From NCBI RefSeq assembly GCF_000374125.1, contig NZ_KB893631.1:1-64000 (forward strand): a stretch of DNA of 64,000 bases. Direction: 5' to 3'. The position numbers and the translations under genes were made by a program. The stretch comes from Niabella aurantiaca DSM 17617. GTDB taxonomy: Bacteria > Bacteroidota > Bacteroidia > Chitinophagales > Chitinophagaceae. The notes below the pieces were generated by a model, which was not told the DNA's origin, ran no database searches, and saw only the letters and a program-made list of their open reading frames with translations. Below are positions 1-64,000 of the stretch, in pieces (positions within the stretch are counted from its first letter, which is position 1; every line of letters begins with the position of its first letter).

Positions 1-143
1 TCTCCGATGGCGACATGCTACAGCTTTTAGAAGCGAGTTTTTTTTAAAGGGCACTCAAGCCCCTTAGCATCCAGGAATTTCTCAAACTCCTTGTAAAAAT
101 CATCGCATCTAACGAAGATTTCTACTAACTTTATATCTGTCAT
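1..143 (-). pseudogene. N-terminal fragment of a transposase (IS982/IS4-like), partial
   Basis: An ATG at 143 on the minus strand opens a reading frame beginning MTDIKLVEIFVRCDDF, followed by KEFEKFL. This is the kind of N-terminus I associate with IS982-like transposases of Bacteroidota. The frame meets a TAA stop after 38 residues, just past a run of eight A (minus strand; plus positions 40-47). Skipping one base at that run opens a frame reading SMSPSE, which resembles the conserved 'LS-SE' stretch that follows in this transposase type. The rest lies outside the window. It is either a frameshifted remnant or an element that uses slippage at the A run. The family assignment is by recollection only. 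Confidence 0.5.
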
Positions 144-504
144 TAGTTCAGCATTTAGATTGTAGTTTTTGTTTCAATTACAAATTTAAAGCTGAACTTT
201 TGTTTTTAGTACAATATCCAACCCTAATATATTAATAACTAAACGCTTAATTGCCGAACTCACGTTAATATAAAACACCGCCACTAACAGCCGGCTATAT
301 GTAAAAGGATCTCATGGATTTCACAGACAGGCACTGCCTTAAAATGATCCGATACGAATCTGTGAAAGTCTGTGCCATCAGTAAGCATAAAAAGCGCAAC
401 GGCTGGATTGTTATATGGAATTGCCGCGGACGGGCAATCTGGCCCTTACAATGATGTTTTCTGTCTGCATGACCAGCAGGCATATTTTCCAACTGGTCTA
501 TCTT
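144..504. other. Intergenic stretch without a supported gene
   Basis: The stretch between the transposase remnant and the terminator of the SH3-like gene is AT-rich at its left end (about 144-290). It contains only short open frames on both strands, with no recognisable protein features. I see no RNA gene or clear repeat here. Confidence 0.5.
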
Positions 505-540
505 CCAAAAAAAACCGCCCCGGTTAAGGGAGCGGTCTTA
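505..540 (-). terminator. Rho-independent terminator of the BON/SH3 gene pair
   Basis: On the minus strand a GC-rich stem (accgctcc pairing with ggggcggt, one G-U pair) is followed by a run of eight T. It lies about 20 bases after the stop codon of the gene ending at 560, as expected for the terminator of that transcript. Confidence 0.75.
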
Positions 541-559
541 AAAAGATCCCGGATGGCGG

Positions 560-979
560 TTAAGCAACCGGCTCCAGGTATTGCGAGTAGGCATATCCTT
601 CAGTACCATCATCGGTACGTACGGATGACCATTGGTCGTTTGCCTGGCTGATCAAGGTGATGATCTCATCTTTCTGAGCCTTGCCCACGATTGGCTGGTC
701 GGTACCCGGTCCTTTGCGGATGTTCAGCGCGGTTTCCTGTGTGGCCACCCGCACTTTGGAGCCGGCCTCGGCCCTGGCATTGACATTTAAAACCAGGTCG
801 CCGCTGGTATAATTTGGATCAATCTGATCATAGATGCTCCAGAGCTGATCCTTTACGGCTCCGCTGGGGGCATCGCCGTCGATGTATAAAACGCCGTCCT
901 GTTCTCTTACTGCAAGGTTAGTGACGCCGGCAGTATTGGCCGCATCAATGAGTGCTTTGTATTTTTCTTCCAGTGCCAT
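560..979 (-). CDS. SH3-domain protein with BON/LysM-like N-terminus
   Basis: This 139-residue protein has no signal peptide. Residues 1-65 resemble a BON-type fold (the stretch LYIDGDAPSG, then a run predicted as helix), often met in BON-LysM proteins. Residues about 75-138 look like a bacterial SH3 domain, with the typical ALNIRKGPGTD motif and the closing GYAYSQYLEP. It starts 15 bases after the stop of the BON lipoprotein at 995-1474, so the two are probably co-transcribed and may share a role at the cell envelope. Bacterial SH3 domains commonly bind peptidoglycan peptides, but export of this protein is not evident, so its location is uncertain. A terminator follows at 505-540. Confidence 0.75.
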   Translation of the reverse strand: MALEEKYKALIDAANTAGVTNLAVREQDGVLYIDGDAPSGAVKDQLWSIYDQIDPNYTSGDLVLNVNARAEAGSKVRVATQETALNIRKGPGTDQPIVGKAQKDEIITLISQANDQWSSVRTDDGTEGYAYSQYLEPVA

Positions 980-994
980 AGTAAGGTCCTCCTT

Positions 995-1474
995 TTATTT
1001 TACGGTTAATTTTTGTTCCACTTTTTTGGGGTGAATCGCATTCACTTTCTGCATCAAAGTAGCCAGATCTGCTTTTTTGATCTCGCCGGTAAGTGTTACC
1101 ACGCCATCTTTTACTTCAGCCTGTACACCCGGATGATCCTTGATCGCGTCTTTGATGGCGGTATTTAACAGGTCATCAGGATTGATGGCAGGGGGAGGAG
1201 GAGGGGCCGGTACGGTCGCATTGTTTACAACGGATTTTACACCTTTTACTTCTTTTACAGCAGGATCTACTGCTGTTTTGGTAGCGTCGTCCTTTACAGT
1301 GCCTGAGATGGTAACGGCACCTTCTTGAACATCAGAAGTGAGCTGTGCAAAATCAGGATTTGCGGCCAGTTTAGCATCTACTTCCGTTTTAATGTCTGCA
1401 TCGCTTTTTCCCTTGCAGGAAGGCAGCGCAAAAGCAAATGCAGCAATGGCAATCATGGCCAGAACTTTTTTCAT
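995..1474 (-). CDS. BON-domain lipoprotein
   Basis: This 159-residue protein starts with a lipoprotein signal peptide: MKK, a hydrophobic stretch, then a Cys at residue 20 in the LPSCKGK context. Two BON repeats follow, about residues 27-85 and 100-157. Each carries the characteristic 'V..G.VTLTG.v' core (GAVTISGTV and GVVTLTGEI). A proline-rich linker (APPPPPA) separates them. BON domains are thought to contact phospholipid or outer-membrane surfaces, and such proteins are often stress-induced, as with E. coli OsmY (family knowledge). The gene lies 15 bases upstream of the SH3-like gene in the same direction. Its upstream region (1475-1652) contains AT-rich quasi-repeats. Confidence 0.85.
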   Translation of the reverse strand: MKKVLAMIAIAAFAFALPSCKGKSDADIKTEVDAKLAANPDFAQLTSDVQEGAVTISGTVKDDATKTAVDPAVKEVKGVKSVVNNATVPAPPPPPAINPDDLLNTAIKDAIKDHPGVQAEVKDGVVTLTGEIKKADLATLMQKVNAIHPKKVEQKLTVK

Positions 1475-1589
1475 TTGATTCGGGTTTTAGTGAAGAAATT
1501 TAATTACAACGAATATAAGTTAAATCCGATATAAAAAATTTAGGGGCAGGTTTTTTATTTCTTAATTTTTAAGCCCGGATAATTTGGCA

Positions 1590-1615
1590 ATTTGAAAACT
1601 TGAAGATTTGAAAAT
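1590..1615. repeat. Degenerate TTTGAAAA-type quasi-tandem repeat
   Basis: Three near-identical units of the type tttgaaaa / cttgaaga / tttgaaaa stand in a row between the BON gene and the ABC-F gene. Similar text recurs in other gaps of this window (23434-23494, 37891-37950 and others). Confidence 0.55.
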
Positions 1616-1652
1616 GGGGGCTTCTCTGTCAACAGGGAACAATAAGGGAACT

Positions 1653-3605
1653 TTAATCCCCTTCCTCCAGCTCCATCAGCCGGGTAAAAATGGTTTCATA
1701 GTCTTTTTCCAGCCGCTCATTTTCACGGGAGGCCTGCGTGTAATCCTGCTCGGCTTTTAAGAACCGGTCCTTGTCTGAATAGATATCAGGGTTTGCCAGA
1801 TCCTTTTCCAGCTGCGCCATCTCCGCCTTGTTTTTATTCAGCGCTTCCTCCGTTTGCTGAAACAATTTCTGCTGTCGCTGCAATTCTTTTTTGTGCTCCT
1901 TGCTGATGGGGGTATTAACGGCCGGTGCCGGCGTACGGACCGGTGCTGCTGCGACCGGCTTTTTTTTTGAAGCTGCCGCTTCTGTTTTTGCTGCTGCCTG
2001 GTTTTTACGCATCCGTTCGTTCCAGGCTACCCATTCATCATAAGGCCCTTTAAATTCCTTGATCTGCCCGTCAACGATCTCCCAGATCTTGTTGGCTGTT
2101 TTGGAAATAAAATGACGGTCGTGGCTTACGAGGATCATTGTACCCTCGTACCGCTTCAGCGCGTTGATCAGCAGGTCTACACTGTGCATGTCCAGGTGGT
2201 TGGTCGGCTCATCCAGCATCAGGAAATTGGCCTTGCTCACGATGGTCTTTGCCAATGCCACCCTTGCTTTTTCACCGCCGCTGAGGATGCGGATCTTTTT
2301 ATCGGTGTCATCGCCACTGAATAAAAAACAGCCCAGCAGTGCCCGCAGTTCCAGGTCCGTCATCTGGCTGCCGCAGCCCCGCATCTCTTCCAGGATCGTA
2401 TGGTCAAGGGCCAGGGCCTCCAGCTGGTGCTGGGCGTAGAAGCTTTCTTCCACATTATGCCCCCATTTCCGGTTTCCGGCGTAGGATTCCGCATCGGCGA
2501 TGATCCGCAGCAGGGTAGATTTTCCTTTGCCGTTGGCGCCGATAAGAGCGATCTTATCTCCCCGGTCGATCTCGGCCTTTGCATCCCGGAGGATCACGTT
2601 CTCTCCAAAGGCTTTCGACAGGTGATCCAGCTCCACCAGCACCCGCCCGGGTACTTTATCCACCCGGAAGTTGATCCGCAGATCGGGGCGCTCAATGGCT
2701 ACGTCCTCGATCCGGTCCAGCTTGTCCAGCTTTTTCATAATGCTCTGGGCCATGGCCGCCTTGCTGGCTTTGGCCCGGAACCGCTCTACCAGCCGTTCGT
2801 TCTGGCGGATATAGTCCTGCTGGTTTTCATATGCCTTTTGCTGCATTTCGATCCTTACGGCTTTTTCCTTCTCGTAAAAGTCGTAGTTGCCATTATAAAT
2901 ATGCAGTTCGCGCTGGTACAGCTCTACGATCTTCGTTACCATACGGTTCAGGAAGAATTTATCGTGGCTCACGATGACGACCGCTCCCTGGTAATGCTGC
3001 AGATATTTTTCCAGCCATTCGATGGAAGGCAGATCCAGGTGGTTGGTTGGCTCATCCAGCAACAGCAGGTCAGGCTTGGCGAGGATCATTTTCGCCAGCA
3101 GCACCCGCATCCGCCAGCCACCGCTGAACTCTTTATAAGGACGGTTCAGGTCGGCATTGGAGAATCCCAGCCCCTGCAGTACTTCTTCGCTTTTATGTTG
3201 GATGTTGTAGCCGCCCAGCAGCTCCATTTCATGAAGCTTGTCCGTATAATCGATCAGGGTTTTTTCATCGCCGGTCTTTTCAAGCTCCCTTCCCAGGGCT
3301 TCGATCTCTTTTTCGAGCTGCAGCACCTTTTCAAAGGCGCCCATGGCTACCTGCAGGATCGATTCATTGGTATCGAAGCTCAGCAGGTCCTGATGAAGAT
3401 AACCTATGGTGGTCTCTTTGCTGCGTTCTACCGTACCCGCAGAAGGCATATATTGGTTGACAAATAATTTCAACAGGGTAGACTTGCCGGTACCGTTGTA
3501 GCCGATCAATCCGATGCGCTCATTGGGCTGTATGTGCCAGGTGGCATCTTTTACGATCACTCTTGCGCCAAATTCAAACGTAACATTCTGTAAGCCGATC
3601 AACAT
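1653..3605 (-). CDS. ABC-F family ATPase
   Basis: This 650-residue protein has two ATP-binding cassettes and no membrane segments, the architecture of ABC-F proteins (Uup/EttA/YdiF group). The first cassette has Walker A GYNGTGKS at residues 35-42, signature FSGGW at 160-164 and Walker B ending DEPTNHLD near 184-191. The second has Walker A GANGKGKS at 356-363, LSGGE at 441-445 and DEPTNHLD near 465-472. A linker of about 80 residues separates them. The C-terminal 95 residues form a Lys/Glu-rich coiled coil, as in Uup. ABC-F proteins act on the ribosome, or in some cases on DNA branch structures. Which subtype this is cannot be decided from sequence alone. Nothing suggests an antibiotic-resistance subtype. 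Confidence 0.93.
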   Translation of the reverse strand: MLIGLQNVTFEFGARVIVKDATWHIQPNERIGLIGYNGTGKSTLLKLFVNQYMPSAGTVERSKETTIGYLHQDLLSFDTNESILQVAMGAFEKVLQLEKEIEALGRELEKTGDEKTLIDYTDKLHEMELLGGYNIQHKSEEVLQGLGFSNADLNRPYKEFSGGWRMRVLLAKMILAKPDLLLLDEPTNHLDLPSIEWLEKYLQHYQGAVVIVSHDKFFLNRMVTKIVELYQRELHIYNGNYDFYEKEKAVRIEMQQKAYENQQDYIRQNERLVERFRAKASKAAMAQSIMKKLDKLDRIEDVAIERPDLRINFRVDKVPGRVLVELDHLSKAFGENVILRDAKAEIDRGDKIALIGANGKGKSTLLRIIADAESYAGNRKWGHNVEESFYAQHQLEALALDHTILEEMRGCGSQMTDLELRALLGCFLFSGDDTDKKIRILSGGEKARVALAKTIVSKANFLMLDEPTNHLDMHSVDLLINALKRYEGTMILVSHDRHFISKTANKIWEIVDGQIKEFKGPYDEWVAWNERMRKNQAAAKTEAAASKKKPVAAAPVRTPAPAVNTPISKEHKKELQRQQKLFQQTEEALNKNKAEMAQLEKDLANPDIYSDKDRFLKAEQDYTQASRENERLEKDYETIFTRLMELEEGD

Positions 3606-3721
3606 ATTTGCTGCTATTTTTACCCTTCAATTAAAATAATTGATTGTTTATCAGTATTTTTGTCTTCTTGAAACCTGCAAATTTAGTTAATACGAACGAG
3701 TAAATGACATTATAGGTTCTT

Positions 3722-4348
3722 ATGAAAAAGCTTTTGATCCTGATCGCAGTCTTAATCGCTGCTTTGGTAGTTTATCAATTTGTATTAAAAAAGGAGAAAC
3801 CTCCCCGGGAAAAACCGGTGCCCATTGCCGTGAGCAAACACAGCGATGTGTTCAACCATTCCATGGATGCGGTGCTTGCCAGCTATTACGTAATGACGGA
3901 CGGGTTTGTGAACTGGGATTCAGCGTCGGTTGGCAAGGCCGCGCTTACCCTGCAAACAGCGCTTACCGATTTTAAAGCGGAAGAGCTCAAACAGGACAGC
4001 GCCATCTATCAAACGGCTCAATATCCGCTGGAAATGGCAAAAACCAACACCGGTGTTATTGTAAGTACAACGGACTGGACGGAAAGACGGCATGCATTGA
4101 ATGATCTGTCGGATGCGCTGAGGATGTTGTTGCTGACGGTAAAATATGACCAGGCTTCTGCATATTGGCAGGAATGCCCGATGGCCTTTGGAGAGGGGCG
4201 GCCGGCAAACTGGCTGAGCAGTAAAAAAGAGGTTGTGAATCCGTATTTGGGAAATAAAGATCCGAAATATGGAAAAACCATGTTGAATTGCGGCGAAAAT
4301 AAAATGGTCATCGATTTTACCAAACCGGATTCTGCTCAGACAAAATAA
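3722..4348 (+). CDS. Membrane-anchored DUF3347 domain protein
   Basis: This 208-residue protein has an N-terminal hydrophobic anchor or signal (residues 3-20) and a helical extracytoplasmic domain. The end carries the pattern I associate with DUF3347: CPMAFGEG, then NWLSSKKE, NPYLG and MLNCGE. DUF3347 domains are often found beside, or fused to, heavy-metal efflux adaptor proteins in Bacteroidota. The conserved Cys-Pro-Met and Met-Leu-x-Cys-Gly pieces suggest metal binding, but that is inference. No efflux genes adjoin it here. The gene diverges from the ABC-F gene and lies 44 bases upstream of the tRNA-Lys gene. Confidence 0.7.
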   Translation: MKKLLILIAVLIAALVVYQFVLKKEKPPREKPVPIAVSKHSDVFNHSMDAVLASYYVMTDGFVNWDSASVGKAALTLQTALTDFKAEELKQDSAIYQTAQYPLEMAKTNTGVIVSTTDWTERRHALNDLSDALRMLLLTVKYDQASAYWQECPMAFGEGRPANWLSSKKEVVNPYLGNKDPKYGKTMLNCGENKMVIDFTKPDSAQTK

Positions 4349-4354
4349 ATCACT

Positions 4355-4362
4355 TATATTTG
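4355..4362 (+). promoter_or_regulatory. -7 box for tRNA-Lys
   Basis: TATATTTG matches the Bacteroidota -7 consensus TAnnTTTG and lies 30 bases before the tRNA. A weak -33-like TTCTG sits about 19 bases further upstream. Confidence 0.6.
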
Positions 4363-4392
4363 CAACCCCAAAAGAATGATCGGGTGATTTCA

Positions 4393-4465
4393 GACTCCTT
4401 AGCTCAGTTGGTAGAGCTACTGACTCTTAATCAGTAGGCCCAGGGTTCGAGTCCCTGAGGGGTCA
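4393..4465 (+). tRNA. tRNA-Lys (anticodon CTT)
   Basis: The full 73-base cloverleaf can be folded by hand. The acceptor stem is gactcct/aggggtc with one G-U pair. The D stem is gctc/gagc, the anticodon stem actga/tcagt with loop ctcttaa, and the T stem caggg/ccctg with loop ttcgagt. The discriminator base is A. The anticodon CTT at 4426-4428 reads AAG lysine codons. CCA is not encoded. A -7 promoter box lies 30 bases upstream and a strong terminator directly downstream. The AT-rich block that begins right after it suggests that the gene marks an insertion hot spot. Confidence 0.96.
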
Positions 4466-4470
4466 CTTCA

Positions 4471-4509
4471 TGGGACAAGTCTAAAAAGAAAAGCTTGTCC
4501 CATTTTTTT
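4471..4509 (+). terminator. Terminator of tRNA-Lys
   Basis: A perfect 9-bp stem (tgggacaag / cttgtccca) with a 14-base loop is followed by seven T. Confidence 0.9.
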
Positions 4510-4705
4510 GTTCCGTAATTTGCTGGTATTCTGATAGATAAGGCTCCTCGCAGAATTTACTCTTTGAACCCGATGTCATGTGCCGTCAAATACTCAAAAT
4601 TCGGGGGACATCGAACTTAGCCCTCCCATCAAGAATATCCCGAACATCAAAAAACATCTTTTTTTCACTAAGCGGTTCATGTTGCCCTGTCACCAAATAC
4701 ATAAG

Positions 4706-5428
4706 CTATCTACTCAAAATGTTTTTAGTTACAAATTCGGTGAAAAAGAAATCCCTGTAAATATTCCCGATAGGGATTTCATTAGTACCAATATACACCG
4801 TATTATTATCCACAGACTCAATGTGTTTAACATTAATAATATATGACTTGCTCACACGTACAAACACTTCTTTCGGTAATTGGTCATGGATAGTTTTGAT
4901 ATTCATTGCCGTAATCACTTTCTGATTTTCGGTATGCATCACCACATAATCCTTTAAACCCTGTATAAAATGGATGTTATTTAAATAGACCTTGAAAATT
5001 CTGCGGTCTGCTTTTACAAAGAAAAAATCGTCGGTTACCTGCCCTATATTGTTATCGGCATCGTTAGCTTTGAGTAGTTTTGAATAAGTAAGGGCTTTTT
5101 CAACTGCTTTTTGAAAACGCTCGAATTTTATGGGTTTTATCAGATAATCAATCGCATCTACCTCGTAGCTGTCTGTAGCAAATTCAGAATAAGCAGTTGT
5201 AAAAATCACAAATGTTGCTTTGGGGATGGTTCGGGCAAATTCAATCCCATTAATTCCCGGCATTTGTATATCAAGAAATATCAATTCAACGATATTGCTT
5301 CCCATAAAATCGGCGGCAGCATTCGGGGTATTGAACGAACCGGTTAAGTTTAAATTACCAGTTTGATCAATCAACATCTCTATGGCTTCCCTTGCCAAAG
5401 GTTCATCATCTATAATAATACAATTCAT
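4706..5428 (-). CDS. LytTR-family response regulator
   Basis: This protein of 240 residues has an N-terminal receiver domain and a C-terminal LytTR DNA-binding domain. The receiver shows the acidic pair D7/D8 (IIIDDEP), phospho-acceptor D53 (FLDIQMPG) and Lys98 (YLIKPIKF). The LytTR domain spans about residues 135-235 and has the typical VRVSKSYIIN piece. I chose the ATG at 5428 because a purine-rich aaagagcg precedes it and the receiver starts directly there. An in-frame upstream ATG at 5464 would add 12 residues. It follows its partner kinase gene (5519-6532) in the same direction, with a gap of about 90 bases. The pair probably controls the divergent TonB receptor operon. Confidence 0.92.
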   Translation of the reverse strand: MNCIIIDDEPLAREAIEMLIDQTGNLNLTGSFNTPNAAADFMGSNIVELIFLDIQMPGINGIEFARTIPKATFVIFTTAYSEFATDSYEVDAIDYLIKPIKFERFQKAVEKALTYSKLLKANDADNNIGQVTDDFFFVKADRRIFKVYLNNIHFIQGLKDYVVMHTENQKVITAMNIKTIHDQLPKEVFVRVSKSYIINVKHIESVDNNTVYIGTNEIPIGNIYRDFFFTEFVTKNILSR

Positions 5429-5518
5429 AATTGCGCTCTTTATAATATATAACGAAATAATCACCTGTAATATTCAAATTTCCTTTTTTTAGTGCAATGG
5501 AGTAGTCTTTTCCACAAG

Positions 5519-6532
5519 TCATAATATTATGGTCAAGGATACACAATATGTTTCCTGGTTATCTTCTATGGACAAACTATGTGATGCCGGAAACAATAGT
5601 TCCAGTCTTCGACTGATGTTTGCTAACCCCACCCCCCCGGTGTTGGTATTGTTAACTGATTTCAAAGCGGGTTTTGAATTAATACATTTAAAGAAAAGCT
5701 CGTTATTTCTAATATCAAAAAAAAGGTGTACATAAGATAATTTAGCCGGGTCGTTATTGTGTTTAACCGCATTTTCTACAAAGGAAATAAATAGCAATGG
5801 AGGAACCTGTACACCGCCTAAATTACCTTCTTTAGAAATCAGGAAATCAAAGCTATCCCGTCTTACTTTTTCCAGATTTAAAAAATCTTCCAGAAAATGA
5901 ATATCAGAAGTTAGGAAAACTTTATCCCTTGCACTGTCGTATAACTGGTAACGCAGCAAATCACTCAGCTTTATTAGAACCTGCGATGCCTTCTCCGGGT
6001 CTTTTTTGATCAAGACATTGGCATTGTTTAGCATATTAAAAAGAAAATGCGGGTTAATTTGGTTTTTTAGCTGTTCTAATTCTGCATAGGTCTTTGACTT
6101 TTCCAGTTCATCAATTAATTGCTTATCCACCATCCATTTCTGAAACAATTTTACTGATGACGAGGCTGCAACAAGCACCATGATCAAAAAAGAAAAAAGA
6201 GGAATGTTCAAACCGTTTTCATTAGTGGCGGAGTTGTAAAAGTAGCCGCTAATAGCAGATATAATTATTACAGCCAAAACGGATAAGCAGTATTGAACAT
6301 TTTTGTTTTTAAAGAGCAACTTCGGAACCAACAAATACATATTGACATAGAACAATAGGAAAAAGAATATTAAAATCAGCGTAGGCTTTGAAATTTCCGG
6401 AGTACTGTTATATAGCACTATAGTGATTAAAATAATCAATAGTAAATGTCGGACTAACCTGTATTTGGATGATATTAAAAACTGGAATACCCAATTCCCA
6501 TTAATAGACTGTTTATGCGAAAAATCGTTCAT
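5519..6532 (-). CDS. LytS/YehU-type sensor histidine kinase
   Basis: The N-terminal half has four hydrophobic segments. A short coiled linker follows, and then a His_kinase domain with the motif NPHFLFN, whose His is the expected phosphorylation site. The ATP-binding domain is recognisable by SFVENAVKHN and the G-rich GGVGLANISRRLE. This is the standard partner of LytTR regulators. The frame is open upstream to a GTG at 6610, with ATGs at 6556 and 6532. A -7 box (6562-6569) lies just before 6556, so transcription should start at or after it, and I favour 6532. No extracellular ligand domain is visible, so the signal is probably sensed within the membrane. Confidence 0.9.
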   Translation of the reverse strand: MNDFSHKQSINGNWVFQFLISSKYRLVRHLLLIILITIVLYNSTPEISKPTLILIFFFLLFYVNMYLLVPKLLFKNKNVQYCLSVLAVIIISAISGYFYNSATNENGLNIPLFSFLIMVLVAASSSVKLFQKWMVDKQLIDELEKSKTYAELEQLKNQINPHFLFNMLNNANVLIKKDPEKASQVLIKLSDLLRYQLYDSARDKVFLTSDIHFLEDFLNLEKVRRDSFDFLISKEGNLGGVQVPPLLFISFVENAVKHNNDPAKLSYVHLFFDIRNNELFFKCINSKPALKSVNNTNTGGVGLANISRRLELLFPASHSLSIEDNQETYCVSLTIIL

Positions 6533-6561
6533 TGCGATATAATTTAAGTCGGACATCAAAA

Positions 6562-6569
6562 CAAATTTA
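6562..6569 (-). promoter_or_regulatory. -7 box upstream of the histidine kinase gene
   Basis: TAAATTTG on the minus strand matches the Bacteroidota TAnnTTTG consensus. It ends five bases before the ATG at 6556, which bears on the choice of start codon for the kinase. Confidence 0.45.
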
Positions 6570-6788
6570 AACTTTAAAATAGGAGCTATATCCGTTTTAT
6601 ACCAAAGCACCCATTTTTTATACGAAAGTGAGAATTACCTCTAATACAGCGAAAACTGAGATCTTTTTTAGTAGTAACACGGTACATTTTGCTATAAAAA
6701 ACATCCCATTTGGTATAAATCCCAAAACTACAGTACCATAAAAGAATAGTTTAGCCACCAAAATTGTAATCCATCTTATATCTTAACA

Positions 6789-9161
6789 ATGAGATACAAA
6801 CTCTTTTATTCGCTACTGTTTGTAACAATTTCATTCGCGGCTTACTCACAGGAAAGATTTACTTTAAGCGGGACAATTGCTAGCCAATTAGATAACGAGA
6901 CAATCATCGGTGCAAGTATTTTTATCCCTGAAGTGAATGTTGGTACTGTTACTAATTCGTATGGCTTTTATTCAATCACCCTACCCAAAGGAGAATATAC
7001 AATTGAAGTCAGCTATTCGGGCCTTGAGAATATTGAGGAACATATTTCTCTGACGGAAAGCATCAAGAAAAATTTTTCAATGACTGAAAGAGACGAATCC
7101 TTGGAAGAAGTAGTGGTTACAGCTAATACTTCGACAACCAATATCCGAAAGCCGGAAATGAGCGTAAACAAACTTTCCATTGCCACCATCAAAAAGATGC
7201 CGGCAGTTATGGGTGAAGTTGATGTCTTGAAATCTATTTTAACACTTCCGGGAGTTTCAAGTGCACAGGAAGGGGCAACCGGCTTTAACGTCAGGGGCGG
7301 TTCGGTTGACGGCAATTTGGTGCTATTAGATGAAGCTGTTGTTTATAACACCTCGCACTTGTTTGGCTTTATCTCGGTCTTTAACGCCGATGTAATTAAA
7401 GATTTAAAACTGTATAAAGGTGGAATACCTGCCAACTTCGGCGGACGCACTTCTTCTGTTTTGGATATTTATCAAAAAGAGGGAAACAATAAAGAGTATC
7501 ATGTTAATGGCGGATTTGGTGCCGTTTCCAGTAGATTATTGGTAGAGGGGCCTATTGTAAAGGAGAAAAGCTCTTTTGTGATAGCAGGAAGAGGTTCGTA
7601 TGCTCATTTGCTCCTGAAACTGGCAGACGAACCAAATTCAGCATATTTCTATGACTTGAATGCCAAATTAAATTACAGATTGAACGATAAAAATAACTTA
7701 TTCCTATCGGGATATTTGGGAAAAGACAATATGAGTTTCAACAATGTGTTCATTAACAACTATGGAAATTCATTCGTTAATTTACGTTGGAGCCATATTT
7801 TTTCCGATAAATTATTTTCCAACGTATCAGCTATTTACAGCAATTACGATTACGGATTGAAAATAAAAATGGTCGGTATTGATTGGAAATCGGATATTAA
7901 GAACTACAACTTCAAATACGACTTTAAACACTATTTATCGGATAAGCTGAACTTGAGTTACGGTGTTAATTCCATTTACTACAAGTTTAATCCCGGAACA
8001 ATAAAATCTTTTGGTATGTCTTCCGGCATCAATCCCGATCAGCTTGCGAAAAAATACGGTTGGGAAAATGCGATATACCTTAGCGCGGAGCAAAAGCTTT
8101 CGGATGAAATTTCATTGAATTACGGGCTTCGATATAGCAATTTCCAAAGATTAGGCGAACAGGAAGTAAATGTTTATGCCAATAACCAGGCAGTGGTGTA
8201 TAATTCTGAGTTGCATATTTATGAAGCAGGAACGCCAACAGGTACTGTTAAATATGGTAAAAACAAGAAAATTACTGGTTTTGGGAATTTAGAACCTCGT
8301 CTTGCAATTTCTTATGCTATTAATAATGACCAATCCGTGAAAGCGAGTTATAACCGAATGAGCCAATATATCCATTTAATTTCCAACACAGCTTCGGTTT
8401 CCCCATTGGATATTTGGGCGCCAAGCGACCGGTCTTTGAAACCTGAAATCTCGGACCAACTTGCTTTAGGATATTTCCGGAATTTCAATAGCGGAAAATA
8501 TTCTTTAGAAGCAGAAACATTTTACAAGAAAATTAAAAACAAAGCCGATTATATTGACGGAGCCGAATTGATCGCTCAAAAAGCTATTGAACAAGTATTG
8601 TTAAATGGAGAGGCAAGAGCTTACGGTTTGGAAGTGATGCTAAAGAAAAATACCGGAAAATTGACTGGCTGGCTCGCTTATACGCTTTCCAGAGCAGAAC
8701 AAAGAACACCAGGGAGGAGTGCAGATGAACCGGGCATAAACAACAGGGAGTGGTATAGGGCTAACTACGATAAAACACACTGCCTTTCGCTTGCAGCCGC
8801 TTTTCAATTGTCCAAAAAATGGAGCCTCGGCGGCATTTTCACCTATCAAACCGGAAAGGCCGCAACTTACCCAGTCGGCAAATATCAATACCAGGGCATT
8901 ACGATTGCTAATTATGGAGAAAGAAACGGCAGCTCTATTCCGGCATACCATCATTTAGACTTATCGGCAACGTGGACGCCAAAACCCGACAGCAAAAAAA
9001 GATGGAAAGGCGAATGGGTGTTTAGTATTTACAATCTTTACAACAGAAGCAATGCCGCATCTGTCATGTTTGGTCAAAATACCGAAACAGGGCGCAGCGA
9101 AGCAAAACAAATGTCCATTTTCGGCATCATTCCGGGTGTAACCTACAATTTCAAATTTTAG
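6789..9161 (+). CDS. TonB-dependent outer membrane receptor
   Basis: This 790-residue protein has a signal peptide (about residues 1-20, ending AAYSQ). A carboxypeptidase-regulatory-like beta domain follows (about 22-108: SGTIASQLDNETIIGASIF to VVVTA). Then come a plug domain (about 125-235, with GFNVRGGSVDGN and LLDEAVVYN) and a long beta-barrel ending in FKF. Such receptors import scarce ligands across the outer membrane using TonB energy. The length fits the smaller non-SusC receptors of Bacteroidota that pair with DUF4249 lipoproteins, and one follows 16 bases downstream. The gene diverges from the LytS/LytTR pair, which suggests regulation by it. Codon use is AT-rich, unlike the flanking genes. 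The substrate cannot be inferred. Confidence 0.92.
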   Translation: MRYKLFYSLLFVTISFAAYSQERFTLSGTIASQLDNETIIGASIFIPEVNVGTVTNSYGFYSITLPKGEYTIEVSYSGLENIEEHISLTESIKKNFSMTERDESLEEVVVTANTSTTNIRKPEMSVNKLSIATIKKMPAVMGEVDVLKSILTLPGVSSAQEGATGFNVRGGSVDGNLVLLDEAVVYNTSHLFGFISVFNADVIKDLKLYKGGIPANFGGRTSSVLDIYQKEGNNKEYHVNGGFGAVSSRLLVEGPIVKEKSSFVIAGRGSYAHLLLKLADEPNSAYFYDLNAKLNYRLNDKNNLFLSGYLGKDNMSFNNVFINNYGNSFVNLRWSHIFSDKLFSNVSAIYSNYDYGLKIKMVGIDWKSDIKNYNFKYDFKHYLSDKLNLSYGVNSIYYKFNPGTIKSFGMSSGINPDQLAKKYGWENAIYLSAEQKLSDEISLNYGLRYSNFQRLGEQEVNVYANNQAVVYNSELHIYEAGTPTGTVKYGKNKKITGFGNLEPRLAISYAINNDQSVKASYNRMSQYIHLISNTASVSPLDIWAPSDRSLKPEISDQLALGYFRNFNSGKYSLEAETFYKKIKNKADYIDGAELIAQKAIEQVLLNGEARAYGLEVMLKKNTGKLTGWLAYTLSRAEQRTPGRSADEPGINNREWYRANYDKTHCLSLAAAFQLSKKWSLGGIFTYQTGKAATYPVGKYQYQGITIANYGERNGSSIPAYHHLDLSATWTPKPDSKKRWKGEWVFSIYNLYNRSNAASVMFGQNTETGRSEAKQMSIFGIIPGVTYNFKF

Positions 9162-9177
9162 TTAATAAAATCGAACA

Positions 9178-10002
9178 ATGAAAATATTTAAAATTTATCT
9201 CATAATACAATTGAGCATTTGCCTGGTTTCCTGTACTGAAAAGGTAATCGAACCAGATTTGAAAACCGTAATGCCAAGATTGGCAGTTGATGCCTCTATT
9301 GATTGGGTAAAGAATACTTCCGGCAATGAGCAAAAAATTAAACTGACCACAACGACAGGATATTATAGCAATGAGTTTCCAACAGTTTCGGGAGCAAATA
9401 TAGTGATTGCAAATTCAACAAATACAATTTTTCACTTCATAGAAAACCCCGGAACAGGCGAATATATTTGTAGCGACTTTCAACCAGTCATCGGAGAAAC
9501 CTATACGCTTACCGTTTCTTTAAATGGAGAAAGCTACATCGCAACTGAAACGTTGATGAGCGTTCCAGATATTGAGAATAACATCGAACAAAATAATAAA
9601 GGTGGAATGGGTGGCGACGAAGTGGAAATCACATATTATTATCATGATAATGCAACACTGCAAAACAATTATCTGTACAGCGTTAGAAATCCTCGTGTAG
9701 CATTCCCCGAATATGAGGCGGAGAACGATGAGAATACTCAAGGCAATTTAGTTCCTGTCTATTATTCTAATAAAGATTTAAAAGCCGGGGATTTAGTAAA
9801 TATCAAGATATATGGAATATCAAAAAGATATTATGAGTATTTCAGAAAGTTATTAGCTGCTTCTGGGGCTGATACAGGCCCCTTTCCGACCACACCAGGT
9901 TCTGTAAGAGGAAATATACTCAATCAGACCAACTCTGCAAATTTCGCTTATGGATATTTCAGATTATCAGAAGTGGATGTAAAGGATTATACTATACAGT
10001 AA
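9178..10002 (+). CDS. DUF4249-family lipoprotein
   Basis: This 274-residue lipoprotein has the signal MKIFKIYLIIQLSICLVSC, with the lipid-carrying Cys at residue 19. The beta-rich body contains the pattern GETYTLTVSLNGESYIATETL, typical of DUF4249 proteins. It starts 16 bases after the TonB receptor stop, so the two form a transcriptional unit. DUF4249 proteins usually accompany TonB receptors in Bacteroidota and are believed to be surface partners, somewhat like SusD for SusC; no function is proven. Base composition is AT-rich like the rest of the block. Confidence 0.85.
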   Translation: MKIFKIYLIIQLSICLVSCTEKVIEPDLKTVMPRLAVDASIDWVKNTSGNEQKIKLTTTTGYYSNEFPTVSGANIVIANSTNTIFHFIENPGTGEYICSDFQPVIGETYTLTVSLNGESYIATETLMSVPDIENNIEQNNKGGMGGDEVEITYYYHDNATLQNNYLYSVRNPRVAFPEYEAENDENTQGNLVPVYYSNKDLKAGDLVNIKIYGISKRYYEYFRKLLAASGADTGPFPTTPGSVRGNILNQTNSANFAYGYFRLSEVDVKDYTIQ

Positions 10003-10080
10003 TGATTTTTGCGATTGATGATGTATAGGCTCATCATAAATAAAGCAATAGATTATCTTCCATATACCGTACTTGCATAA

Positions 10081-10278
10081 TATGTAAAGCATCGTATTCA
10101 GTTCACTAAACAAACAATAACTTTAAAAATTAAAGAGCTGGGCTACGAGCAGGGTAATTCTTTAACGTCCTATGAAAAAGCTGCTGAACTTATTTTGGGT
10201 AAAACAACCGAACTGAAAAATCGTGAGTTAAAAAATGGATTTGAGAAATTCTTGACAGTTGCACTCATCCTGTTTTAA
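10081..10278 (+). pseudogene. Decayed gene remnant at the end of the AT-rich block
   Basis: An open frame with no ATG start runs from a stop at 10080 to TAA at 10278. It contains protein-like text (ITLKIKELGYEQGNSLTSYE and, further on, AELILGKTTELKNRELKNGF). The composition is lysine/glutamate-rich and looks like a real helical protein C-terminus. I do not recognise the family. The lack of a start and the AT-rich composition suggest the 3' remnant of a gene brought in with the upstream block. GC content rises immediately after it, so it may mark the block's right edge. Confidence 0.4.
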
Positions 10279-10462
10279 AGAAGATAGATCCATTATCTTG
10301 TTTGATGTTGCTTACGCCATATCCGTTTTTGGTGGTTCGGCGCGAGACGCCGCGCAGGATAAAAATGATCGGCGCCCACATGCCAAGACAGCCGGGTGCT
10401 CAGGCTATCCTGATCATAACCCTTTTTTCATTATATTTAATCCGTATATACAATAGCAGTCC
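10279..10462. other. Short gap before the AraC gene
   Basis: No convincing gene is present. It holds a GC-rich palindromic piece (ggcgcgagacgccgcgc near 10339-10355) and probably the promoter of the following AraC gene. Confidence 0.35.
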
Positions 10463-11308
10463 GTGAATTTTTTTAATACATACCGGCCCTGTGAAGAACT
10501 GGAAGATATCGTCGAGTTCTACTGGCGTTCGAGGTCTTATTTGAAGCGATCACTGATCCAGGAAATGTACACGCCTACTTTTCAGGCAATGACCTTTAAT
10601 CTCAGCGGTCAATATGAAGATATCGTATCCGAAGGAATGTCCTTACGGATGGATAAGAATTGCTATCTGATCGGTCAGCCGCTTTCCAAAAGGGTTTCTA
10701 TAAGTAATCCTTCCGGAATTGATATTCTGGGCGTAAAATTTACTCCCCTGGGTCTGTACCGGATCACCGGGATCGATATGAGACATGTTTCGGATGAGAT
10801 CATTGACGCCAGTGATGTGTGGCATCGCAAGATCGATCTGCTCTACGAAGAAATTCTCGATAAAGAAAGTATTGCTGAACGTATTAATGCAATAGAGCAT
10901 TTTCTTAAAAGAAAAAAAGCCCGTCAGAGCAGCAGCGAAAAGATTTATCTGCTAAGCAGCAGTATCCGTCAAATGGAAGCAAAAAGGAGTTACGATGTTT
11001 CCAGGCTACGCCAGGATCACTTTATCACAAAGAAAACGTTTGAACGTTATTTTTTGAATTATATAGGCGTTACCCCCAAGCAATATGCCAATATCTGCCG
11101 TTTCAACAATGTCTGTATGTATCTGGACAGAATATCGAAACAGCCGGATTGGCAGGATATTGTAGTGGAGTTCGGTTATCACGACCAAAGTCACTTCATA
11201 CGTGAATTTAAGCGGTACTCCGGTAAAACACCGGTAGAATACCATTCACCATCACGCAATGTTTCCGCTTCTCCGCCGGAAGCGTCACTCCAACAGCTCT
11301 TCGGTTAA
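10463..11308 (+). CDS. AraC-family transcriptional regulator
   Basis: This protein of 281 residues starts at a GTG (10463); no in-frame ATG lies before conserved sequence. The N-terminal 150 residues match the cupin-like ligand domain common in Bacteroidota AraC proteins (EELEDIVEFYW at the start, GVKFTPLGLYRITG in the middle). The C-terminal 110 residues form the double helix-turn-helix, with FERYFLNYIGVTPKQYANI and DQSHFIREFKRYSGKTPVEY as hallmark helices. It lies just right of the AT-rich block and has normal GC content. Its targets are unknown; the lipoprotein gene 98 bases downstream is a candidate. Confidence 0.9.
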   Translation: MNFFNTYRPCEELEDIVEFYWRSRSYLKRSLIQEMYTPTFQAMTFNLSGQYEDIVSEGMSLRMDKNCYLIGQPLSKRVSISNPSGIDILGVKFTPLGLYRITGIDMRHVSDEIIDASDVWHRKIDLLYEEILDKESIAERINAIEHFLKRKKARQSSSEKIYLLSSSIRQMEAKRSYDVSRLRQDHFITKKTFERYFLNYIGVTPKQYANICRFNNVCMYLDRISKQPDWQDIVVEFGYHDQSHFIREFKRYSGKTPVEYHSPSRNVSASPPEASLQQLFG

Positions 11309-11406
11309 TTCTCCTCTTTTATTTCATCTCAGATCGATTGTCTCTTTTATACAATGGAGAAAGGGTCTTTCGCGCTATTTTGCCCTCAATTTTTAAACAC
11401 TTAAAG

Positions 11407-12090
11407 ATGAAAAAAATTGTTAGGGGTATTTCCGGAATGCTGTTCATGGTCTCCTTATTCAGCGCATGTACCAAGGATAAGCCATGTGATCCGGAGGACG
11501 AAGAAAGCCCGTGCTATGCGGGGATCATGAACCGTCAATATTTCAACATGAAAATTGATGGTGTTGAATGGAACGCCACAAATGTGCCGGGTCATTTGTT
11601 CTTTGTTGAGTCGCCCAACCCGGAAGTGGACGGGGATACCGGAGCTCCGTTTTTCCGGGTTGAATTGGTGGGGCTTACAGGAACGAAACCCAACGGCGTC
11701 ACCATCGAATTACAGTTGCCCCAAGATCGGTTCTCCAATCCGAAAGGGACTTATCCGGTAATTGCCGATCCCAGGAAACTACAGAAGGCAGGCGGCTCGT
11801 CGGTATGGGTGTATGCGATCAACGGCACAGAAGCGGAGTATGGCTCCTTATTTCCTGAATCTATTGTTGAAGATGTGCCCCTGATGCCCGATGTGGGAAC
11901 GGTGACCATTACAGATTTTGAATTGGGTGATACCAAAGAGAACAGTAACCGGAAAAGACTGTACCGCATAAAAGGTACATTTTCCGCTTCAACAATCTAT
12001 GGTTATGATGTGCCTGACGGATTTAACGGCGACACGAAGTCTATTGCTGAAGGGGAGTTCAATCTTGTCAATGCTTTATCCCTCAAATAA
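11407..12090 (+). CDS. Hypothetical lipoprotein
   Basis: This protein has 227 residues from the ATG at 11407. That start begins a clean lipoprotein signal (MKKIVRGISGMLFMVSLFSAC, Cys at residue 21). The frame is open further upstream to 11338 but has no signal-like sequence there. The mature part starts with a Cys/acid-rich piece (TKDKPCDPEDEESPC) and continues as a beta-rich domain with YFNMKIDGVEWNA, typical of Bacteroidota surface lipoproteins of unknown role. It follows the AraC gene in the same direction and converges on ribF. Confidence 0.7.
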   Translation: MKKIVRGISGMLFMVSLFSACTKDKPCDPEDEESPCYAGIMNRQYFNMKIDGVEWNATNVPGHLFFVESPNPEVDGDTGAPFFRVELVGLTGTKPNGVTIELQLPQDRFSNPKGTYPVIADPRKLQKAGGSSVWVYAINGTEAEYGSLFPESIVEDVPLMPDVGTVTITDFELGDTKENSNRKRLYRIKGTFSASTIYGYDVPDGFNGDTKSIAEGEFNLVNALSLK

Positions 12091-12129
12091 TTCAGGCAGA
12101 CAGTTGTTGTGCAACCTGATTGCTAAAGG

Positions 12130-13059
12130 CTACAATACCATCAGGCTGTCTACCTTATCCTGGTCGATCTGTTTTACCAGCGCCTCAAGCGAATCAAATT
12201 TGACCTCTTCCCGCAGGAATTGTTTTACGGATACGCGCAGGGTTTGCTCATAGATCGAAGCGTCAAAGTCAAAAATGTTCACCTCCACAGTACGACTGGT
12301 CCCATTAACGGTGGGACGCAGACCAATGCTCATCATGCCCTTAAAGCGTTGCGGAAGCCCGAGGAGGGTCACGTACACCGCGTAGATCCCGTTGCCGGGT
12401 ATGATCTTTTCCTCATCGGTAATCTTCAGGTTGGCTGTAGGATACCCCAGCTCGCGGCCCAGCTTGTTTCCGTGGACTACTTTTCCCTCAAAAAAGAAAT
12501 CGTAACCCAGCAGATGGTTGGTGGTGATGGTATCGCCTTTGAGGATGGCTTCCCGTATTTTGGTAGAGCTGATGGAAATATTGTCGAGGATGTGCTTGGG
12601 GATCTCCTGCAGGGCGTAATCGTATTTTTGCTGAAGCTGTTCCAGCAGCTTGTAATCGCCCATGCGATCCCGGCCAAACCGGTGGTCATAGCCAATGATG
12701 ATGGTGTGCGGTTTGAATTTAGCGATCAGGAAATTGCAGAGATAGTCTTCGGGGAGCTGGTTGGCAAACACCTCGGTAAACGGAATGATCACCAGGTGGT
12801 CCACATCAAGGGCATCCAGCAGCTCGATCCGTTCATCAAGGGTATTGATCAGGCGAAGCCCGAGAATCGAAGAGTTCACTACTTTGCGGGGATGCGGGTG
12901 GAAGGTGATGATCACGGATTCCCCGTTTACGGCGCGGGCCTGTGTGGTAAGCTGGCGGATCACTTTGCGGTGGCCTTCGTGTACTCCATCGAAGGTTCCA
13001 ATGGTAATGACGGCATTTTTAAATCCGGGCAGCGCCTCAATGTTCCTGTGAATTTGCAT
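12130..13059 (-). CDS. ribF: Bifunctional riboflavin kinase / FAD synthetase
   Basis: This protein of 309 residues makes FMN and FAD from riboflavin in the cytoplasm. The N-terminal half is the nucleotidyltransferase domain, with GTFDGVHEGHRKV (the HxGH-like site) and later IIGYDHRFGRDRMGDY. Residues about 170-305 form the riboflavin kinase domain, with GRELGYPTANL and GNGIYAVYV. I place the start at the ATG 13059, where the family usually begins. An upstream in-frame start at 13095 would add 12 residues ahead of the conserved part and lies upstream of the promoter box at 13066-13073. The gene converges on the preceding lipoprotein gene and diverges from purM. Confidence 0.96.
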   Translation of the reverse strand: MQIHRNIEALPGFKNAVITIGTFDGVHEGHRKVIRQLTTQARAVNGESVIITFHPHPRKVVNSSILGLRLINTLDERIELLDALDVDHLVIIPFTEVFANQLPEDYLCNFLIAKFKPHTIIIGYDHRFGRDRMGDYKLLEQLQQKYDYALQEIPKHILDNISISSTKIREAILKGDTITTNHLLGYDFFFEGKVVHGNKLGRELGYPTANLKITDEEKIIPGNGIYAVYVTLLGLPQRFKGMMSIGLRPTVNGTSRTVEVNIFDFDASIYEQTLRVSVKQFLREEVKFDSLEALVKQIDQDKVDSLMVL

Positions 13060-13065
13060 AAAGCG

Positions 13066-13073
13066 CAAAATTA
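13066..13073 (-). promoter_or_regulatory. -7 box very close to the ribF start
   Basis: TAATTTTG on the minus strand fits TAnnTTTG and ends six bases before the ribF ATG. A transcript from it would have almost no leader. Confidence 0.5.
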
Positions 13074-13075
13074 GC

Positions 13076-13110
13076 TCTGAAACTTCAAACTTCAAACCTC
13101 AAATATCAAA
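13076..13110. repeat. GAAACTTCAAACTTCAAACC quasi-repeat
   Basis: The ribF-purM gap holds near-tandem units (gaaacttcaaacttcaaacctcaaatatcaaat as separate 7-9 base steps). They are related to the repeats flanking the remnant between sufB and sufC. Confidence 0.45.
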
Positions 13111-13151
13111 TCCTGTCTTATCTTAGCGGCCTTAACCAACAGGATTAATCA

Positions 13152-14321
13152 ATGTCGTTGTATTCCAAAAGAGGAGTTTCCGCGCAGAAGGAAGAAGTAC
13201 ATGCCGCTACCGAAAAGCTGGATAAAGGTCTTTATGAAAAAGCTTTTTGCAAGATCTACCCGGATGTACTGGTTGGAGATGCCGGCTGGGCAAATGTAAT
13301 GCATGCAGACGGCGCCGGAACCAAGAGCATCCTGGCTTATCTCTATTGGAGGGAAACCGGCGATGTCAGTGTATGGAGCGGTATTGCACAGGACGCTATC
13401 GTCATGAACCTGGATGATCTTTTATGTGTGGGGATCTATGACCAGCTGGCGTTTTCTTCTACCATCGACCGCAATAAGACCGTTATCCCCGCCGCAGTTT
13501 TGTCGGAAGTGATCAACGGAAGCCAGGCCTTTTTTGATACCATGCGGAGCTTCGGGATCAATATTACCTATATGGGAGGTGAAACGGCGGATGTGGGTGA
13601 TGTGGTGCGCACCATCGCCGTAAATGGCACGATGACCGCCCGCTGGCCACGGGAAAAGCTGGTCACCAATGAAAAAATAAAGCCGGGAAATGTGATCGTG
13701 GGACTGGCATCTTTTGGTAAAACGCATTACGAGCAGGATTACAACAGCGGTCTGGCCAGCAACGGACTCACCAGCGCCCGGCACGATGTACTGAAAAAAG
13801 AGTACGGTCAAAAATATCCCGAGACCTTTGAGCCCGGTTTGCCGGATGACGTGGTATATATTGGCCCGCACCGGATGACGGATACTGTTGACACAGGCAA
13901 CGGCCAGACAACGATCGGAAAACTGCTGTTAAGCCCCACCCGAACTTTTGCCCCTGTGCTGAAAGTATTGCTGGAGCAGCATTTTGATGCTATTAACGGG
14001 CTGATCCATTGCAGTGGGGGCGGGCAGACCAAGTGCATGAAATATGTACCTGACCAGGTGAAGGTCATTAAAGATCAACTATTTACCCCTCCGGTCATTT
14101 TTGATATCATCCAAAAAGCCAGTGGGGCAGATGCACGGGAAATGTACCAGGTGTTCAATATGGGAACGCGGATGGAGATCTATACCAACGAAAAAGATGC
14201 GGACACCATTATTGGTGTGGCAACGGCGCTGGGCGTGGATGCCCGGGTGATCGGCAGGGTAGAAGCCAGCGAAAAACAATCATTGGAAATTTTTACCGGC
14301 AGCGAAACCATCCTGTTTTAG
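13152..14321 (+). CDS. purM: Phosphoribosylformylglycinamidine cyclo-ligase (AIR synthetase)
   Basis: This 389-residue cytoplasmic enzyme closes the imidazole ring to form AIR in purine synthesis. It has the AIRS N-terminal fold with HADGAGTKS near residues 57-65 and MNLDDLLCVG, then YMGGETADVGDVV. The C-terminal AIRS domain shows SGGGQTKCMKY. It is longer than the E. coli enzyme (345 residues), as is usual for the Bacteroidota form. It diverges from ribF. purC lies downstream on the opposite strand, so these two purine genes are convergent rather than co-transcribed. Confidence 0.93.
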   Translation: MSLYSKRGVSAQKEEVHAATEKLDKGLYEKAFCKIYPDVLVGDAGWANVMHADGAGTKSILAYLYWRETGDVSVWSGIAQDAIVMNLDDLLCVGIYDQLAFSSTIDRNKTVIPAAVLSEVINGSQAFFDTMRSFGINITYMGGETADVGDVVRTIAVNGTMTARWPREKLVTNEKIKPGNVIVGLASFGKTHYEQDYNSGLASNGLTSARHDVLKKEYGQKYPETFEPGLPDDVVYIGPHRMTDTVDTGNGQTTIGKLLLSPTRTFAPVLKVLLEQHFDAINGLIHCSGGGQTKCMKYVPDQVKVIKDQLFTPPVIFDIIQKASGADAREMYQVFNMGTRMEIYTNEKDADTIIGVATALGVDARVIGRVEASEKQSLEIFTGSETILF

Positions 14322-14498
14322 CTTTCTGAAATTTACTTCTTTCCCGGGTCTCCTGAAAGGGCCCCGGAAAAGAAAAATCCAGGCTGATGTCCATCCGGTT
14401 ACTCATTCCCCGGCGTCTCTTGCGGAAGACACCGCGGGGAATGTATCCGGCTGTAACGGCTCCTCAGAGAGACATCGTGGAAATGCGGCTACGGTCTC

Positions 14499-15419
14499 TT
14501 AAGCCTTCAGCGCTTCCACAATGCGGTTGTATAATTCTTCATCGCTCACCGGCTCCGGCTGAAACGCGGTCCCGATCACCTTTTCATAGAGCTCTATGTA
14601 GCGGTTAGAGATGGTCCCAATCCACTCGTCGCTCATTTCAGGCACGGTCTGTCCCTCCTTGCCCATAAAATTGTTAGCGATCAGCCATTCCCGTACAAAT
14701 TCTTTACTGAGTTGTTTTTGTTTCTCACCAGCTGCAAGCCGTTCGCCAAAGCCATCGGCATAAAAGTACCGGGAGCTATCGGGCGTATGGATCTCATCCA
14801 TCAGGATGATCCCGCCGTCCTTTTTACCAAACTCATATTTGGTATCTACCAGGATCAATCCCTGCCTGGCCGCCAGCTCCTGTCCGCGTTTAAAAAGCGC
14901 AAAGGCCAGCCTTTCCAGCTCATTCCACTCGGCTTCTGTGGCCAGCCCCTGGCGGACGATCTCCTCCTTACTGATATCTTCATCATGTCCTTCATCGGCC
15001 TTGGTGCTGGGGGTGATGATGGGGGCCGGAAAGGCTTCGTTCCCTTTCATCCCTTCCGGCAACGGCACACCGCATAGTTCCCGTTTCCCGGACTGGTACG
15101 TTCTCCAGGCATGGCCGGTCAAATGACCCCGTACCACCATTTCTATTTTGAAAGGAACGCACCGGATGCCAATAGAGGCGTTAGGGGCGGGAACCTGTTG
15201 CAGCCAGTTGGGACAAATATCTTTGGTGGCCTGCAGCATGAATGCAGCGATCTGGTTCAGTACCTGTCCCTTAAAAGGAATAGGACGGGGCAGGATCACA
15301 TCAAAGGCCGAAATACGATCCGAAGCGATCATGACCAGCAGATCGTTATTGATCGTGTACACATCTCTCACTTTGCCTTTATAAAAAGCGGTTTGACCAG
15401 GAAAATTAAAATTTGACAT
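14499..15419 (-). CDS. purC: Phosphoribosylaminoimidazole-succinocarboxamide synthase (SAICAR synthetase)
   Basis: This 306-residue protein joins CAIR and aspartate with ATP in purine synthesis. Recognisable parts are [12 protein letters not shown] and [15 protein letters not shown] near the N-terminus, then [28 protein letters not shown] and [13 protein letters not shown]. The length fits the longer, yeast-like form found in Bacteroidota. A -7-like box (TATTTTCG, minus strand, 15424-15431) lies only four bases before the ATG. purM converges on it from the left, and a TonB receptor gene diverges on the right. Confidence 0.96.
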
Positions 15420-15423
15420 GCTG

Positions 15424-15431
15424 CGAAAATA
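15424..15431 (-). promoter_or_regulatory. -7-like box abutting purC
   Basis: TATTTTCG (one mismatch to TAnnTTTG) is followed by four bases and the purC ATG. It has the same geometry as the box upstream of sufB. Confidence 0.4.
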
Positions 15432-15562
15432 ATCAGGCTTTGGTTATGAACAGCGGGTTGACCGGAAAAATTTCAGGAACCCTTTTTCTCGTTAAAAATT
15501 AAATTTTTATTTTTAACTAACAAATGTTATTTTAACATTGAAATAACTAAACCTTGAAATTT

Positions 15563-18466
15563 ATGAGCTTCACTATTCGCCTGTCATTTGCTGCATCTCT
15601 GATTTTATTGTTGGTTACGGGAAGTTTTGCTCAGATATCTGTTTCTGTATCCGGAACCATTAAAAACAGCGAAACGGGGGAAGCGGTCAATGCCGCTTCG
15701 GTCGTTGTTTCCGGAAGTGTAACAGGCACCTATTCCAGGCCCAACGGAAATTTTGAACTGAAAGCCGCCAGCTATCCCGTCAATCTGATTGTCTCTTCAA
15801 TTGGCTACGTGACCCGGGAGGTCGCGGTTACAGACGCTGCTCCTGTATCGATATCCCTGGAGCCCCGGAGCGATCTGGGACAGGAGGTTGTCGTTTCCGC
15901 CAGCCGGGTAGCAGAGCGGATCCTGGAGTCGCCCGTGACCATCGACCGGATCAACAGCTCCGCCATCCGGAACATGGCTGCCCCCAATTTTTATGAGGCC
16001 TTGTCCAATGTAAAGGGAGTGGATCTGACCACTTCCAGCTTAACATTCAGAACCATCAGTACAAGGGGGTTTAATGGCAGCGGAAACCTGAGATTTAACC
16101 AGCTGGTTGACGGCATGGATAATCAGGCGCCGGCTTTAAACTTTTCGGTGGGCAATGTAGTGGGAATGACGGAGATGGATGTGGACAATGTAGAATTGTT
16201 GTCCGGAGCGTCTTCTGCGCTCTATGGTTCGGGCGGCATGAATGGAACATTGTTGATGACGAGTAAAAATCCATTCAAATACCAGGGACTAAGTGTAAAC
16301 ATCAAACAGGGGATCATGCATATCGCCGATCCCGAAAGCAAGGCCAAACCGCTTTACGACTGGTCGGTCAGGTGGGGGCAGCAAATCGGTCAGCGGTTTG
16401 CATTTAAATTATCCGCATCTTATATGAAGGCGCATGACTGGGTAGCCAATGATACCCGCGATCTGAATCGTAATAATGTGATCAGCTCCTTAAAGCCGGG
16501 TGGAACAAGATCAAATGATCCCAACTATGATGGTGTAAATGTTTTTGGGGATGAGGCAAGTGCCAGCATGGCCAGTATTGCGCAGGTTTACCAGGCGCAA
16601 ACAAGGGCTGCAATGCTGCAGGCTACCGGTGGTGCGGTAGACATTGTGAACCTTTTTAACACGCTTCCGGCAGATGCCTCACCCACACAGATCGGGACAT
16701 TGATCGCAGGATTGCCTGCCGCTTTACAGCCAGGGGCTACCAACCTGGTACCGTTTTATTTTGGATTGCGGAATAATGTGTACGGCGGGCAACTGGTGAG
16801 CCGCACGGGCTATAACGAAAAAGATCTTGTAAATTATGATGCATACAGCCTGAAGACCTCCGGGGGATTGTATTACAAGATCACCGATAATATCGAAGCT
16901 TCGTTACTGGGATACTGGGGGATGGGAACCACGGTTTATACCGGCGCAGACCGTTATTCGCTGCTGAACTTTAAGATCGGACAGTATAAAGCCGAATTAA
17001 AAGGAAAAAACTGGTTCCTGAGGGCTTACACGACCCAGGAAAATTCCGGTGATTCCTATACGGCAACAACGGCTGCCCTCTATCTGAACCGGCAATGGCG
17101 CTCTGATGCGGATTGGTTCGGATTGTACTCCGGAACCTATTCCGCAGCCCGGTTGCAGGGTGCTTCGGAGGAGGCGGCTCATGCTGCCGCAAGGGGCGCG
17201 GCCGATGCCGGCAGGTATTTGCCTGGTACGGCGGCTTACGACAGCGCCCTGGTCAGGGCTAAAAATACAAGCATCAAAGATGGCGGGGCAAAATTTGCCG
17301 ATAAGTCGGACCTGTTCCATTATGAAGGTCAGCTGAATCTTTCAGAACAAATAAAATTTGTGGAAACCATTCTGGGCGCATCTTACCGGGTGTACTCGCT
17401 GAATTCGGAAGGAACCATTTTTGCAGATACAACAGGCCGCATAAAAATAAACGAGTATGGCGGTTATGTGCAATTACAAAAACAGTTGCTGAATGATGTG
17501 CTGAAACTTACCGGTTCCGTGCGTTTCGATAAACGGGATGGTTATAAAGAACGGTTTACACCAAGGGCCAGTGCCGTAGTGCGTGTGGCCCGGGATAATA
17601 ATATCCGTTTTTCGTTCCAGACAGCCTACCGTTTTCCTTCAACGCAGGATCAGTGGATCAACCTGAATACCCCGGGCAGCCGGCTTATTGGAGGCGATCC
17701 CAGTTTTGTGGATTATTTCCAGTTTAATACCAACCCGGTTTATACATCGGAAAGCGTGGCTGCTTACCGGAGTTCGATTGCATCCGGAGCTCCTGACCCC
17801 ACCTTATTAAAGATGGCGCAGTTCACCTCGGTAAAGCCCGAGCGCATGAGTTCCTTTGAACTGGGATATCGGGGATTGGTGACCAAAGAATTATTGATCG
17901 ACGTTTATGGATACCGGAGTGAGTTTAAAGATTTTATTGCCCGGGTTGCGGTAGCAAGGGGCAGCAGCGGCGACCCTGCAAGAGCCGCAGCGGATCTTGC
18001 CAGCCCGTTTACTTCCACCAATTATTCCTTTGTTACCAATACGGATGTAGCCGTAACCTCCTATGGCTGGGGGTTGGGGTTTGAATACCGCTTTCGTAAG
18101 GGATACGTTTTGGGCGGGAACTTATCCAGCGATCAGTTAAAGGATGTGCCCGCAGGTTTTATCTCTTTCTTTAATACACCGAAGTACCGGTTCAATGTAA
18201 GCCTGGCAAATGAGAATGTAGTAAAGAATGTCGGGTTCAATCTGATCTATCGCTGGCAGGACAAGGTAAATTGGGAAGGAACCTTTGGATCCGGACCGGT
18301 ACCGGCATATGGCACTTTAGACGGGCAGGTTTCTTACAAAATGAGCCGGATCAACACCAGCATCAAGCTGGGAGCATCTAATTTGCTGAATAAATACTAT
18401 TCCAGTGCTTTTGGAAATCCCATGGTAGGAGGATTGTATTATATCAGCCTGGGGTATAATCTTTAA
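15563..18466 (+). CDS. Large TonB-dependent outer membrane receptor
   Basis: This 967-residue protein starts at the ATG at 15563; a TTG three codons upstream is possible but unlikely. The signal peptide ends near residue 24 (VTGSFAQ). A carboxypeptidase-regulatory-like domain covers about 28-115 (SGTIKNSETGEAVNAASVVV to VVVSASR). The plug lies at about 120-230, with TISTRGFNGSGN and GASSALYGSGGMNGTL. A long barrel ends YISLGYNL. No SusD-like gene follows, so it is a stand-alone receptor rather than a SusC/D pair. It could import a cofactor, siderophore or oligosaccharide; the sequence does not say which. It diverges from purC. Confidence 0.92.
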   Translation: MSFTIRLSFAASLILLLVTGSFAQISVSVSGTIKNSETGEAVNAASVVVSGSVTGTYSRPNGNFELKAASYPVNLIVSSIGYVTREVAVTDAAPVSISLEPRSDLGQEVVVSASRVAERILESPVTIDRINSSAIRNMAAPNFYEALSNVKGVDLTTSSLTFRTISTRGFNGSGNLRFNQLVDGMDNQAPALNFSVGNVVGMTEMDVDNVELLSGASSALYGSGGMNGTLLMTSKNPFKYQGLSVNIKQGIMHIADPESKAKPLYDWSVRWGQQIGQRFAFKLSASYMKAHDWVANDTRDLNRNNVISSLKPGGTRSNDPNYDGVNVFGDEASASMASIAQVYQAQTRAAMLQATGGAVDIVNLFNTLPADASPTQIGTLIAGLPAALQPGATNLVPFYFGLRNNVYGGQLVSRTGYNEKDLVNYDAYSLKTSGGLYYKITDNIEASLLGYWGMGTTVYTGADRYSLLNFKIGQYKAELKGKNWFLRAYTTQENSGDSYTATTAALYLNRQWRSDADWFGLYSGTYSAARLQGASEEAAHAAARGAADAGRYLPGTAAYDSALVRAKNTSIKDGGAKFADKSDLFHYEGQLNLSEQIKFVETILGASYRVYSLNSEGTIFADTTGRIKINEYGGYVQLQKQLLNDVLKLTGSVRFDKRDGYKERFTPRASAVVRVARDNNIRFSFQTAYRFPSTQDQWINLNTPGSRLIGGDPSFVDYFQFNTNPVYTSESVAAYRSSIASGAPDPTLLKMAQFTSVKPERMSSFELGYRGLVTKELLIDVYGYRSEFKDFIARVAVARGSSGDPARAAADLASPFTSTNYSFVTNTDVAVTSYGWGLGFEYRFRKGYVLGGNLSSDQLKDVPAGFISFFNTPKYRFNVSLANENVVKNVGFNLIYRWQDKVNWEGTFGSGPVPAYGTLDGQVSYKMSRINTSIKLGASNLLNKYYSSAFGNPMVGGLYYISLGYNL

Positions 18467-18479
18467 CAGCGCCGCTGCG

Positions 18480-18605
18480 TGCAGGCTTTGCGTTGTGTGC
18501 AACGGCCACAGAAGCGCTGCAACACTGAAGCCCATTCCCGTTCTCCGGACCCGCCGGCAACGGCAACGCCGCGTTCACCGCTCCTTTGCGCCGTCGTATG
18601 AAAAC
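18480..18605. repeat. Dispersed degenerate repeat, copy 1
   Basis: This gap after the TonB receptor gene shares ordered blocks with 32880-33000: the exact 14-mer ccacagaagcgctg (18506-18519), then attcccg 28 bases on, a gccgg block, and ctcctttgc (18581-18589) followed by ccg. See copy 2. Confidence 0.6.
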
Positions 18606-18646
18606 GTTGCATCATTGCGTGGAACTCACACGAATGTTCCTCCAAT

Positions 18647-18679
18647 TAAAAAAGCTGCCCCGGAAACGGGACAGCTTTA
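18647..18679 (-). terminator. Terminator between convergent genes
   Basis: The stem agctgccccg / cgggacagct has one unpaired base and a short gaaa loop. On the minus strand it is followed by a T run, which fits the end of the coiled-coil gene at 18701. Confidence 0.7.
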
Positions 18680-18700
18680 TATGATCTTGGCGGCTGGCGA

Positions 18701-19702
18701 TTAACCAAAGATCCCTTTCCTCAGGCTACGGATGCCTTCGCCAATCTTAAATCCGTTATGATATACTTCGATTTTATAATCACCGTGTATGAATCCTTCC
18801 GGGTTCCGAATGGGGAACGTTACACCTTTACGGGTTCCCTGCTCATATTCAACAGGTACTTTCGCCGTAAAGTTACGATCGCCGTCCTGACGGGTGGTCA
18901 TGGAACCGGAAGACAGCTCTGTGTTCTGAACAACCTGGCCTTTCGGATCTGTAACCACTACATAAAGATCAGCGGGCCCGGAAGTGGTGATCCTGTTCTC
19001 AACATTGAAAGCAACGCGCAGCTTATCAACCTTGCGGGCAAAGTTGGTTTGCTTTTCTTTGCCATTCCGTTTTTCTTTATACGGGGTAATGGACATTCCG
19101 GATGCTGAAAGCGTGCTGCCCACATCTACAGTGCTTGCCAGGTCATCGTTTTCCTTGGTTCTTGTATCCAGGTTCTGACTCAGGATATCTTTCTCCGCGG
19201 TGAGATGTGTGTTCCTGGCTGTCAACTCCATGTTTTCTCCTTTCAGCTGTGCTACCTGAACTTCCAGCCGGCCGATCTGGCCATTTAATTCGCCAATTAG
19301 ATGACGGGCTCTCTGAAGGTCAGAGGCGGTAGCATTTTTATCATTAAGGATCCGGGTGATCTCCGATTTACGGTCTTCAATTTCTTTCTGAAGCGCGGTC
19401 TTTTCGCCCTGTAAACTGTTGTTTGCCCCGGTAATAGAGTCCAGGCGCATTTCCGCAAGGTTAAACATTTGTCGCAGGGAATCCGACTCGGACATTGCGG
19501 TAGCTACTTCCGTATTGGTTGTTTGAGAACTGCCGGTACCACCGGGCGCATTTTTGCTCCAAAGGATATAACCCCAGGTGCCCAGCAATGCAGCAACCAA
19601 TAAACCGATTAACACATTTCTGCCGGTATTATTACCGTTTGGAGAACTGGAAGGAGAACCGGTTGTTTGCGAAGAAGCTGACGGGTAATTCGTATTTGCC
19701 AT
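18701..19702 (-). CDS. Single-pass membrane protein with coiled coil
   Basis: This protein has 333 residues from the ATG 19702. The first 28 residues are Ser/Thr/Asn/Gly-rich and disordered. A transmembrane helix follows at about 29-48. A long coiled coil at about 70-195 has heptads rich in Leu, Glu, Lys and Gln. A beta-rich C-terminal domain (about 215-333) contains DLYVVVTDPKGQVV and HGDYKIEVYHNGFKIGEG. I do not recognise a named family. The layout suggests an envelope protein whose coiled coil spans the periplasm and holds the C-terminal domain away from the inner membrane. It stands alone and converges with the TonB receptor gene. Confidence 0.75.
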   Translation of the reverse strand: MANTNYPSASSQTTGSPSSSPNGNNTGRNVLIGLLVAALLGTWGYILWSKNAPGGTGSSQTTNTEVATAMSESDSLRQMFNLAEMRLDSITGANNSLQGEKTALQKEIEDRKSEITRILNDKNATASDLQRARHLIGELNGQIGRLEVQVAQLKGENMELTARNTHLTAEKDILSQNLDTRTKENDDLASTVDVGSTLSASGMSITPYKEKRNGKEKQTNFARKVDKLRVAFNVENRITTSGPADLYVVVTDPKGQVVQNTELSSGSMTTRQDGDRNFTAKVPVEYEQGTRKGVTFPIRNPEGFIHGDYKIEVYHNGFKIGEGIRSLRKGIFG

Positions 19703-19890
19703 AATCAAAATTTAAAATAGTTTTTTATAGTGTATGAACTCTAAGTGCCAACAGTATATATAAAAAATAAATATGTATTGGGCGCCATTTATGATTCTAA
19801 ACACAAATTATGCCAAACGACTTTTTTCCCGGGGACACATACGTATTTATATAATATTTACAAATTGTTAAAAACCCTATCTTGCAACTT

Positions 19891-20886
19891 ATGAGCGTGG
19901 AAAAAATTCTCGGTGAATGGAAGAAAAAGATCTACAAACCAATTTATTGGCTCGAGGGAGAGGAGGATTATTATATCGATCAGCTGGTTGATTATGCAGA
20001 GGCACATATCCTCACAGAAAGTGAAGCTTCTTTCAACCTGACCATATTTTATGGAAGGGATGCTGCCTGGGCCGATATTATAAACGCCTGCCGTAAGTAC
20101 CCCATGTTCTCAGACAAACAGGTAGTGATCCTTAAGGAGGCGCAGCAGCTGAGAGAAATGGATAAACTGGAGGCGTATTTTAATCTGCCCCTGAGCTCCA
20201 CGATCTTTATAGTGGCTTACAAAGAAAAGAAGTTAGACGCACGTACAAAATTTGCAAAACTGGTAAAGGAACGCGCTGAGTTCCTGAGTACAAAAAAGAT
20301 CTATGACAGCGCATTGCCGGAGTGGGTGAATACCTATGTAACCCGACTGGAGTACACCATATCGCCCAAGGCAACGATGCTGCTGGTAGATCATATCGGA
20401 AATGACCTGGCTCGTATCGAAAATGAGATCCAGAAGATCCTGATCAACCTGAAAACAAGAAAGACGATCACTGAAGAAGATGTAGAGAACTTTGTAGGGA
20501 TCAGTAAGGACTTTAATATTTTTGAGCTGCAGAGCGCAGTAGCTGCCAAGGATCTGGTTAAAGCCGTACGGGTGATCCGTTATTTTGGCGATAATCCCAA
20601 GGCGGCTCCCATCCAGCTGGTGCTGCCTTCCCTTTACGCTTTTTTTAGCAAGGTATTTATGATATTTGGCGCTTCCGGTCCGGAAGATGCTATCGCCCGG
20701 CAGATCGGGGTGAACGGGTTCTTTTTCAAAAATTATTCACAGGCTTCCCATACCTATGGATATGAGGGCGTTGAAAAAGTATTGCTCCTGCTGCACCAGT
20801 ATAATTTAAGAAGCATTGGCATCAATGCCACCAGGATCGAAGACGAGGCCCTGTTGAAAGAAATGGTGGTAAAGATGATGATGTAA
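19891..20886 (+). CDS. holA: DNA polymerase III subunit delta
   Basis: This 331-residue protein matches the clamp-loader delta subunit, which opens the beta clamp during replication. Visible features are the N-terminal YWLEGEEDYYIDQLVDY (the degenerate nucleotide-binding fold), then VVILKEAQQLREMDKLEAYF, the helical collar region with LLVDHIGNDLARIENEIQK, and a C-terminal segment ending near LRSIGINATRIEDEALLKEM. The start is taken at the ATG 19891; the frame is also open to a TTG at 19882. A -7-like TATCTTG lies about six bases before the ATG. Confidence 0.93.
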   Translation: MSVEKILGEWKKKIYKPIYWLEGEEDYYIDQLVDYAEAHILTESEASFNLTIFYGRDAAWADIINACRKYPMFSDKQVVILKEAQQLREMDKLEAYFNLPLSSTIFIVAYKEKKLDARTKFAKLVKERAEFLSTKKIYDSALPEWVNTYVTRLEYTISPKATMLLVDHIGNDLARIENEIQKILINLKTRKTITEEDVENFVGISKDFNIFELQSAVAAKDLVKAVRVIRYFGDNPKAAPIQLVLPSLYAFFSKVFMIFGASGPEDAIARQIGVNGFFFKNYSQASHTYGYEGVEKVLLLLHQYNLRSIGINATRIEDEALLKEMVVKMMM

Positions 20887-20898
20887 AGAATTGAGCAT

Positions 20899-20911
20899 AC
20901 AGCTTCTGGGA
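20899..20911. repeat. 13-bp direct repeat, left copy
   Basis: acagcttctggga occurs here and again, exactly, at 21253-21265, bracketing the hairpin array. Confidence 0.55.
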
Positions 20912-21042
20912 AACTGTTTAGAAACGATCCGGGAGCATCCTTATCGTCACAAAAAAGATATGGGCTTTTTATCGCCGCTACTTTGGGCTTTACTGTAGCC
21001 GCCATCTGTAAAAAGCGGGGTTCAACGATCATTTTAGCAAAA

Positions 21043-21222
21043 GAGGCATGGCCTCGGAAGATCCGGCAAGAACGGGTTTCAACCCGTTTATACGTCCAAA
21101 AGAGCAACAGAGAGCCATGGGCTCGGGGCATAATGATCCGTGCCGACGGCACTTATGAAATTAGGCTTCGTTAAAGCCGTGCTAAAGCGCGGCTTTAACG
21201 ACAACTACGCGCCGGATGGCGC
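21043..21222. repeat. Array of six short hairpins (REP-like)
   Basis: Six inverted repeats follow one another every 28-41 bases. They are gaggc-atg-gcctc (21043-21055), aacgggt-4-acccgtt (21071-21088), gagcc-atg-ggctc (21112-21124), gtgccg-a-cggcac (21140-21152), a 15-bp stem with one G-U pair and a two-base loop around ttaaagccgtgct (21169-21200), and gcgcc-ggat-ggcgc (21209-21222). Such regular spacing is unlikely by chance. It resembles clustered REP/BIME-type intergenic elements, but I cannot name the family. Confidence 0.65.
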
Positions 21223-21252
21223 TTATAGGGAGCATCAAAATTTTATCTTTAA

Positions 21253-21265
21253 ACAGCTTCTGGGA
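21253..21265. repeat. 13-bp direct repeat, right copy
   Basis: Exact copy of the repeat at 20899-20911. It could be a duplicated target site or part of a longer mobile unit. Confidence 0.55.
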
Positions 21266-21648
21266 CTCAAGATGGTATTGTCCGGTCTCCATTCATAGAT
21301 CCTGTTCCAATAGTTACTCAATGCGCGTCACGATTGAAAAAATCTGTTCAGGGTGCCCCCTGGATATCCGCTGATCTGTTCATCGTATCCAATAAAGGCA
21401 GGGAACATACAAAGTGGCGGTCTTTTTAACCTCGAGCGCCGGACAGATCTTCCAGCCGCAGCGCGGCGGTAGTCCCATACGCCAGCCGGTACAACATTGC
21501 AATATTACAGGTGGTTATCAGTTGCCAGTGTTTGAGAAAAAGATCAGTGTCACCTCGGAGCTTTCTGATGCTGAAAATGAACCTGGCGCAAACGCGATAA
21601 CGAACAGGGCTCTAATCCCGATCCCCGATTCCCGGATCACAGATCTGT

Positions 21649-22827
21649 CTACGCCTTTTCCAATGCCTGCTCTATATCATCAATGATGTCACCCACATAT
21701 TCCAATCCTACAGATATCCGGATCAGACCGGGTGTAATGCCCACAGCCAGCTGATCGGCCGGTGGCACTTTTGAGTGGGTTGTGCTGGCAGGGTGGGAGG
21801 CAATGCTGCGGGAATCGCCCAGGTTGGGGGTCAGCGACAACAGCTCCAGGGCATCCATAAACCGGCGCCCGCTTTCGAGCCCTCCGCTCAGTTCAAAACA
21901 AACGATTCCCCCGCCGGCTTTCATTTGTTTTAGCGCAATTTCATATTGCGGGTGCGAGGGCAGGAAGGGATATTTTACCCATTTTAATTTGGGATGGTTT
22001 TCAAAATGCCTGGCCACTGCCAGTGCGTTTTCCGAGTGCCGTTGGATGCGCACGTCCAGCGTTTCCAGGCTTTTGGAGAGTACCCAGGAATTGAAAGGGG
22101 AGAGTGCGGGCCCCGTGTTGCGGCAAAAAAGGTAAATATCGTGGATCAGCTCCTTTTTGCCCACCACAACACCTCCCAGAACACGGCCCTGCCCATCGAG
22201 CCACTTGGTGGCGGAATGGATCACCAGGTCGGCACCGAAATCAACCGGGGTTTGCAGCACCGGTGTGGCAAAACAATTATCCACGTTGTAAATGATCCCG
22301 TGCTTGCGGGCCAGCAGGCCAATTGCTTCCAGGTCGATCAATTCCAGCTGGGGGTTGGTGGGCGTTTCCAGGTAGATCATTTTTGTGTTTGGCCGGATCG
22401 CCGACTCCCAGGACGCGATATCATTGGCGGAAACAAGGGTATATTCAATGCCAAAGCGCGGCAGGAACTTGGTAACCACCGTATTGGTACCGCCAAACAT
22501 AGAACGGCAGCAAAGCAGGTGATCCCCGGCCTTCAGCAGGGCAAAAAAGGACATGGAAACAGCCGCCATGCCGCTGGCCACTGCAAAACCGGCTTCTGCT
22601 TTTTCCAGCAACGCCATTTTATGAGCAAACTCATCTACGTTGGGGTTACTGTAACGGCTGTAAATATTGGCTTCGATCTCATCTGCGAACGCTGCGCGCA
22701 TATCCTCTGAAGAGTTGAACGCAAAACTGCTGGTCAGGTAAAGAGGGGCGGAATGCTCCATTTGCGCGCTGCGCTCCATTTGTGCGCGAACGGCTAATGT
22801 AGCGGGATGTAATTTTTTATTGCTCAT
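21649..22827 (-). CDS. metZ: Trans-sulfuration PLP enzyme, probable O-succinylhomoserine sulfhydrylase
   Basis: This protein has 392 residues from the ATG 22827; an upstream start at 22908 adds 27 residues unlike the family. It belongs to the Cys/Met metabolism PLP family. Hallmarks are SRYSNPNVDEFAHKMALLE, the cofactor region ASGMAAVSMSFFALLKAGDH, YLETPTNPQLELIDLEAI, and the PLP Lys in HSATKWLDGQGRVLGG. The DGQGR variant is the one I associate with MetZ, which makes homocysteine from O-succinylhomoserine and sulfide. Cystathionine gamma-synthase or methionine gamma-lyase activity cannot be ruled out. No other methionine biosynthesis gene adjoins it; metK lies about 4 kb downstream on the other strand. 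Confidence 0.85.
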   Translation of the reverse strand: MSNKKLHPATLAVRAQMERSAQMEHSAPLYLTSSFAFNSSEDMRAAFADEIEANIYSRYSNPNVDEFAHKMALLEKAEAGFAVASGMAAVSMSFFALLKAGDHLLCCRSMFGGTNTVVTKFLPRFGIEYTLVSANDIASWESAIRPNTKMIYLETPTNPQLELIDLEAIGLLARKHGIIYNVDNCFATPVLQTPVDFGADLVIHSATKWLDGQGRVLGGVVVGKKELIHDIYLFCRNTGPALSPFNSWVLSKSLETLDVRIQRHSENALAVARHFENHPKLKWVKYPFLPSHPQYEIALKQMKAGGGIVCFELSGGLESGRRFMDALELLSLTPNLGDSRSIASHPASTTHSKVPPADQLAVGITPGLIRISVGLEYVGDIIDDIEQALEKA

Positions 22828-22976
22828 TGATGTGGATAGTAAATGATGAATAGTGAATGGTGATCCCGATAGTTCAACCATTGCGGTCTGATGGTTGGAA
22901 GCTGTCAAAGACCAAAGTTAATCCGAAATTTGAAAGCGATTCACAACCGGAGTGAATGGCGGATCGGGTTGACACC

Positions 22977-23405
22977 TTAAGCCGCAGGGTGAACGATCAC
23001 TTTTGTGCGGATGGTGGCGCCCGCTTTTGTAAGGGTAATGGCAACGGAGCAATATTTGGTCAGGGAAATATCCACAGCCCGTTGTGCCTTACCTTCATCT
23101 ACATTGCCGGTTATTTCAAATACCAGGTCTATTTCCTTCCATAAAGAAGGCTCAACGCCGGCTTCCCGTTCTCCCGTTACAGTTACTGTATACGATTTTA
23201 CGTCCTGGCGCTGCTTCTTCAGGATGCTAATAACGTCGATGCTGGCGCAGCCGGCAAGGGCATTTAGCAATACCTGCATTGGCCGGGCGCCGTATTCGGT
23301 TCCGCCCATATCCGGGTTGCTATCCAGTTTTATTACTGTTCCGTTTTCATTAACGGTATCAAAACCATAGTCTCCGCTTACTCTTTTTAGTACAACTTTA
23401 GCCAT
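22977..23405 (-). CDS. OsmC-family peroxiredoxin-like protein
   Basis: This 142-residue cytoplasmic protein has the OsmC/Ohr fold. The first reactive-type Cys is in LLNALAGCASIDVISIL and the second in LTKYCSVAITL. The conserved GARPMQVLLNAL helix precedes the first. Family members reduce organic hydroperoxides or act in redox defence. This looks like the YhfA-type branch rather than Ohr, so the substrate is open. I chose the ATG 23405 (MAKVVLKRVSG), since the upstream in-frame start adds eight unrelated residues. It is alone on its strand, with repeats upstream. Confidence 0.88.
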   Translation of the reverse strand: MAKVVLKRVSGDYGFDTVNENGTVIKLDSNPDMGGTEYGARPMQVLLNALAGCASIDVISILKKQRQDVKSYTVTVTGEREAGVEPSLWKEIDLVFEITGNVDEGKAQRAVDISLTKYCSVAITLTKAGATIRTKVIVHPAA

Positions 23406-23433
23406 ATGCTCTGTCTGTTTAAGCGGCAAAATT

Positions 23434-23494
23434 ATTGAAAATGCGGAAACTTGAGGATTTCAAAGTTTGAAAAGTGAAAATGGGGAAATGAAAA
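23434..23494. repeat. TTGAAAATG-type quasi-tandem repeats
   Basis: The gap between the OsmC gene and panC is filled with degenerate units such as ttgaaaatgcgg, aaacttgaggatttc, aaagtttgaaaagtg and aaaatggggaaatg. They resemble those at 37891-37950. Confidence 0.5.
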
Positions 23495-23536
23495 TCCGCC
23501 ACTAAACACGGAGCCTTGATCATAAAATCAGGAACA

Positions 23537-24391
23537 TCAGCAGAGCTCCAGATTATCGATCAGCCGTACATCCCCCAGGAATGCGGCGATCAGGCCGGTG
23601 AGGGGACTTTGTCCATCCCAGAAGCGGCATGCTTCCAGGGTTCTTGTGTACGCAATAGAAACATAGTCGGGACGGAACCCATTGCGAACCAGCAGCTCCT
23701 GTGCATCCGCCTGCAGGGCAGAAAGATCGCCCGGCGCCAGGTGTTCCTTCAGGTATTGCAATGTCTGGTAAATAGCCGGGGCCTTCCGGAGCTCCCCCGG
23801 GCTCAAACGGGTGTTCCTGCTGCTCATTGCCAGGCCATCGGGTTCCCGCAAAGTAGGTACTCTGTTCATTTGGATCTTTTGAAAATCGGGATTGCCGGCA
23901 ATCAGCTTTTCAATGATCTTACATTGCTGCAGGTCTTTCTGTCCGAAGAAGACCCTGTCCGGGCCGATCGTATAAAAAAGGCGGCTTACCACATCCGCCA
24001 CACCCTGGAAATGCCCGGGACGGTATTTGCCTTCCAGGATGAATTCCAGCTGGCCCAGGTCATAATGCGGACGATGCTCCCCGGTTCCGGAAGGATACAC
24101 CTCCGCCACATCCGGATAAAAGACCGCGTCACAATTATGGAGCGCCAGCAGCCGGAGGTCCTTTTCAATAGTCCGGGGATATTTTTCCAGGTCTTTGGGA
24201 TCGTTAAACTGGGTAGGGTTTACAAAGATGCTGCAGACGGTAAAATCCGACTGTTGCCGGGCTGCTTCTATCAGGCTGATGTGCCCCGCATGTAAGGCTC
24301 CCATGGTCGGAACAAAGCCGATTACCTGTTTTTTATCGTGCAAATGACGAATAAAACCCTGAATATCATCCTTCTTTTTGAACACTCGCAT
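23537..24391 (-). CDS. panC: Pantothenate synthetase
   Basis: This 284-residue enzyme joins pantoate and beta-alanine with ATP, the last step to vitamin B5. The nucleotidyltransferase motif is MGALHAGHISLI near residues 31-42. VNPTQFNDPKDLEKYPRT, GKYRPGHFQGVADVVSRLF, FFGQKDLQQ and REPDGLAMSSRN are also hallmarks. It diverges from a GT5-domain gene by 73 bases. This pairing, with DUF4270 next to it, is a recurrent arrangement in Bacteroidota as I recall. A shortened -7-like TATTTTG lies a few bases before the ATG. Confidence 0.97.
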   Translation of the reverse strand: MRVFKKKDDIQGFIRHLHDKKQVIGFVPTMGALHAGHISLIEAARQQSDFTVCSIFVNPTQFNDPKDLEKYPRTIEKDLRLLALHNCDAVFYPDVAEVYPSGTGEHRPHYDLGQLEFILEGKYRPGHFQGVADVVSRLFYTIGPDRVFFGQKDLQQCKIIEKLIAGNPDFQKIQMNRVPTLREPDGLAMSSRNTRLSPGELRKAPAIYQTLQYLKEHLAPGDLSALQADAQELLVRNGFRPDYVSIAYTRTLEACRFWDGQSPLTGLIAAFLGDVRLIDNLELC

Positions 24392-24434
24392 CCTGCAAAA
24401 TAGAATATTCGCACCAATTCTGGCTATAATAATG

Positions 24435-24442
24435 TACCTTTG
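24435..24442 (+). promoter_or_regulatory. -7 box of the GT5-domain gene
   Basis: TACCTTTG fits TAnnTTTG and lies 22 bases before the ATG of the GT5-domain gene. The -33 element is not clear. Confidence 0.5.
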
Positions 24443-24464
24443 CAGCCTTTAAAGTTTGTAAAAC

Positions 24465-25277
24465 ATGTCAGCAAAGAAAAGAATTTTATTTATAGCCAAT
24501 GAAATGTCGCCCTATCTTGAATTGACAGAATTCTCCGAAACAGTTAACAAACTTGCGATAAAGGCCAATGACAACGCTTTTGAAGTGCGTTGTATCATGC
24601 CCCGTTTTGGCAGTATTAATGAGCGCCGGCACCGCCTGCATGAGGTAGTACGGCTTTCGGGAATCAATGTAACGGTAGATAATGATGACATGCCCCTACA
24701 AATAAAGGTGGCTTCTTTGCCCAGCGCCCGTTTGCAGGTCTATTTTTTGGAAAATGAAGAGCTGTTCAAACGGAAAACGCTTTTTCATGATGAAAACGAC
24801 CAGTGGTTTGAAGACAATGACCTGAGAACGGTTTTTTATTGTAAAGGTGCCCTGGAAACAGTGAAAAAATTCGGATGGTCGCCGGACATCATACACTGCA
24901 GCGGATGGATGACCGGGCTGATCCCCGCCTATCTGAAAACAGTATACAAAAAAGAACCCGTATTTGCCCACAGCAAAATTGTGTACACCATCGGGGAAAC
25001 CACTTTTAAAGAAAAGCTGGGGAAAGGATTTATACAAAAAGCGCTGATCCACCCTTCCTTGAAGGAAAAGGACCTGGAAGTGTACAAAGAGGGAACCAAC
25101 ATCGCGCTCATGAGAGGCGGCGCTACCTTCTCTGATGCCATTAGCTTCGGCTCACCGGATGTGGACAAAAAACTGGTTACCGAGTTCTCAAAAGTCCGGG
25201 GAAAAAAGACCCTGTTGTTTAAAGAAGATTCTGATTTAACAGAGTATTTACAACTGTATCACGATCTTGCGAGCTGA
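24465..25277 (+). CDS. Starch/glycogen synthase catalytic-domain (GT5 N-terminal) protein
   Basis: This 270-residue protein matches only the N-terminal Rossmann half of glycogen/starch synthases. It has ILFIANEMSPYLELTEFSET (where the ADP-glucose-binding KxGGL loop would be), RCIMPRFGSIN, and PDIIHCSGWMTGLIPAYL (the HxxxW region). The C-terminal GT-B half is absent and the KTGGL motif is replaced by ELTEF, so it is unlikely to be a working glycogen synthase. Such short paralogues are conserved in Bacteroidota beside panC and DUF4270. The stop overlaps the DUF4270 start by one base (TGATG), showing tight coupling. Confidence 0.85.
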   Translation: MSAKKRILFIANEMSPYLELTEFSETVNKLAIKANDNAFEVRCIMPRFGSINERRHRLHEVVRLSGINVTVDNDDMPLQIKVASLPSARLQVYFLENEELFKRKTLFHDENDQWFEDNDLRTVFYCKGALETVKKFGWSPDIIHCSGWMTGLIPAYLKTVYKKEPVFAHSKIVYTIGETTFKEKLGKGFIQKALIHPSLKEKDLEVYKEGTNIALMRGGATFSDAISFGSPDVDKKLVTEFSKVRGKKTLLFKEDSDLTEYLQLYHDLAS

Positions 25278-26854
25278 TGAATCTATTACGCTTATTAAAT
25301 TCGATATTTTTTGTGAAAAAAACGCATTTTTTTGCACTGGGTCTGTTCCTCCTGGCTTCAGGATTCATTGTTTCCTGCAGCAAGATCAATCTGGCCACAG
25401 AACTGGGGCAGGATCTGATCCCGGAGGTGGACAATATTCATACCTTTGATACCACCCTTGAAGTAGAAGCATTTAACGGGTTGTTTACTGCAGCAAACGA
25501 CAGCTTCCGGGCTTCATACACGTTTCCGCAGCTGCTGGGCGTGATCAACAATGATCCGATCTTTGGAAAAACCAATGCCCGGCTCTATTTCCAGGTGAGT
25601 CCCAATACAAAAACACCGTTCAAGAATGCGCCTTCAAAGCTCGTCCTCGATTCGGTGATACTGGTACTCAATCATACATTTACTTATGGAGATACGGCAT
25701 TGCCGCAAACGATCAATGTGTCTGAAATAGACCCGGCAAACGATTTCCAGGGAGATACGTCTTACCTGCTGTCCCGGAGCATGACCACCGCCGGGCTGCT
25801 GGGCTCAAGAACAGTGACCCCGTTTACCCTGAAGGATTCAATAACCGTTATAGATTTCGAAAGCGGTACACCCGATACGGTTAAGGTTGCCGATCAGTTG
25901 CGTATCCGGCTGGATGATGCTTTTGGGCAACGCCTGCTGGCCTACGATACTATCGGGGCCAACGACGGCTATTCTACGGATTCTGTATTCCGGTCGAAAT
26001 TCAAAGGATTTGCACTGGAATCTGCGGGTGCCGGCAACGCACTGCTGGGCTTTAGCCTGAAGGATGCACAGCTGCAGGTATTTTACCGGTATGAGAACAA
26101 GACCACATCCGGAGATATGGACACGGCTACCAGCGTCTTTAATTTCATCAAGGCCTCCAGCAAGACTTATACCGGCAATGAGAACGGCTCTGCCAATAAC
26201 ATTACGCGCGACTACAGCGGCACCGAGATTGCTGCTACCAGCGGGGATGAAACAGCGGATCCATTTGTGTATATCGACAATACCCCCGGAACCTATGCCA
26301 CCTTGAAAATACCCGGACTGGCAACCTTTCCAAACTCGGTGATCCACCTGGCAGAACTGCAGATGGAATCTGTTTTTGACAATTCCGATTCAGTGTTTGG
26401 TGCCCCGCGCAATGTGTTCCTGGATGTGTACGACTCCACCGATCAGAAATTCAAGCTGGTTCCTTATGTTTTTGGACTGAGTTACTCCGGCGGGTATGCT
26501 ATTACCAATTTTCCGGCGTTTTACAGTGTGAATGATCCCAGCAATACGGACCAGACCTATTACTTTAAAAAGGATCCGATGGGCAATATCGTACGGCAAT
26601 GGCGTTTCAATATCACGGGTTACGCACAAAAGATCGCTGTAAAGAAAGTACCCTTATTCAACTTCAGGCTGTATGCGCCGGCCGCTGTAGGACTGCCTCT
26701 GGGTGACCGGGATCCCGTAACCGGAACCACGTTGTTCAGCGTTCCGCAATCCGGTACCTTCTTTGGGTTATCGGGCGCGGGCAGGGTGCGGATAGGCGGC
26801 GGTAACCATCCAAGTCAGAAAATGAAGCTGCGGATCGTCTATTCAAAGCTTTAA
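25277..26854 (+). CDS. DUF4270-family lipoprotein
   Basis: This 525-residue protein has a lipoprotein signal ending VSCSKINL. The mature start LATELGQDLIPEVDNIHTFDTT is typical of DUF4270. The body is beta-rich. The gene starts on the last base of the upstream GT5-domain stop, so translation is coupled. The linkage of a surface lipoprotein with a starch-synthase-like half enzyme is conserved in the phylum but unexplained to my knowledge. metK follows 88 bases downstream behind its own promoter. Confidence 0.88.
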   Translation: MNLLRLLNSIFFVKKTHFFALGLFLLASGFIVSCSKINLATELGQDLIPEVDNIHTFDTTLEVEAFNGLFTAANDSFRASYTFPQLLGVINNDPIFGKTNARLYFQVSPNTKTPFKNAPSKLVLDSVILVLNHTFTYGDTALPQTINVSEIDPANDFQGDTSYLLSRSMTTAGLLGSRTVTPFTLKDSITVIDFESGTPDTVKVADQLRIRLDDAFGQRLLAYDTIGANDGYSTDSVFRSKFKGFALESAGAGNALLGFSLKDAQLQVFYRYENKTTSGDMDTATSVFNFIKASSKTYTGNENGSANNITRDYSGTEIAATSGDETADPFVYIDNTPGTYATLKIPGLATFPNSVIHLAELQMESVFDNSDSVFGAPRNVFLDVYDSTDQKFKLVPYVFGLSYSGGYAITNFPAFYSVNDPSNTDQTYYFKKDPMGNIVRQWRFNITGYAQKIAVKKVPLFNFRLYAPAAVGLPLGDRDPVTGTTLFSVPQSGTFFGLSGAGRVRIGGGNHPSQKMKLRIVYSKL

Positions 26855-26885
26855 TCTACAATTGATATTTTTTATTTAAATACGA

Positions 26886-26908
26886 ACGGGTGCTATATTT
26901 GCACCCGT
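26886..26908 (+). promoter_or_regulatory. metK promoter: -7 box inside a perfect inverted repeat
   Basis: The -7 box TATATTTG (26894-26901) lies in the loop of acgggtgc / gcacccgt, a perfect 8-bp inverted repeat with 7 bases between arms. It starts 57 bases upstream of metK. It could be an operator over the promoter, or a terminator for the DUF4270 gene. Confidence 0.5.
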
Positions 26909-26942
26909 AATTTTAATTATTCCTTAATAACCCAAATCGTTT

Positions 26943-28196
26943 ATGCCGTATTTATTTACTTCCGAAAGTGTTTCTGAAGGACACCCGGATAAAGTAGCAG
27001 ACCAGATCTCTGATGCGCTTATTGATAACTTTTTAGCATTTGATCCGCAGTCGAAAGTTGCGTGTGAAACACTGGTAACCACCGGGCAGGTTGTTTTAGC
27101 CGGGGAAGTAAAATCAAAGGCATACCTGGATGTACAGGAGATCGCAAGAGGGGTGGTAAGCAAGATCGGATATACCAAAAGCGAGTATATGTTCGAGGCC
27201 CGTTCCTGTGGTGTACTGTCGGCGATCCATGAGCAATCTTCGGATATCAACCAGGGCGTGGTGCGTCAGAAGAAGGAAGATCAGGGCGCCGGCGATCAGG
27301 GAATGATGTTTGGTTACGCCACCAATGAAACATCCAATTACATGCCGCTGGCCCTGGACCTGGCGCATACCCTGCTCATTGAGCTGGCCGCCATCCGCCG
27401 CGAAAATAAAAAGATCCCTTACCTGCGTCCGGACTCCAAAAGCCAGGTAACACTGGAATATGACGACAATAACAAACCGGTGCGCATAGAGGCCATTGTG
27501 ATCTCTACCCAGCACGATGACTTTGATACAGAGGCAAAGATGCAGGCAACGATCAGCAAAGATATCCGGGAGATCCTGATCCCCCGCGTCATCAAAAAAT
27601 ACCCGCAGTACAAGCACCTCTTCAACAACAAGATCAAATATCACATCAATCCTACGGGGAATTTCGTGATCGGCGGACCGCACGGCGATACCGGCCTTAC
27701 CGGAAGGAAGATCATTGTGGATACATACGGTGGCAAGGGCGCTCACGGCGGTGGTGCTTTTAGCGGTAAAGATCCCAGCAAGGTAGACCGTTCTGCAGCC
27801 TATGCCACCCGGCATATTGCCAAAAACCTGGTTGCTGCCGGTGTGTGCGATGAAGTGTTGGTGCAGGTTTCCTATGCCATTGGTGTGGCGCAACCTACCA
27901 GCATCAATGTAAATACTTACGGTACTGCAAAAGTCGACATGAGTGATGGCCAGATCAGCAAAGTGGTGGAAACCATTTTTGATATGCGGCCCTACTTTAT
28001 TGAACAACGGCTGAAGCTCCGGAACCCGATCTATAGTGAAACAGCCGCTTATGGGCATATGGGCAGGGAGAACCGCGTTGTAGAAAAAACGTTTGTTGCC
28101 CCCGATGGTAAAAAGGTGAACAAAAAAGTGGAGCTGTTTACCTGGGAAAAGCTGGACTATGTATCCAAAGTAAAAAAAGCATTCGGTCTGAAATAG
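26943..28196 (+). CDS. metK: S-adenosylmethionine synthase
   Basis: This 417-residue cytoplasmic enzyme makes SAM from methionine and ATP. The three-domain fold shows [18 protein letters not shown] at the N-terminus, [16 protein letters not shown] near 115, [17 protein letters not shown], and [19 protein letters not shown], which contains the active-site Lys. It is longer than the 384-residue E. coli enzyme, as usual in Bacteroidota. It has its own promoter and a terminator at 28222-28251, so it appears monocistronic. Confidence 0.97.
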
Positions 28197-28221
28197 AAAT
28201 AATCCGGATCAAAAGATCTGC

Positions 28222-28251
28222 AAAAGCTGCTCTTTTAGAGTGGCTTTTTTT
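28222..28251 (+). terminator. Terminator of metK
   Basis: A 12-bp stem (aaaagctgctct / agagtggctttt, two G-U pairs) with loop ttt is followed by further T. Confidence 0.75.
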
Positions 28252-28589
28252 ATTGTTCAGGGTTGGGGCGGTTTAAAGTTTCATGTCCCGGTTGAACGTT
28301 AGACCCGGTTTTATATCCAATGCACCCGGCTGCTCGTTTAGAGTTGCATTTTCACTTTTAACCGGGTACCAGGCTGAGGGCCCCGGGGTTTAAAGTATAA
28401 GTGGAAAGCCGAATGATTGTGCATATCGGATGTTCCCCGAAGACCTGGGACACGCTCCCGGACTTTCGGGGTCCAAATTCCCAAATTTCCTGCAAAAAAC
28501 CCGCCCTCAGAAGCACAAATACGGCCCGGAAAAGTTAAATTTGCATATAGTGTATTTTGCACTAATTAGAATGATTTAGAATATATTAG
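28252..28589. other. Non-coding leader region upstream of gyrA
   Basis: No gene is supported. The proximal end holds the likely gyrA promoter (box at 28536-28543). The remainder is of mixed composition, with several cccgg/ccggg pieces that may form weak hairpins. Confidence 0.45.
28536..28543 (+). promoter_or_regulatory. -7 box of gyrA
   Basis: TAAATTTG matches TAnnTTTG and lies 46 bases before the gyrA ATG. Confidence 0.5.
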
Positions 28590-31214
28590 ATGGAAGAAAA
28601 TTTAGATCCGCAAGCAACACAGGACGGCAATCGCATCATCCCCGTAAATATAGAAGAGCAGATGAAAACGGCCTACATCGACTACTCGATGTCGGTGATC
28701 GTTGGTAGGGCGTTACCCGATGTCCGGGACGGTTTAAAACCGGTGCACCGGCGCATCCTTTATGCCATGAATGAATTGAGCCTCCGGTCCAACCGCCCGC
28801 ACCGGAAATCGGCGCTTGTGGTGGGTGAGGTGCTGGGTAAGTACCACCCGCACGGTGATAGTTCCGTATATGACGCCATGGTGCGGATGGCCCAGGACTG
28901 GAGCATGCGCTATACGATGGTAAACGGGCAGGGTAACTTTGGTACCCAGGATGGCGACGGGCCGGCAGCCATGCGTTATACGGAGGTAAAGCTGGAGAGC
29001 ATTGCGGAACATATGCTGGACGATATTGAGAAAGAAACGGTGGATTTTCAGCCCAACTATGACGATTCGCGTACAGAGCCGGTGGTGCTGCCTACAAGGA
29101 TCCCGCAGCTGCTGATCAACGGATCCAGCGGTATTGCCGTTGGGATGGCAACCAATGTAATGCCGCACAATCTTTCCGAAGTGATCGACGGCTGTGTGGC
29201 ATACATCCAGAATAAAGAAATTACCATTGACGAACTGATGCAGCACGTAAAGGCCCCCGATTTTCCAACAGGAGGGATCATTTACGGCATGGAAGGCATC
29301 CGGGCGGGAATGCATACCGGCCGCGGCCGCGTGGTACTGAGAGGGAAAGTGCGGGTGGATACCAAGCCCAGCGGACGGGAGCAGATCGTGATCTCCGAAG
29401 TGCCTTACCAGGTGAACCGGGATGCGCTTACCAGCCGCATCGGGGACCTGGTCAACAACAAGATCATTGATGGCATTGCGCACGTAAATAATGAATCCAA
29501 TAAAAAAGAAGGCACCCGTATCGTGATCGACCTGAAGCGGGACGCCATCGCCAACGTGGTGATCAACCAGCTGTATAAGAACACCGACCTGCAGACCTCT
29601 TACGGGATCAATAATGTGGCCATTGCCCATGGCCGCCCCAAGATCCTGAACCTGAAGGACCTGATCAGTGAGTTTGTGGCCTTCCGGCACGATGTGGTGG
29701 TGCGGCGCACAAAATTTGAGCTGAAAGAGGCAGAAAAGCGCGCCCATATCTTACAGGGCTACCTGATCGCCCTGGATCATCTGGACGAAGTGATCCGTCT
29801 GATCCGGAACTCACCCACACCGGAAGTGGCAAAAGATAACCTGATCAATGCCGGATGGGGGCTTGATGAGATCCAGGCAAAGGCCATCCTGGAACTGCGT
29901 CTACAGCGGCTTACCGGGATGGAACGGGAGAAGATCAAAGAGGAGTTTGATGAACTGATGAAGCTGATCACCCACCTGAAGGAGGTGCTGGCCAACGAAA
30001 CGCTGCGTTATGACATCATTACAACGGAGCTGCAGGAAATAAAAGATAAATTCGGCGATGCCCGCAAAACAGAGATCACCTATCTGAATGACGAGGTGTC
30101 CATAAAAGACCTGATCAAAGAGGAAGATGTGGTCATCACCATCTCGCATCTGAGCTATATCAAGCGGACCCCGGTTGACGAGTTCCGCGCCCAACGGAGA
30201 GGCGGAAGGGGTGTGATCGGCGGCAAAACCAGGGAGGAGGACTTTATCGAGCATTTGTTTGTGGCATCTACCCACCATACGCTTTTATTCTTTACCGAAA
30301 AAGGAAGATGCTACTGGCTGAACGTATATGAGATCCCGGAGGGGGAAAAGACCGGTAAAGGAAGAGCCATTCAGAACCTGATGCAGCTACCGCCCGATGA
30401 TAAGATCCGTGCGATCATTGATGTAAAGGATCTTAAAAATGAAGAATTTGTTCGCAGTCACAATATTGTACTGTGTACACAGAAAGGGATCATTAAAAAA
30501 ACAGCGCTGGAAGATTTCAGCCGTCCGCGCCAGACAGGAGTGAATGCGATCACGATCAATGAAGGCGACCGCCTGCTGGAAGCCCGCCTTACGGACGGGA
30601 ATTCGGAGATCATGATGGCGGTAAAAAGCGGCCGCGCCATCCGTTTTTCCGAATCAAAAGTACGGCCTACTGGTCGCGGTGCTATCGGAGTTGCGGGGAT
30701 CGAGGTAGATGATGAGCATGATGAAGTGGTCGGCATGATCTGCCTGGCCACCGATGATCCGAAATCCGTGCTGGTTGTGAGCGAGAAGGGTTATGGGAAG
30801 CGTACAAAAGTAGATGAATACCGCTTTACCAACCGTGGTGGAAAAGGGGTAAAGACCATTAATGTGACCGATAAAACAGGAGCGCTCGTAGGCCTGCTGG
30901 ATGTGGATGAAACCCAGGACCTGCTGATCACCTGCAAAAGCGGAATCACGATCCGGATGCGGGTGCGCGACATCAGCGAGCTGGGCCGGGCCACACAGGG
31001 GGTAAAACTGATCCGTTTGGAGGAAGACGATCAGATCGCTGCGATCAGCCAGGTGGAGGAACAGGAAATGAACGGAGAGCAGGAAGAAACCGGTGAAGAT
31101 GCCGCACAAAATACAGGGGAGGAAAAAACGGAAAAAGATGTAACTTCAGACGGCGATGCGGCCGGTGCCCCGGATGAAGAAAAAAATAATAACGAAGCAA
31201 CATCAGAAAATTAA
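28590..31214 (+). CDS. gyrA: DNA gyrase subunit A
   Basis: This 874-residue subunit of the type II topoisomerase introduces negative supercoils. The N-terminal domain shows YIDYSMSVIVGRALPDVRDG, the HPHGDSSVYDAMVRMAQDW region that contains the quinolone pocket (Ser and Asp positions intact), and the catalytic Tyr in AAMRYTE at about residue 129. The C-terminal beta-propeller starts with the GyrA box QRRGGRGV near 534, which separates gyrase from topoisomerase IV. The last 55 residues are a Glu/Asn-rich acidic tail. gyrB is not in the window. Confidence 0.97.
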   Translation: MEENLDPQATQDGNRIIPVNIEEQMKTAYIDYSMSVIVGRALPDVRDGLKPVHRRILYAMNELSLRSNRPHRKSALVVGEVLGKYHPHGDSSVYDAMVRMAQDWSMRYTMVNGQGNFGTQDGDGPAAMRYTEVKLESIAEHMLDDIEKETVDFQPNYDDSRTEPVVLPTRIPQLLINGSSGIAVGMATNVMPHNLSEVIDGCVAYIQNKEITIDELMQHVKAPDFPTGGIIYGMEGIRAGMHTGRGRVVLRGKVRVDTKPSGREQIVISEVPYQVNRDALTSRIGDLVNNKIIDGIAHVNNESNKKEGTRIVIDLKRDAIANVVINQLYKNTDLQTSYGINNVAIAHGRPKILNLKDLISEFVAFRHDVVVRRTKFELKEAEKRAHILQGYLIALDHLDEVIRLIRNSPTPEVAKDNLINAGWGLDEIQAKAILELRLQRLTGMEREKIKEEFDELMKLITHLKEVLANETLRYDIITTELQEIKDKFGDARKTEITYLNDEVSIKDLIKEEDVVITISHLSYIKRTPVDEFRAQRRGGRGVIGGKTREEDFIEHLFVASTHHTLLFFTEKGRCYWLNVYEIPEGEKTGKGRAIQNLMQLPPDDKIRAIIDVKDLKNEEFVRSHNIVLCTQKGIIKKTALEDFSRPRQTGVNAITINEGDRLLEARLTDGNSEIMMAVKSGRAIRFSESKVRPTGRGAIGVAGIEVDDEHDEVVGMICLATDDPKSVLVVSEKGYGKRTKVDEYRFTNRGGKGVKTINVTDKTGALVGLLDVDETQDLLITCKSGITIRMRVRDISELGRATQGVKLIRLEEDDQIAAISQVEEQEMNGEQEETGEDAAQNTGEEKTEKDVTSDGDAAGAPDEEKNNNEATSEN

Positions 31215-31320
31215 TGCTTTAACGTTATAACTTCGGAACGAAAATTGCGTCTCAGTAATGATAACAGTCGAACTGCAGAGACGTTAAAAGTTTGCAATTC
31301 AAAAAAAACTTAAAAAGAAT

Positions 31321-32634
31321 ATGATGAAGAAAACGACACTTTTTGCTGCCATATTGCTGTTAGGATCAGCAGCATATGCGCAAAAATATGAAGGAATTAA
31401 AGGCGCGTTGCTGATCAACAACATTCCGGAAGCACATAAGCTTTATGACAAGGAATCTGCCAATGAAAAGTTCTTTTCAAAGCCTGAGGGATATATTATT
31501 AAATCGTATATCCTGGCGTTTGACGCGTTAGACAGCGCAAAAGTGGCAGATGCAGACAAGAACCGGGAAGCGGCGCTTGAAGCCTTTAAGAAGTATAAAG
31601 AAGCGGACCCGACGATGAAGGACCTGGATACATATAAGAACGCACCTTACCAGTTGTATGCTTCTTATTTTAACAGCGGCGTGGCAGACATCAATGCCAA
31701 AAAATATGAAGCAGCTTATGCCAAATTCAAAAATGTGGTGGAGCTTTCGGATCTGCTGATCGAAAAGAAGATCAACCTGCCCGGTCCCATTGATACCAAC
31801 GCCATTTATTATGCAGGGGTGTTGGCCGAAACCAACAAACAGATGGATGATGCTGTAAAGTACAACACCCGCCTGGCCGACCGGAAAATTACCGGGCAAA
31901 ACTATGAGCAGGTGTACCAGAGCCTGGTACGGTACTATGCGGGCAAAAATGATGATGCCAATTTTGAAAAATACCGGCAGTTGGGTAAGGAACTATACCC
32001 GCAAAGCGAATTCTTCAACTACAATAAGCTGGATTTTGCGATCGGAAGCAGCAACAATTTTGACGAAAAGGTAGCCAACCTGGAAAAGATAATAGCGGCC
32101 ACCCCGGATGACTATAAGGCCAACCTGGCCCTGGGAGAAGCGATCTTTGAGAAGCTGAACAGGGCCAAAGAAGGAGAGGAAAAACCAGCCAATGCTGCGG
32201 AGCTGGAAACAAAGATGCTGGCGGCTCTTAAGAAAGCGGCATCGGTAAATGCCAATGAACTGCAACCGACTTTATTGATGGGCGATCATTATATGAACAA
32301 AGCAGGCATCAAGGAAGAGGCAATGCGCAATGCGGAAAAGGAAATGGATAGCAAGGGCGCAAAAGTAACGGCAGCCGACAAGCAAAAATATGCCGATGCC
32401 AAAAAAGCCTATGTAGCTGAGTATGCATTGGCGGCCGAGCATTTTGAAAAAGCGGCCGAGGTACTGGGCAAACTCCCGCAGCTCGACAATGTGCAGAAAC
32501 GTCAATACCGGGTAATTGCCGGGAACCTGGCACAGTACTACTTCTTCATCGGACAGGACGCCACCGGCGCCACCAAGACAAAGTACAGTGCCCTGGAGAA
32601 AAAATATGATACGCTTTATAAAAGCATGAAATAA
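31321..32634 (+). CDS. Exported tetratricopeptide-repeat protein
   Basis: This 437-residue protein has a signal peptide (about residues 1-20, ending AAYAQ). The rest is almost all helical, with Ala/Lys/Tyr-rich units of TPR type (for example DINAKKYEAAYAKFKNVVEL). Near residues 325-360 a Lys/Ala/Glu-rich helix may be a coiled coil. ATG codons at 31321 and 31324 are both possible starts. TPR proteins of this kind act as periplasmic scaffolds; the partner is unknown. It follows gyrA by about 100 bases, and a strong terminator follows. Confidence 0.85.
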   Translation: MMKKTTLFAAILLLGSAAYAQKYEGIKGALLINNIPEAHKLYDKESANEKFFSKPEGYIIKSYILAFDALDSAKVADADKNREAALEAFKKYKEADPTMKDLDTYKNAPYQLYASYFNSGVADINAKKYEAAYAKFKNVVELSDLLIEKKINLPGPIDTNAIYYAGVLAETNKQMDDAVKYNTRLADRKITGQNYEQVYQSLVRYYAGKNDDANFEKYRQLGKELYPQSEFFNYNKLDFAIGSSNNFDEKVANLEKIIAATPDDYKANLALGEAIFEKLNRAKEGEEKPANAAELETKMLAALKKAASVNANELQPTLLMGDHYMNKAGIKEEAMRNAEKEMDSKGAKVTAADKQKYADAKKAYVAEYALAAEHFEKAAEVLGKLPQLDNVQKRQYRVIAGNLAQYYFFIGQDATGATKTKYSALEKKYDTLYKSMK

Positions 32635-32657
32635 CCGTAATGTACGTACAAGATATG

Positions 32658-32690
32658 AACGGCTGTGGATTACCACAGCCGTTTTATTTT
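32658..32690 (+). terminator. Terminator of the TPR gene
   Basis: A perfect 11-bp stem (aacggctgtgg / ccacagccgtt) with a four-base loop is followed by a T-rich tail. Confidence 0.85.
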
Positions 32691-33036
32691 CCGGTCATTA
32701 AGGACATTGATCAGCGCGCGGACCATGATTTGTGGTCTTCATCAATCATTGAAGGGATACACATTTTAATAAAATGAATACCGGTCCATTATGATAATTC
32801 CTGCGCCCTGCAGATCTCCGCGTCTTTGCAGGAATCCCGAAATAAGCCTTTGGCACCATGATCCTCCGCGTATTCTATGCGCAACTTTGTGTCGTTAGGA
32901 AAATAGCCACAGAAGCGCTGAAAATCATTGCATATTCCCGAACCTGCCGGTGGCGGCGGGCACCGTGTGCGCTACTCCTTTGCACCGCTGCGCGAAATAA
33001 ACATTTCTGCAACCGTATTTACAAGAAACAGATGCA
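32691..33036. other. Repeat-rich intergenic stretch
   Basis: No gene is supported. The stretch contains copy 2 of a dispersed repeat (32880-33000) and a related short piece ctccgcgtctttgcagg (32816-32832). Confidence 0.5.
32880..33000. repeat. Dispersed degenerate repeat, copy 2
   Basis: This copy shares with 18480-18605, in the same order and orientation, ccacagaagcgctg (32907-32920), attcccg 27 bases on, a tgccgg block, and ctcctttgc (32975-32983) followed by ccg. Both copies sit after a plus-strand gene and before the terminator of a minus-strand gene. Confidence 0.6.
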
Positions 33037-33073
33037 TAAAAAAAACCGCCCCGGTTGGACCGGAGCGGCGGTT
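33037..33073 (-). terminator. Terminator of the small lipoprotein gene
   Basis: A GC-rich stem built from aaccgcc / ggcggtt arms, with a T run on the minus strand, lies about 30 bases after the stop of the gene at 33105. Confidence 0.7.
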
Positions 33074-33104
33074 AATAACCTTTTGCTAAAAAAGAATAAC
33101 TAAA

Positions 33105-33311
33105 TTATTTTTTAGTTGTATCAGCTGCAGGAGCTTGAGAAGCTGTATCTTGACCAACAGGAGCTACTGTAGTATCAGGAGCCGGAGCCGGAGCAGGAGT
33201 TACATCTGTAGTAGTGTCCGCACCCGGTGTAGTTTCTTCGGGTTTTGTTTCAGAACTGTTACAAGCTGCAAAAGAAACCGCGATCAAAGCAATTGCAAAT
33301 AATTTTTTCAT
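33105..33311 (-). CDS. Small Ala/Pro/Thr-rich lipoprotein
   Basis: This 68-residue protein has a lipoprotein signal MKKLFAIALIAVSFAAC (Cys at residue 17). The short disordered tail is rich in Thr, Pro, Ala and Asp (TPAPAPAPDTT). Such small lipoproteins with low-complexity tails are common in Chitinophagaceae and have no known function. The terminator directly downstream and the clean signal sequence support it as a real gene. Confidence 0.7.
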   Translation of the reverse strand: MKKLFAIALIAVSFAACNSSETKPEETTPGADTTTDVTPAPAPAPDTTVAPVGQDTASQAPAADTTKK

Positions 33312-33468
33312 TGTTTGTTTTTTTAATTTTAAAATTATAATTTGATATTAATACCGGTTTTTAAAAAAGGTAACCGTTCCAATAAAAAAATATCAGCAAC
33401 GCAACTATTTGATTATAAATATTTTAAACATTCATTCAAAAAAAATATCCGGAACCGCCGAAAAAAGA

Positions 33469-33936
33469 TCACAAAACGGGGTTTTGCCGCACCAGGCTGT
33501 TGAATTTCACCGAAGACGCTTCTTCTTTCTCGATCAGGTCGCTAAGGGTTATTTGCACCAGCAGCTTATCAATGGTTAATTGCAGTATTTGCCAAAGCGA
33601 CCGGGCTGAGCAATCCACCGAATTGGTGCAGAACCGCATATTGCCCTTATGCGCACCACAGAAGCTGGTATCGAACAACACCCCTCCCAGGGCTTCCAGC
33701 ACGTCTTTTATGACCACTTCGCCGGCGGGGCGGGCAAGGATATAGCCACCCTTATTACCCGGGGTACTGCGTATAAAATTGGCCATACGCAGGGTGCGGG
33801 CAATTTTAGCGGCATAATGCGTTGTCAACCCCTCGGCTTCGCTGAGCTGGGGAATGCTTAATCCTTCTTCATCCTTGCATGAGGCCAGGCGGATCAAGAT
33901 TCTTAAGCCATATTCTTCCTGTGCGGTAATTTTCAT
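33469..33936 (-). CDS. Rrf2-family Fe-S-type transcriptional regulator
   Basis: This 155-residue protein has the winged-helix of the Rrf2/IscR family (MKITAQEEYGLRILIRLA start; YILARPAGEVVIKDVLEALG). It carries three cysteines at 93, 103 and 109 (SFCGAHKG, RFCTNSVDCS), the usual [Fe-S] ligands in IscR-type proteins. Position at the 3' end of the suf operon, on the same strand and 45 bases after the DUF59 gene, suggests that it senses Fe-S status and controls the operon (inference). The Cys spacing (x9, x5) differs from classic IscR (x5, x5). Confidence 0.9.
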   Translation of the reverse strand: MKITAQEEYGLRILIRLASCKDEEGLSIPQLSEAEGLTTHYAAKIARTLRMANFIRSTPGNKGGYILARPAGEVVIKDVLEALGGVLFDTSFCGAHKGNMRFCTNSVDCSARSLWQILQLTIDKLLVQITLSDLIEKEEASSVKFNSLVRQNPVL

Positions 33937-33980
33937 TACAAGTATCTCCCGGATTTTTTGTTCCTGTTTTTAATGTTTTT

Positions 33981-34298
33981 TTATAAAAATCCCAATTCCA
34001 ATTGGGCCGCCTCACTCATCATGCTTTTGTTCCAGGGCGGGTCCCAGGTAATGGTAACCTCCACATCACTGACTCCGTCAATGGCGCGCACTTTCTGGTC
34101 TACCTCCACGGGCAAGGTCTGCGCCGCCGGGCAGGAAGGAGCGGTAAGGGTCATCAGTATTTTTACATAATCATTGTTAAGTACTTCAACCTTATACACG
34201 AGCCCCAGTTCAAATATATTTACCGGGATCTCCGGATCATAAATGGTCTGTAGCTCCCTGATTACTTTTTCTTCAATGGTATCTGTATCCGGTTCCAT
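33981..34298 (-). CDS. SUF-associated DUF59 (MIP18/SufT-type) protein
   Basis: This 105-residue protein is an MIP18/DUF59 domain with VIRELQTIYDPEIPVNIFELG at the start and the conserved Cys in TAPSCPAAQTLP. Family members assist Fe-S cluster transfer or maturation in SUF systems. I chose the ATG 34298 (MEPDTDTIEEK); a start nine residues further up is possible. It lies between sufE and the Rrf2 gene on the same strand. Confidence 0.92.
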   Translation of the reverse strand: MEPDTDTIEEKVIRELQTIYDPEIPVNIFELGLVYKVEVLNNDYVKILMTLTAPSCPAAQTLPVEVDQKVRAIDGVSDVEVTITWDPPWNKSMMSEAAQLELGFL

Positions 34299-34341
34299 TT
34301 TCTTTTGTTTAATGTTTGTGCCCAATGCCTAATGTTAAATA

Positions 34342-34788
34342 TCAAGCATTAAACCTTAGACTTTTGAATGCCAGCGCATAATGCTTCATTTGTTTTACCA
34401 TCGCCCGCAACCCGTTCGAGCGGGTCTGTGCCAGGTGGCTGGTCATGCCGATCTTATTGATAAAATCCATATCCGCGTTTAAGATCTCATCCGGCGTATG
34501 ACCGGAGAGTACGCGGATGAGCATACTGATCAGCCCCTTTACGATGATCGCATCGCTTTCTGCCTTATAAATTATTTTACCATCCTGGTAATCTGCCACC
34601 AGCCATACGGTAGACTGACAGCCCTTTACCTTGTTCTCCTCTTTTTTAAACACCTCGTCCAGCGGCGGCAACCGCTTTCCAAGGTCAATAATATATTCGT
34701 ATTTATCATCCCAGGAATCAAAAAGCGAAAATTCGTCCACGATCTCAGCTTCTATTTCCTGTATTGTTTTTGTTGTCATGAGTGTCAT
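34342..34788 (-). CDS. sufE: Cysteine desulfuration protein SufE
   Basis: SufE accepts persulfide sulfur from SufS. It has IVDEFSLFDSWDDKYEYII near the start and the active Cys in KVKGCQSTVWLV, then the C-terminal RSNGLRAMVKQMK. The frame is open to 34890, but the family begins near here. The ATG at 34788 has an aagga sequence seven bases before it; the ATG at 34779 is the alternative. The next upstream element is a frameshifted gene, so the operon is interrupted between sufS and sufE by non-functional DNA. Confidence 0.93.
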   Translation of the reverse strand: MTLMTTKTIQEIEAEIVDEFSLFDSWDDKYEYIIDLGKRLPPLDEVFKKEENKVKGCQSTVWLVADYQDGKIIYKAESDAIIVKGLISMLIRVLSGHTPDEILNADMDFINKIGMTSHLAQTRSNGLRAMVKQMKHYALAFKSLRFNA

Positions 34789-34798
34789 CTTTTTGTCC

Positions 34799-35261
34799 TT
34801 AATCAATCCATGCGGCCCTGGATCCGCGGTTCCGTCCGTTAACAACGTTGTATCCAAGCGAGACCCGCTTCCTGTTTTCGCCTCTTTCAATCGTGTAGTA
34901 AACGTCTAACACAACCCAACTGTTCACCTCCCGTCCGTTGAATCCACCGGGCTTCCAAAAACAGGCTGACGCTTTTATCGCGCGGATCAGCGCAGTTTTA
35001 AAAAGGGGGTTCGGAGTTTCAACCGCCAGGTTGCTCATTACAGCGTTGCTGCCTAAAATAAACCGGACCCTGGCCGTATCCGTGAAGCCCCGTTTTTCCC
35101 CTGAACTTCGGAGGTATTTCTGTTTTTGTAAAAACCGCGTTGAGCGCATAACTCCTCTTTGAATAACAGACGGAAGAATCGGCATTGCTTACAGCCTGTG
35201 CATGGAAAACTTCCGGTAGTAAAAGAAGCAGCAAACAGATCATATATACCGGGAAGTTCAT
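34799..35261 (-). pseudogene. Frameshifted secreted TonB-C-terminal-like protein
   Basis: Two minus-strand frames join into one protein. The first (from 35261) gives a signal peptide MNFPVYMICLLLLLLPEVF and on to TKTEIPPKFRG. The second continues RGFTDTARVRFILGSNAVMS and the end CFWKPGGFNGREVN, similar to the TonB C-terminal fold of secreted Bacteroidota proteins. One extra base in the run ggggaaaaacgggg (about 35087-35100) separates them. Either the gene is broken, or the homopolymer is a slippage site or sequencing error. It lies between sufS and sufE. Confidence 0.6.
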
Positions 35262-35265
35262 CGTA

Positions 35266-36528
35266 CTATCTCAAAATTTTTATTGCTTTTTTCAATGCTT
35301 CCGCAAAGAGATCTATTTCAGCCAGCGTGTTGTACACCGCAAAAGAAGCGCGGATGGTTCCGGGAATGCAAAAGCGGCTCATGAGCGGTTCTGCACAATG
35401 ATGCCCGGTCCGCACCGCAATGCCTTTATTGTCCAGCAAAATGCCTATATCCTGGGGATGCACGCCGTCGATCACAAAGGAAAGCACACTGGCCTTTTGT
35501 TCTGCTTCACCAATGATCTTTACCCCTTCTGTTTCTTTTATTTTCTCTGTAGCATAGGAGAGGAGCGCATCTTCGTGCGCACGGATCTTTTCCTTGCCTA
35601 GCTTGTTTATGTATTCAATAGCGGGCTTAAATGCCACAAAGTCTGCAATATTGGGTGTACCCGCTTCAAATTTGTACGGGAGCTCATTGTAGGTCGTTTT
35701 CTCAAACGTTACCTCTTTGATCATTTCGCCACCACCAAGGAATACCGGCATTTCTTCCAGCAGGCTGCTTTTTCCGTATAAAATGCCCGCTCCGGTGGGG
35801 CCCAGCATTTTATGTGCCGACAGTGCAAAAAAATCGCAATCCAGATCCTGCACATCAATATCCAGGTGCATGGAAGACTGGGCGCCATCGATCAGTACCA
35901 CGGCACCTTTTGCGTGCGCCGCGTCGATGATCGCTTTAACCGGGTTGATGGTGCCCAGGGCATTGGATACATGCACTACAGAAACGATCTTTGTCCGTTC
36001 GGAAAGTAACTGATGAAAGACCTCCATGTCGAGCTCACCTTTGTCCGTAATCGGTATTACCTTCAGCACGGCATTTTTCTCTTCACAGACAACCTGCCAG
36101 GGAACAATATTGGAGTGGTGCTCCATACCGGATATGATCACTTCATCGCCCTCCCTAAGGTGTTTTCTGCCCCAGGTATAGGCTACCAGGTTAAGGCCCT
36201 CGGTGGTGCCTTTGGTATAGATGATCTCTTCCCGCTGCGCGGCATTGATGAAGGAGCGTACAACATCGCGGGTAGCCTCAAAGGCAGCGGTAGCCTCTTC
36301 TGCAAGCGTATGAATGCCCCGGTGCACATTAGCGTTCAGATGTGTGTAATAGTGCACCAGCGCGTCAATGACCGCCGCTGGCTTCTGGGAGGTGGCCGCA
36401 TTATCCAAATAGACCAGGGGATGCCCTTTTACCATCCGCTGAAGTACCGGGAAGTCGTTCCTTATTTTTTCAATATCCAATACCTGATTTTCTCCGGTTG
36501 CTGCTATCATTGTTTCATTACTCATCAC
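35266..36528 (-). CDS. sufS: Cysteine desulfurase SufS
   Basis: This 420-residue PLP enzyme releases sulfur from cysteine for Fe-S cluster assembly. It has LVYLDNAATSQKP at the N-terminus, GMEHHSNIVPWQ and LIDGAQSSMH. The PLP Lys is K240 in LSAHKMLGPTGAG, and the persulfide Cys is C378 in VRTGHHCAEPLM. It belongs to the type II (SufS) group by the RTGHHCA motif. The start could be either of two adjacent ATGs. It follows sufD by about 50 bases. Confidence 0.96.
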   Translation of the reverse strand: MMSNETMIAATGENQVLDIEKIRNDFPVLQRMVKGHPLVYLDNAATSQKPAAVIDALVHYYTHLNANVHRGIHTLAEEATAAFEATRDVVRSFINAAQREEIIYTKGTTEGLNLVAYTWGRKHLREGDEVIISGMEHHSNIVPWQVVCEEKNAVLKVIPITDKGELDMEVFHQLLSERTKIVSVVHVSNALGTINPVKAIIDAAHAKGAVVLIDGAQSSMHLDIDVQDLDCDFFALSAHKMLGPTGAGILYGKSSLLEEMPVFLGGGEMIKEVTFEKTTYNELPYKFEAGTPNIADFVAFKPAIEYINKLGKEKIRAHEDALLSYATEKIKETEGVKIIGEAEQKASVLSFVIDGVHPQDIGILLDNKGIAVRTGHHCAEPLMSRFCIPGTIRASFAVYNTLAEIDLFAEALKKAIKILR

Positions 36529-36580
36529 CTGTATTTTTTTATGGAGTTGGATCGATCCCTTCTATTGTCATCTGCATGGC

Positions 36581-37885
36581 TCAGCCAAGCTTCAGGCTTG
36601 CAGTTACCAGTGCATTTACATACTGACGCACATCTTCCGACCCGATCTTTTCCAGCACGTCCAGCGCAAACCCATGTAAAAGGAGTGAACGTGCAGTAGC
36701 GTCGGAGATGCCGCGTGCTTTCAGATAAAACAGCGCCTCTTCATCCAGTCGGCCTACGGTACAGCCATGCGAGCACTTTACATCGTCCGCAAAAATTTCC
36801 AACTGTGGTTTTGTATTAACGGCTGCGTTCTCAGAAAGTAAAATATTCTTATTGGTCTGATACGCATTTGTTTTCTGCGCGATCTGGCGCACAAATATTT
36901 TCCCGTTAAATACGCCGGTGGAGTGGCCGTTCATAATGCCTTTATACAATTCATTGCTGAGGCAATTGGGCTGCCGGTTGTCCACCACCGTGTGATTGTC
37001 TACATGAGTATGCCCGTTTTGCAGGTACAGCCCGGAAAGGTTGGCCTCGCAATAGGGGGCAGACATGACCATATTCAGGTTGTTCCGGACCAGCCCCCCG
37101 CTTAAAGAGATGGTGACCACATTGGCAACGCTTTTGCCTACCTGGTGTACATGAGTAGTGCTGACGATCGTGGAATTGGCCGCATCATTCTGGATCTTAT
37201 ACAAATGCAGCACCGCATCTTCTTCTACCGCTATTTCAAATACCTGGTTGGTAAAACTTTCATCAGCGCCCATGGTCACAAAGGTTTCCAGGATCTCCAC
37301 CTGCGCATTTTCGCCCACATGAACCAGCGCCCGTGGCTGGGCAAAGATATTTCCGGAACGGGCGTCCGTTACGTTATAGATATAGACAGGGTGGTTGACC
37401 GTTTTCCCCTTTTGTATGTGGATGAATACACCTTCCTGTATAAATGCGGTATTCAGCGCATTGATCCCGTCCCTGTGGTAATCGGCGCTATGCCCCAGGT
37501 GCGCTTCCACCACCGGTGCGTACTGGTTGTGCGCTGCGGTTTCCAGCGAGATCACTTCCAGCTCCTCTGAGCGTAACACGGAATGCTCTGCATGATAATG
37601 CCCGTTTATGAAAACAATGCTGTTTGCATCTTCATGTCCCGGCAGTAAAAACGGCTGAAGTTCGGCCGCCCGGAACTGCAGTTCCTTCAGATCTGTTGTA
37701 AAGTGATAGTCCTTTCCAAAAAAATCATTGATACGGGTATATTTCCACTCTTCATGCTTTACGGTAGGGATGCCGGTTTGTTCAAACTCGTTAAAAGCAT
37801 CATCACGCAGCGACCGTAGCCGTGAATCCAGCTGTGCTTCCTGTAACTGTTCAAACCGTTCTTTAAAATATGTTATTGTGTCCAT
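36581..37885 (-). CDS. sufD: Fe-S cluster assembly protein SufD
   Basis: This 434-residue member of the SufBD beta-helix family forms the scaffold with SufB and SufC. The C-terminal region is characteristic: NTKPQLEIFADDVKCSHGCTVG followed by LDEEALFYLKARGI. The N-terminal helical part contains EEWKYTRINDFF. It follows sufC by about 115 bases, and that gap holds inverted quasi-repeats. Confidence 0.95.
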   Translation of the reverse strand: MDTITYFKERFEQLQEAQLDSRLRSLRDDAFNEFEQTGIPTVKHEEWKYTRINDFFGKDYHFTTDLKELQFRAAELQPFLLPGHEDANSIVFINGHYHAEHSVLRSEELEVISLETAAHNQYAPVVEAHLGHSADYHRDGINALNTAFIQEGVFIHIQKGKTVNHPVYIYNVTDARSGNIFAQPRALVHVGENAQVEILETFVTMGADESFTNQVFEIAVEEDAVLHLYKIQNDAANSTIVSTTHVHQVGKSVANVVTISLSGGLVRNNLNMVMSAPYCEANLSGLYLQNGHTHVDNHTVVDNRQPNCLSNELYKGIMNGHSTGVFNGKIFVRQIAQKTNAYQTNKNILLSENAAVNTKPQLEIFADDVKCSHGCTVGRLDEEALFYLKARGISDATARSLLLHGFALDVLEKIGSEDVRQYVNALVTASLKLG

Positions 37886-37890
37886 TGTTT

Positions 37891-38000
37891 AATTTGAAAA
37901 TGTGAGAATGTGGAAAATGCGGAGATGTGGAAAATTTGAAAATGTAAAAGATTACTGATGTGTCAGCGCTCACGTTCTCATATTTTCACGTTCTCACATT
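37891..38000. repeat. Inverted pair of GAAAATGTGAGAATGTG-type repeats
   Basis: The sufC-sufD gap holds direct units of the form gaaaatgtgagaatgtgg (37895-37950). Further right (37969-37999) lies the reverse-complement text cacgttctcatattttcac followed by gttctcac. The arms can pair and would form a large hairpin in the suf transcript. Confidence 0.6.
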
Positions 38001-38001
38001 A

Positions 38002-38751
38002 TTATACCAGCTCGTTCTTTATAAAATCATAACCTCTTTCTTCCAGCTCGTATGCCAGTTCCTTCGTGCCGGATTTTACAATACGCCCATTGTACAGCAC
38101 ATGTACAAAATCGGGAATGATATAGTCCAGCAGGCGTTGGTAGTGCGTGATCACCAGGATGCCATTTTCCGGGGTACGGAGTTTGTTAACCCCATTGGCT
38201 ACAATGCGGATGGCATCAATATCCAGGCCCGAATCGGTTTCATCAAGGATGGCCAGTTTGGGTTCCAGCATCGCCATCTGAAAAATTTCATTCCGCTTTT
38301 TCTCTCCTCCGGAAAAACCTTCATTCAGCGAGCGGCTCAGCATGGACTGGTCGATCTCTACCAGGGCCATTTTCTCTTTCATCTTCTTTAAAAAGGAAAC
38401 CGCATCCAGTTCGTCCTGTCCGCGATATTTCCGGATCTCGTTCACTGCGGTTTTCATAAAATTGGTGGTGCTCAGTCCGGGTATTTCAACGGGATACTGA
38501 AAGCTGAGGAAAATGCCTTCACCCGCCCGTTCTTCCGGAGCCAGCTCCAGCAGGTCTTTGCCTTCAAAGGTTACGGAGCCTCCGGTAACTTCATAGTCTT
38601 CCTTACCCGCCAGTACAGATGCCAATGTACTTTTACCGGAGCCGTTGGGCCCCATGATCGCATGTACTTCGCCCGGTTTAATGTTCAGGTTGATCCCTTT
38701 TAATATTTCTCTGTCTTCAATACCTGCGCGGAGGTCTTTAATGCTTAACAT
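38002..38751 (-). CDS. sufC: Fe-S assembly ATPase SufC
   Basis: This 249-residue ABC ATPase energises the SufBCD scaffold. Walker A is GPNGSGKS at 34-41. The ABC signature is [12 protein letters not shown] near 144, and Walker B is [14 protein letters not shown] near 165-178. The ETDSGLD variant is typical of SufC. It is separated from sufB by a 375-base gap that holds a decayed four-helix-bundle gene. Confidence 0.97.
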
Positions 38752-38790
38752 TTTTTATTTCTGATTTTTCGTTTATTTCAATTCAAAAAT

Positions 38791-38826
38791 CTGAAGTTTC
38801 AGGTTTCAAGTCTGAAGTTCCAGGTT
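38791..38826. repeat. Left arm of inverted repeat around the four-helix remnant
   Basis: ctgaagtttcaggtttcaag continuing to ccaggtt. Its reverse complement shares aacctgaaactt and aacctggaac modules with 39095-39126. Confidence 0.5.
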
Positions 38827-39019
38827 AGACCCCGGACTTGAATTTATTACCCTGGAAACTACTTTTATTATCCATAATTGAACCTGAAGAATCTTTGACC
38901 TGTCCTAACAACTTGAAATCGTTCCTAAGATCCGTTTCAACCGAAATTGTGTGAATCTCTCTGCAAATTGCTCTCGCATCTCTCCAGATATCCAGGTCTT
39001 CAAAGCGTTTTATGGTCAT
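38825..39019 (-). pseudogene. Truncated four-helix-bundle protein (S23/TIGR02436-like) inside the suf operon
   Basis: From the ATG 39019 the frame reads TIKRFEDLDIWRDARAICRE and, later, LLGQVKDSSGSIMDN. This matches the start of the 115-125-residue four-helix-bundle proteins of Bacteroidota. After SIMDN the expected IAEGFERGGNKEF is only faintly visible as decayed bases, and the frame stops at residue 64 within a repeat. The piece lies between sufB and sufC on the same strand and is flanked by inverted quasi-repeats. It looks like an old insertion in a conserved operon. Confidence 0.6.
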
Positions 39020-39094
39020 AGGTTTGACATTTAACTTCAATGTGGTCACTTGCAGCCCTGCACTATATACTTCCAGGAAATCATGTTTCGGCAG

Positions 39095-39126
39095 AAACCT
39101 GAAACTTGAAACTTCAAACCTGGAAC
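39095..39126. repeat. Right arm of inverted repeat around the four-helix remnant
   Basis: aaacctgaaacttgaaactt continuing to caaacctggaac, ending exactly at the sufB stop codon. See the left arm at 38791-38826. Confidence 0.5.
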
Positions 39127-40607
39127 TATCCCACCGACCCCTCCAAACTAATTGCCAGGAGCTTTTGAGCTTCCACTGCAAATTCCATGGGCAGCTGATT
39201 CATGACCTCTTTTGCAAAACCATTGATGATCAGCGCCACGGCTTTTTCCGTATCGATGCCTCGTTGGTTGCAATAGAAGATCTGGTCTTCCCCGATCTTG
39301 GAAGTGGTTGCTTCATGCTCCACCACGCCGGTATTGTTTTTTACTTCAATATAGGGGAACGTGTGTGCCCCGCATTTATCACCCAGCAAAAGGGAATCGC
39401 ACTGTGAAAAATTACGCGCATTGCTGGCATTCTTGCCCACACGCACCAGGCCCCGGTAGCTGTTCTGGCTCCGGCCTGCAGAGATCCCTTTGGATACGAT
39501 GCGGCTCCGGGTATTCTTACCGATATGCAGCATCTTGGTTCCGGTATCGGCCTGCTGAAAATTATTGGTCACCGCCACTGAGTAAAATTCACCGGTAGAG
39601 TGGTCGCCCTGCAGGATCACACTGGGATATTTCCAGGTGATGGAGGAGCCGGTCTCTACCTGTGTCCAGGAGATCTTTGAATGGGCGCCTTTACAAATAC
39701 CCCGCTTGGTTACAAAGTTGTAAATGCCCCCTTTTCCTTCTTTGTCGCCGGGATACCAGTTCTGCACGGTTGAGTATTTTACCTCGGCATGGTCCATCGC
39801 CACAATTTCCACAATAGCCGCATGCAGCTGGTTCTCATCCCGCATGGGCGCGGTACAGCCCTCGAGGTAGCTGACATAGGAACCTTCTTCAGCAACGATC
39901 AATGTGCGTTCAAACTGCCCGGTATTTTCCGCATTGATCCGGAAATAGGTCGAAAGTTCCATTGGGCAGCGTACACCTTTGGGAATATAACAAAAGGAGC
40001 CGTCGCTGAAGACCGCCGAGTTCAATGCGGCATAAAAATTATCGGTAACCGGAACCACCGATGCCAGGTATTTGCGTACCAGTTCAGGATGCTCCTGTAT
40101 GGCTTCGCTGATGGAGCAGAAGATAATCCCCAGTTCGGCCAGCTGTTCTTTAAAAGAAGTACCAATCGAAACACTGTCGATCACTGCGTCCACTGCTACC
40201 CCCGAAAGGCGTTTTTGTTCCTCCAGGGAGATCCCCAGTTTTTCGAAGGTTTTGATCAGCTCCGGATCTACTTCATCAAGGTTTTTGGGCTTTATCTTTT
40301 GCTTTGGTGCCGCGTAATAGATAATATCCTGGAAATCAATGGTCGGATAGGTAAGGTTGGCCCAATGCGGCGGCTTCATCTTCTGCCATTGTGCAAAGGC
40401 TTTCAAACGCCACTCCAGCATCCACTCCGGCTCATTCTTTTTGGCAGAGATAAACCGGATGGTATGCTCATCCAACCCCTTAGGTGCCGATTCCATTTCG
40501 ATATCTGTCACAAAACCATACTTGTATTCGCTATTTACATGATTTTCAATAACATCCGCTTCTTCGGCTACATTATTGTGCAATAATTGATCTGTTTCCG
40601 TACTCAT
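39126..40607 (-). CDS. sufB: Fe-S cluster assembly protein SufB
   Basis: This 493-residue SufBD-family protein is the main scaffold on which Fe-S clusters form. Hallmarks are [18 protein letters not shown] near the start, [39 protein letters not shown] and the C-terminal [20 protein letters not shown] with [16 protein letters not shown]. It is the first gene of the operon sufB-sufC-sufD-sufS-sufE-DUF59-rrf2 read leftward. A -7 box lies only four bases before the ATG. Confidence 0.97.
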
Positions 40608-40611
40608 GCTG

Positions 40612-40619
40612 CAAAAGTA
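40612..40619 (-). promoter_or_regulatory. -7 box abutting the sufB start
   Basis: TACTTTTG on the minus strand fits TAnnTTTG exactly. Only four bases separate it from the sufB ATG, so a transcript from it would be leaderless or nearly so. Confidence 0.5.
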
Positions 40620-40858
40620 CGTTTTTATTTGTACAAAAAAGTATGAATGAGGAAAAATATGAAAGGCAAGCCTTTAGACAGTGGTGAAAGCGGGAATTTA
40701 CGGCTGTTGTGCGCAGACTGATCACCTGATTCGCACGATTGCAGCATCAGATGTTTAAATTACTGCTGACGTCCAGAAGAAAGCGGCAAGTGGCGATCGG
40801 CCATTGCTTTTATAGCAACACCAAAAAACGCAACATAAGAAAGCTGTACTCTAATAAA

Positions 40859-40885
40859 TAAGGCTATCCCAACCGGGATAGCCTC
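40859..40885 (-). terminator. Terminator of the small outer membrane protein gene
   Basis: A perfect 10-bp stem (aggctatccc / gggatagcct) with loop aacc lies about 25 bases after the gene at 40911. The T tract is weak. Confidence 0.7.
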
Positions 40886-40910
40886 GTTCCTTCAGATAAA
40901 CCATGAATAT

Positions 40911-41414
40911 TTAAAAAGTGTATCGTGCAGACACACCAGCATTGGGATAAAAACTGTTATAGTAATCGTAAGCTTCGATAACATGAATGGTCGGACGTAC
41001 ATCTGCGGAAACCGCAAGTGGGATATTTTTGAATTTATAGTCCGCACCGGCCGTCGGGTACAATCCGAGGTTGAATCCCTTACGATCATCGTAGTTGGAA
41101 AAGGAATTGGATGCGACGAGGCCGCCGCCAATGAACCATTTCAATCCTTCAACCGGTTTAATCGGAAAATGATGCTGGTAGGTGGCCGCCGCCGATGCGT
41201 TGAACCACTTGTATCCTGCAACACCATAAGGACGGAAACCGACGTTGATCTCTATTGCAGAGGCATCATTAAAAAAGGTTTTGTAAGCAGCAGAAGCAAC
41301 ATCATAATAACCGCTTCCAAGACGTAAACCAATCGATTGCTTGTAATCGCTTTGGGCAAATAAGGCAGTTGCAGTAAAAGCGAGTGCCACACATAAGGTC
41401 ATTTTCAATTTCAT
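40911..41414 (-). CDS. Small outer membrane beta-barrel protein
   Basis: This protein has 167 residues from the ATG 41414, which opens a clean signal peptide (MKLKMTLCVALAFTATALFA). The mature part is beta-rich, with alternating aromatic residues, and ends in ARYTF; the terminal Phe is typical for outer membrane insertion. Sequences like LRLGSGYYDVASAAYKTFF and NVGFRPYG fit an OmpW/OmpA-like small barrel. The frame is open upstream to 41540, but that part is unlike a signal sequence. No function can be assigned. Confidence 0.8.
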   Translation of the reverse strand: MKLKMTLCVALAFTATALFAQSDYKQSIGLRLGSGYYDVASAAYKTFFNDASAIEINVGFRPYGVAGYKWFNASAAATYQHHFPIKPVEGLKWFIGGGLVASNSFSNYDDRKGFNLGLYPTAGADYKFKNIPLAVSADVRPTIHVIEAYDYYNSFYPNAGVSARYTF

Positions 41415-41852
41415 AATGCAAAAAATTTTTTTGCAAAAGTAAGACACCGGAGCGCTGAAAAAATACCTGTTTTCAGGTAGTTTTAAGAACCGGTTTTTTT
41501 TGTAAGGAGATACGGAAAATACCAGAAGTAACAGTGGCAACCATGCAGATCATACCGCCATTTAGCCGCTGGCGGGGGTGAACCTGTCGGTATTGGATAG
41601 ACCGGCAGTAGGATGTTTTGAATGCCGTTGCCCCGGTGCAGCAGGTTGCGCAGGCAACTACGGTAGGTATCAGTCTGCCGTTAGTTTTGATCGCAGCGTT
41701 CAAAAACCAAACCCGTGCATCTGCACCTGTAAATTTATATTGCGGCCGGGGGGGGCGGTGAGTTGGAAAAGAATACGGATTTGAATATATTTGTAGGGAA
41801 TAGTACTGCTGATGATGATTTTTTATAACGCTGTATCTAATCTATTTAAAAT
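41415..41852. other. Intergenic stretch upstream of the NfeD/flotillin pair
   Basis: No gene is supported. It contains a run of eight G (41748-41755) and, at the right end, the promoter of the NfeD-like gene. Confidence 0.45.
41763..41793 (+). promoter_or_regulatory. Promoter of the NfeD-like/flotillin operon
   Basis: A -33-like TTGG (41763-41766) and -7 box TATATTTG (41786-41793) are 19 bases apart, matching the Bacteroidota promoter layout. The NfeD-like ATG is 60 bases downstream. Confidence 0.6.
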
Positions 41853-42419
41853 ATGAATGCTTTTTTTGAGGGCATGCCCTCGCTGCTCCAGGGTTTCTGG
41901 TGGGTTGCCATCATTACGAGTATTGTCTTTTTGATCCAGACCATCCTCACCTTTACCGGCGGACATGGTGCCGATGGGATCAATGCCGATTTTGACGGTG
42001 ATCTTACCGGCGCAGATGCCCCCTTTCAGATGTTCTCGCTGCGGAACCTGATCAATTTCCTGATGGGCTTTGGCTGGACGGGAGTGGCTTTTTTCCGTAC
42101 CGTCGAAAGCAAGGCGCTGCTCGTTGCACTGGCGGCATTGGTGGGCATATTTTTTGTCCTGCTTTTCTTCTTTGTGATCCGGCAGATCATGAAACTCACG
42201 GAGGACAATACCTTCAACGCGGAACGCCTCATCGGCAGATCCGGGGAGGTGTATCTGACCATTCCCGAAAACAAGAGCGGCGTGGGAAAGATCCAGATCA
42301 GCTACAACAACACCAGCCACGAACTGACCGCCGTTACAGAAGGAGAGCGCCTGCTGTCGGGCACCCTCGTAAAGGTACTGGGCATTGAAGACCGTATATT
42401 AATTGTTACTAAAATCTGA
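41853..42419 (+). CDS. NfeD-like membrane protein
   Basis: This 188-residue protein has three transmembrane segments, at about 15-35, 62-82 and 88-110. The soluble C-terminal domain (about 125-188) has the look of an OB-fold (IGRSGEVYLTIPENKSGVGK, then GTLVKVLGIEDRILIV), as in NfeD proteins. NfeD proteins are classically encoded next to flotillin/SPFH genes, and a flotillin gene starts 16 bases downstream. The pair is thought to organise membrane microdomains. No serine protease domain is present, so it is the short NfeD type. Confidence 0.85.
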   Translation: MNAFFEGMPSLLQGFWWVAIITSIVFLIQTILTFTGGHGADGINADFDGDLTGADAPFQMFSLRNLINFLMGFGWTGVAFFRTVESKALLVALAALVGIFFVLLFFFVIRQIMKLTEDNTFNAERLIGRSGEVYLTIPENKSGVGKIQISYNNTSHELTAVTEGERLLSGTLVKVLGIEDRILIVTKI

Positions 42420-42435
42420 TAAAAACAACCCACTT

Positions 42436-43962
42436 ATGAATTTTGACGGACCATTCATCCTGATCCTTGTAGGCGCATTGATCTTGTTTGTGACGATCGT
42501 ATCGCTGATCTCCCGGTACAAACGCTGTCCTTCCGACAAGATCCTCGTTATTTATGGTAAAACAGGCGGCAGTTCCGCGCGCTGTGTGCACGGTGGCGGG
42601 GCCTTTATCTGGCCGGTGATCCAGGACTTTGCTTATCTCGACCTGAAACCCATTTCTATTGAAGCCAACCTTACCAACGCATTGTCGCGCCAGAACATCC
42701 GTGTGGATGTGCCCTGCCGGTTTACCATCGCCATCTCCACCGAGCCGGATAGTATGGGGAATGCGGCAGAGCGTTTGCTGGGACTGAGCCCGGATCAGAT
42801 ACAGGAGCTGGCCAAGGATATCCTGTTTGGGCAGTTGCGCCTGGTGATCGCCACCATGACCATTGAAGAGATCAATTCCGACCGGGATAAATTCCTGGAT
42901 AATATTTCCAAGAACGTAGACACCGAGTTAAAGAAGATCGGCTTAAAACTGATCAACGTAAACGTTACCGATATTAAGGATGAATCGGGCTATATCGAGG
43001 CCCTGGGTAAAGAAGCTGCCGCCAAAGCGATCAATGAGGCCAAGATCAGCGTGGCGGAGCAGGAGAAGATCGGTGAAACAGGGAAGGCCAGTGCCGACCG
43101 GGAAAAGGACACGCAGATCGCCGAAACCAACCGCGACCGTGATGTAAAGATCGCCATCACCCAGAAAGATAAAGAGGTCAGCATCGCATCCGCCGGTAAG
43201 GATGAAGCCATCGGTAAGGCAGAAGCAGAAAGGGATGCGCGGATCGCTACATCCGAAGCAAACTCCCTCGCTGTAAAAGGAGAGAACGATGCCAAGATCA
43301 CCATTGCCAATTCGGATGCACTGCGCCGGGAGAAGGAAGCAGAGGCATTGAAGATCGCCGTAACCGCCGAAAAGGTACAGTCGGCCCGTGCATTGGAAGA
43401 ATCTTATCTTGCTGAGCAAAAAGCAGAGCAGGCCCGTGCCGAAAGAGAGCGGTCGACACAGAACGCCAATATTGTGGTGCCGGCCCAGATCGCGAAACAA
43501 AAAGTCATTATTGACGCCGAAGCAGAAGCAGAACGCATCCGGCTGAAAGCAAAAGGGGAGGCGGATGCCATCTTTGCAAAAATGGAAGCAGAAGCAAAGG
43601 GCCTTTTTGAGATCCTGACCAAACAGGCCGATGGTTATGATAAAGTGGTAAAAGCCGCCGGGGGCGATTCCACCAATGCCTTCCAGCTGCTGTTGCTGGA
43701 GAAACTGCCGGACCTGGTACGCACACAGGTAGAAGCTGTTAAAAATATCAAGATCGATAAAGTAACGGTCTGGGATGGAGGAAACGGAGAGAACGGGAAC
43801 GGTTCGACTGCCAATTTTGTACAGGGGCTGATGAAATCCGTACCACCGTTGAACGACCTGTTTAACATGGCGGGGCTTAATTTGCCCAGCTATTTAAAGG
43901 GAACAGATCCGAAAGAGCCGCAGGCACCACCGGCTGATACTTCCGCCGATCTAAAAGGATAA
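42436..43962 (+). CDS. Flotillin-family (SPFH) protein
   Basis: This protein has 508 residues from the ATG 42436. The N-terminal hairpin or anchor lies at about 6-28. An SPFH/band-7 domain follows (about 30-190: KILVIYGKTGGSSARCVHGG and DIKDESGYIEALG). A very long Ala/Glu-rich coiled coil extends from about 190 to 400, with the repeated AEAER pattern of flotillins. The C-terminus is Pro-rich. It would oligomerise at the inner membrane with the NfeD-like partner. It is closest in architecture to YqiK/FloT-type proteins. A terminator follows. Confidence 0.92.
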   Translation: MNFDGPFILILVGALILFVTIVSLISRYKRCPSDKILVIYGKTGGSSARCVHGGGAFIWPVIQDFAYLDLKPISIEANLTNALSRQNIRVDVPCRFTIAISTEPDSMGNAAERLLGLSPDQIQELAKDILFGQLRLVIATMTIEEINSDRDKFLDNISKNVDTELKKIGLKLINVNVTDIKDESGYIEALGKEAAAKAINEAKISVAEQEKIGETGKASADREKDTQIAETNRDRDVKIAITQKDKEVSIASAGKDEAIGKAEAERDARIATSEANSLAVKGENDAKITIANSDALRREKEAEALKIAVTAEKVQSARALEESYLAEQKAEQARAERERSTQNANIVVPAQIAKQKVIIDAEAEAERIRLKAKGEADAIFAKMEAEAKGLFEILTKQADGYDKVVKAAGGDSTNAFQLLLLEKLPDLVRTQVEAVKNIKIDKVTVWDGGNGENGNGSTANFVQGLMKSVPPLNDLFNMAGLNLPSYLKGTDPKEPQAPPADTSADLKG

Positions 43963-43969
43963 ACGGTGT

Positions 43970-43999
43970 AAAAGCGCTTCTCAACGGAGCGCTTTTTTA
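43970..43999 (+). terminator. Terminator after the flotillin gene
   Basis: The stem aaaagcgct / agcgctttt with a loop of about nine bases is followed by T residues. Confidence 0.8.
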
Positions 44000-44026
44000 T
44001 TGCACTTGGACGATACGCGCACAGGC

Positions 44027-44632
44027 TTAATCCGGGGTCGCATCCAGGTATTGCCAGAGATGCAGGCAGGCATAAGTACGATAAGGTTTCCACGGTTCAG
44101 TTATCGAAAGCACGCGGGTCTCAAATTCCTTTTTATTGGTATAAGCAATGTTGTAGAGCTCCCCGACAGCCTTCTGCAGCCCAAAGTCGCCAATAGAAAA
44201 TACATCTTCCCGCCCCAGGGAAAACATTAGCAGCATTTCCGCCGTCCATTTTCCTACTCCCTTTATCTGGGTGATCAGGCTGATGAATGCTTCATCCGTC
44301 AACCGGTGGATCTTTGCATCCGTTAGTTTATGCTCTAAAAAGAAATGACATACGTTTTTTATATAGACGGCCTTTGCGTTTGATAACCCGATGGAGCGCA
44401 GGGTATCATGAGGAAGATCGAGGATCTTCTGCGCCGTTGGCCGTTTCCCTTCAAACAGCTCCAGGAAACGGTTACGCAAAACAGCCGCTACTTTTGTGCT
44501 CAATTGCTGCCCCATGATGGAGCCGCATAAACGGAGCAATATATTTTGCTGCAGTTGCAGGGAATGCACCCCCTGCTGTTTGATCAGCTTTTTCAAAATC
44601 TTATCCTTCGAAAGATGTTTCTGATACGACAT
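44027..44632 (-). CDS. DNA-3-methyladenine glycosylase II-like enzyme (HhH-GPD)
   Basis: This 201-residue protein of the AlkA type removes alkylated purines from DNA. The helix-hairpin-helix is seen as TQIKGVGKWTAEMLLMF. The catalytic Asp lies in VFSIGDFGLQKAV. No Lys of the bifunctional type is present, so it should be a monofunctional glycosylase. It lacks the N-terminal domain of E. coli AlkA, as in the shorter Mag-type proteins. It converges on the flotillin gene. Confidence 0.9.
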   Translation of the reverse strand: MSYQKHLSKDKILKKLIKQQGVHSLQLQQNILLRLCGSIMGQQLSTKVAAVLRNRFLELFEGKRPTAQKILDLPHDTLRSIGLSNAKAVYIKNVCHFFLEHKLTDAKIHRLTDEAFISLITQIKGVGKWTAEMLLMFSLGREDVFSIGDFGLQKAVGELYNIAYTNKKEFETRVLSITEPWKPYRTYACLHLWQYLDATPD

Positions 44633-44807
44633 AACCTAAAATTAGTCAAAGCCCCGGGGTTATACAATAATGCGGGGGATATTTTCTTCTGCAATGGCCG
44701 GATCAGAGCGGCAGAGGGGCGTCATCCATTTTAATGATGATTTTTCTTTTCTCTTTAAACCGGAATCGATAGCTTTGCGCAAAATTTCATCCTTGTTTAA
44801 AAGAATC

Positions 44808-45182
44808 ATGGCCTTGTTTTTTTTGACGACGTTTGCAATGCAGACGTTCAGCCAGGCTATCATGATGCTTGATTACAGGATAAACCGGCAGGCCTACGCG
44901 AAGAACTGTGTCAACAAGTTCCGCCCCAAAATGCATTGCAACGGGCATTGCCAGCTTATGAAGAAAATACAGGAGGAAGAAAAAAAGAACCAGCAGAATC
45001 CGGAAAGAAAACCGGACTTCAAAAATGAGATCACGCTTTTTTCAAAATCCTCTTTTCCGGAACTGCCCTTTATGATACGGAGCACTTCATTTGTTTACTG
45101 GCTCATGAATATGGGTGCCGAGATCAAAATGCCCCGCTTCGTTTTTCATCCCCCCGCTGTTCTCCGCAAAGGCATTGCCTGA
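44808..45182 (+). CDS. Small exported Cys/His/Met-rich protein, possible copper handling
   Basis: This protein has 124 residues from the ATG 44808; the open frame extends upstream to 44670 without signal-like sequence. A hydrophobic start (ALFFLTTFAMQTFSQAIMM) resembles a signal peptide. Then come Cys34 and the cluster MHCNGHCQLM (Cys44, His47, Cys48, flanking Met), and a Lys/Glu-rich stretch EEEKKNQQNPERKP. Similar small proteins are found near copper-related genes and TonB receptors in Bacteroidota as I recall. The MbnP/MbnH-like genes 390 bases downstream support a metal role. This is inference, since no family name can be given. Confidence 0.7.
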   Translation: MALFFLTTFAMQTFSQAIMMLDYRINRQAYAKNCVNKFRPKMHCNGHCQLMKKIQEEEKKNQQNPERKPDFKNEITLFSKSSFPELPFMIRSTSFVYWLMNMGAEIKMPRFVFHPPAVLRKGIA

Positions 45183-45569
45183 ACTTTAAGCATTGCCGCT
45201 TCAGATGATCCGCAACGGATCCTTTCCCTTCTTATTTTCCAGGAGGTGCCGCATCGTTTTTTGGTTTGCATCTGCACGATGGGCCCTCAGAAGATGCATC
45301 CTGCCCACAGAATGACTTTACCGGGCGGGCATTTAGATGGACCGCCGGCTTTTCATAAAGCCATGATGCTATGGAAATAGGAAACGGATGTACCCTTTTT
45401 CCAGGAACTGCTGCATGATATATTCCGCAGCTTTCTCCCGGATGATTGTTTAACCGGCACCGGGGATGCGTGTCTGAAAAAATATCCACTTCCGGCTGTG
45501 CCCGATCAGGACGCCTGGCCGGTACCGTTTTTTTAGATCCGCGCCCGGTGCGCTATTACCTTTTCAAAA
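45183..45569. other. Gap upstream of the MbnP-like gene
   Basis: No gene is supported on either strand; the open frames lack protein character. No clear promoter box or hairpin was found. Confidence 0.4.
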
Positions 45570-46382
45570 ATGAAACGACTATACTCTTTTTATACGGCGT
45601 TGTTCGCTGCCATCCTGTTACTGGCATCCTGTTCCAAGGATCCGGTGGAACCCTCTTATGATCAAAATGCGCTGGCGCCGTTATCGGTTGAATTTGACAA
45701 TATCGTTGGTGGCCAAAAGCTTGTTTTAAATACCGGGGCCTACACCAACGCCCTCGGCCAGGAATACAACATACAATTGCTTCAGTATTTTATCAGCAAT
45801 ATCCAGGTAGGAAAAGCGGATGGCACCACCTATACCGTAAACCCGGACAGCAGCTATTTCCTGATCCGGCAGGACGAACCGGGAACCCGGTTTGCCCATG
45901 TGCGGGTACCGGAGGGCAATTATACTTCTCTTACATTTACCCTGGGCGTAGACAGTCTGCGCAGCACGATGGAGGTAGGCAAACGTACCGGCGTGCTGGA
46001 TCCCGGCGCGGGCAGCGGGATGTATTGGGGCTGGAACAGCGGGTACATCTTCTTTAAAATGGAAGGCATTTCCCCGCAGGCCCCTTCGGATCCTACAGGG
46101 CAGCATAAATTCCGTTACCACATTGGTGGCTTTGGCGGTTACAGCACGCCCACGATCAATAATATCAAGACCATCAGGATCGATCTTACCAGCCGGGGAA
46201 TTGCCCAGGTACGTAAAGATCGCTCTGCCAATATCCACCTGATGGCGGATATTTCAAAAGTGCTGAGTGGCTCCACCAATGTAAGTTTTGCCGCCAATCC
46301 CCAGGTAATGTTCATCGATTACAGCGTAAACATTGCCAACAACTATGCTGGAATGTTTGTGCACGATCATACTGAAAACTGA
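45570..46382 (+). CDS. MbnP-like lipoprotein
   Basis: This 270-residue protein has the lipoprotein signal LLASCSKDP. The body matches MbnP-type proteins: the start LSVEFDNIVGGQKLVLN, LLQYFISNIQ, the DSSYFLIRQ-type piece, SLTFTLGVDSLR, and the Trp-containing GMYWGWNSGYIFFKMEG near residue 150. MbnP proteins bind copper in a site that uses a tryptophan converted to kynurenine by the di-heme partner MbnH (established for methanotrophs). The MbnH-like gene starts four bases downstream. The conserved WGWNSGY Trp residues are candidates for modification. Confidence 0.88.
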   Translation: MKRLYSFYTALFAAILLLASCSKDPVEPSYDQNALAPLSVEFDNIVGGQKLVLNTGAYTNALGQEYNIQLLQYFISNIQVGKADGTTYTVNPDSSYFLIRQDEPGTRFAHVRVPEGNYTSLTFTLGVDSLRSTMEVGKRTGVLDPGAGSGMYWGWNSGYIFFKMEGISPQAPSDPTGQHKFRYHIGGFGGYSTPTINNIKTIRIDLTSRGIAQVRKDRSANIHLMADISKVLSGSTNVSFAANPQVMFIDYSVNIANNYAGMFVHDHTEN

Positions 46383-46386
46383 TCCG

Positions 46387-47433
46387 ATGAACCGCAAACA
46401 TTTTATTGTGACCACAGTGCTGATCCTGCTGGTATTTGCCTGCTCGCGCGATCTGCCGGGAACGCATAAACCTGAAGCATTTGAAGGATTCCGGCAGCCC
46501 GGCAACTTTCCGGCTCCGGCATATCACTTTGAGACCAATCCCGTTACAAAAGAAGGGTTCGAGCTGGGAAGAAAACTCTTTTACGAAACGCGTCTTTCCA
46601 GGAACAACACGATCAGCTGTGGAAGCTGTCACATTCAGTCATCAGCATTTACCCAACACGGGCACGATGTCAGCCACGGGATCGACGACCGCCTGGGCAG
46701 CAGGAATACGCCTCCGGTCATGAACCTGGCATGGAGCCCCCTGTTCATGTGGGATGGAGGCATCTTCGACCTCGACCTGCAGCCGGTTGCACCCATAACG
46801 ACCCACGAAGAGATGGACGAAACAGTGGCCAATGTTGTTGCCAAATTACAGCAGGCACCGGAATACCGGACCCTGTTTCAAAAAGCATTTGGAAACGACC
46901 AGATCAGCACCGGCAATTTGATGAAAGCCCTTTCCCAGTTCATGCTGCTCTGCGTAAGCAGCCGTTCAAAATACGATAGTGTGATGCGCCGGGAAGGGAC
47001 CGCAGCATTCACAAGTGAAGAAGCAGCGGGTTATACACTGGTAGTACAAAAATGCGGAGGTTGTCATAAAGAGCCCCTGTTCACCGATGGCAGCTTCCGC
47101 AATAACGGTCTGGACACCGGCACCAACAAGGACCCGGGAAGATATGCCGTGACCCTGCGGCCGGAGGACCGGTATAAATTTAAAGTACCCAGCCTGCGGA
47201 ACCTGGCGTACACGGCGCCCTATATGCACGACGGCCGTTTTTATACCCTTGATGCCGTGCTGGATCATTACACAAAAGGAGTACAGGCCGCGCCGGGGCT
47301 CGACCCGTTGCTTACCGGTAACGGAGCACCGGGTATTCCGCTGACAGCCGGCGAGCGGGACCAGGTCCGCGCATTTCTGAGCACACTGAACGACCGGGCA
47401 TTTATCACCGATCGGCTGCTGGCGGAACAATAG
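46387..47433 (+). CDS. MbnH-like di-heme cytochrome c peroxidase family protein
   Basis: This protein has 348 residues from the ATG 46387. The lipoprotein-type signal ends LLVFACSRD (Cys19). Two c-type heme sites are visible: CGSCH at 78-82 and CGGCH at 223-227. Family stretches are FELGRKLFYETRLSRNNT, SAFTQHGHDVSHGIDDRLG and FKVPSLRNLAYTAPYMHDGR. It belongs to the bacterial di-heme peroxidase/MauG superfamily. Four bases from the MbnP-like stop, it is the MbnH-type partner that would oxidise a Trp of MbnP. A plain peroxidase role remains possible. Confidence 0.9.
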   Translation: MNRKHFIVTTVLILLVFACSRDLPGTHKPEAFEGFRQPGNFPAPAYHFETNPVTKEGFELGRKLFYETRLSRNNTISCGSCHIQSSAFTQHGHDVSHGIDDRLGSRNTPPVMNLAWSPLFMWDGGIFDLDLQPVAPITTHEEMDETVANVVAKLQQAPEYRTLFQKAFGNDQISTGNLMKALSQFMLLCVSSRSKYDSVMRREGTAAFTSEEAAGYTLVVQKCGGCHKEPLFTDGSFRNNGLDTGTNKDPGRYAVTLRPEDRYKFKVPSLRNLAYTAPYMHDGRFYTLDAVLDHYTKGVQAAPGLDPLLTGNGAPGIPLTAGERDQVRAFLSTLNDRAFITDRLLAEQ

Positions 47434-47475
47434 AACGCAGAGTCGGCCGGCAGCTTTTCAAATAAAAAAGAAACA

Positions 47476-48408
47476 ATGAAAAAACAATGGATCCAAATCG
47501 GATTGTTCCTGTTCCTGTTCTGGACGGTTCCTAAATCCTCAGTGGCCTGTGATATCTGCGGCTGCGGAGTAGGGAACGATTATATCGGCATCCTGCCGGA
47601 TTTTCACAAGCATATCTTTGGCCTGCGTTACCGGCATAATTCGCTGTGGAGTCATTTGGGAGTAGGCGGACAGCGTACCTACCTGACCACATCCGAGCAA
47701 TACAATACCGTGGAAGCCTGGGGCGGCTGGAACATCGCCGAAAAATTCCGCGTGATGGCGGCCGTTCCTTACAGCATCAACCGGCGCAGCAACGATGGGC
47801 AAACCCTTACCAAGAGCGGGATGGGCGATGTAACGCTGTCTGCATTTTATCAGCTGATCAATGAACGGCGGTCCCTGGGAAATAAGCTCCTGGTGCAAAG
47901 CCTTTGGTTGGGAGGGGGACTGAAGCTGGCCACGGGGAAATACAGTCCTGCAGACCGGACAGCCACGGCCGAAAGCGCCAACCTCTTTCAGCTTGGCTCG
48001 GGCAGCACCGATTTTTCGCTGAACGGGATGTATGACCTGCGGTTGCAGGATGCAGGCATTAACCTCGGGGCGCATTATAAGATCAATACGGCCAACCGGT
48101 ATGACTACCGCTACGGGAACAAGGTCAATCTCAATGCGCAGGCTTATTATAAGTTCCGGATCGCTGGTCAGGTGATGATCGCTCCCAATGCGGGTGTACA
48201 ATACGAGAACGCGAAGACCGACGTGGATAACGATGTATTGGTAACGGTATCCGGCGGAGACCTTCTGATGGGAACGGCAGGGGTAGAAACAGCCTATAAA
48301 AAAATAGCGATCGGCGCCAATATTCAAACGCCCTTTTCTCAAAACCTGGCGCACGGCATTGTGAAAGCCAATAACCGGGTAATGGTGCATCTGTCGATGG
48401 CGCTTTGA
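47476..48408 (+). CDS. Outer membrane porin-like protein with N-terminal CxxCxC motif
   Basis: This 310-residue protein has a signal peptide ending near residue 24, then CDICGCGVGN (Cys25, 28, 30) directly at the mature N-terminus. The rest alternates aromatic and polar residues as in a beta-barrel (EAWGGWNIAEKFRVMAAVPY, GLKLATGKYSP) and ends HLSMAL. It follows the MbnH-like gene by 42 bases and completes the set. The Cys motif at the likely periplasmic end may bind metal, and the barrel may pass copper or a small chelate. I know of similar 'transporter'-annotated proteins beside MbnP/MbnH genes, but their function is not established. Confidence 0.8.
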   Translation: MKKQWIQIGLFLFLFWTVPKSSVACDICGCGVGNDYIGILPDFHKHIFGLRYRHNSLWSHLGVGGQRTYLTTSEQYNTVEAWGGWNIAEKFRVMAAVPYSINRRSNDGQTLTKSGMGDVTLSAFYQLINERRSLGNKLLVQSLWLGGGLKLATGKYSPADRTATAESANLFQLGSGSTDFSLNGMYDLRLQDAGINLGAHYKINTANRYDYRYGNKVNLNAQAYYKFRIAGQVMIAPNAGVQYENAKTDVDNDVLVTVSGGDLLMGTAGVETAYKKIAIGANIQTPFSQNLAHGIVKANNRVMVHLSMAL

Positions 48409-48454
48409 GGATCGCACGGCCGGCTTCAGGCGGTCCGTTAAGGAACCATTGCCG

Positions 48455-48604
48455 CCGTTGCTTCTTTGTACCGTTGCGGGGAATGCGATCAGAGATATCC
48501 GGAGATTGAGCATTGAGTATCGAAACGATGCCCTGAATATTAAACCTTAAACGGCATTTGCCATATGAGCGCACCTCCGCGTTCCTTTGCCCGTTGGGTG
48601 AAAC
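48455..48604. repeat. CTTTGC-type degenerate repeat units
   Basis: Two units, ttgcttctttgtaccgttgcgg (48458-48479) and ctccgcgttcctttgcccgt (48575-48594) followed by tgggtgaaac, resemble the ctcctttgcgccg part of the dispersed repeats at 18569-18604 and 32971-33000. Confidence 0.45.
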
Positions 48605-48656
48605 AACAATTGAGCAGAACGGGAACATATAATTGTAAATTCCGGATATTTGCGGA

Positions 48657-49661
48657 ATGGATTTTATGGCGCCCATACAAATGGAACCCTTATTGCCGCC
48701 GATCGGTTACGGGAATAAGATCTTGCTGATCGGTTCCTGTTTCACCGAGCACATTGGGAATGCACTGGCGGAACATAAGTTTGCTATCCTTCAGAACCCG
48801 CATGGGATCCTGTTCGATCCCGTCAGCGTATATCACAGCATGGTGCGCTATATCGAGAACAAGCCGTACACGGTGGATGATCTTTTTTATCTCAATGAAG
48901 TGTGGCAATCCTGGCATCATCATTCCCGTTTTTCAGGCGGCAACCCGGAAGCCGTACTGGAGCAGATGAACGGCACACTGGCCAGGGCACATGCATTTTT
49001 GAAAGAAGCCGATTGGGTGGTCATTACTCTTGGTTCATCTTTTTCCTACCGGCTGAACGGTAACAACCCGCAGGCCACGCTATCCGGATTAAACGTAGCC
49101 AATTGCCACCGGGCGCCGGGACAATGGTTTGATAAGAAAATGCTGGCGATCGAAGAAACGGTTTCCCTGCTGGATAATTTATATCACCGGCTCCGCATCT
49201 TTAATCCTACCCTAAAAATATTGTTCACCATCAGCCCGGTACGGCACCTGCGGGATGGTGTGGTGGCCAATAACCGGAGTAAGGCCCGGCTGATAGAGGC
49301 CGTGCATCATATGGTAGACAAATTTGACCGGTTGTACTATTTCCCTGCCTATGAGCTGGTGATTGACGTGCTGCGGGATTACCGGTTCTATGATGTGGAC
49401 CTGGCGCACCCCAATTATCCCGCTACCGAATTCGTACTGGGAAAATTTACAGAAAGCTGTATTGATGAAACTTCCCGGCAGCTCATGAAAGAGATCCGGC
49501 CGTTGATGATCGCAAGAAGGCATAAACCCTTTCATCCCGAAACAAAAGCACATCAGCAGTTCCTGAAGACCCAGTATGAAAAAGCGAAGCGGCTGATGGA
49601 GCAATACCCGTTCCTGGACCTGAAGGAAGAGATCGCCTATTTCAGCCAACGGCAAACCTAA
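48657..49661 (+). CDS. GSCFA-domain protein
   Basis: This 334-residue protein carries the GSCFA motif in LLIGSCFTEHIGNAL near residue 23, with NPHGILFDPVSVY and WVVITLGSSFSYR following. GSCFA proteins are SGNH-hydrolase-like and may act as esterases on cell-envelope glycans; the true substrate is unknown. No signal peptide is present. The start could be this ATG or the one three codons later. Confidence 0.88.
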   Translation: MDFMAPIQMEPLLPPIGYGNKILLIGSCFTEHIGNALAEHKFAILQNPHGILFDPVSVYHSMVRYIENKPYTVDDLFYLNEVWQSWHHHSRFSGGNPEAVLEQMNGTLARAHAFLKEADWVVITLGSSFSYRLNGNNPQATLSGLNVANCHRAPGQWFDKKMLAIEETVSLLDNLYHRLRIFNPTLKILFTISPVRHLRDGVVANNRSKARLIEAVHHMVDKFDRLYYFPAYELVIDVLRDYRFYDVDLAHPNYPATEFVLGKFTESCIDETSRQLMKEIRPLMIARRHKPFHPETKAHQQFLKTQYEKAKRLMEQYPFLDLKEEIAYFSQRQT

Positions 49662-49714
49662 ACCCCAAACTTTCCACCAAAACTTCTCACTCCTCACTAT
49701 AAAACTACAACAAC

Positions 49715-50758
49715 ATGATAAAAGCAAAAGGATACGCCGCCCATAGTAAAACAGATGCCCTGCAACCCTGGGATTTTGAGCGCCGGGAACCAGGTGCGGA
49801 TGATGTAATGATCGACATTTTATATTGTGGTATCTGTCATTCCGATATTCACCAGGTACGGAGCGAATGGGGGCCTGCCAGCTACCCGATCGTACCGGGG
49901 CATGAGATCGTTGGCCGCATTACGGCAGTGGGTACGAATGTCTCCAAATTTAAGGTAGGCGAACTGGCCGGTATTGGTTGTATGGTCAATTCCTGCCAGC
50001 ATTGCGATAGCTGCGATCATGGCCAGGAACAGTTCTGCGACAATAAGCAAACTGTATGGACCTACAATTCCCGGGATAAAGACGGATCGGTCACCTATGG
50101 AGGCTATTCCAACAAGATCGTTTGTGATCAGCATTTTGTGCTGCATGTTTCAGATAAGCTCGATCTGAAGGGTGTGGCGCCATTACTTTGTGCGGGTATC
50201 ACCACCTATTCACCCCTCCGGAAATGGAAAGTGGGCAAGGGCCACAGGGTAGGAGTGCTGGGCCTGGGTGGCCTGGGTCACATGGCGGTGAAATTTGCGG
50301 TTTCCTTTGGTGCTGAAGTAACGATGTTGAGTACTTCTCCTGCAAAAGAGGCGGATGCCAAACGGCTGGGCGCTCATAAATTTGTACTGACCAAAGATCC
50401 GGAACAGGTAAAAAGTCTCGATCGTTATTTTGACTTTATCATCGATACCGTTTCTGCTCCGCACGATTACAATCTATACCTGCAGATGCTCAAAACAAAC
50501 GGGGTACAGATCTGCGTTGGCCTGCCACCGGAGCCGCTGCAGATTGCGGGTAACAGTTTGATGCGGGGCAACCGGGTGCTGACCGCGTCTTCCATCGGCG
50601 GGATCCCAGAAACCCAGGAGATGCTCGATTACTGTGCTGAATACAATATTGTAAGCGACATCGAACTCATCGATATCAAAGACGTAAATACAGCTTACGA
50701 ACGCGTGTTAAAAAGCGATGTAAAATACCGGTTCGTGATCGACCTGGCTACGCTTTAG
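49715..50758 (+). CDS. Zinc-dependent alcohol dehydrogenase (YahK/CAD-type)
   Basis: This 347-residue medium-chain dehydrogenase has the catalytic zinc Cys in YCGICHSDIHQVRSEWG and GHE in IVPGHEIVGRI. The structural zinc site is CQHCDSCDHGQEQFC, and the Rossmann motif is GLGGLGHMAVKFA. The pattern is that of NADP-linked aldehyde reductases of the YahK/AdhC branch, which reduce a broad range of aldehydes. It follows the GSCFA gene by 53 bases; whether they are linked is unclear. Confidence 0.93.
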   Translation: MIKAKGYAAHSKTDALQPWDFERREPGADDVMIDILYCGICHSDIHQVRSEWGPASYPIVPGHEIVGRITAVGTNVSKFKVGELAGIGCMVNSCQHCDSCDHGQEQFCDNKQTVWTYNSRDKDGSVTYGGYSNKIVCDQHFVLHVSDKLDLKGVAPLLCAGITTYSPLRKWKVGKGHRVGVLGLGGLGHMAVKFAVSFGAEVTMLSTSPAKEADAKRLGAHKFVLTKDPEQVKSLDRYFDFIIDTVSAPHDYNLYLQMLKTNGVQICVGLPPEPLQIAGNSLMRGNRVLTASSIGGIPETQEMLDYCAEYNIVSDIELIDIKDVNTAYERVLKSDVKYRFVIDLATL

Positions 50759-50929
50759 TTTTGAGAATTGAGAATCCGGATTTTAATTTATTACCGTCAA
50801 TATGTGTGATTGATAAATGAGTTGATGAAATAATCTGCATTAGGTTTCCCGGGTCATTAAAGTAACAGGAAAGACAGGGTTGATTAGTGCCGTCTCAGGT
50901 CTCAACTCTCAATTCTGATAACTTTAAAG

Positions 50930-51970
50930 CTAACGCTTCTCCGTAAGCCGGTAAACGGTCTTTGCCTGGTATACTTCGCCCGGACGCAGGATGGTATTGG
51001 GAAAAGAAGGAATATTGATGGCATTGGGATGTACCTGTGTTTCAAAACAGAAAGCAGAGAAGGCTGTGTATTGCTGTCCGCTCTTGCCGTTGATCTCCGG
51101 TGAGCCATAGCTGTTGTACAGGTGCACCAGCGGCTCTGTGGTATATACTTCCAACTTTACATCTTCCTCATCGCACCATGCTTCGGCTGCTATGTTCTGC
51201 ATGCCCGGGTTGTCCAGCGGATAGCTGATGTCGATGCCCTGCTCCGGGTTTGCAATATTCCCGGTTTCGTTGTAAGTACTAAAGTCATTGCGGGTTCCTT
51301 TTACCGGAAGTACATTGCCGGTAGTGCAATAGTTGGCGTCCTGCTCCAGGTAACGGGAGGCATGAATGCGCAGGTGCTGCTGATCAATACGGCCCTTGCC
51401 GTTGTTCAGGTTAAAATAGCTGTGATGGGTAATGTTCACCGCGGTTGGCTGATCGGTTGTGGCCCGGTATTCGTAACTGAACTCATTGTCCTCGTTCAGC
51501 GAAAAAATGATCTGCACCGTAAGGTTACCGGGATAGCCTTCCTCACCATCCGGACTTACATATTGTAAAACCACATGGCCATCGGTTGCGGAAACCCGGT
51601 CCCATACTTTTTTATCAAAGCCTTCAACACCTCCGTGCAGCTGGTAGCCGGGGTTCGCGCTGTTTAACCGGTATTCTTTTCCATCGATGGTGATGGCCGC
51701 ATGATTGATGCGGTTGGCATAACGCCCGATGGCGGCACCATAATACGGATAATTTTTAAGGTAGGCCTCCGACCAGTATTCCTGCGGGGTATCAAATCCT
51801 AAAACAATATCATTAAAAGTTCCATCCGATTTCCGTACTTTTATCGCCATAATAATGGCGCCATAATTCGTAACCGTTGCTTCTGTACCGGAACCGTTTT
51901 TCAGGGTGAACACATAAACATCTTTTCCATTGGGATGCTGCGTAGCAAGCTGCTCAGTTATTTCAATCAT
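50930..51970 (-). CDS. galM: Aldose 1-epimerase (galactose mutarotase)
   Basis: This 346-residue protein interconverts alpha and beta anomers of galactose. It has ATVTNYGAIIMAI, IGRYANRINHAAITIDG, YQLHGGVEGFDKKVW (one catalytic His in LHGG), and ITHHSYFNLNNG (second His). The length and motifs match GalM. It diverges from galK by 35 bases, and both serve the Leloir pathway. No transport or galT/galE gene is in view. Confidence 0.95.
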   Translation of the reverse strand: MIEITEQLATQHPNGKDVYVFTLKNGSGTEATVTNYGAIIMAIKVRKSDGTFNDIVLGFDTPQEYWSEAYLKNYPYYGAAIGRYANRINHAAITIDGKEYRLNSANPGYQLHGGVEGFDKKVWDRVSATDGHVVLQYVSPDGEEGYPGNLTVQIIFSLNEDNEFSYEYRATTDQPTAVNITHHSYFNLNNGKGRIDQQHLRIHASRYLEQDANYCTTGNVLPVKGTRNDFSTYNETGNIANPEQGIDISYPLDNPGMQNIAAEAWCDEEDVKLEVYTTEPLVHLYNSYGSPEINGKSGQQYTAFSAFCFETQVHPNAINIPSFPNTILRPGEVYQAKTVYRLTEKR

Positions 51971-52005
51971 GAACGTTTAATTTTGATAAAAATAATATAA
52001 TTGTT

Positions 52006-53166
52006 ATGACCATAGGGGATTTACAAAAAGAATTTGAAAAAATTTACCACAAACCGGCAGCGCATATTTTCTTTTGCCCTGGCAGAGTGAACCTGATCGG
52101 AGAGCATATTGATTACAACGGTGGTCAGGTAATGCCCTGTGCCATTTCTCTCGGAACAACCCTGCTGATTGCAAAAAATGAAGACCGGCAATTCCGTTTT
52201 CATGCGCTGGATTTCCCCGAATCCACCGCGATCGCATTTAGCCAGGATGGTTACAGCAAACAGGGACCGGAATGGTTCAATTACCCGCTGGGCGTCATCA
52301 ACGAGCTTCAGAAAAAAGGGGTGGAGCTTACAGGGATGGATTTTTTATTCTCAGGCAATCTGCCCATTGGCTCGGGCTTGTCGTCCAGTGCCTCCATCGA
52401 GGTATTGACGGCCTTTGCTTTGAATGAGCTGTTTGAGGCAGGGCTTTCCAGGGTGGAGCTGGCCGTATTGGGCAAAAGTGTTGAGAACGATTTTATGGGG
52501 CTCAACAGCGGCATCATGGACCAGTTTGCCGTAGCGATGGGCAAGGAAGCCCATGCCGTTCTGTTGAATACCGATACGCTGGAATATGAGTACCTTCCTT
52601 TTGAGATCGGCGATTATGTACTGGCCATCATCAACAGCAATAAGCCCCGGAAGCTGGTAGAATCCAAATACAACGAACGCTTTAATGAATGCCGCACAGC
52701 ATTGAAGGCGTTCCAGCAAAAATTACGGGTGCAGCATCTTGCAGAGATCAGCGTGGAAGACTTTGAACAAAACAAAACCCTGCTGAACGATCCGGTGCTT
52801 GAAAAACGCGCCCTGCATGTAATTGCAGAAAACGAACGTGTAAAAAAAGCAAAGGAAGCGCTTACCAGTGGTGATATCGAAACGTTTGGGGCATTGATGT
52901 ATGCTTCGCATGATTCCCTGCAGGACCTGTATGAAGTATCCGGGATCGAACTGGATACCATTGTTGATTTCTGCAGGACCTACAAAGACTGCATTGGCGC
53001 ACGGATGACCGGAGCGGGCTTTGGCGGCTGTGCCATCGCATTGATCAAACAGGAATGTTTTGATGATTTTGCGGAAAAGATAACGGCGGCCTATGAAGAA
53101 AAAATCGGTTATAAGCCAGGCGTCTTCTCTTCGGTGATCGCAGAGGGGGTACGTACGTTAGTGTAA
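52006..53166 (+). CDS. galK: Galactokinase
   Basis: This 386-residue GHMP kinase phosphorylates galactose. The galactokinase signature is GRVNLIGEHIDYNGG, the ATP loop is IGSGLSSSASIEV, and the closing motif is GARMTGAGFGGCAIAL. FMGLNSGIMDQFAVAMG contains the catalytic Asp. A strong hairpin follows at 53185-53219. It is divergent from galM. Confidence 0.96.
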   Translation: MTIGDLQKEFEKIYHKPAAHIFFCPGRVNLIGEHIDYNGGQVMPCAISLGTTLLIAKNEDRQFRFHALDFPESTAIAFSQDGYSKQGPEWFNYPLGVINELQKKGVELTGMDFLFSGNLPIGSGLSSSASIEVLTAFALNELFEAGLSRVELAVLGKSVENDFMGLNSGIMDQFAVAMGKEAHAVLLNTDTLEYEYLPFEIGDYVLAIINSNKPRKLVESKYNERFNECRTALKAFQQKLRVQHLAEISVEDFEQNKTLLNDPVLEKRALHVIAENERVKKAKEALTSGDIETFGALMYASHDSLQDLYEVSGIELDTIVDFCRTYKDCIGARMTGAGFGGCAIALIKQECFDDFAEKITAAYEEKIGYKPGVFSSVIAEGVRTLV

Positions 53167-53184
53167 AATATATAATGATCAGAT

Positions 53185-53219
53185 AAAAGATCCCGGTTAC
53201 AAAATAACCGGGATCTTTT
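53185..53219 (+). terminator. Terminator after galK
   Basis: A perfect 15-bp stem (aaaagatcccggtta / taaccgggatctttt) with loop caaaa. It may work in both directions and also end the GH88 gene transcript. Confidence 0.85.
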
Positions 53220-53274
53220 GTGTTGTGTATTTAATGGTGTTGCCCTGTCACCTGAAAGTTATGGCCGGCCAGGC

Positions 53275-54465
53275 TTACTTCAGCACCCACCTCTTGTACC
53301 GGTCCAGTGCCTCCATAAAATAGTAGTCGGCATAGGATAAGGATACATTCACTTCCGATCTTCCCGGAAGGTTTCCCACGCTTCGGGTAAGGATAAAGCC
53401 CTTGCTGCCGCCGGGTTGCGACCGGTAGGTAGTTGCCATTGAGCGGATCATTGTAGCAGCGCTGGTGCGATAGGATGCCTTTTGTTTCGGATTGCTGTAC
53501 TGTGCCAGCTCCAGCAGGGCAGAAGCCATTACCGCAGCGGCAGACACATCCCGCGGTGCATTGGGGATATCCGGCGCATTAAAGTCCCAGTAGGGCACTT
53601 TGTCTTCAGGGAGGTTGGGATGGTCCAGGATAAAGGCGGCGATCTTATGCGCCTGCGCCAGGTATTCCGGCTTTTTGGTAAAGCGGTACATCATCGTATA
53701 GCCATAGAGCGCCCATGCCTGTCCACGCGCCCAGGCAGATTCATCGGCGTAGCCCTGGTGGGTCACCTTTTTTAATACCGCCCCGGTTGCCGTATCATAA
53801 TCCACCGCATGATAACTGCTGCCATCCGGGCGGAAATGATTCTTCAGGGTGGTGTTGGCGTGGTTCTCTGCAATTTCGGCCAGCAGCTTGCTTCCTCCGT
53901 TCCGGGAGGCCCATTCCAGCAGCTCAAGATTCATCATATTGTCGATGATCACTGGAGCATTGAATTTCTTGCTTTTATTCCAGGATTGAATAGCCTTCAT
54001 CCCCTGCCGGTAACGCTTTGTTGCCGTTTCTGCGGCAGTCAGGATTACTTCTTTATAATGAGGATCTTTTGTAATGGCATAAGCGTTGCCAAAACTGCAA
54101 AAGATCATAAAACCAATATCATGATTGCCCGTATAATATTGCATAGGCGCTTCCTGTACCAGGCGCTTTTTTGCCTCCGTCAGGATCTCCGGATCTTTGG
54201 TGGCTTTATAGATCAACCATAAGGTGCCCGGATAAAAGCCACTGGTCCACCATGCTGTGCCGGAAGCCACCAGCTTATCTTTAGCGGGGTCATAGTTCTG
54301 CGGCATTTTGTCCGGCGGTGTGTTTTTCATCAGCAGCTTGTACTGGTTGGCGGCAAAGACCTCATTGTTCCGGATCAGCGTGCGCATGTCCTTTTGGGCG
54401 GCGGCGCTTAAAAAGAAGCAGACCAGGCCGGCGGTAATTCCCGGTTTTAAAAAAGATTTCATCAA
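53275..54465 (-). CDS. Glycoside hydrolase family 88 (unsaturated glucuronyl hydrolase)
   Basis: This 396-residue protein has a signal peptide (ending AAAQ near residue 24). The (alpha/alpha)6 barrel is typical of GH88, with WTSGFYPGTLW, DIGFMIFCSFG, DYDTATGAVLKKVTHQGYADES, SAWARGQAWALYGYTMMYRFT and YWDFNAPDIPNAPRDVSAAA. GH88 enzymes remove the unsaturated uronic acid left by polysaccharide lyases. The divergent heparinase-type lyase gene 105 bases away is a logical partner. The second ATG (54462) may be the true start. Confidence 0.93.
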   Translation of the reverse strand: MMKSFLKPGITAGLVCFFLSAAAQKDMRTLIRNNEVFAANQYKLLMKNTPPDKMPQNYDPAKDKLVASGTAWWTSGFYPGTLWLIYKATKDPEILTEAKKRLVQEAPMQYYTGNHDIGFMIFCSFGNAYAITKDPHYKEVILTAAETATKRYRQGMKAIQSWNKSKKFNAPVIIDNMMNLELLEWASRNGGSKLLAEIAENHANTTLKNHFRPDGSSYHAVDYDTATGAVLKKVTHQGYADESAWARGQAWALYGYTMMYRFTKKPEYLAQAHKIAAFILDHPNLPEDKVPYWDFNAPDIPNAPRDVSAAAVMASALLELAQYSNPKQKASYRTSAATMIRSMATTYRSQPGGSKGFILTRSVGNLPGRSEVNVSLSYADYYFMEALDRYKRWVLK

Positions 54466-54570
54466 AGAAGGTTTAAAATTTAAGGGATCAAACGGGCAAA
54501 ATAAGAAAAAATAGAAAGTTCCGGTAATAATCCTGATTACTTAAGTATTTTTAGAGGCAAAATATGATTC

Positions 54571-56439
54571 ATGAAACCGATTGCGTGTATATTTTTCGGC
54601 CTGCTGCTTTTACTGGGTAGCCACGCCTTTTCGCAGAACGTATTAACCGATGCCATCGCACGCACTGCACATCCGCGCTTATTGCTGGCAAAAGGGGAAG
54701 AAGGGCAGATAACAACAGCCATCCGGAGTAACGCGGATCTGAAGCGAGTGCACGATCTGGTCCTGGAAGCCGCCGGCCGTATTTGCAAGGCAGCCCCGCT
54801 GGAACATAAAAAAATAGGGAAGCGGCTGCTTTCGGTTTCCCGGGAGGCCATCCGCAGGATCTTTTTTCTTTCGTATGCCTGGCGCATGACAGGAGAGCAG
54901 CGGTACCAGGATGCTGCCGAACAGCAATTGCTAACCATCACCGGATTTGCAGACTGGAACCCCACGCATTACCTGGATGTTGCGGAAATGACCATGGCTG
55001 CTGCCATTGGGTACGATTGGTTGTACAACGACCTTTCCCCTGAGTCGAGAAACAAAATCAAAGACGCGATCCTGGAAAAAGGGATCCGCACTTCCTTTGA
55101 TTCGAAATACAACTACTGGCTCAAGGTAGAGAATAACTGGAACCAGGTTTGCAATGCCGGGCTGGCTTATGGCGCCCTGGCTGTTTTTGAATCGGATCCG
55201 GAGCAATGCAGCCAGGTGATCCACCGTGCCGTTGAATCGATCAGCATTCCCATGAAGCAATATGCACCGGACGGTGCTTACCCGGAGGGTTATGGCTACT
55301 GGAGCTACGGCACAACCTACAATGTATTCTTCCTGGATGCCCTGGAACGGCTGACCGGGGGCGAAGGATTGAGCGCCTTGCCGGGCTTTCTGAAAACCGC
55401 AGACTATTTTCAACACATGATCGCGCCAAGCGGACGGCCGTTTAACTATGCTGATTCCGGACCGGGTGCGGAAGCCAATGGCGCCATGTTCTGGTTTGCC
55501 CAAAAATTAAAAAGACCTTCACTGGCCTGGAACGAGCTGCAATATCTCCATAATGATAAAAACCGGAGGGCGCTGGAAGGTGACCGCTTTTTACCAACAC
55601 TTTTAATATGGGGTAAACAATTGACGGGAAGCGTTACCCCACCGGAGAAAACATACTGGACGGGTGGCGGTGCCAGCCCTGTGGTAATGATGCGTACCAG
55701 CTGGACCAACCCGGATGCACTGTTCCTTGGTTTTAAAGCAGGCTCACCTTCTGTGAACCATGCCCATATGGATGAAGGCTCCTTTGTGTTTGAAGCGGAT
55801 GGCGTGCGCTGGGGAATGGATTTCGGTATGCAGAATTACGAATCGCTGGAATCCAAAGGCCTGAATATCTGGCAGCGGACACAGAACTCCCAACGCTGGA
55901 CGGTTTTCCGCTATACCAATTATGCGCACAGTACCCTTACATTTGACGATAGCCTGCAGCGGATGAGTGGGGTAACCGCCATTACGCGGTACGGCAACCG
56001 GCCGGAATTTTATTTTGCACAATCAGATCTGTCCCCGGTATACCAGGGGCAGGTAAAACAAGCCATACGGGGCGTAGCTATAAAAGACAAAGCCTATGCA
56101 CTGGTTCAGGACGAGATAAAAACCGGCGGCCGGCCGGTCAGGATGCAGTGGCGTATGCTAACCCCTGCAACGGTGGAAATAAGATCGCCCACAGAGCTGT
56201 TGCTGAAAAAGGACGGCAAAACGCTGCTGGTGCAGGTGGCAAGCGATGTGCCGGTTACGCTGAAAACCTGGAGCACGGCTCCATCGAACGACTATGATGC
56301 GCCCAACCCCGGAACGGTTATCGCAGGTTTTGAGACCCTGCTGCCAGCAAACAGCAGCCACCGGTTTGTGGTGAACCTTGTGCCTGGAAACAACATGAAG
56401 GCCGATAAAAAAACAATGGCGCTGAAAGACTGGAAGTAA
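54571..56439 (+). CDS. Heparinase II/III-family protein (polysaccharide lyase)
   Basis: This 622-residue protein has a signal peptide (ending HAFSQN). The helical toroid N-terminal half contains the catalytic-type region NNWNQVCNAGLAYGALA and PEGYGYWSYGTTYNVFFL. The beta-sandwich C-terminal half contains SVNHAHMDEGSFVFEADG, the hallmark of the family. Such lyases cut uronate-containing polysaccharides (heparin, alginate, ulvan-like or other), giving unsaturated ends for GH88. The substrate cannot be told from sequence. It diverges from the GH88 gene. Confidence 0.92.
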   Translation: MKPIACIFFGLLLLLGSHAFSQNVLTDAIARTAHPRLLLAKGEEGQITTAIRSNADLKRVHDLVLEAAGRICKAAPLEHKKIGKRLLSVSREAIRRIFFLSYAWRMTGEQRYQDAAEQQLLTITGFADWNPTHYLDVAEMTMAAAIGYDWLYNDLSPESRNKIKDAILEKGIRTSFDSKYNYWLKVENNWNQVCNAGLAYGALAVFESDPEQCSQVIHRAVESISIPMKQYAPDGAYPEGYGYWSYGTTYNVFFLDALERLTGGEGLSALPGFLKTADYFQHMIAPSGRPFNYADSGPGAEANGAMFWFAQKLKRPSLAWNELQYLHNDKNRRALEGDRFLPTLLIWGKQLTGSVTPPEKTYWTGGGASPVVMMRTSWTNPDALFLGFKAGSPSVNHAHMDEGSFVFEADGVRWGMDFGMQNYESLESKGLNIWQRTQNSQRWTVFRYTNYAHSTLTFDDSLQRMSGVTAITRYGNRPEFYFAQSDLSPVYQGQVKQAIRGVAIKDKAYALVQDEIKTGGRPVRMQWRMLTPATVEIRSPTELLLKKDGKTLLVQVASDVPVTLKTWSTAPSNDYDAPNPGTVIAGFETLLPANSSHRFVVNLVPGNNMKADKKTMALKDWK

Positions 56440-56470
56440 GCCAGCCCTTTGTGCTTTGAAATACGCATAT

Positions 56471-56888
56471 ATGGAAAACGAAAGGAGCAGTAGCATAAAC
56501 CGGGAACTGCGCGTGAGTGGTGTACTTGAAGCACCCGTTGAGCTGGTTTGGGAAGTATGACCAACCCGGAGCACCTGAAGAACTGGTGGGGCCCGCAGGG
56601 CTTTACCAGCACCATTACCCGGATGGAACCGACTATAAGAACAAAAGCGGCTTTGACGAAATTGTGCCGTACAAAAAGATCACGTATGCACATCTTTCGG
56701 GACCAAAATTCCTGGCCAGCATTGCGTTTGAAAGCAGGGACGGGCAAACGGCCATTGAATGGCAGATGTCGTTTGATATCCGTGATGCGTTGATCCAAAC
56801 GGTAAAAACATTCAGGGCAGATGAGGGCCTGCAACAAAATCCGGATAAGCGGCGCACATATACCTCCCGGTTAAAAGACCGGCAATAG
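56471..56888 (+). pseudogene. Broken SRPBCC (AHSA1-like) gene
   Basis: The start MENERSSSINRELRVSGVLE, then APVELVWEV, ends in a stop because a TGG Trp codon has lost a G (near 56557). The next frame carries TNPEHLKNWWGPQGFTSTIT. A further shift of frame joins PDGTDYKNKSGFDEIV onward to VKTFRADEGLQQNPDK. About 13 codons expected between the last two pieces (the PGGEW region) are missing, perhaps by recombination between short ggatgg-type repeats. Intact relatives are about 150 residues. It is non-functional as read. Confidence 0.8.
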
Positions 56889-56915
56889 CGCCTGTGGCCC
56901 CGCCTCCGGCTGGGA

Positions 56916-57959
56916 TCAGGCAATGGTGATCAGCGGGCCGCTGCCCTGTGGCTGCAGCCGGCCAAAGGGCTTCAGATCGTAGCCCTGTTCCCGCATCAGC
57001 TGTTCGAAGGCTCCCGTTCCATTTGCGGCTACAGCCACCAGCAGGCCACCACTGGTTTGCGGATCCGCCAGGATCTGTTGCTGGCGTTCCGTAAGCGGTC
57101 CGATCGTATCACCATAACTGCTCCAGTTACGATGGGTGCCACCCGGCACACAGCCCTGGTCCAGGTAGGTGGAAATACCCGGTATGACCGGAACTTTTTC
57201 AAATTCCACCACGGCAGAAACTCCGCTGCCCGCACACATCTCAGCCAGGTGCCCCAGCAGGCCAAAACCCGTAACATCGGTCATGGCCGTAACGGCATCC
57301 AGCCTGCCCAGCAGTGCCCCGGATTTGTTGAGCGTGGTCATACTCTTTAATGCAATAGCCGCATCTTCCGGTTGTAATGATCCGCGTTTTTGCGCGGTGG
57401 ACAGAACGCCTACACCCAGTGCCTTGGTCAGGTACAGGTGGCAGCCCGCAGCAGCCGTGGCATTTTCTTTCAGGTGGGCAACCGGCACCACGCCGTTCAC
57501 GGCAAGACCAAATACCGGCTCCGGGCAATCGATACTGTGCCCGCCGGCCAGGGTAATACCGGCTTCTGCACAAATGGCCCGTGCGCCTTCCAGCACCTGG
57601 CCCGCCGTTTCGGGTGGCAGTTTGCTGATGGGCCATCCGAGTATAGCAATGGCCAGTACGGGTTGCCCACCCATGGCATATACATCGCTGATGGCATTGG
57701 CGGCGGCAATGCGGCCAAAGTCGTAGGCATCATCCACAATGGGCATGAAAAAATCGGTAGTAGCGATCAGGGCCGTGCCATTGCCCAGGTCCAGCACGGC
57801 AGCATCATCGCGTTTGTCGTTGCCCACCAGCAGCCGGGGGTCCGCAAATGCAGCGGGGGTTGCCGTATGTAATATCTTATCCAGCAAGGCCGGGCTGATC
57901 TTGCAGCCACAGCCGGCACCATGCGAATATTGTGTTAACTTATATATTGTTGTTTCCAT
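56916..57959 (-). CDS. selD: Selenide, water dikinase (selenophosphate synthetase)
   Basis: This protein has 347 residues from the ATG 57959; the frame is open four codons further up. It makes selenophosphate from selenide and ATP. The N-terminal GAGCGCKISP carries the catalytic Cys (not selenocysteine) next to the conserved Lys. TDFFMPIVDDAYDFGRIAAA, GGHSIDCPEPVFG, AMTDVTGFGLLGHLAEM and DPQTSGGLLVAV are full matches to the family. It is directly followed by mnmH on the same strand (read leftward, mnmH is upstream with 21 bases between). Confidence 0.97.
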   Translation of the reverse strand: METTIYKLTQYSHGAGCGCKISPALLDKILHTATPAAFADPRLLVGNDKRDDAAVLDLGNGTALIATTDFFMPIVDDAYDFGRIAAANAISDVYAMGGQPVLAIAILGWPISKLPPETAGQVLEGARAICAEAGITLAGGHSIDCPEPVFGLAVNGVVPVAHLKENATAAAGCHLYLTKALGVGVLSTAQKRGSLQPEDAAIALKSMTTLNKSGALLGRLDAVTAMTDVTGFGLLGHLAEMCAGSGVSAVVEFEKVPVIPGISTYLDQGCVPGGTHRNWSSYGDTIGPLTERQQQILADPQTSGGLLVAVAANGTGAFEQLMREQGYDLKPFGRLQPQGSGPLITIA

Positions 57960-57980
57960 TTGTAACGTCAAAAAAAGGAT

Positions 57981-59048
57981 TCATTCCGGTATATCCGGAC
58001 CGTCATTTCCGGGACGGGGGTCCTGGTCTTCTGTGATCAGTGCTATCAGGCGCCGGCTGTCTGCTGCGGTATTGTTTCCGGATACTTCCAGCAAAAATAC
58101 CCTGTCTGCCGGATGCAACGCCAATCCCTTCCGGTAGGCTTTATCATAATAGACCAGCACAAGCCGGATAAAGTCGGCCATGCGCCCTTCGCGGATGGCG
58201 GCTATCGCTTGTTTTGTCTGCAAAGGTCCCAGGCGTTTATGGATCCTTTCGGTGCATGCCACCAGAAAATCACGGTCCAGGCAGCCATAGTCCTGTACCA
58301 GCGTTGCCACCCGTTGTTCCAGGGGCACCTGCAGACCGATCAGCACAGCAGCGCGCATTTGTTTCCAGAGGGGAGTAGGGATGCTGCGCCGGCCGATCAT
58401 CTGGCACTCGTCTTCGAGCCACAGCGGAACTTCTGTGCACACCTGATTCAGTTCCCAGGCCAGGTTGTTCTCAAACTGTTCCTGTGTGGGTTGGATCAGT
58501 TTATCGAGACTGCCATAAGAAGATCCCCGGTGTTGCGCCAGCTCTTCCAGGTCGATCACCTGGTGCTCCTGCGCTTTCATGTATTGCAGCAACCGGGTTT
58601 TTCCGGATCCGGTCATGCCGCCCAGTATCCGAAGCTTATAAGCCCGCTCAAATTGCAGGTGCGCCCACCGGCGGTACGACTTATAGCCGCCAGTTACCTG
58701 GTAAACTTCAAAGCCATAGAGGTTCAATGCCCAGGCCATGGCGCCGCTGCGCATGCCTCCTCTCCAGCAGTGCACGGCGATCCGTTTGTCCGGGGCTATC
58801 TGCAGGCATTGCCGTATAAAACCTGCCCATTTTGGTCCCGTCAGTTCAAAGCCCAGCAGGATCGCTTCTTCGCGGCTTACCTGCTTGTAGGTAGTACCTA
58901 CCTGCACCCGCTCTTCATTGCTGAACAGGGGTACATTGAACGCGCCGGGGATATGTCCCTGTGCAAACTCCGCAGGTGTGCGCACGTCCGCCAGAGGCAG
59001 CGCCCCGGTCCGTGCCATCCAGTCGCTTATGGAAATACTTTGCATCAT
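57981..59048 (-). CDS. mnmH: tRNA 2-selenouridine synthase
   Basis: This protein has 355 residues from the ATG 59048 (a second ATG is at 59045). It exchanges sulfur for selenium in the wobble uridine of some tRNAs (also called SelU/YbbB). The N-terminal rhodanese domain includes LADVRTPAEFAQGHIPGA and VHCWRGGMRSGAMAW with the active-site Cys. The C-terminal P-loop domain has GGMTGSGKTRLL. selD follows 21 bases downstream on the same strand, giving a complete two-gene selenium tRNA pathway. No selenocysteine genes are in view. Confidence 0.96.
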   Translation of the reverse strand: MMQSISISDWMARTGALPLADVRTPAEFAQGHIPGAFNVPLFSNEERVQVGTTYKQVSREEAILLGFELTGPKWAGFIRQCLQIAPDKRIAVHCWRGGMRSGAMAWALNLYGFEVYQVTGGYKSYRRWAHLQFERAYKLRILGGMTGSGKTRLLQYMKAQEHQVIDLEELAQHRGSSYGSLDKLIQPTQEQFENNLAWELNQVCTEVPLWLEDECQMIGRRSIPTPLWKQMRAAVLIGLQVPLEQRVATLVQDYGCLDRDFLVACTERIHKRLGPLQTKQAIAAIREGRMADFIRLVLVYYDKAYRKGLALHPADRVFLLEVSGNNTAADSRRLIALITEDQDPRPGNDGPDIPE

Positions 59049-59394
59049 GCTTAACGCGCGCAAAGGTAATGCATTTTTACAGCCGGCTGCCTTGCGGGGC
59101 AAACGCATCTGAATTGCAGAAGAGCAGTGCAGCCTAACGGGCAAAGGCGCCCGCCCGGGATGACCTGATCGAACAGGAATGACTTAGCCGGGCATTCGAT
59201 AAAGATAAGCAGGCAAAGGAGCAGCGCGCCCGGAATCTTTTTAATCTGGAGTGACGAATGGGTGTTCCCAGCCGCTGGGCACACCCATGATGGTGTCCGG
59301 GTTATGGGTGCTGATACTTGATAACCTGTTGCCGGGCACTAAGGAAGAACGGGGGATGAAGGATTGGATCTTGGGCTCCGGTTAGCCTTGCCGC
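59049..59394. other. Intergenic stretch left of the CxxC-AraC gene
   Basis: No gene is supported. Two pieces in reverse orientation, acgggcaaaggcgcc (59137-59151) and gcaggcaaaggagcagcgcg (59211-59230), echo the CTTTGC-type units seen elsewhere. Confidence 0.4.
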
Positions 59395-59955
59395 CTACAC
59401 CATATCCAGAGGCTTCCGCTTTTCAGCCCGGATATTTTTAAAATGACTGGGAGTAAAGCCCGTTACTTTTTTAAACTGGTTGCTTAAATGGGCTACGCTG
59501 GAATAATTGAGCTGAAATGCGATCTCGCTGAGCGAAAGCTCGTCATATACCAGCAGCTCTTTTACCCGCTCAATTTTCTGATGGATAAAATATTTTTCAA
59601 TAGTGGACCCTTCCACCTCCGAAAAAAGACTGGAGAGGTAGTTGTAGTCATGATGCAGCCGGCTGCTGAGATAATCGGAAAGGTTTACCTTTAATTCGCT
59701 ATCCTGCTGGTGTACCAGCTGGATGATCTCTTTTTTGATATTTTCGATGACCCTGCTTTTTTTATCATCGATCAGCTCAAAGCCCAGTTCATTCAGCCCG
59801 GCTTCCAGCTTTTCTTTTTCGCCGGGTGTAATATCGCGCTCCAGTGCTACCTCGCCGAGCGCTACCGAAACCGGCTGCAGGTGCAGTTTTTCCAGCTCTG
59901 TTTTTACCGCCATTTTGCAGCGGTTGCATACCATGTTCTTTATATACAGTTTCAT
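59395..59955 (-). CDS. HMA-like CxxC domain fused to an AraC helix-turn-helix
   Basis: This protein has 186 residues from the ATG 59955. Residues 1-70 are like a heavy-metal-associated (ferredoxin-like) domain with C10-x2-C13 in MVCNRCKMAVK and the later GLNELGFELID. Residues about 85-180 form an AraC-type DNA-binding region, with LSLSEIAFQLNYSSVAHLSN and QFKKVTGFTPSHFKN. The joining of a metal-binding-like domain to an AraC domain suggests a metal-sensing regulator, most likely for copper or zinc. Such fusions are known in Bacteroidota, but their role is little studied. No obvious target is adjacent. Confidence 0.85.
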   Translation of the reverse strand: MKLYIKNMVCNRCKMAVKTELEKLHLQPVSVALGEVALERDITPGEKEKLEAGLNELGFELIDDKKSRVIENIKKEIIQLVHQQDSELKVNLSDYLSSRLHHDYNYLSSLFSEVEGSTIEKYFIHQKIERVKELLVYDELSLSEIAFQLNYSSVAHLSNQFKKVTGFTPSHFKNIRAEKRKPLDMV

Positions 59956-60984
59956 TGTGTTCGTATTTAAATGCACCTTTTCAAAAGAGCTTCCTTAACG
60001 GTGCCGGTAAAATTAAGCAAATTAGCAGATGCCATATCACCGGAACCAATGCATCTGGTTTCCCTGGACGGCATCTCCGAAGGCGGTTGTATCAAAAGCC
60101 CGCATGGCCCTGCCGCTCCCAAAATCCGGAACAGCCAAAAGTGTGGTTAGCGATCAACACACTTTTACCTGGATACACCCTGCATCAACACTGCTTCTCT
60201 TATCAACAACCAGGAACGGTTTCTGTTCTGATCGCGGGCCATCCCGGAAAAGATCCATACCCCGGCGCCGGGAATTTTAAATTACAAACGGACTTATCCC
60301 CAGTCTTTTTACCGGTTAACTTTCTGATACATAATCAACTATCCACTTTCTTTTTCTTTCTTTTTATTTATAATTATTGATTTAATAGAAATTGGAACTT
60401 GTTTTTTATTTTATAATATTTAAATTCGTTTTCGTATTCTTCGAAGTGCAAAAAAACGTTTTTACCTGCCCCGCCCTGTAAACGTGAAAGTGGGGGTAAA
60501 GAAAACAGAACGGCAGCAATCCTTGCTATGACCCGGAAAGTCGAAGTCCTTACAATTTAAAACAGCTGACGAGTTATGTTTGCCCATAAGAACCTGCCCA
60601 CCGATACCCCGGAGCCGCGCGTGATCGCGGATCAAAAGCGGACCCCGGTTTACCGGAGCGCCCCCCGTTTCGATGACCTGCTTCCCAACCCCGGCAGATC
60701 CGTGCGCTGCCTGCTGAGGAGTGGTTAACATAATAAACCCGCCGCCGGTGTTTTGGACAAAAGCTATGCCTTCCGGAACGGAAAACGGGACCCGGGCATC
60801 CTTAATGTTTTGTTCATATGATAACAGAAACAACATAATTTATTAACGCAATGCATGGCCGATTTTATGACACGGACGATAGTTTTGCCGCCGAAGAAAA
60901 CAACCTCGGATCATAATAAAAAAAGAAGCTGCCTCCCGGCGCTCGTGGAACAGATCATTTTTTATCAAACCAAAAAAAATTAAA
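59956..60984. other. Kilobase gap before the SusC gene
   Basis: I see no convincing gene in these roughly 1030 bases. A very AT-rich part at about 60330-60440 may hold a promoter. A few short open frames (for example on the minus strand at 60462-60836) lack protein-like composition. No clear hairpin or repeat was found. Confidence 0.45.
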
Positions 60985-63900
60985 ATGTTCAGGGAAACAA
61001 GTTTTAAAAACTGTATGCGGGCATTTTGCCTTTTATGTACATTTTTATGTAGCGCACTGTGCTGTTTGTCCCAGGATAAAAGCGCATCCATCACCGGTAT
61101 TATTATTGACAGCGCCGGCAACGCCGTACCCAATGCCACGATCACATTAAAAGACAGGAACGGTACTTCTTCGAAGCAGGGTATTGCCAATGGACAGGGC
61201 CGCTTTTCGTTTTCTGGGCTCAACCCGGGAATATACAGTATCGAGGTATCCTCCGTCGGCTACCAGACGCTGACCATAAAGACGGTCCGGTACGATGGCA
61301 GGCAGACCCTGCAGTTGTCTTATACATTAGAGCCGGTTGCAGATCAGCTGAGCGACGTGGTTGTGGTGGGGTACGGAACACAAAAGAAGATCAACCTCAC
61401 AGGGGCCGTTGACCAGCTTGGAGGAGAAGCGCTGGAAGGAAGGGTACAGCCTTCCATTTCGCAGATGTTGCAGGGAGCGATCCCCAACCTGAATGTGAAT
61501 CCCCTGGATGGCAAGCCTACCAGGGGCGTTTCCTATAATATCCGCGGTACCACTTCCATCGGCCAGGGAGGTAGCGCCCTGATCCTGATCGATGGTGTCG
61601 AAGGCGATCCCTCAACCCTGAATCCGAATGATGTGGAATCCGTTACGGTGCTGAAAGATGCAGCATCGGCAGCCGTATATGGTTCAAAAGGAACATTCGG
61701 AGTGGTGCTCATTACAACCAAAAGTGCGCGGAAAGGGAAGTCGGTGATCAGCTATTCTGGAAGCGCTTCCGTTCAGAAACAAACCTCCAGACCCGATTTT
61801 GTTACCGACGGGTACGAATATGCAGCGCATTTTTTTGAAGCCTATAATGCCTGGAACAACTACTCCTCCGTGCCCAGCAAGCTGAACAAGACCCAGATAT
61901 TTACCCTGGATTGGCTTGAAGAGTTTAAGAAAAGAAAAGAACAGGGTATTAACGAACCCATAACCGTGGATAAGGACGGGAACTATGTTTATTACGGTAA
62001 TGAAGACTATTACGACTTCCTGATGAAAAATACAACGTTTACGCAGCAGCACAACCTGTCGGTAAGCGGGAAGTCCGATAAAATGGAATACTACCTCTCT
62101 GGCCGCTATTTTAAGAGCGATGGCATTTACCGTTTTAACCCGGACATCTATAAAAATTACAGCCTCCGGGCAAAAGAGGGACTGCAGGTAACTGACTGGC
62201 TGAAGGTCACCAATAGCCTGGATTACTATTATTATACCTACCGCGATCCGATCACTGCCGGGGAAGGAGGCGTTATCTGGAGAAATATTGCGGATGAAGG
62301 ACATCCCAGTTCGCCCATCTATAACCCCGACGGTACCTTCAGCTATTCGGCAGCCTATACCGTGGGCGATTTTGTGTATGGTAAAAATGTGCGGAACAAT
62401 GCCGGCTCCAACCTGCGCAACACCACCGCTTTTGAAACGAAGTTCTTTAATAACAGCTTTCATGTTAAAGGTGATTTTACCTTTCGTACCCAGCAATATG
62501 AGCTTACCCGGGTACGCGTGCCCGTGCCTTACAGCGTAAAAGAAGGAGAAATAAAGTTTTTGGAATCTTCCTCAAATGATAACATTTATAATGCCAACCA
62601 AAAGTGGAATTATTTAACAGCAAATCTTTATGCGGATTATGAAAAACGGTTTGCCCGTCATTATTTGAAAGGGCTTTTGGGCTATAATTATGAGCAGCGT
62701 AACTATGATTCAAAATACATTACCAAAACCGGGCTGCTTTCTGAAGATACAAAGAATATCAACCTGGCGCTGGGAAATTCAACAACCGCTACCGGAGGTT
62801 ATAACCGGTACCGGATCTCCGGCCTGTTCTTCCGGCTGAACTATATCTATGACGAACGCTACCTGCTGGAAATAAACGGCCGCTACGATGGCTCATCAAA
62901 ATTCCCGCTGAATGAGCAATGGGGCTTTTTCCCCTCGGTTTCAGCAGGCTGGAGGATCTCCAGGGAAAAGTTCTGGCACATCGATCCGTCTGTCATTTCC
63001 GACCTGAAATTAAGAGGCTCATACGGAGCGCTGGGCAACGGAAATATCGATCCGTATGCCTACCTGGAACAATTTTCCTTTTCGACCTCCGGCAGGGTGC
63101 TGGATGGGAATAAAAACCCGGTGACCAGTGCGCCCGGTGTGATCCCCGACAATCTTACCTGGGAAACCGCGCGTACCTCCAACTATGGCCTGGACGCGGC
63201 ATTCCTGCAGGATAAACTGACCCTGACCGCGGATTATTACATCCGCAAAACCCTCAACATGTACACAGTAGGGCAAACGTTGCCGGATGTTTTTGGTACC
63301 GGCTCTCCCAAGGGGAACTACGCAGACCTGACCACGAAGGGGTTTGAAGTTTCGTTGGCCTATCGCAACTTCTTTGAAATGGCAGGGAAGCCCTTTACCT
63401 ACAGCCTTAAGGCAACGCTTGCGGATAACAGCGCCACCATCGACCGGTTCTACAATGCTACCGGAGGTTTGAGCGATTACTATGTTGGCAAGAAAGTGGG
63501 CGAGATCTGGGGCTATGTAACCCAGGGCCTGTTTCAGTCGCAGGAGGAAATTGACAATGCTCCAAAACAACCGCTCATAAAATCTTCCAACTCCGGTAAG
63601 ATCTATCCGGGCGACCTTCGCTTTGAAGACCTGGATCAAAATGGTGTGATCGACTATGGCGATAATACTATCTTCGAACATGGCGATCTGAAAGTGATCG
63701 GGAATGAGACGCCCCGTTATCTTTATAGCTTTAATGTGAACCTCGACTGGAACCAGATCTATTTTTCTGCATTTGTGCAGGGGGTAGGAAAGCAGGATTG
63801 GTATCCGAGCAATGAATCGATCTTCTGGGGCCAATATAACCGTCCTTACAACAACCTGCCCGTCTGGCATCTGAACAATTACTGGACCGAAGAAAATCCC

Positions 63901-64000
63901 GGTGGCTATTTCCCCCGCTATGCGGGCTATAACGCTTCTTTGAAGCAAACCATACAGACCCGTTATCTTCAGAACGTAGCCTATACAAGGCTCAAGAATA
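60985..64000 (+). CDS. SusC/RagA-type TonB-linked outer membrane protein, partial
   Basis: The frame is open from the ATG 60985 (another at 61015) to the window end, giving about 1005 residues with no stop. A signal peptide is followed by a CarboxypepD_reg-like domain (SITGIIIDSAGNAVPNATIT, up to residue about 115). The TonB-linked motif SDVVVVGYGTQKK follows, then the plug with GVSYNIRGTTSIGQG, ALILIDGVEGD and DAASAAVYGSKGTFGV. The SusC signature region VTVLKDAASAAVYGSKG is clear. SusC proteins import oligosaccharides or peptides with a SusD partner, which should lie just beyond the window. The gene may belong with the lyase/GH88 genes 4-7 kb upstream, but they are not contiguous. Confidence 0.93.
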   Translation, partial: MFRETSFKNCMRAFCLLCTFLCSALCCLSQDKSASITGIIIDSAGNAVPNATITLKDRNGTSSKQGIANGQGRFSFSGLNPGIYSIEVSSVGYQTLTIKTVRYDGRQTLQLSYTLEPVADQLSDVVVVGYGTQKKINLTGAVDQLGGEALEGRVQPSISQMLQGAIPNLNVNPLDGKPTRGVSYNIRGTTSIGQGGSALILIDGVEGDPSTLNPNDVESVTVLKDAASAAVYGSKGTFGVVLITTKSARKGKSVISYSGSASVQKQTSRPDFVTDGYEYAAHFFEAYNAWNNYSSVPSKLNKTQIFTLDWLEEFKKRKEQGINEPITVDKDGNYVYYGNEDYYDFLMKNTTFTQQHNLSVSGKSDKMEYYLSGRYFKSDGIYRFNPDIYKNYSLRAKEGLQVTDWLKVTNSLDYYYYTYRDPITAGEGGVIWRNIADEGHPSSPIYNPDGTFSYSAAYTVGDFVYGKNVRNNAGSNLRNTTAFETKFFNNSFHVKGDFTFRTQQYELTRVRVPVPYSVKEGEIKFLESSSNDNIYNANQKWNYLTANLYADYEKRFARHYLKGLLGYNYEQRNYDSKYITKTGLLSEDTKNINLALGNSTTATGGYNRYRISGLFFRLNYIYDERYLLEINGRYDGSSKFPLNEQWGFFPSVSAGWRISREKFWHIDPSVISDLKLRGSYGALGNGNIDPYAYLEQFSFSTSGRVLDGNKNPVTSAPGVIPDNLTWETARTSNYGLDAAFLQDKLTLTADYYIRKTLNMYTVGQTLPDVFGTGSPKGNYADLTTKGFEVSLAYRNFFEMAGKPFTYSLKATLADNSATIDRFYNATGGLSDYYVGKKVGEIWGYVTQGLFQSQEEIDNAPKQPLIKSSNSGKIYPGDLRFEDLDQNGVIDYGDNTIFEHGDLKVIGNETPRYLYSFNVNLDWNQIYFSAFVQGVGKQDWYPSNESIFWGQYNRPYNNLPVWHLNNYWTEENPGGYFPRYAGYNASLKQTIQTRYLQNVAYTRLKN

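Follow-up and report, generated by a model that had tools for sequence, protein, structure and literature searches.

How does an MbnP/MbnH-type pair come to stand outside a methanobactin operon, and what is the role of the small cysteine-containing protein encoded just before it? Both questions are raised by a locus of Niabella aurantiaca DSM 17617, contained in a window of 64,000 nucleotides (positions 1 to 64,000 of contig NZ_KB893631.1). The list of open reading frames (ORFs) shows four same-strand ORFs in a row, coding for a small Cys protein (hereafter, the leader), an MbnP-like protein, a di-heme MbnH-like protein and a barrel (Table 1). The initial annotation had read them as four copper-type genes, and their positions and motifs (CNGHC, WGW, two CxxCH and CDICGCG) are confirmed here. 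The copper link of the locus is also supported, and the gene set probably codes for the making of an unusual copper-binding protein.

Table 1. Features of the four-gene locus, in window coordinates
Feature	Positions	Strand	Basis
Putative -7 promoter element TAGCTTTG (TAnnTTTG), 30 nt before the leader ATG	44770..44777	+	
Leader, a 124-aa ORF that would act as an upstream copper sensor; its hydrophobic N-terminus is followed by C-x9-CxGxC and, at the C-terminus, FHPP	44808..45182	+	
First conserved leader Cys (codon)	44907..44909	+	Invariant in 47/47 aligned members
CxGxC of the leader (here CNGHC), putative Cu(I)-sensing site	44937..44951	+	C, G and C invariant in 47/47
Putative arrest motif (FHPP), lying 8 residues ahead of the stop	45144..45155	+	PP conservation
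Leader-mbnP gap, 387 nt	45183..45569	+	No match in Rfam; conserved structure not seen
mbnP-like gene, 270 aa lipoprotein	45570..46382	+	PF20243 match; model matches 7l6g
M151-Y-W153-G-W155, conserved Met and WxW; W153, predicted kynurenine	46020..46034	+	Conservation, 7l6g alignment
H184 (HIGG), conserved His, likely copper ligand	46119..46121	+	Alignment with 7l6g
mbnH-like gene, 348 aa di-heme lipoprotein, two CxxCH	46387..47433	+	PF03150; 6e1c best solved relative
Outer-membrane beta-barrel, N-terminal CxxCxC (CDICGCG)	47476..48408	+	Model, fold match

A divergent MbnP/MbnH pair and its channel

The second and third genes encode a divergent MbnP/MbnH pair, an identity already advanced in the initial annotation and sustained by the Pfam score of the lipoprotein, its fold and its kept WxW, His and Met residues. 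This protein reached 173.2 bits against Pfam PF20243 (cut-off 27; E 7.2e-51) and 45.7 bits against the equivalog TIGR04052, below the cut-off of 140. Its structural model (pLDDT 91) matched the solved MbnP of Methylosinus trichosporium OB3b (7l6g) with a Z of 18.4 and an rmsd of 3.3 over 221 aligned residues, the next match having a Z of 4.9. Over this common fold the two proteins are 15% identical, although the WxW, Met and His residues align, the last two being presumably the ligands of 7l6g. Among distinct MbnP sequences of the main clade, W153, W155 and H184 were kept in 73/73 and M151 in 71/73. The Trp pair had been pointed out from the start as the possible site of modification, with a lack of conservation of Trp and ligands named as an observation that would speak against the copper reading; the main clade conserves the Trp pair, the Met and the His. 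In M. trichosporium MbnP, a 2021 paper on kynurenine in this protein is said to have found that the first Trp of WxW is the one converted, and by analogy W153 would be predicted to become kynurenine.

The di-heme protein gave 177 bits against CCP_MauG (PF03150; E 4.9e-52), whereas its scores stayed below the cut-offs of TIGR04039 'MbnH family di-heme enzyme' (210.5 bits; cut-off 362.85) and TTQ_mauG (179 bits; cut-off 443.85). Its best solved relative was 6e1c 'Di-heme enzyme' (E 2.3e-39), with cytochrome c peroxidases and MauG behind. In the family alignment C78-H82, C223-H227 and Y295 are invariant in 32/32 sequences and W122 is kept in at least 90%. Classical peroxidases carry a Met at the position where MauG and MbnH types have a Tyr. 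The listed ORF of this gene opens at a TTG, position 46333. A side observation concerns tandem MbnP2 copies, in which WxW is kept while the conserved columns show neither His nor Met; the MbnP fold is therefore used somewhere without these ligands.

As for the fourth gene, an outer membrane channel belonging to the locus itself had been anticipated, and the modelled fold agrees with it: the barrel is by fold an outer-membrane channel, probably of the COG4313 type, with FapF equally close. The best fold match was the COG4313 channel 4rl8 (Z 25.3, rmsd 2.5 over 251 residues, 14% identity), level with FapF (Z 25.1). The conserved N-terminal CxxCxC (A24, C25, C28 and C30 invariant in 31/31 family members) sits in a low-confidence part of a model with an overall pLDDT of 85, residues 17-34 being under 50.

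In M. trichosporium OB3b (7l6g, 6e1c) the mbnP and mbnH genes are also adjacent, whereas the Niabella pair stays under the equivalog cut-offs, the cassette adds the leader ORF and the COG4313-type channel, and the genome has no MbnB over the cut-off. The absence of methanobactin genes first noted from the window was thus borne out for MbnB by searching the genome, where the single match (20.9 bits; cut-off 25) contains two internal stops, and a methanobactin operon was rejected. Earlier publications describe MbnP/MbnH pairs that stand outside methanobactin operons; our literature search found nothing under 'metallo-mystery pair', nor for copper limitation combined with Bacteroidota.

A conserved Bacteroidota cassette

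The four genes (small Cys protein, MbnP, MbnH and barrel) form a real and conserved cassette of Bacteroidota, an association beyond what chance would give. Among named genomes, 45 loci were collected by similarity to the MbnP of the window: MbnH adjoins MbnP in every case (45/45), and both the small Cys gene and the barrel belong to the cassette in 43/45. A further 29 loci were taken from other Bacteroidota by their best MbnP scores, with flanks of 1.5 kb: MbnH was present in 29/29 and the leader in 19/29. The leader was not found within 1.5 kb in the other 10/29, nor did these leaderless loci show a different small ORF with Cys and PP.

The leader family

The small CxxHC protein had been initially taken as one more copper-handling protein, but its conservation and context favour a regulatory upstream ORF. 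Its family, with a hydrophobic N-terminus in the alignment, occurs in at least 158 of the 395 sampled Bacteroidota genomes. All 149 distinct members contain CxGxC, and 147 of them a PP within the last 10 residues, most frequently as FHPP (73), FRPP (22) or FQPP (13). These two motifs are separated by 62-73 residues of variable sequence. Among 47 aligned leaders, the only positions conserved without exception are C48, C58, G60, C62, P129 and P130, with N50 kept in at least 90%. A profile that stops behind CxGxC, and so cannot see the PP, recovered 149 proteins, 147 of them with PP. Such an ending was found in other proteins of the same loci at 0/93 for mbnP, 1/100 for mbnH, 0/60 for the barrel, 3/667 for ORFs of at least 250 aa and 24/1363 for ORFs of 100-249 aa. 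The leaders without PP are L039, a first copy, and L045, from a locus with mbnH in several pieces, and either case may come from a sequence error.

The leader could not be assigned to any family of Pfam or NCBIfam. Membership in DUF2946 (PF11162), the family of the CruR upstream ORF, was rejected by profile and by profile-profile searches: the 14 families matched by the 47 leaders at E up to 0.1 did not include DUF2946, and hhalign against 8 Bacteroidota DUF2946 proteins gave a probability of 0.6%. DUF2946 itself is rare in the phylum (8/296 genomes, 5 of them over the cut-off) and was not found in the genome of the window.

The company of the leader away from MbnP also points to copper. For this analysis, 80 regions, mainly without a neighbouring MbnP, were selected by hand among the matches listed. 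They contained 84 leader ORFs, 83 with a same-strand next gene, of which 74 were neither MbnP nor a strong barrel match; 73 of these 74 were scanned: one, itself a second copy of the leader, was set aside, and another second leader copy, L127, was kept. In this tally, which is not a random sample, the next gene encoded the Plug domain of a TonB receptor in 50/73 cases, YtkA in 6 and SCO1 in 3, and the second gene (56 scanned out of 59) PepSY_TM in 11/56 and SCO1 in 6/56. TonB receptors, PepSY_TM, SCO and MbnPH are also the reported company of CruR (PMC9426467). The model TIGR01778 for copper TonB receptors had no match at E 1e-20 in the genome of the window, nor in control genomes.

Promoter and gap

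The listed frame of the leader opens at 44670, and the ATG at 44808 was chosen as its start. The motif TAnnTTTG, which we take to be the Bacteroidota -7 promoter consensus, occurs in three of four aligned Niabella-type loci, with a single base changed in the fourth. Moreover, it was found within the 120 nt before the leader in 67/107 cases and within the 120 nt after its stop in 2/107, whereas 200 base shuffles gave a mean of 9.1 and a maximum of 17. Some leader starts may be misassigned, since the motif often lies just 4-9 nt before the assigned ATG. A sigma-70 scan, based on an E. coli-type model ill-suited to Bacteroidota, predicted 3 promoters versus 4.4 in shuffles.

The gaps between leader and mbnP range from 42 to 614 nt (median 217 nt, 42 measured), and in the four Niabella-type loci the mean column identity of the gap is 60%, versus 89% at the promoter. 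Two candidate elements were rejected: a conserved intrinsic terminator, with 4 terminator-like sites in the gap versus 5.4 in shuffles and poor conservation among these four loci, and an Rfam riboswitch, with no Rfam match in 44500-45700. Rho is encoded in the genome.

A proposed copper-sensing leader and its alternatives

Altogether, the leader may be less a copper carrier than a built-in copper sensor, and possibly a ribosome staller. Because CxGxC, the late PP, their spacing and the gene company are marks of CruR and CutF upstream ORFs, we infer that it senses copper as a nascent chain and thereby controls the operon. The reading that we favour, and consider reasonably probable, is an operon that responds to copper and serves to make and use a kynurenine copper site, controlled by the leader with CruR-type polarity. 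Transcription would start before the leader, and the ribosome would slow down or arrest at FHPP as the leader ends. Under copper scarcity, ribosome stalling would sustain transcription of mbnP, mbnH and the barrel gene; Cu(I) bound to C-x9-CxGxC of the nascent chain would relieve the stall and bring about attenuation in the 387-nt gap, with the polarity of CruR. MbnH would oxidise W153 of MbnP to kynurenine, and this residue would form a Cu(I) site together with M151 and H184; copper acquisition would be the task of MbnP and the channel. With such a mechanism, the leader would act in cis as a sensor rather than as a copper carrier. Against this operon we count the poorly conserved gap, its terminator-like sites no more frequent than in shuffles, the lack of an Rfam match, the leaderless MbnP loci and the MbnP and MbnH scores below the NCBIfam cut-offs. 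The proline end of CutF alone is not a strong stalling sequence (PMC9973294). Arrest at FHPP has against it that the second residue before PP is mostly F and not R, and that AAPP variants are reported as arrest-defective (PMC12992588).

In an unlikely alternative, the leader is a sensor of the CutF type with the opposite sign, where copper would stall the ribosome and switch on the downstream genes, so that the cassette handles copper excess. The leader shares a CxxxC with CutF in the form of its CxGxC, the PP end and the probable export fit too, and CutF-like proteins also precede efflux and detoxification genes, many of them in Bacteroidota (PMC9973294). However, the usual next gene of the leader is a TonB receptor, that is, import; the gaps before mbnP are long for a mechanism that uses a short one, and no conserved stem-loop like the one covering the next Shine-Dalgarno in CutF was seen in the gap. 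Conservation beyond the Cys motif bears on another reading, which we hold to be quite improbable: the small protein would simply carry or donate Cu(I) in the periplasm and load MbnP or the barrel, with PP serving folding or degradation. Over the 64-70 residues past that motif little is conserved except the length of the stretch and the PP near the stop, which is not expected of a folded carrier; moreover, the small gene stands first before several unrelated next genes. Nevertheless, it encodes a probably exported protein with three invariant Cys beside copper genes, its CxGxC resembles the CxxxC of SCO, and CutF itself was at first considered a chaperone (PMC8456105). Very improbable is a pair unrelated to copper uptake, with MbnH as a peroxidase and MbnP as a redox partner or as a binder of another metal. 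The low NCBIfam scores and the MbnP2 copies would be in line with it, but the MbnP of the window retains M151, W153, W155 and H184, its MbnH has the invariant Tyr295 instead of the Met of classical peroxidases, and the leader family ties the cassette to copper-transport genes.

If the favoured sensor model is right, a family that has no model in Pfam or NCBIfam would acquire a role open to testing, the reading of copper during its own translation, and would become a simple tool for finding copper operons in Bacteroidota. In the same way, MbnP/MbnH pairs outside methanobactin operons would be linked to copper-responsive control, and FxPP with its longer spacing would widen the known arrest sequences. 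The side of the membrane where copper is sensed would also become directly askable. In this line, a tentative extension is that the leader senses copper while spanning the membrane, so that the ribosome reads periplasmic copper and sets how strongly TonB receptors and kynurenine-copper proteins are expressed throughout Bacteroidota. Glycosylation mapping puts the span between the centre of the ribosome and the distal side of the Sec channel at about 65 residues. Given a spacing from CxGxC to PP of 64-70 residues, against 45 in CruR, the arrival of the ribosome at FxPP would coincide with the first appearance of CxGxC on the periplasmic side. This reading would place copper leaders in a phylum where RAPP/RGPP copper leaders are reported to be lacking.

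Relation to known upstream ORFs

The RAPP/RGPP arrest peptides (PMC12992588, PMC10987492) belong to small exported leaders with a Pro-Pro near the stop, a position that it also has here; they carry R-[AG]-PP, whereas the leader has F-[HRQ]-PP. The survey of these peptides reports no copper-related members in some groups, Bacteroidota among them. The broader CutF-like kind is already published, and the published set includes Bacteroidota (PMC9973294). Compared with the filter used there, the leader is 124 aa long from its ATG (<150), has a CxxxC and a PP within the last 15 residues (FHPP, 8 before the stop), and is followed on the same strand by mbnP 387 nt on (within 1000 nt). The filter also includes an N-terminal signal peptide, for which the leader alignment shows a hydrophobic N-terminus as a candidate. 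In CutF of Rhodobacter capsulatus, with CxxHC at 69-73 and PPP near residue 114 of 118 (PMC8456105), the spacing is some 20 residues shorter than in the leader; its stem-loop has no conserved counterpart in the leader gap, and it is followed by a multicopper oxidase where the leader is followed by TonB receptors. With Bordetella pertussis CruR, a DUF2946 upstream ORF (PMC9426467), the leader shares its place as a small, probably exported first ORF before a long gap, a Cys metal motif at a fixed distance from a C-terminal PP, and its gene company; however, CxGxC plus one more Cys replaces CxxC, FxPP replaces RAPP, and the two motifs stand 64-70 residues apart rather than 45. In one genome, a DUF2946 protein of the CruR family that ends in RGPPGLLA lies ~360 nt before mbnP, in the same place as the leader.

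A conserved four-gene cassette

The initial annotation had read a probable copper locus in four open reading frames standing in a row, and all four are present on a single strand. In 45 loci from named genomes, collected by similarity to the MbnP of the window, the cassette is conserved: MbnH accompanies MbnP in 45/45, the small gene and the barrel in 43/45 each, most commonly in the order small gene, mbnP, mbnH, barrel. In three sampled loci (L013, L073 and L078) the barrel is placed ahead of mbnP. MbnP itself was found in 78 of 296 sampled Bacteroidota genomes, and the 29 additional loci with the top MbnP scores in that sample, for which flanks of 1.5 kb were too short for a barrel count, contain MbnH in 29/29 and the small gene in 19/29. 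The genome of Niabella aurantiaca (5.9 Mb) encodes a sole MbnP, whose nearest relatives, from Niabella pedocola and others, share 79-85% identity with it.

Coordinates of the cassette genes, their upstream neighbours and a CruR-family frame in another genome
Feature	Sequence	Positions	Strand	Remark
Small Cys gene (leader)	NZ_KB893631.1	44808-45182	+	CxGxC, C-terminal FHPP
mbnP	NZ_KB893631.1	45570-46382	+	
mbnH-like	NZ_KB893631.1	46387-47433	+	
Barrel	NZ_KB893631.1	47476-48408	+	
NfeD-like protein, then SPFH/Band 7 protein	NZ_KB893631.1	41853-43962		Upstream of cassette; ordinary neighbours
DUF2946 (CruR-family) frame	L192	1411-1860	+	Ends in RGPPGLLA

By fold, the barrel model (pLDDT 85) matches 4rl8, a channel of the COG4313 type (Z 25.3), as well as FapF (Z 25.1). 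Residues A24, C25, C28 and C30 are invariant in 31/31 sequences, in a stretch whose model confidence (pLDDT below 50) is too low to read a structure from.

The MbnP/MbnH pair

Pfam assigns the second frame to MbnP (PF20243, 173 bits against a cut-off of 27) and the third to the di-heme CCP_MauG proteins (177 bits), while the closest NCBIfam families, 'MbnP family copper-binding protein' and 'MbnH family di-heme enzyme', are both matched with scores well below their cut-offs. The MbnP model (pLDDT 91) superposes on the solved MbnP 7l6g with Z 18.4 and an rmsd of 3.3 over 221 aligned residues, the second-best solved structure reaching Z 4.9. A profile search detected a single solved chain, 7l6g (E 4.9e-05), its GMAWNW and HVG lying opposite GMYWGW and HIGG of the window protein. 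For MbnP of M. trichosporium we assume that copper is bound by His, Met and kynurenine, the last formed from the leading Trp of WxW. When 94 distinct sequences of MbnP were compared, the main clade of 73 kept W153, W155 and H184 in 73/73 and M151 in 71/73. The top solved relative of the MbnH-like protein is the MbnH 6e1c; both CxxCH motifs and Tyr295 are invariant in an alignment of 32 sequences (32/32), and Trp122 is kept in at least 90%. The pair is a new member of a kind already known; MbnP/MbnH pairs outside methanobactin producers have been published (PMC3621798).

Two further MauG-type di-heme genes (L002 and L003, one within a 644-aa frame) occur elsewhere in the same genome without a partner MbnP. 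Moreover, tandem double cassettes, ordered leader-mbnP2-mbnH2-mbnP1-mbnH1-barrel, were observed in ten loci (L037, L043, L045, L047, L048, L049, L050, L051, L054 and L059). All 10/10 complete mbnP2 copies retain WxW, as WMW, together with a Glu (ETG) at the conserved His column and V, I or D at the Met column; judging from these residues, the mbnP2 product may be a kynurenine protein that serves a different metal, or no metal at all.

A proposed leader family with two prolines near its end

Compared with Pfam and NCBIfam, 47 leader members gave no family match, only scattered weak ones, with a Cys-rich domain of no relation as the best hit (0.00063). Invariant in their alignment are three Cys and one Gly, arranged as C-x9-CxGxC in the window protein, and a pair of Pro close to the C-terminus. 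A set of 149 distinct proteins, taken from 158 loci (80 separately fetched regions of this family and 78 other loci), shows CxGxC in 149/149 and PP within the last 10 residues in 147/149. A profile without the C-terminal half recovered 149 proteins, 147 with PP, and therefore the prolines are no artefact of the search. The distance from CxGxC to PP is 62-73 residues, and 64-68 in 122/147. The end is thus strongly conserved behind a middle that varies freely in sequence but not in length, which suggests that what matters is to arrive at the end a defined number of residues after the Cys motif.

The motif TAnnTTTG occurs within 120 nt 5' of the leader in 67/107 cases and within 120 nt 3' of its stop in 2/107, against 9.1 in base shuffles. 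The 42 measured gaps between leader and mbnP span 42-614 nt (median 217). In the 80 fetched regions, which were selected mainly away from MbnP, the gene after the leader encodes a TonB receptor Plug domain in 50/73, YtkA in 6/73 and SCO1 in 3/73, and the second gene PepSY_TM in 11/56 and SCO1 in 6/56. A TonB-dependent copper receptor model is matched by 30/73 of the next genes (best 2.3e-49), which alone is no proof of copper because at least as many of them are matched by other receptor models. In several YtkA regions (e.g., L118 and L131) a frame of TonB-receptor size comes second behind the leader, and L127 and L152 have two leader copies directly in tandem ahead of a gene of that size.

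Proposed copper sensing: CruR or CutF type

Two published systems offer opposite models. CruR stalls at RAPP, and copper bound to its CxxC relieves the stall, permitting Rho-dependent termination; its homologues stand first in operons whose other genes encode TonB receptors, PepSY_TM, Sco, PCuAC and MbnPH-like proteins, and the gaps that follow them are long (PMC9426467). CutF, with CxxxC and a proline end, is described as working in reverse by means of a stem-loop, and CutF-like proteins, which are recognised by their size, a signal peptide and a PP close to the C-terminus, were listed from Pseudomonadota (55%) and Bacteroidota (40%, normalised) (PMC9973294). The leader family resembles CutF in its Cys motif, whereas in gene company and long gaps it resembles CruR, and we favour a polarity of the CruR type because most of the next genes serve import. 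The most interesting difference from CruR is the spacing, 64-70 residues versus 45, which leads to a bold reading that we consider possible but rather doubtful, namely that copper would be sensed while the leader spans the membrane.

As CutF-like proteins have been listed from Bacteroidota, their kind is already known and the present family may lie within the published list; from its sequence we predict the leader to be a so far undescribed form within that kind. The words 'MbnP' and 'methanobactin' are absent from the main text of PMC9973294, as is the string 'Bacteroid' from the CruR paper (PMC9426467), and a literature search in a limited set of journals found neither FxPP leaders nor the four-gene cassette described. 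According to a survey of RAPP/RGPP peptides, copper-related ones are missing from certain groups, Bacteroidota among them (PMC12992588), a gap in line with replacement by FxPP in the leader family. In one Bacteroidota genome (L192), a DUF2946 frame of the CruR family lies ~360 nt 5' of mbnP, and its protein lacks the second Cys of CxxC.
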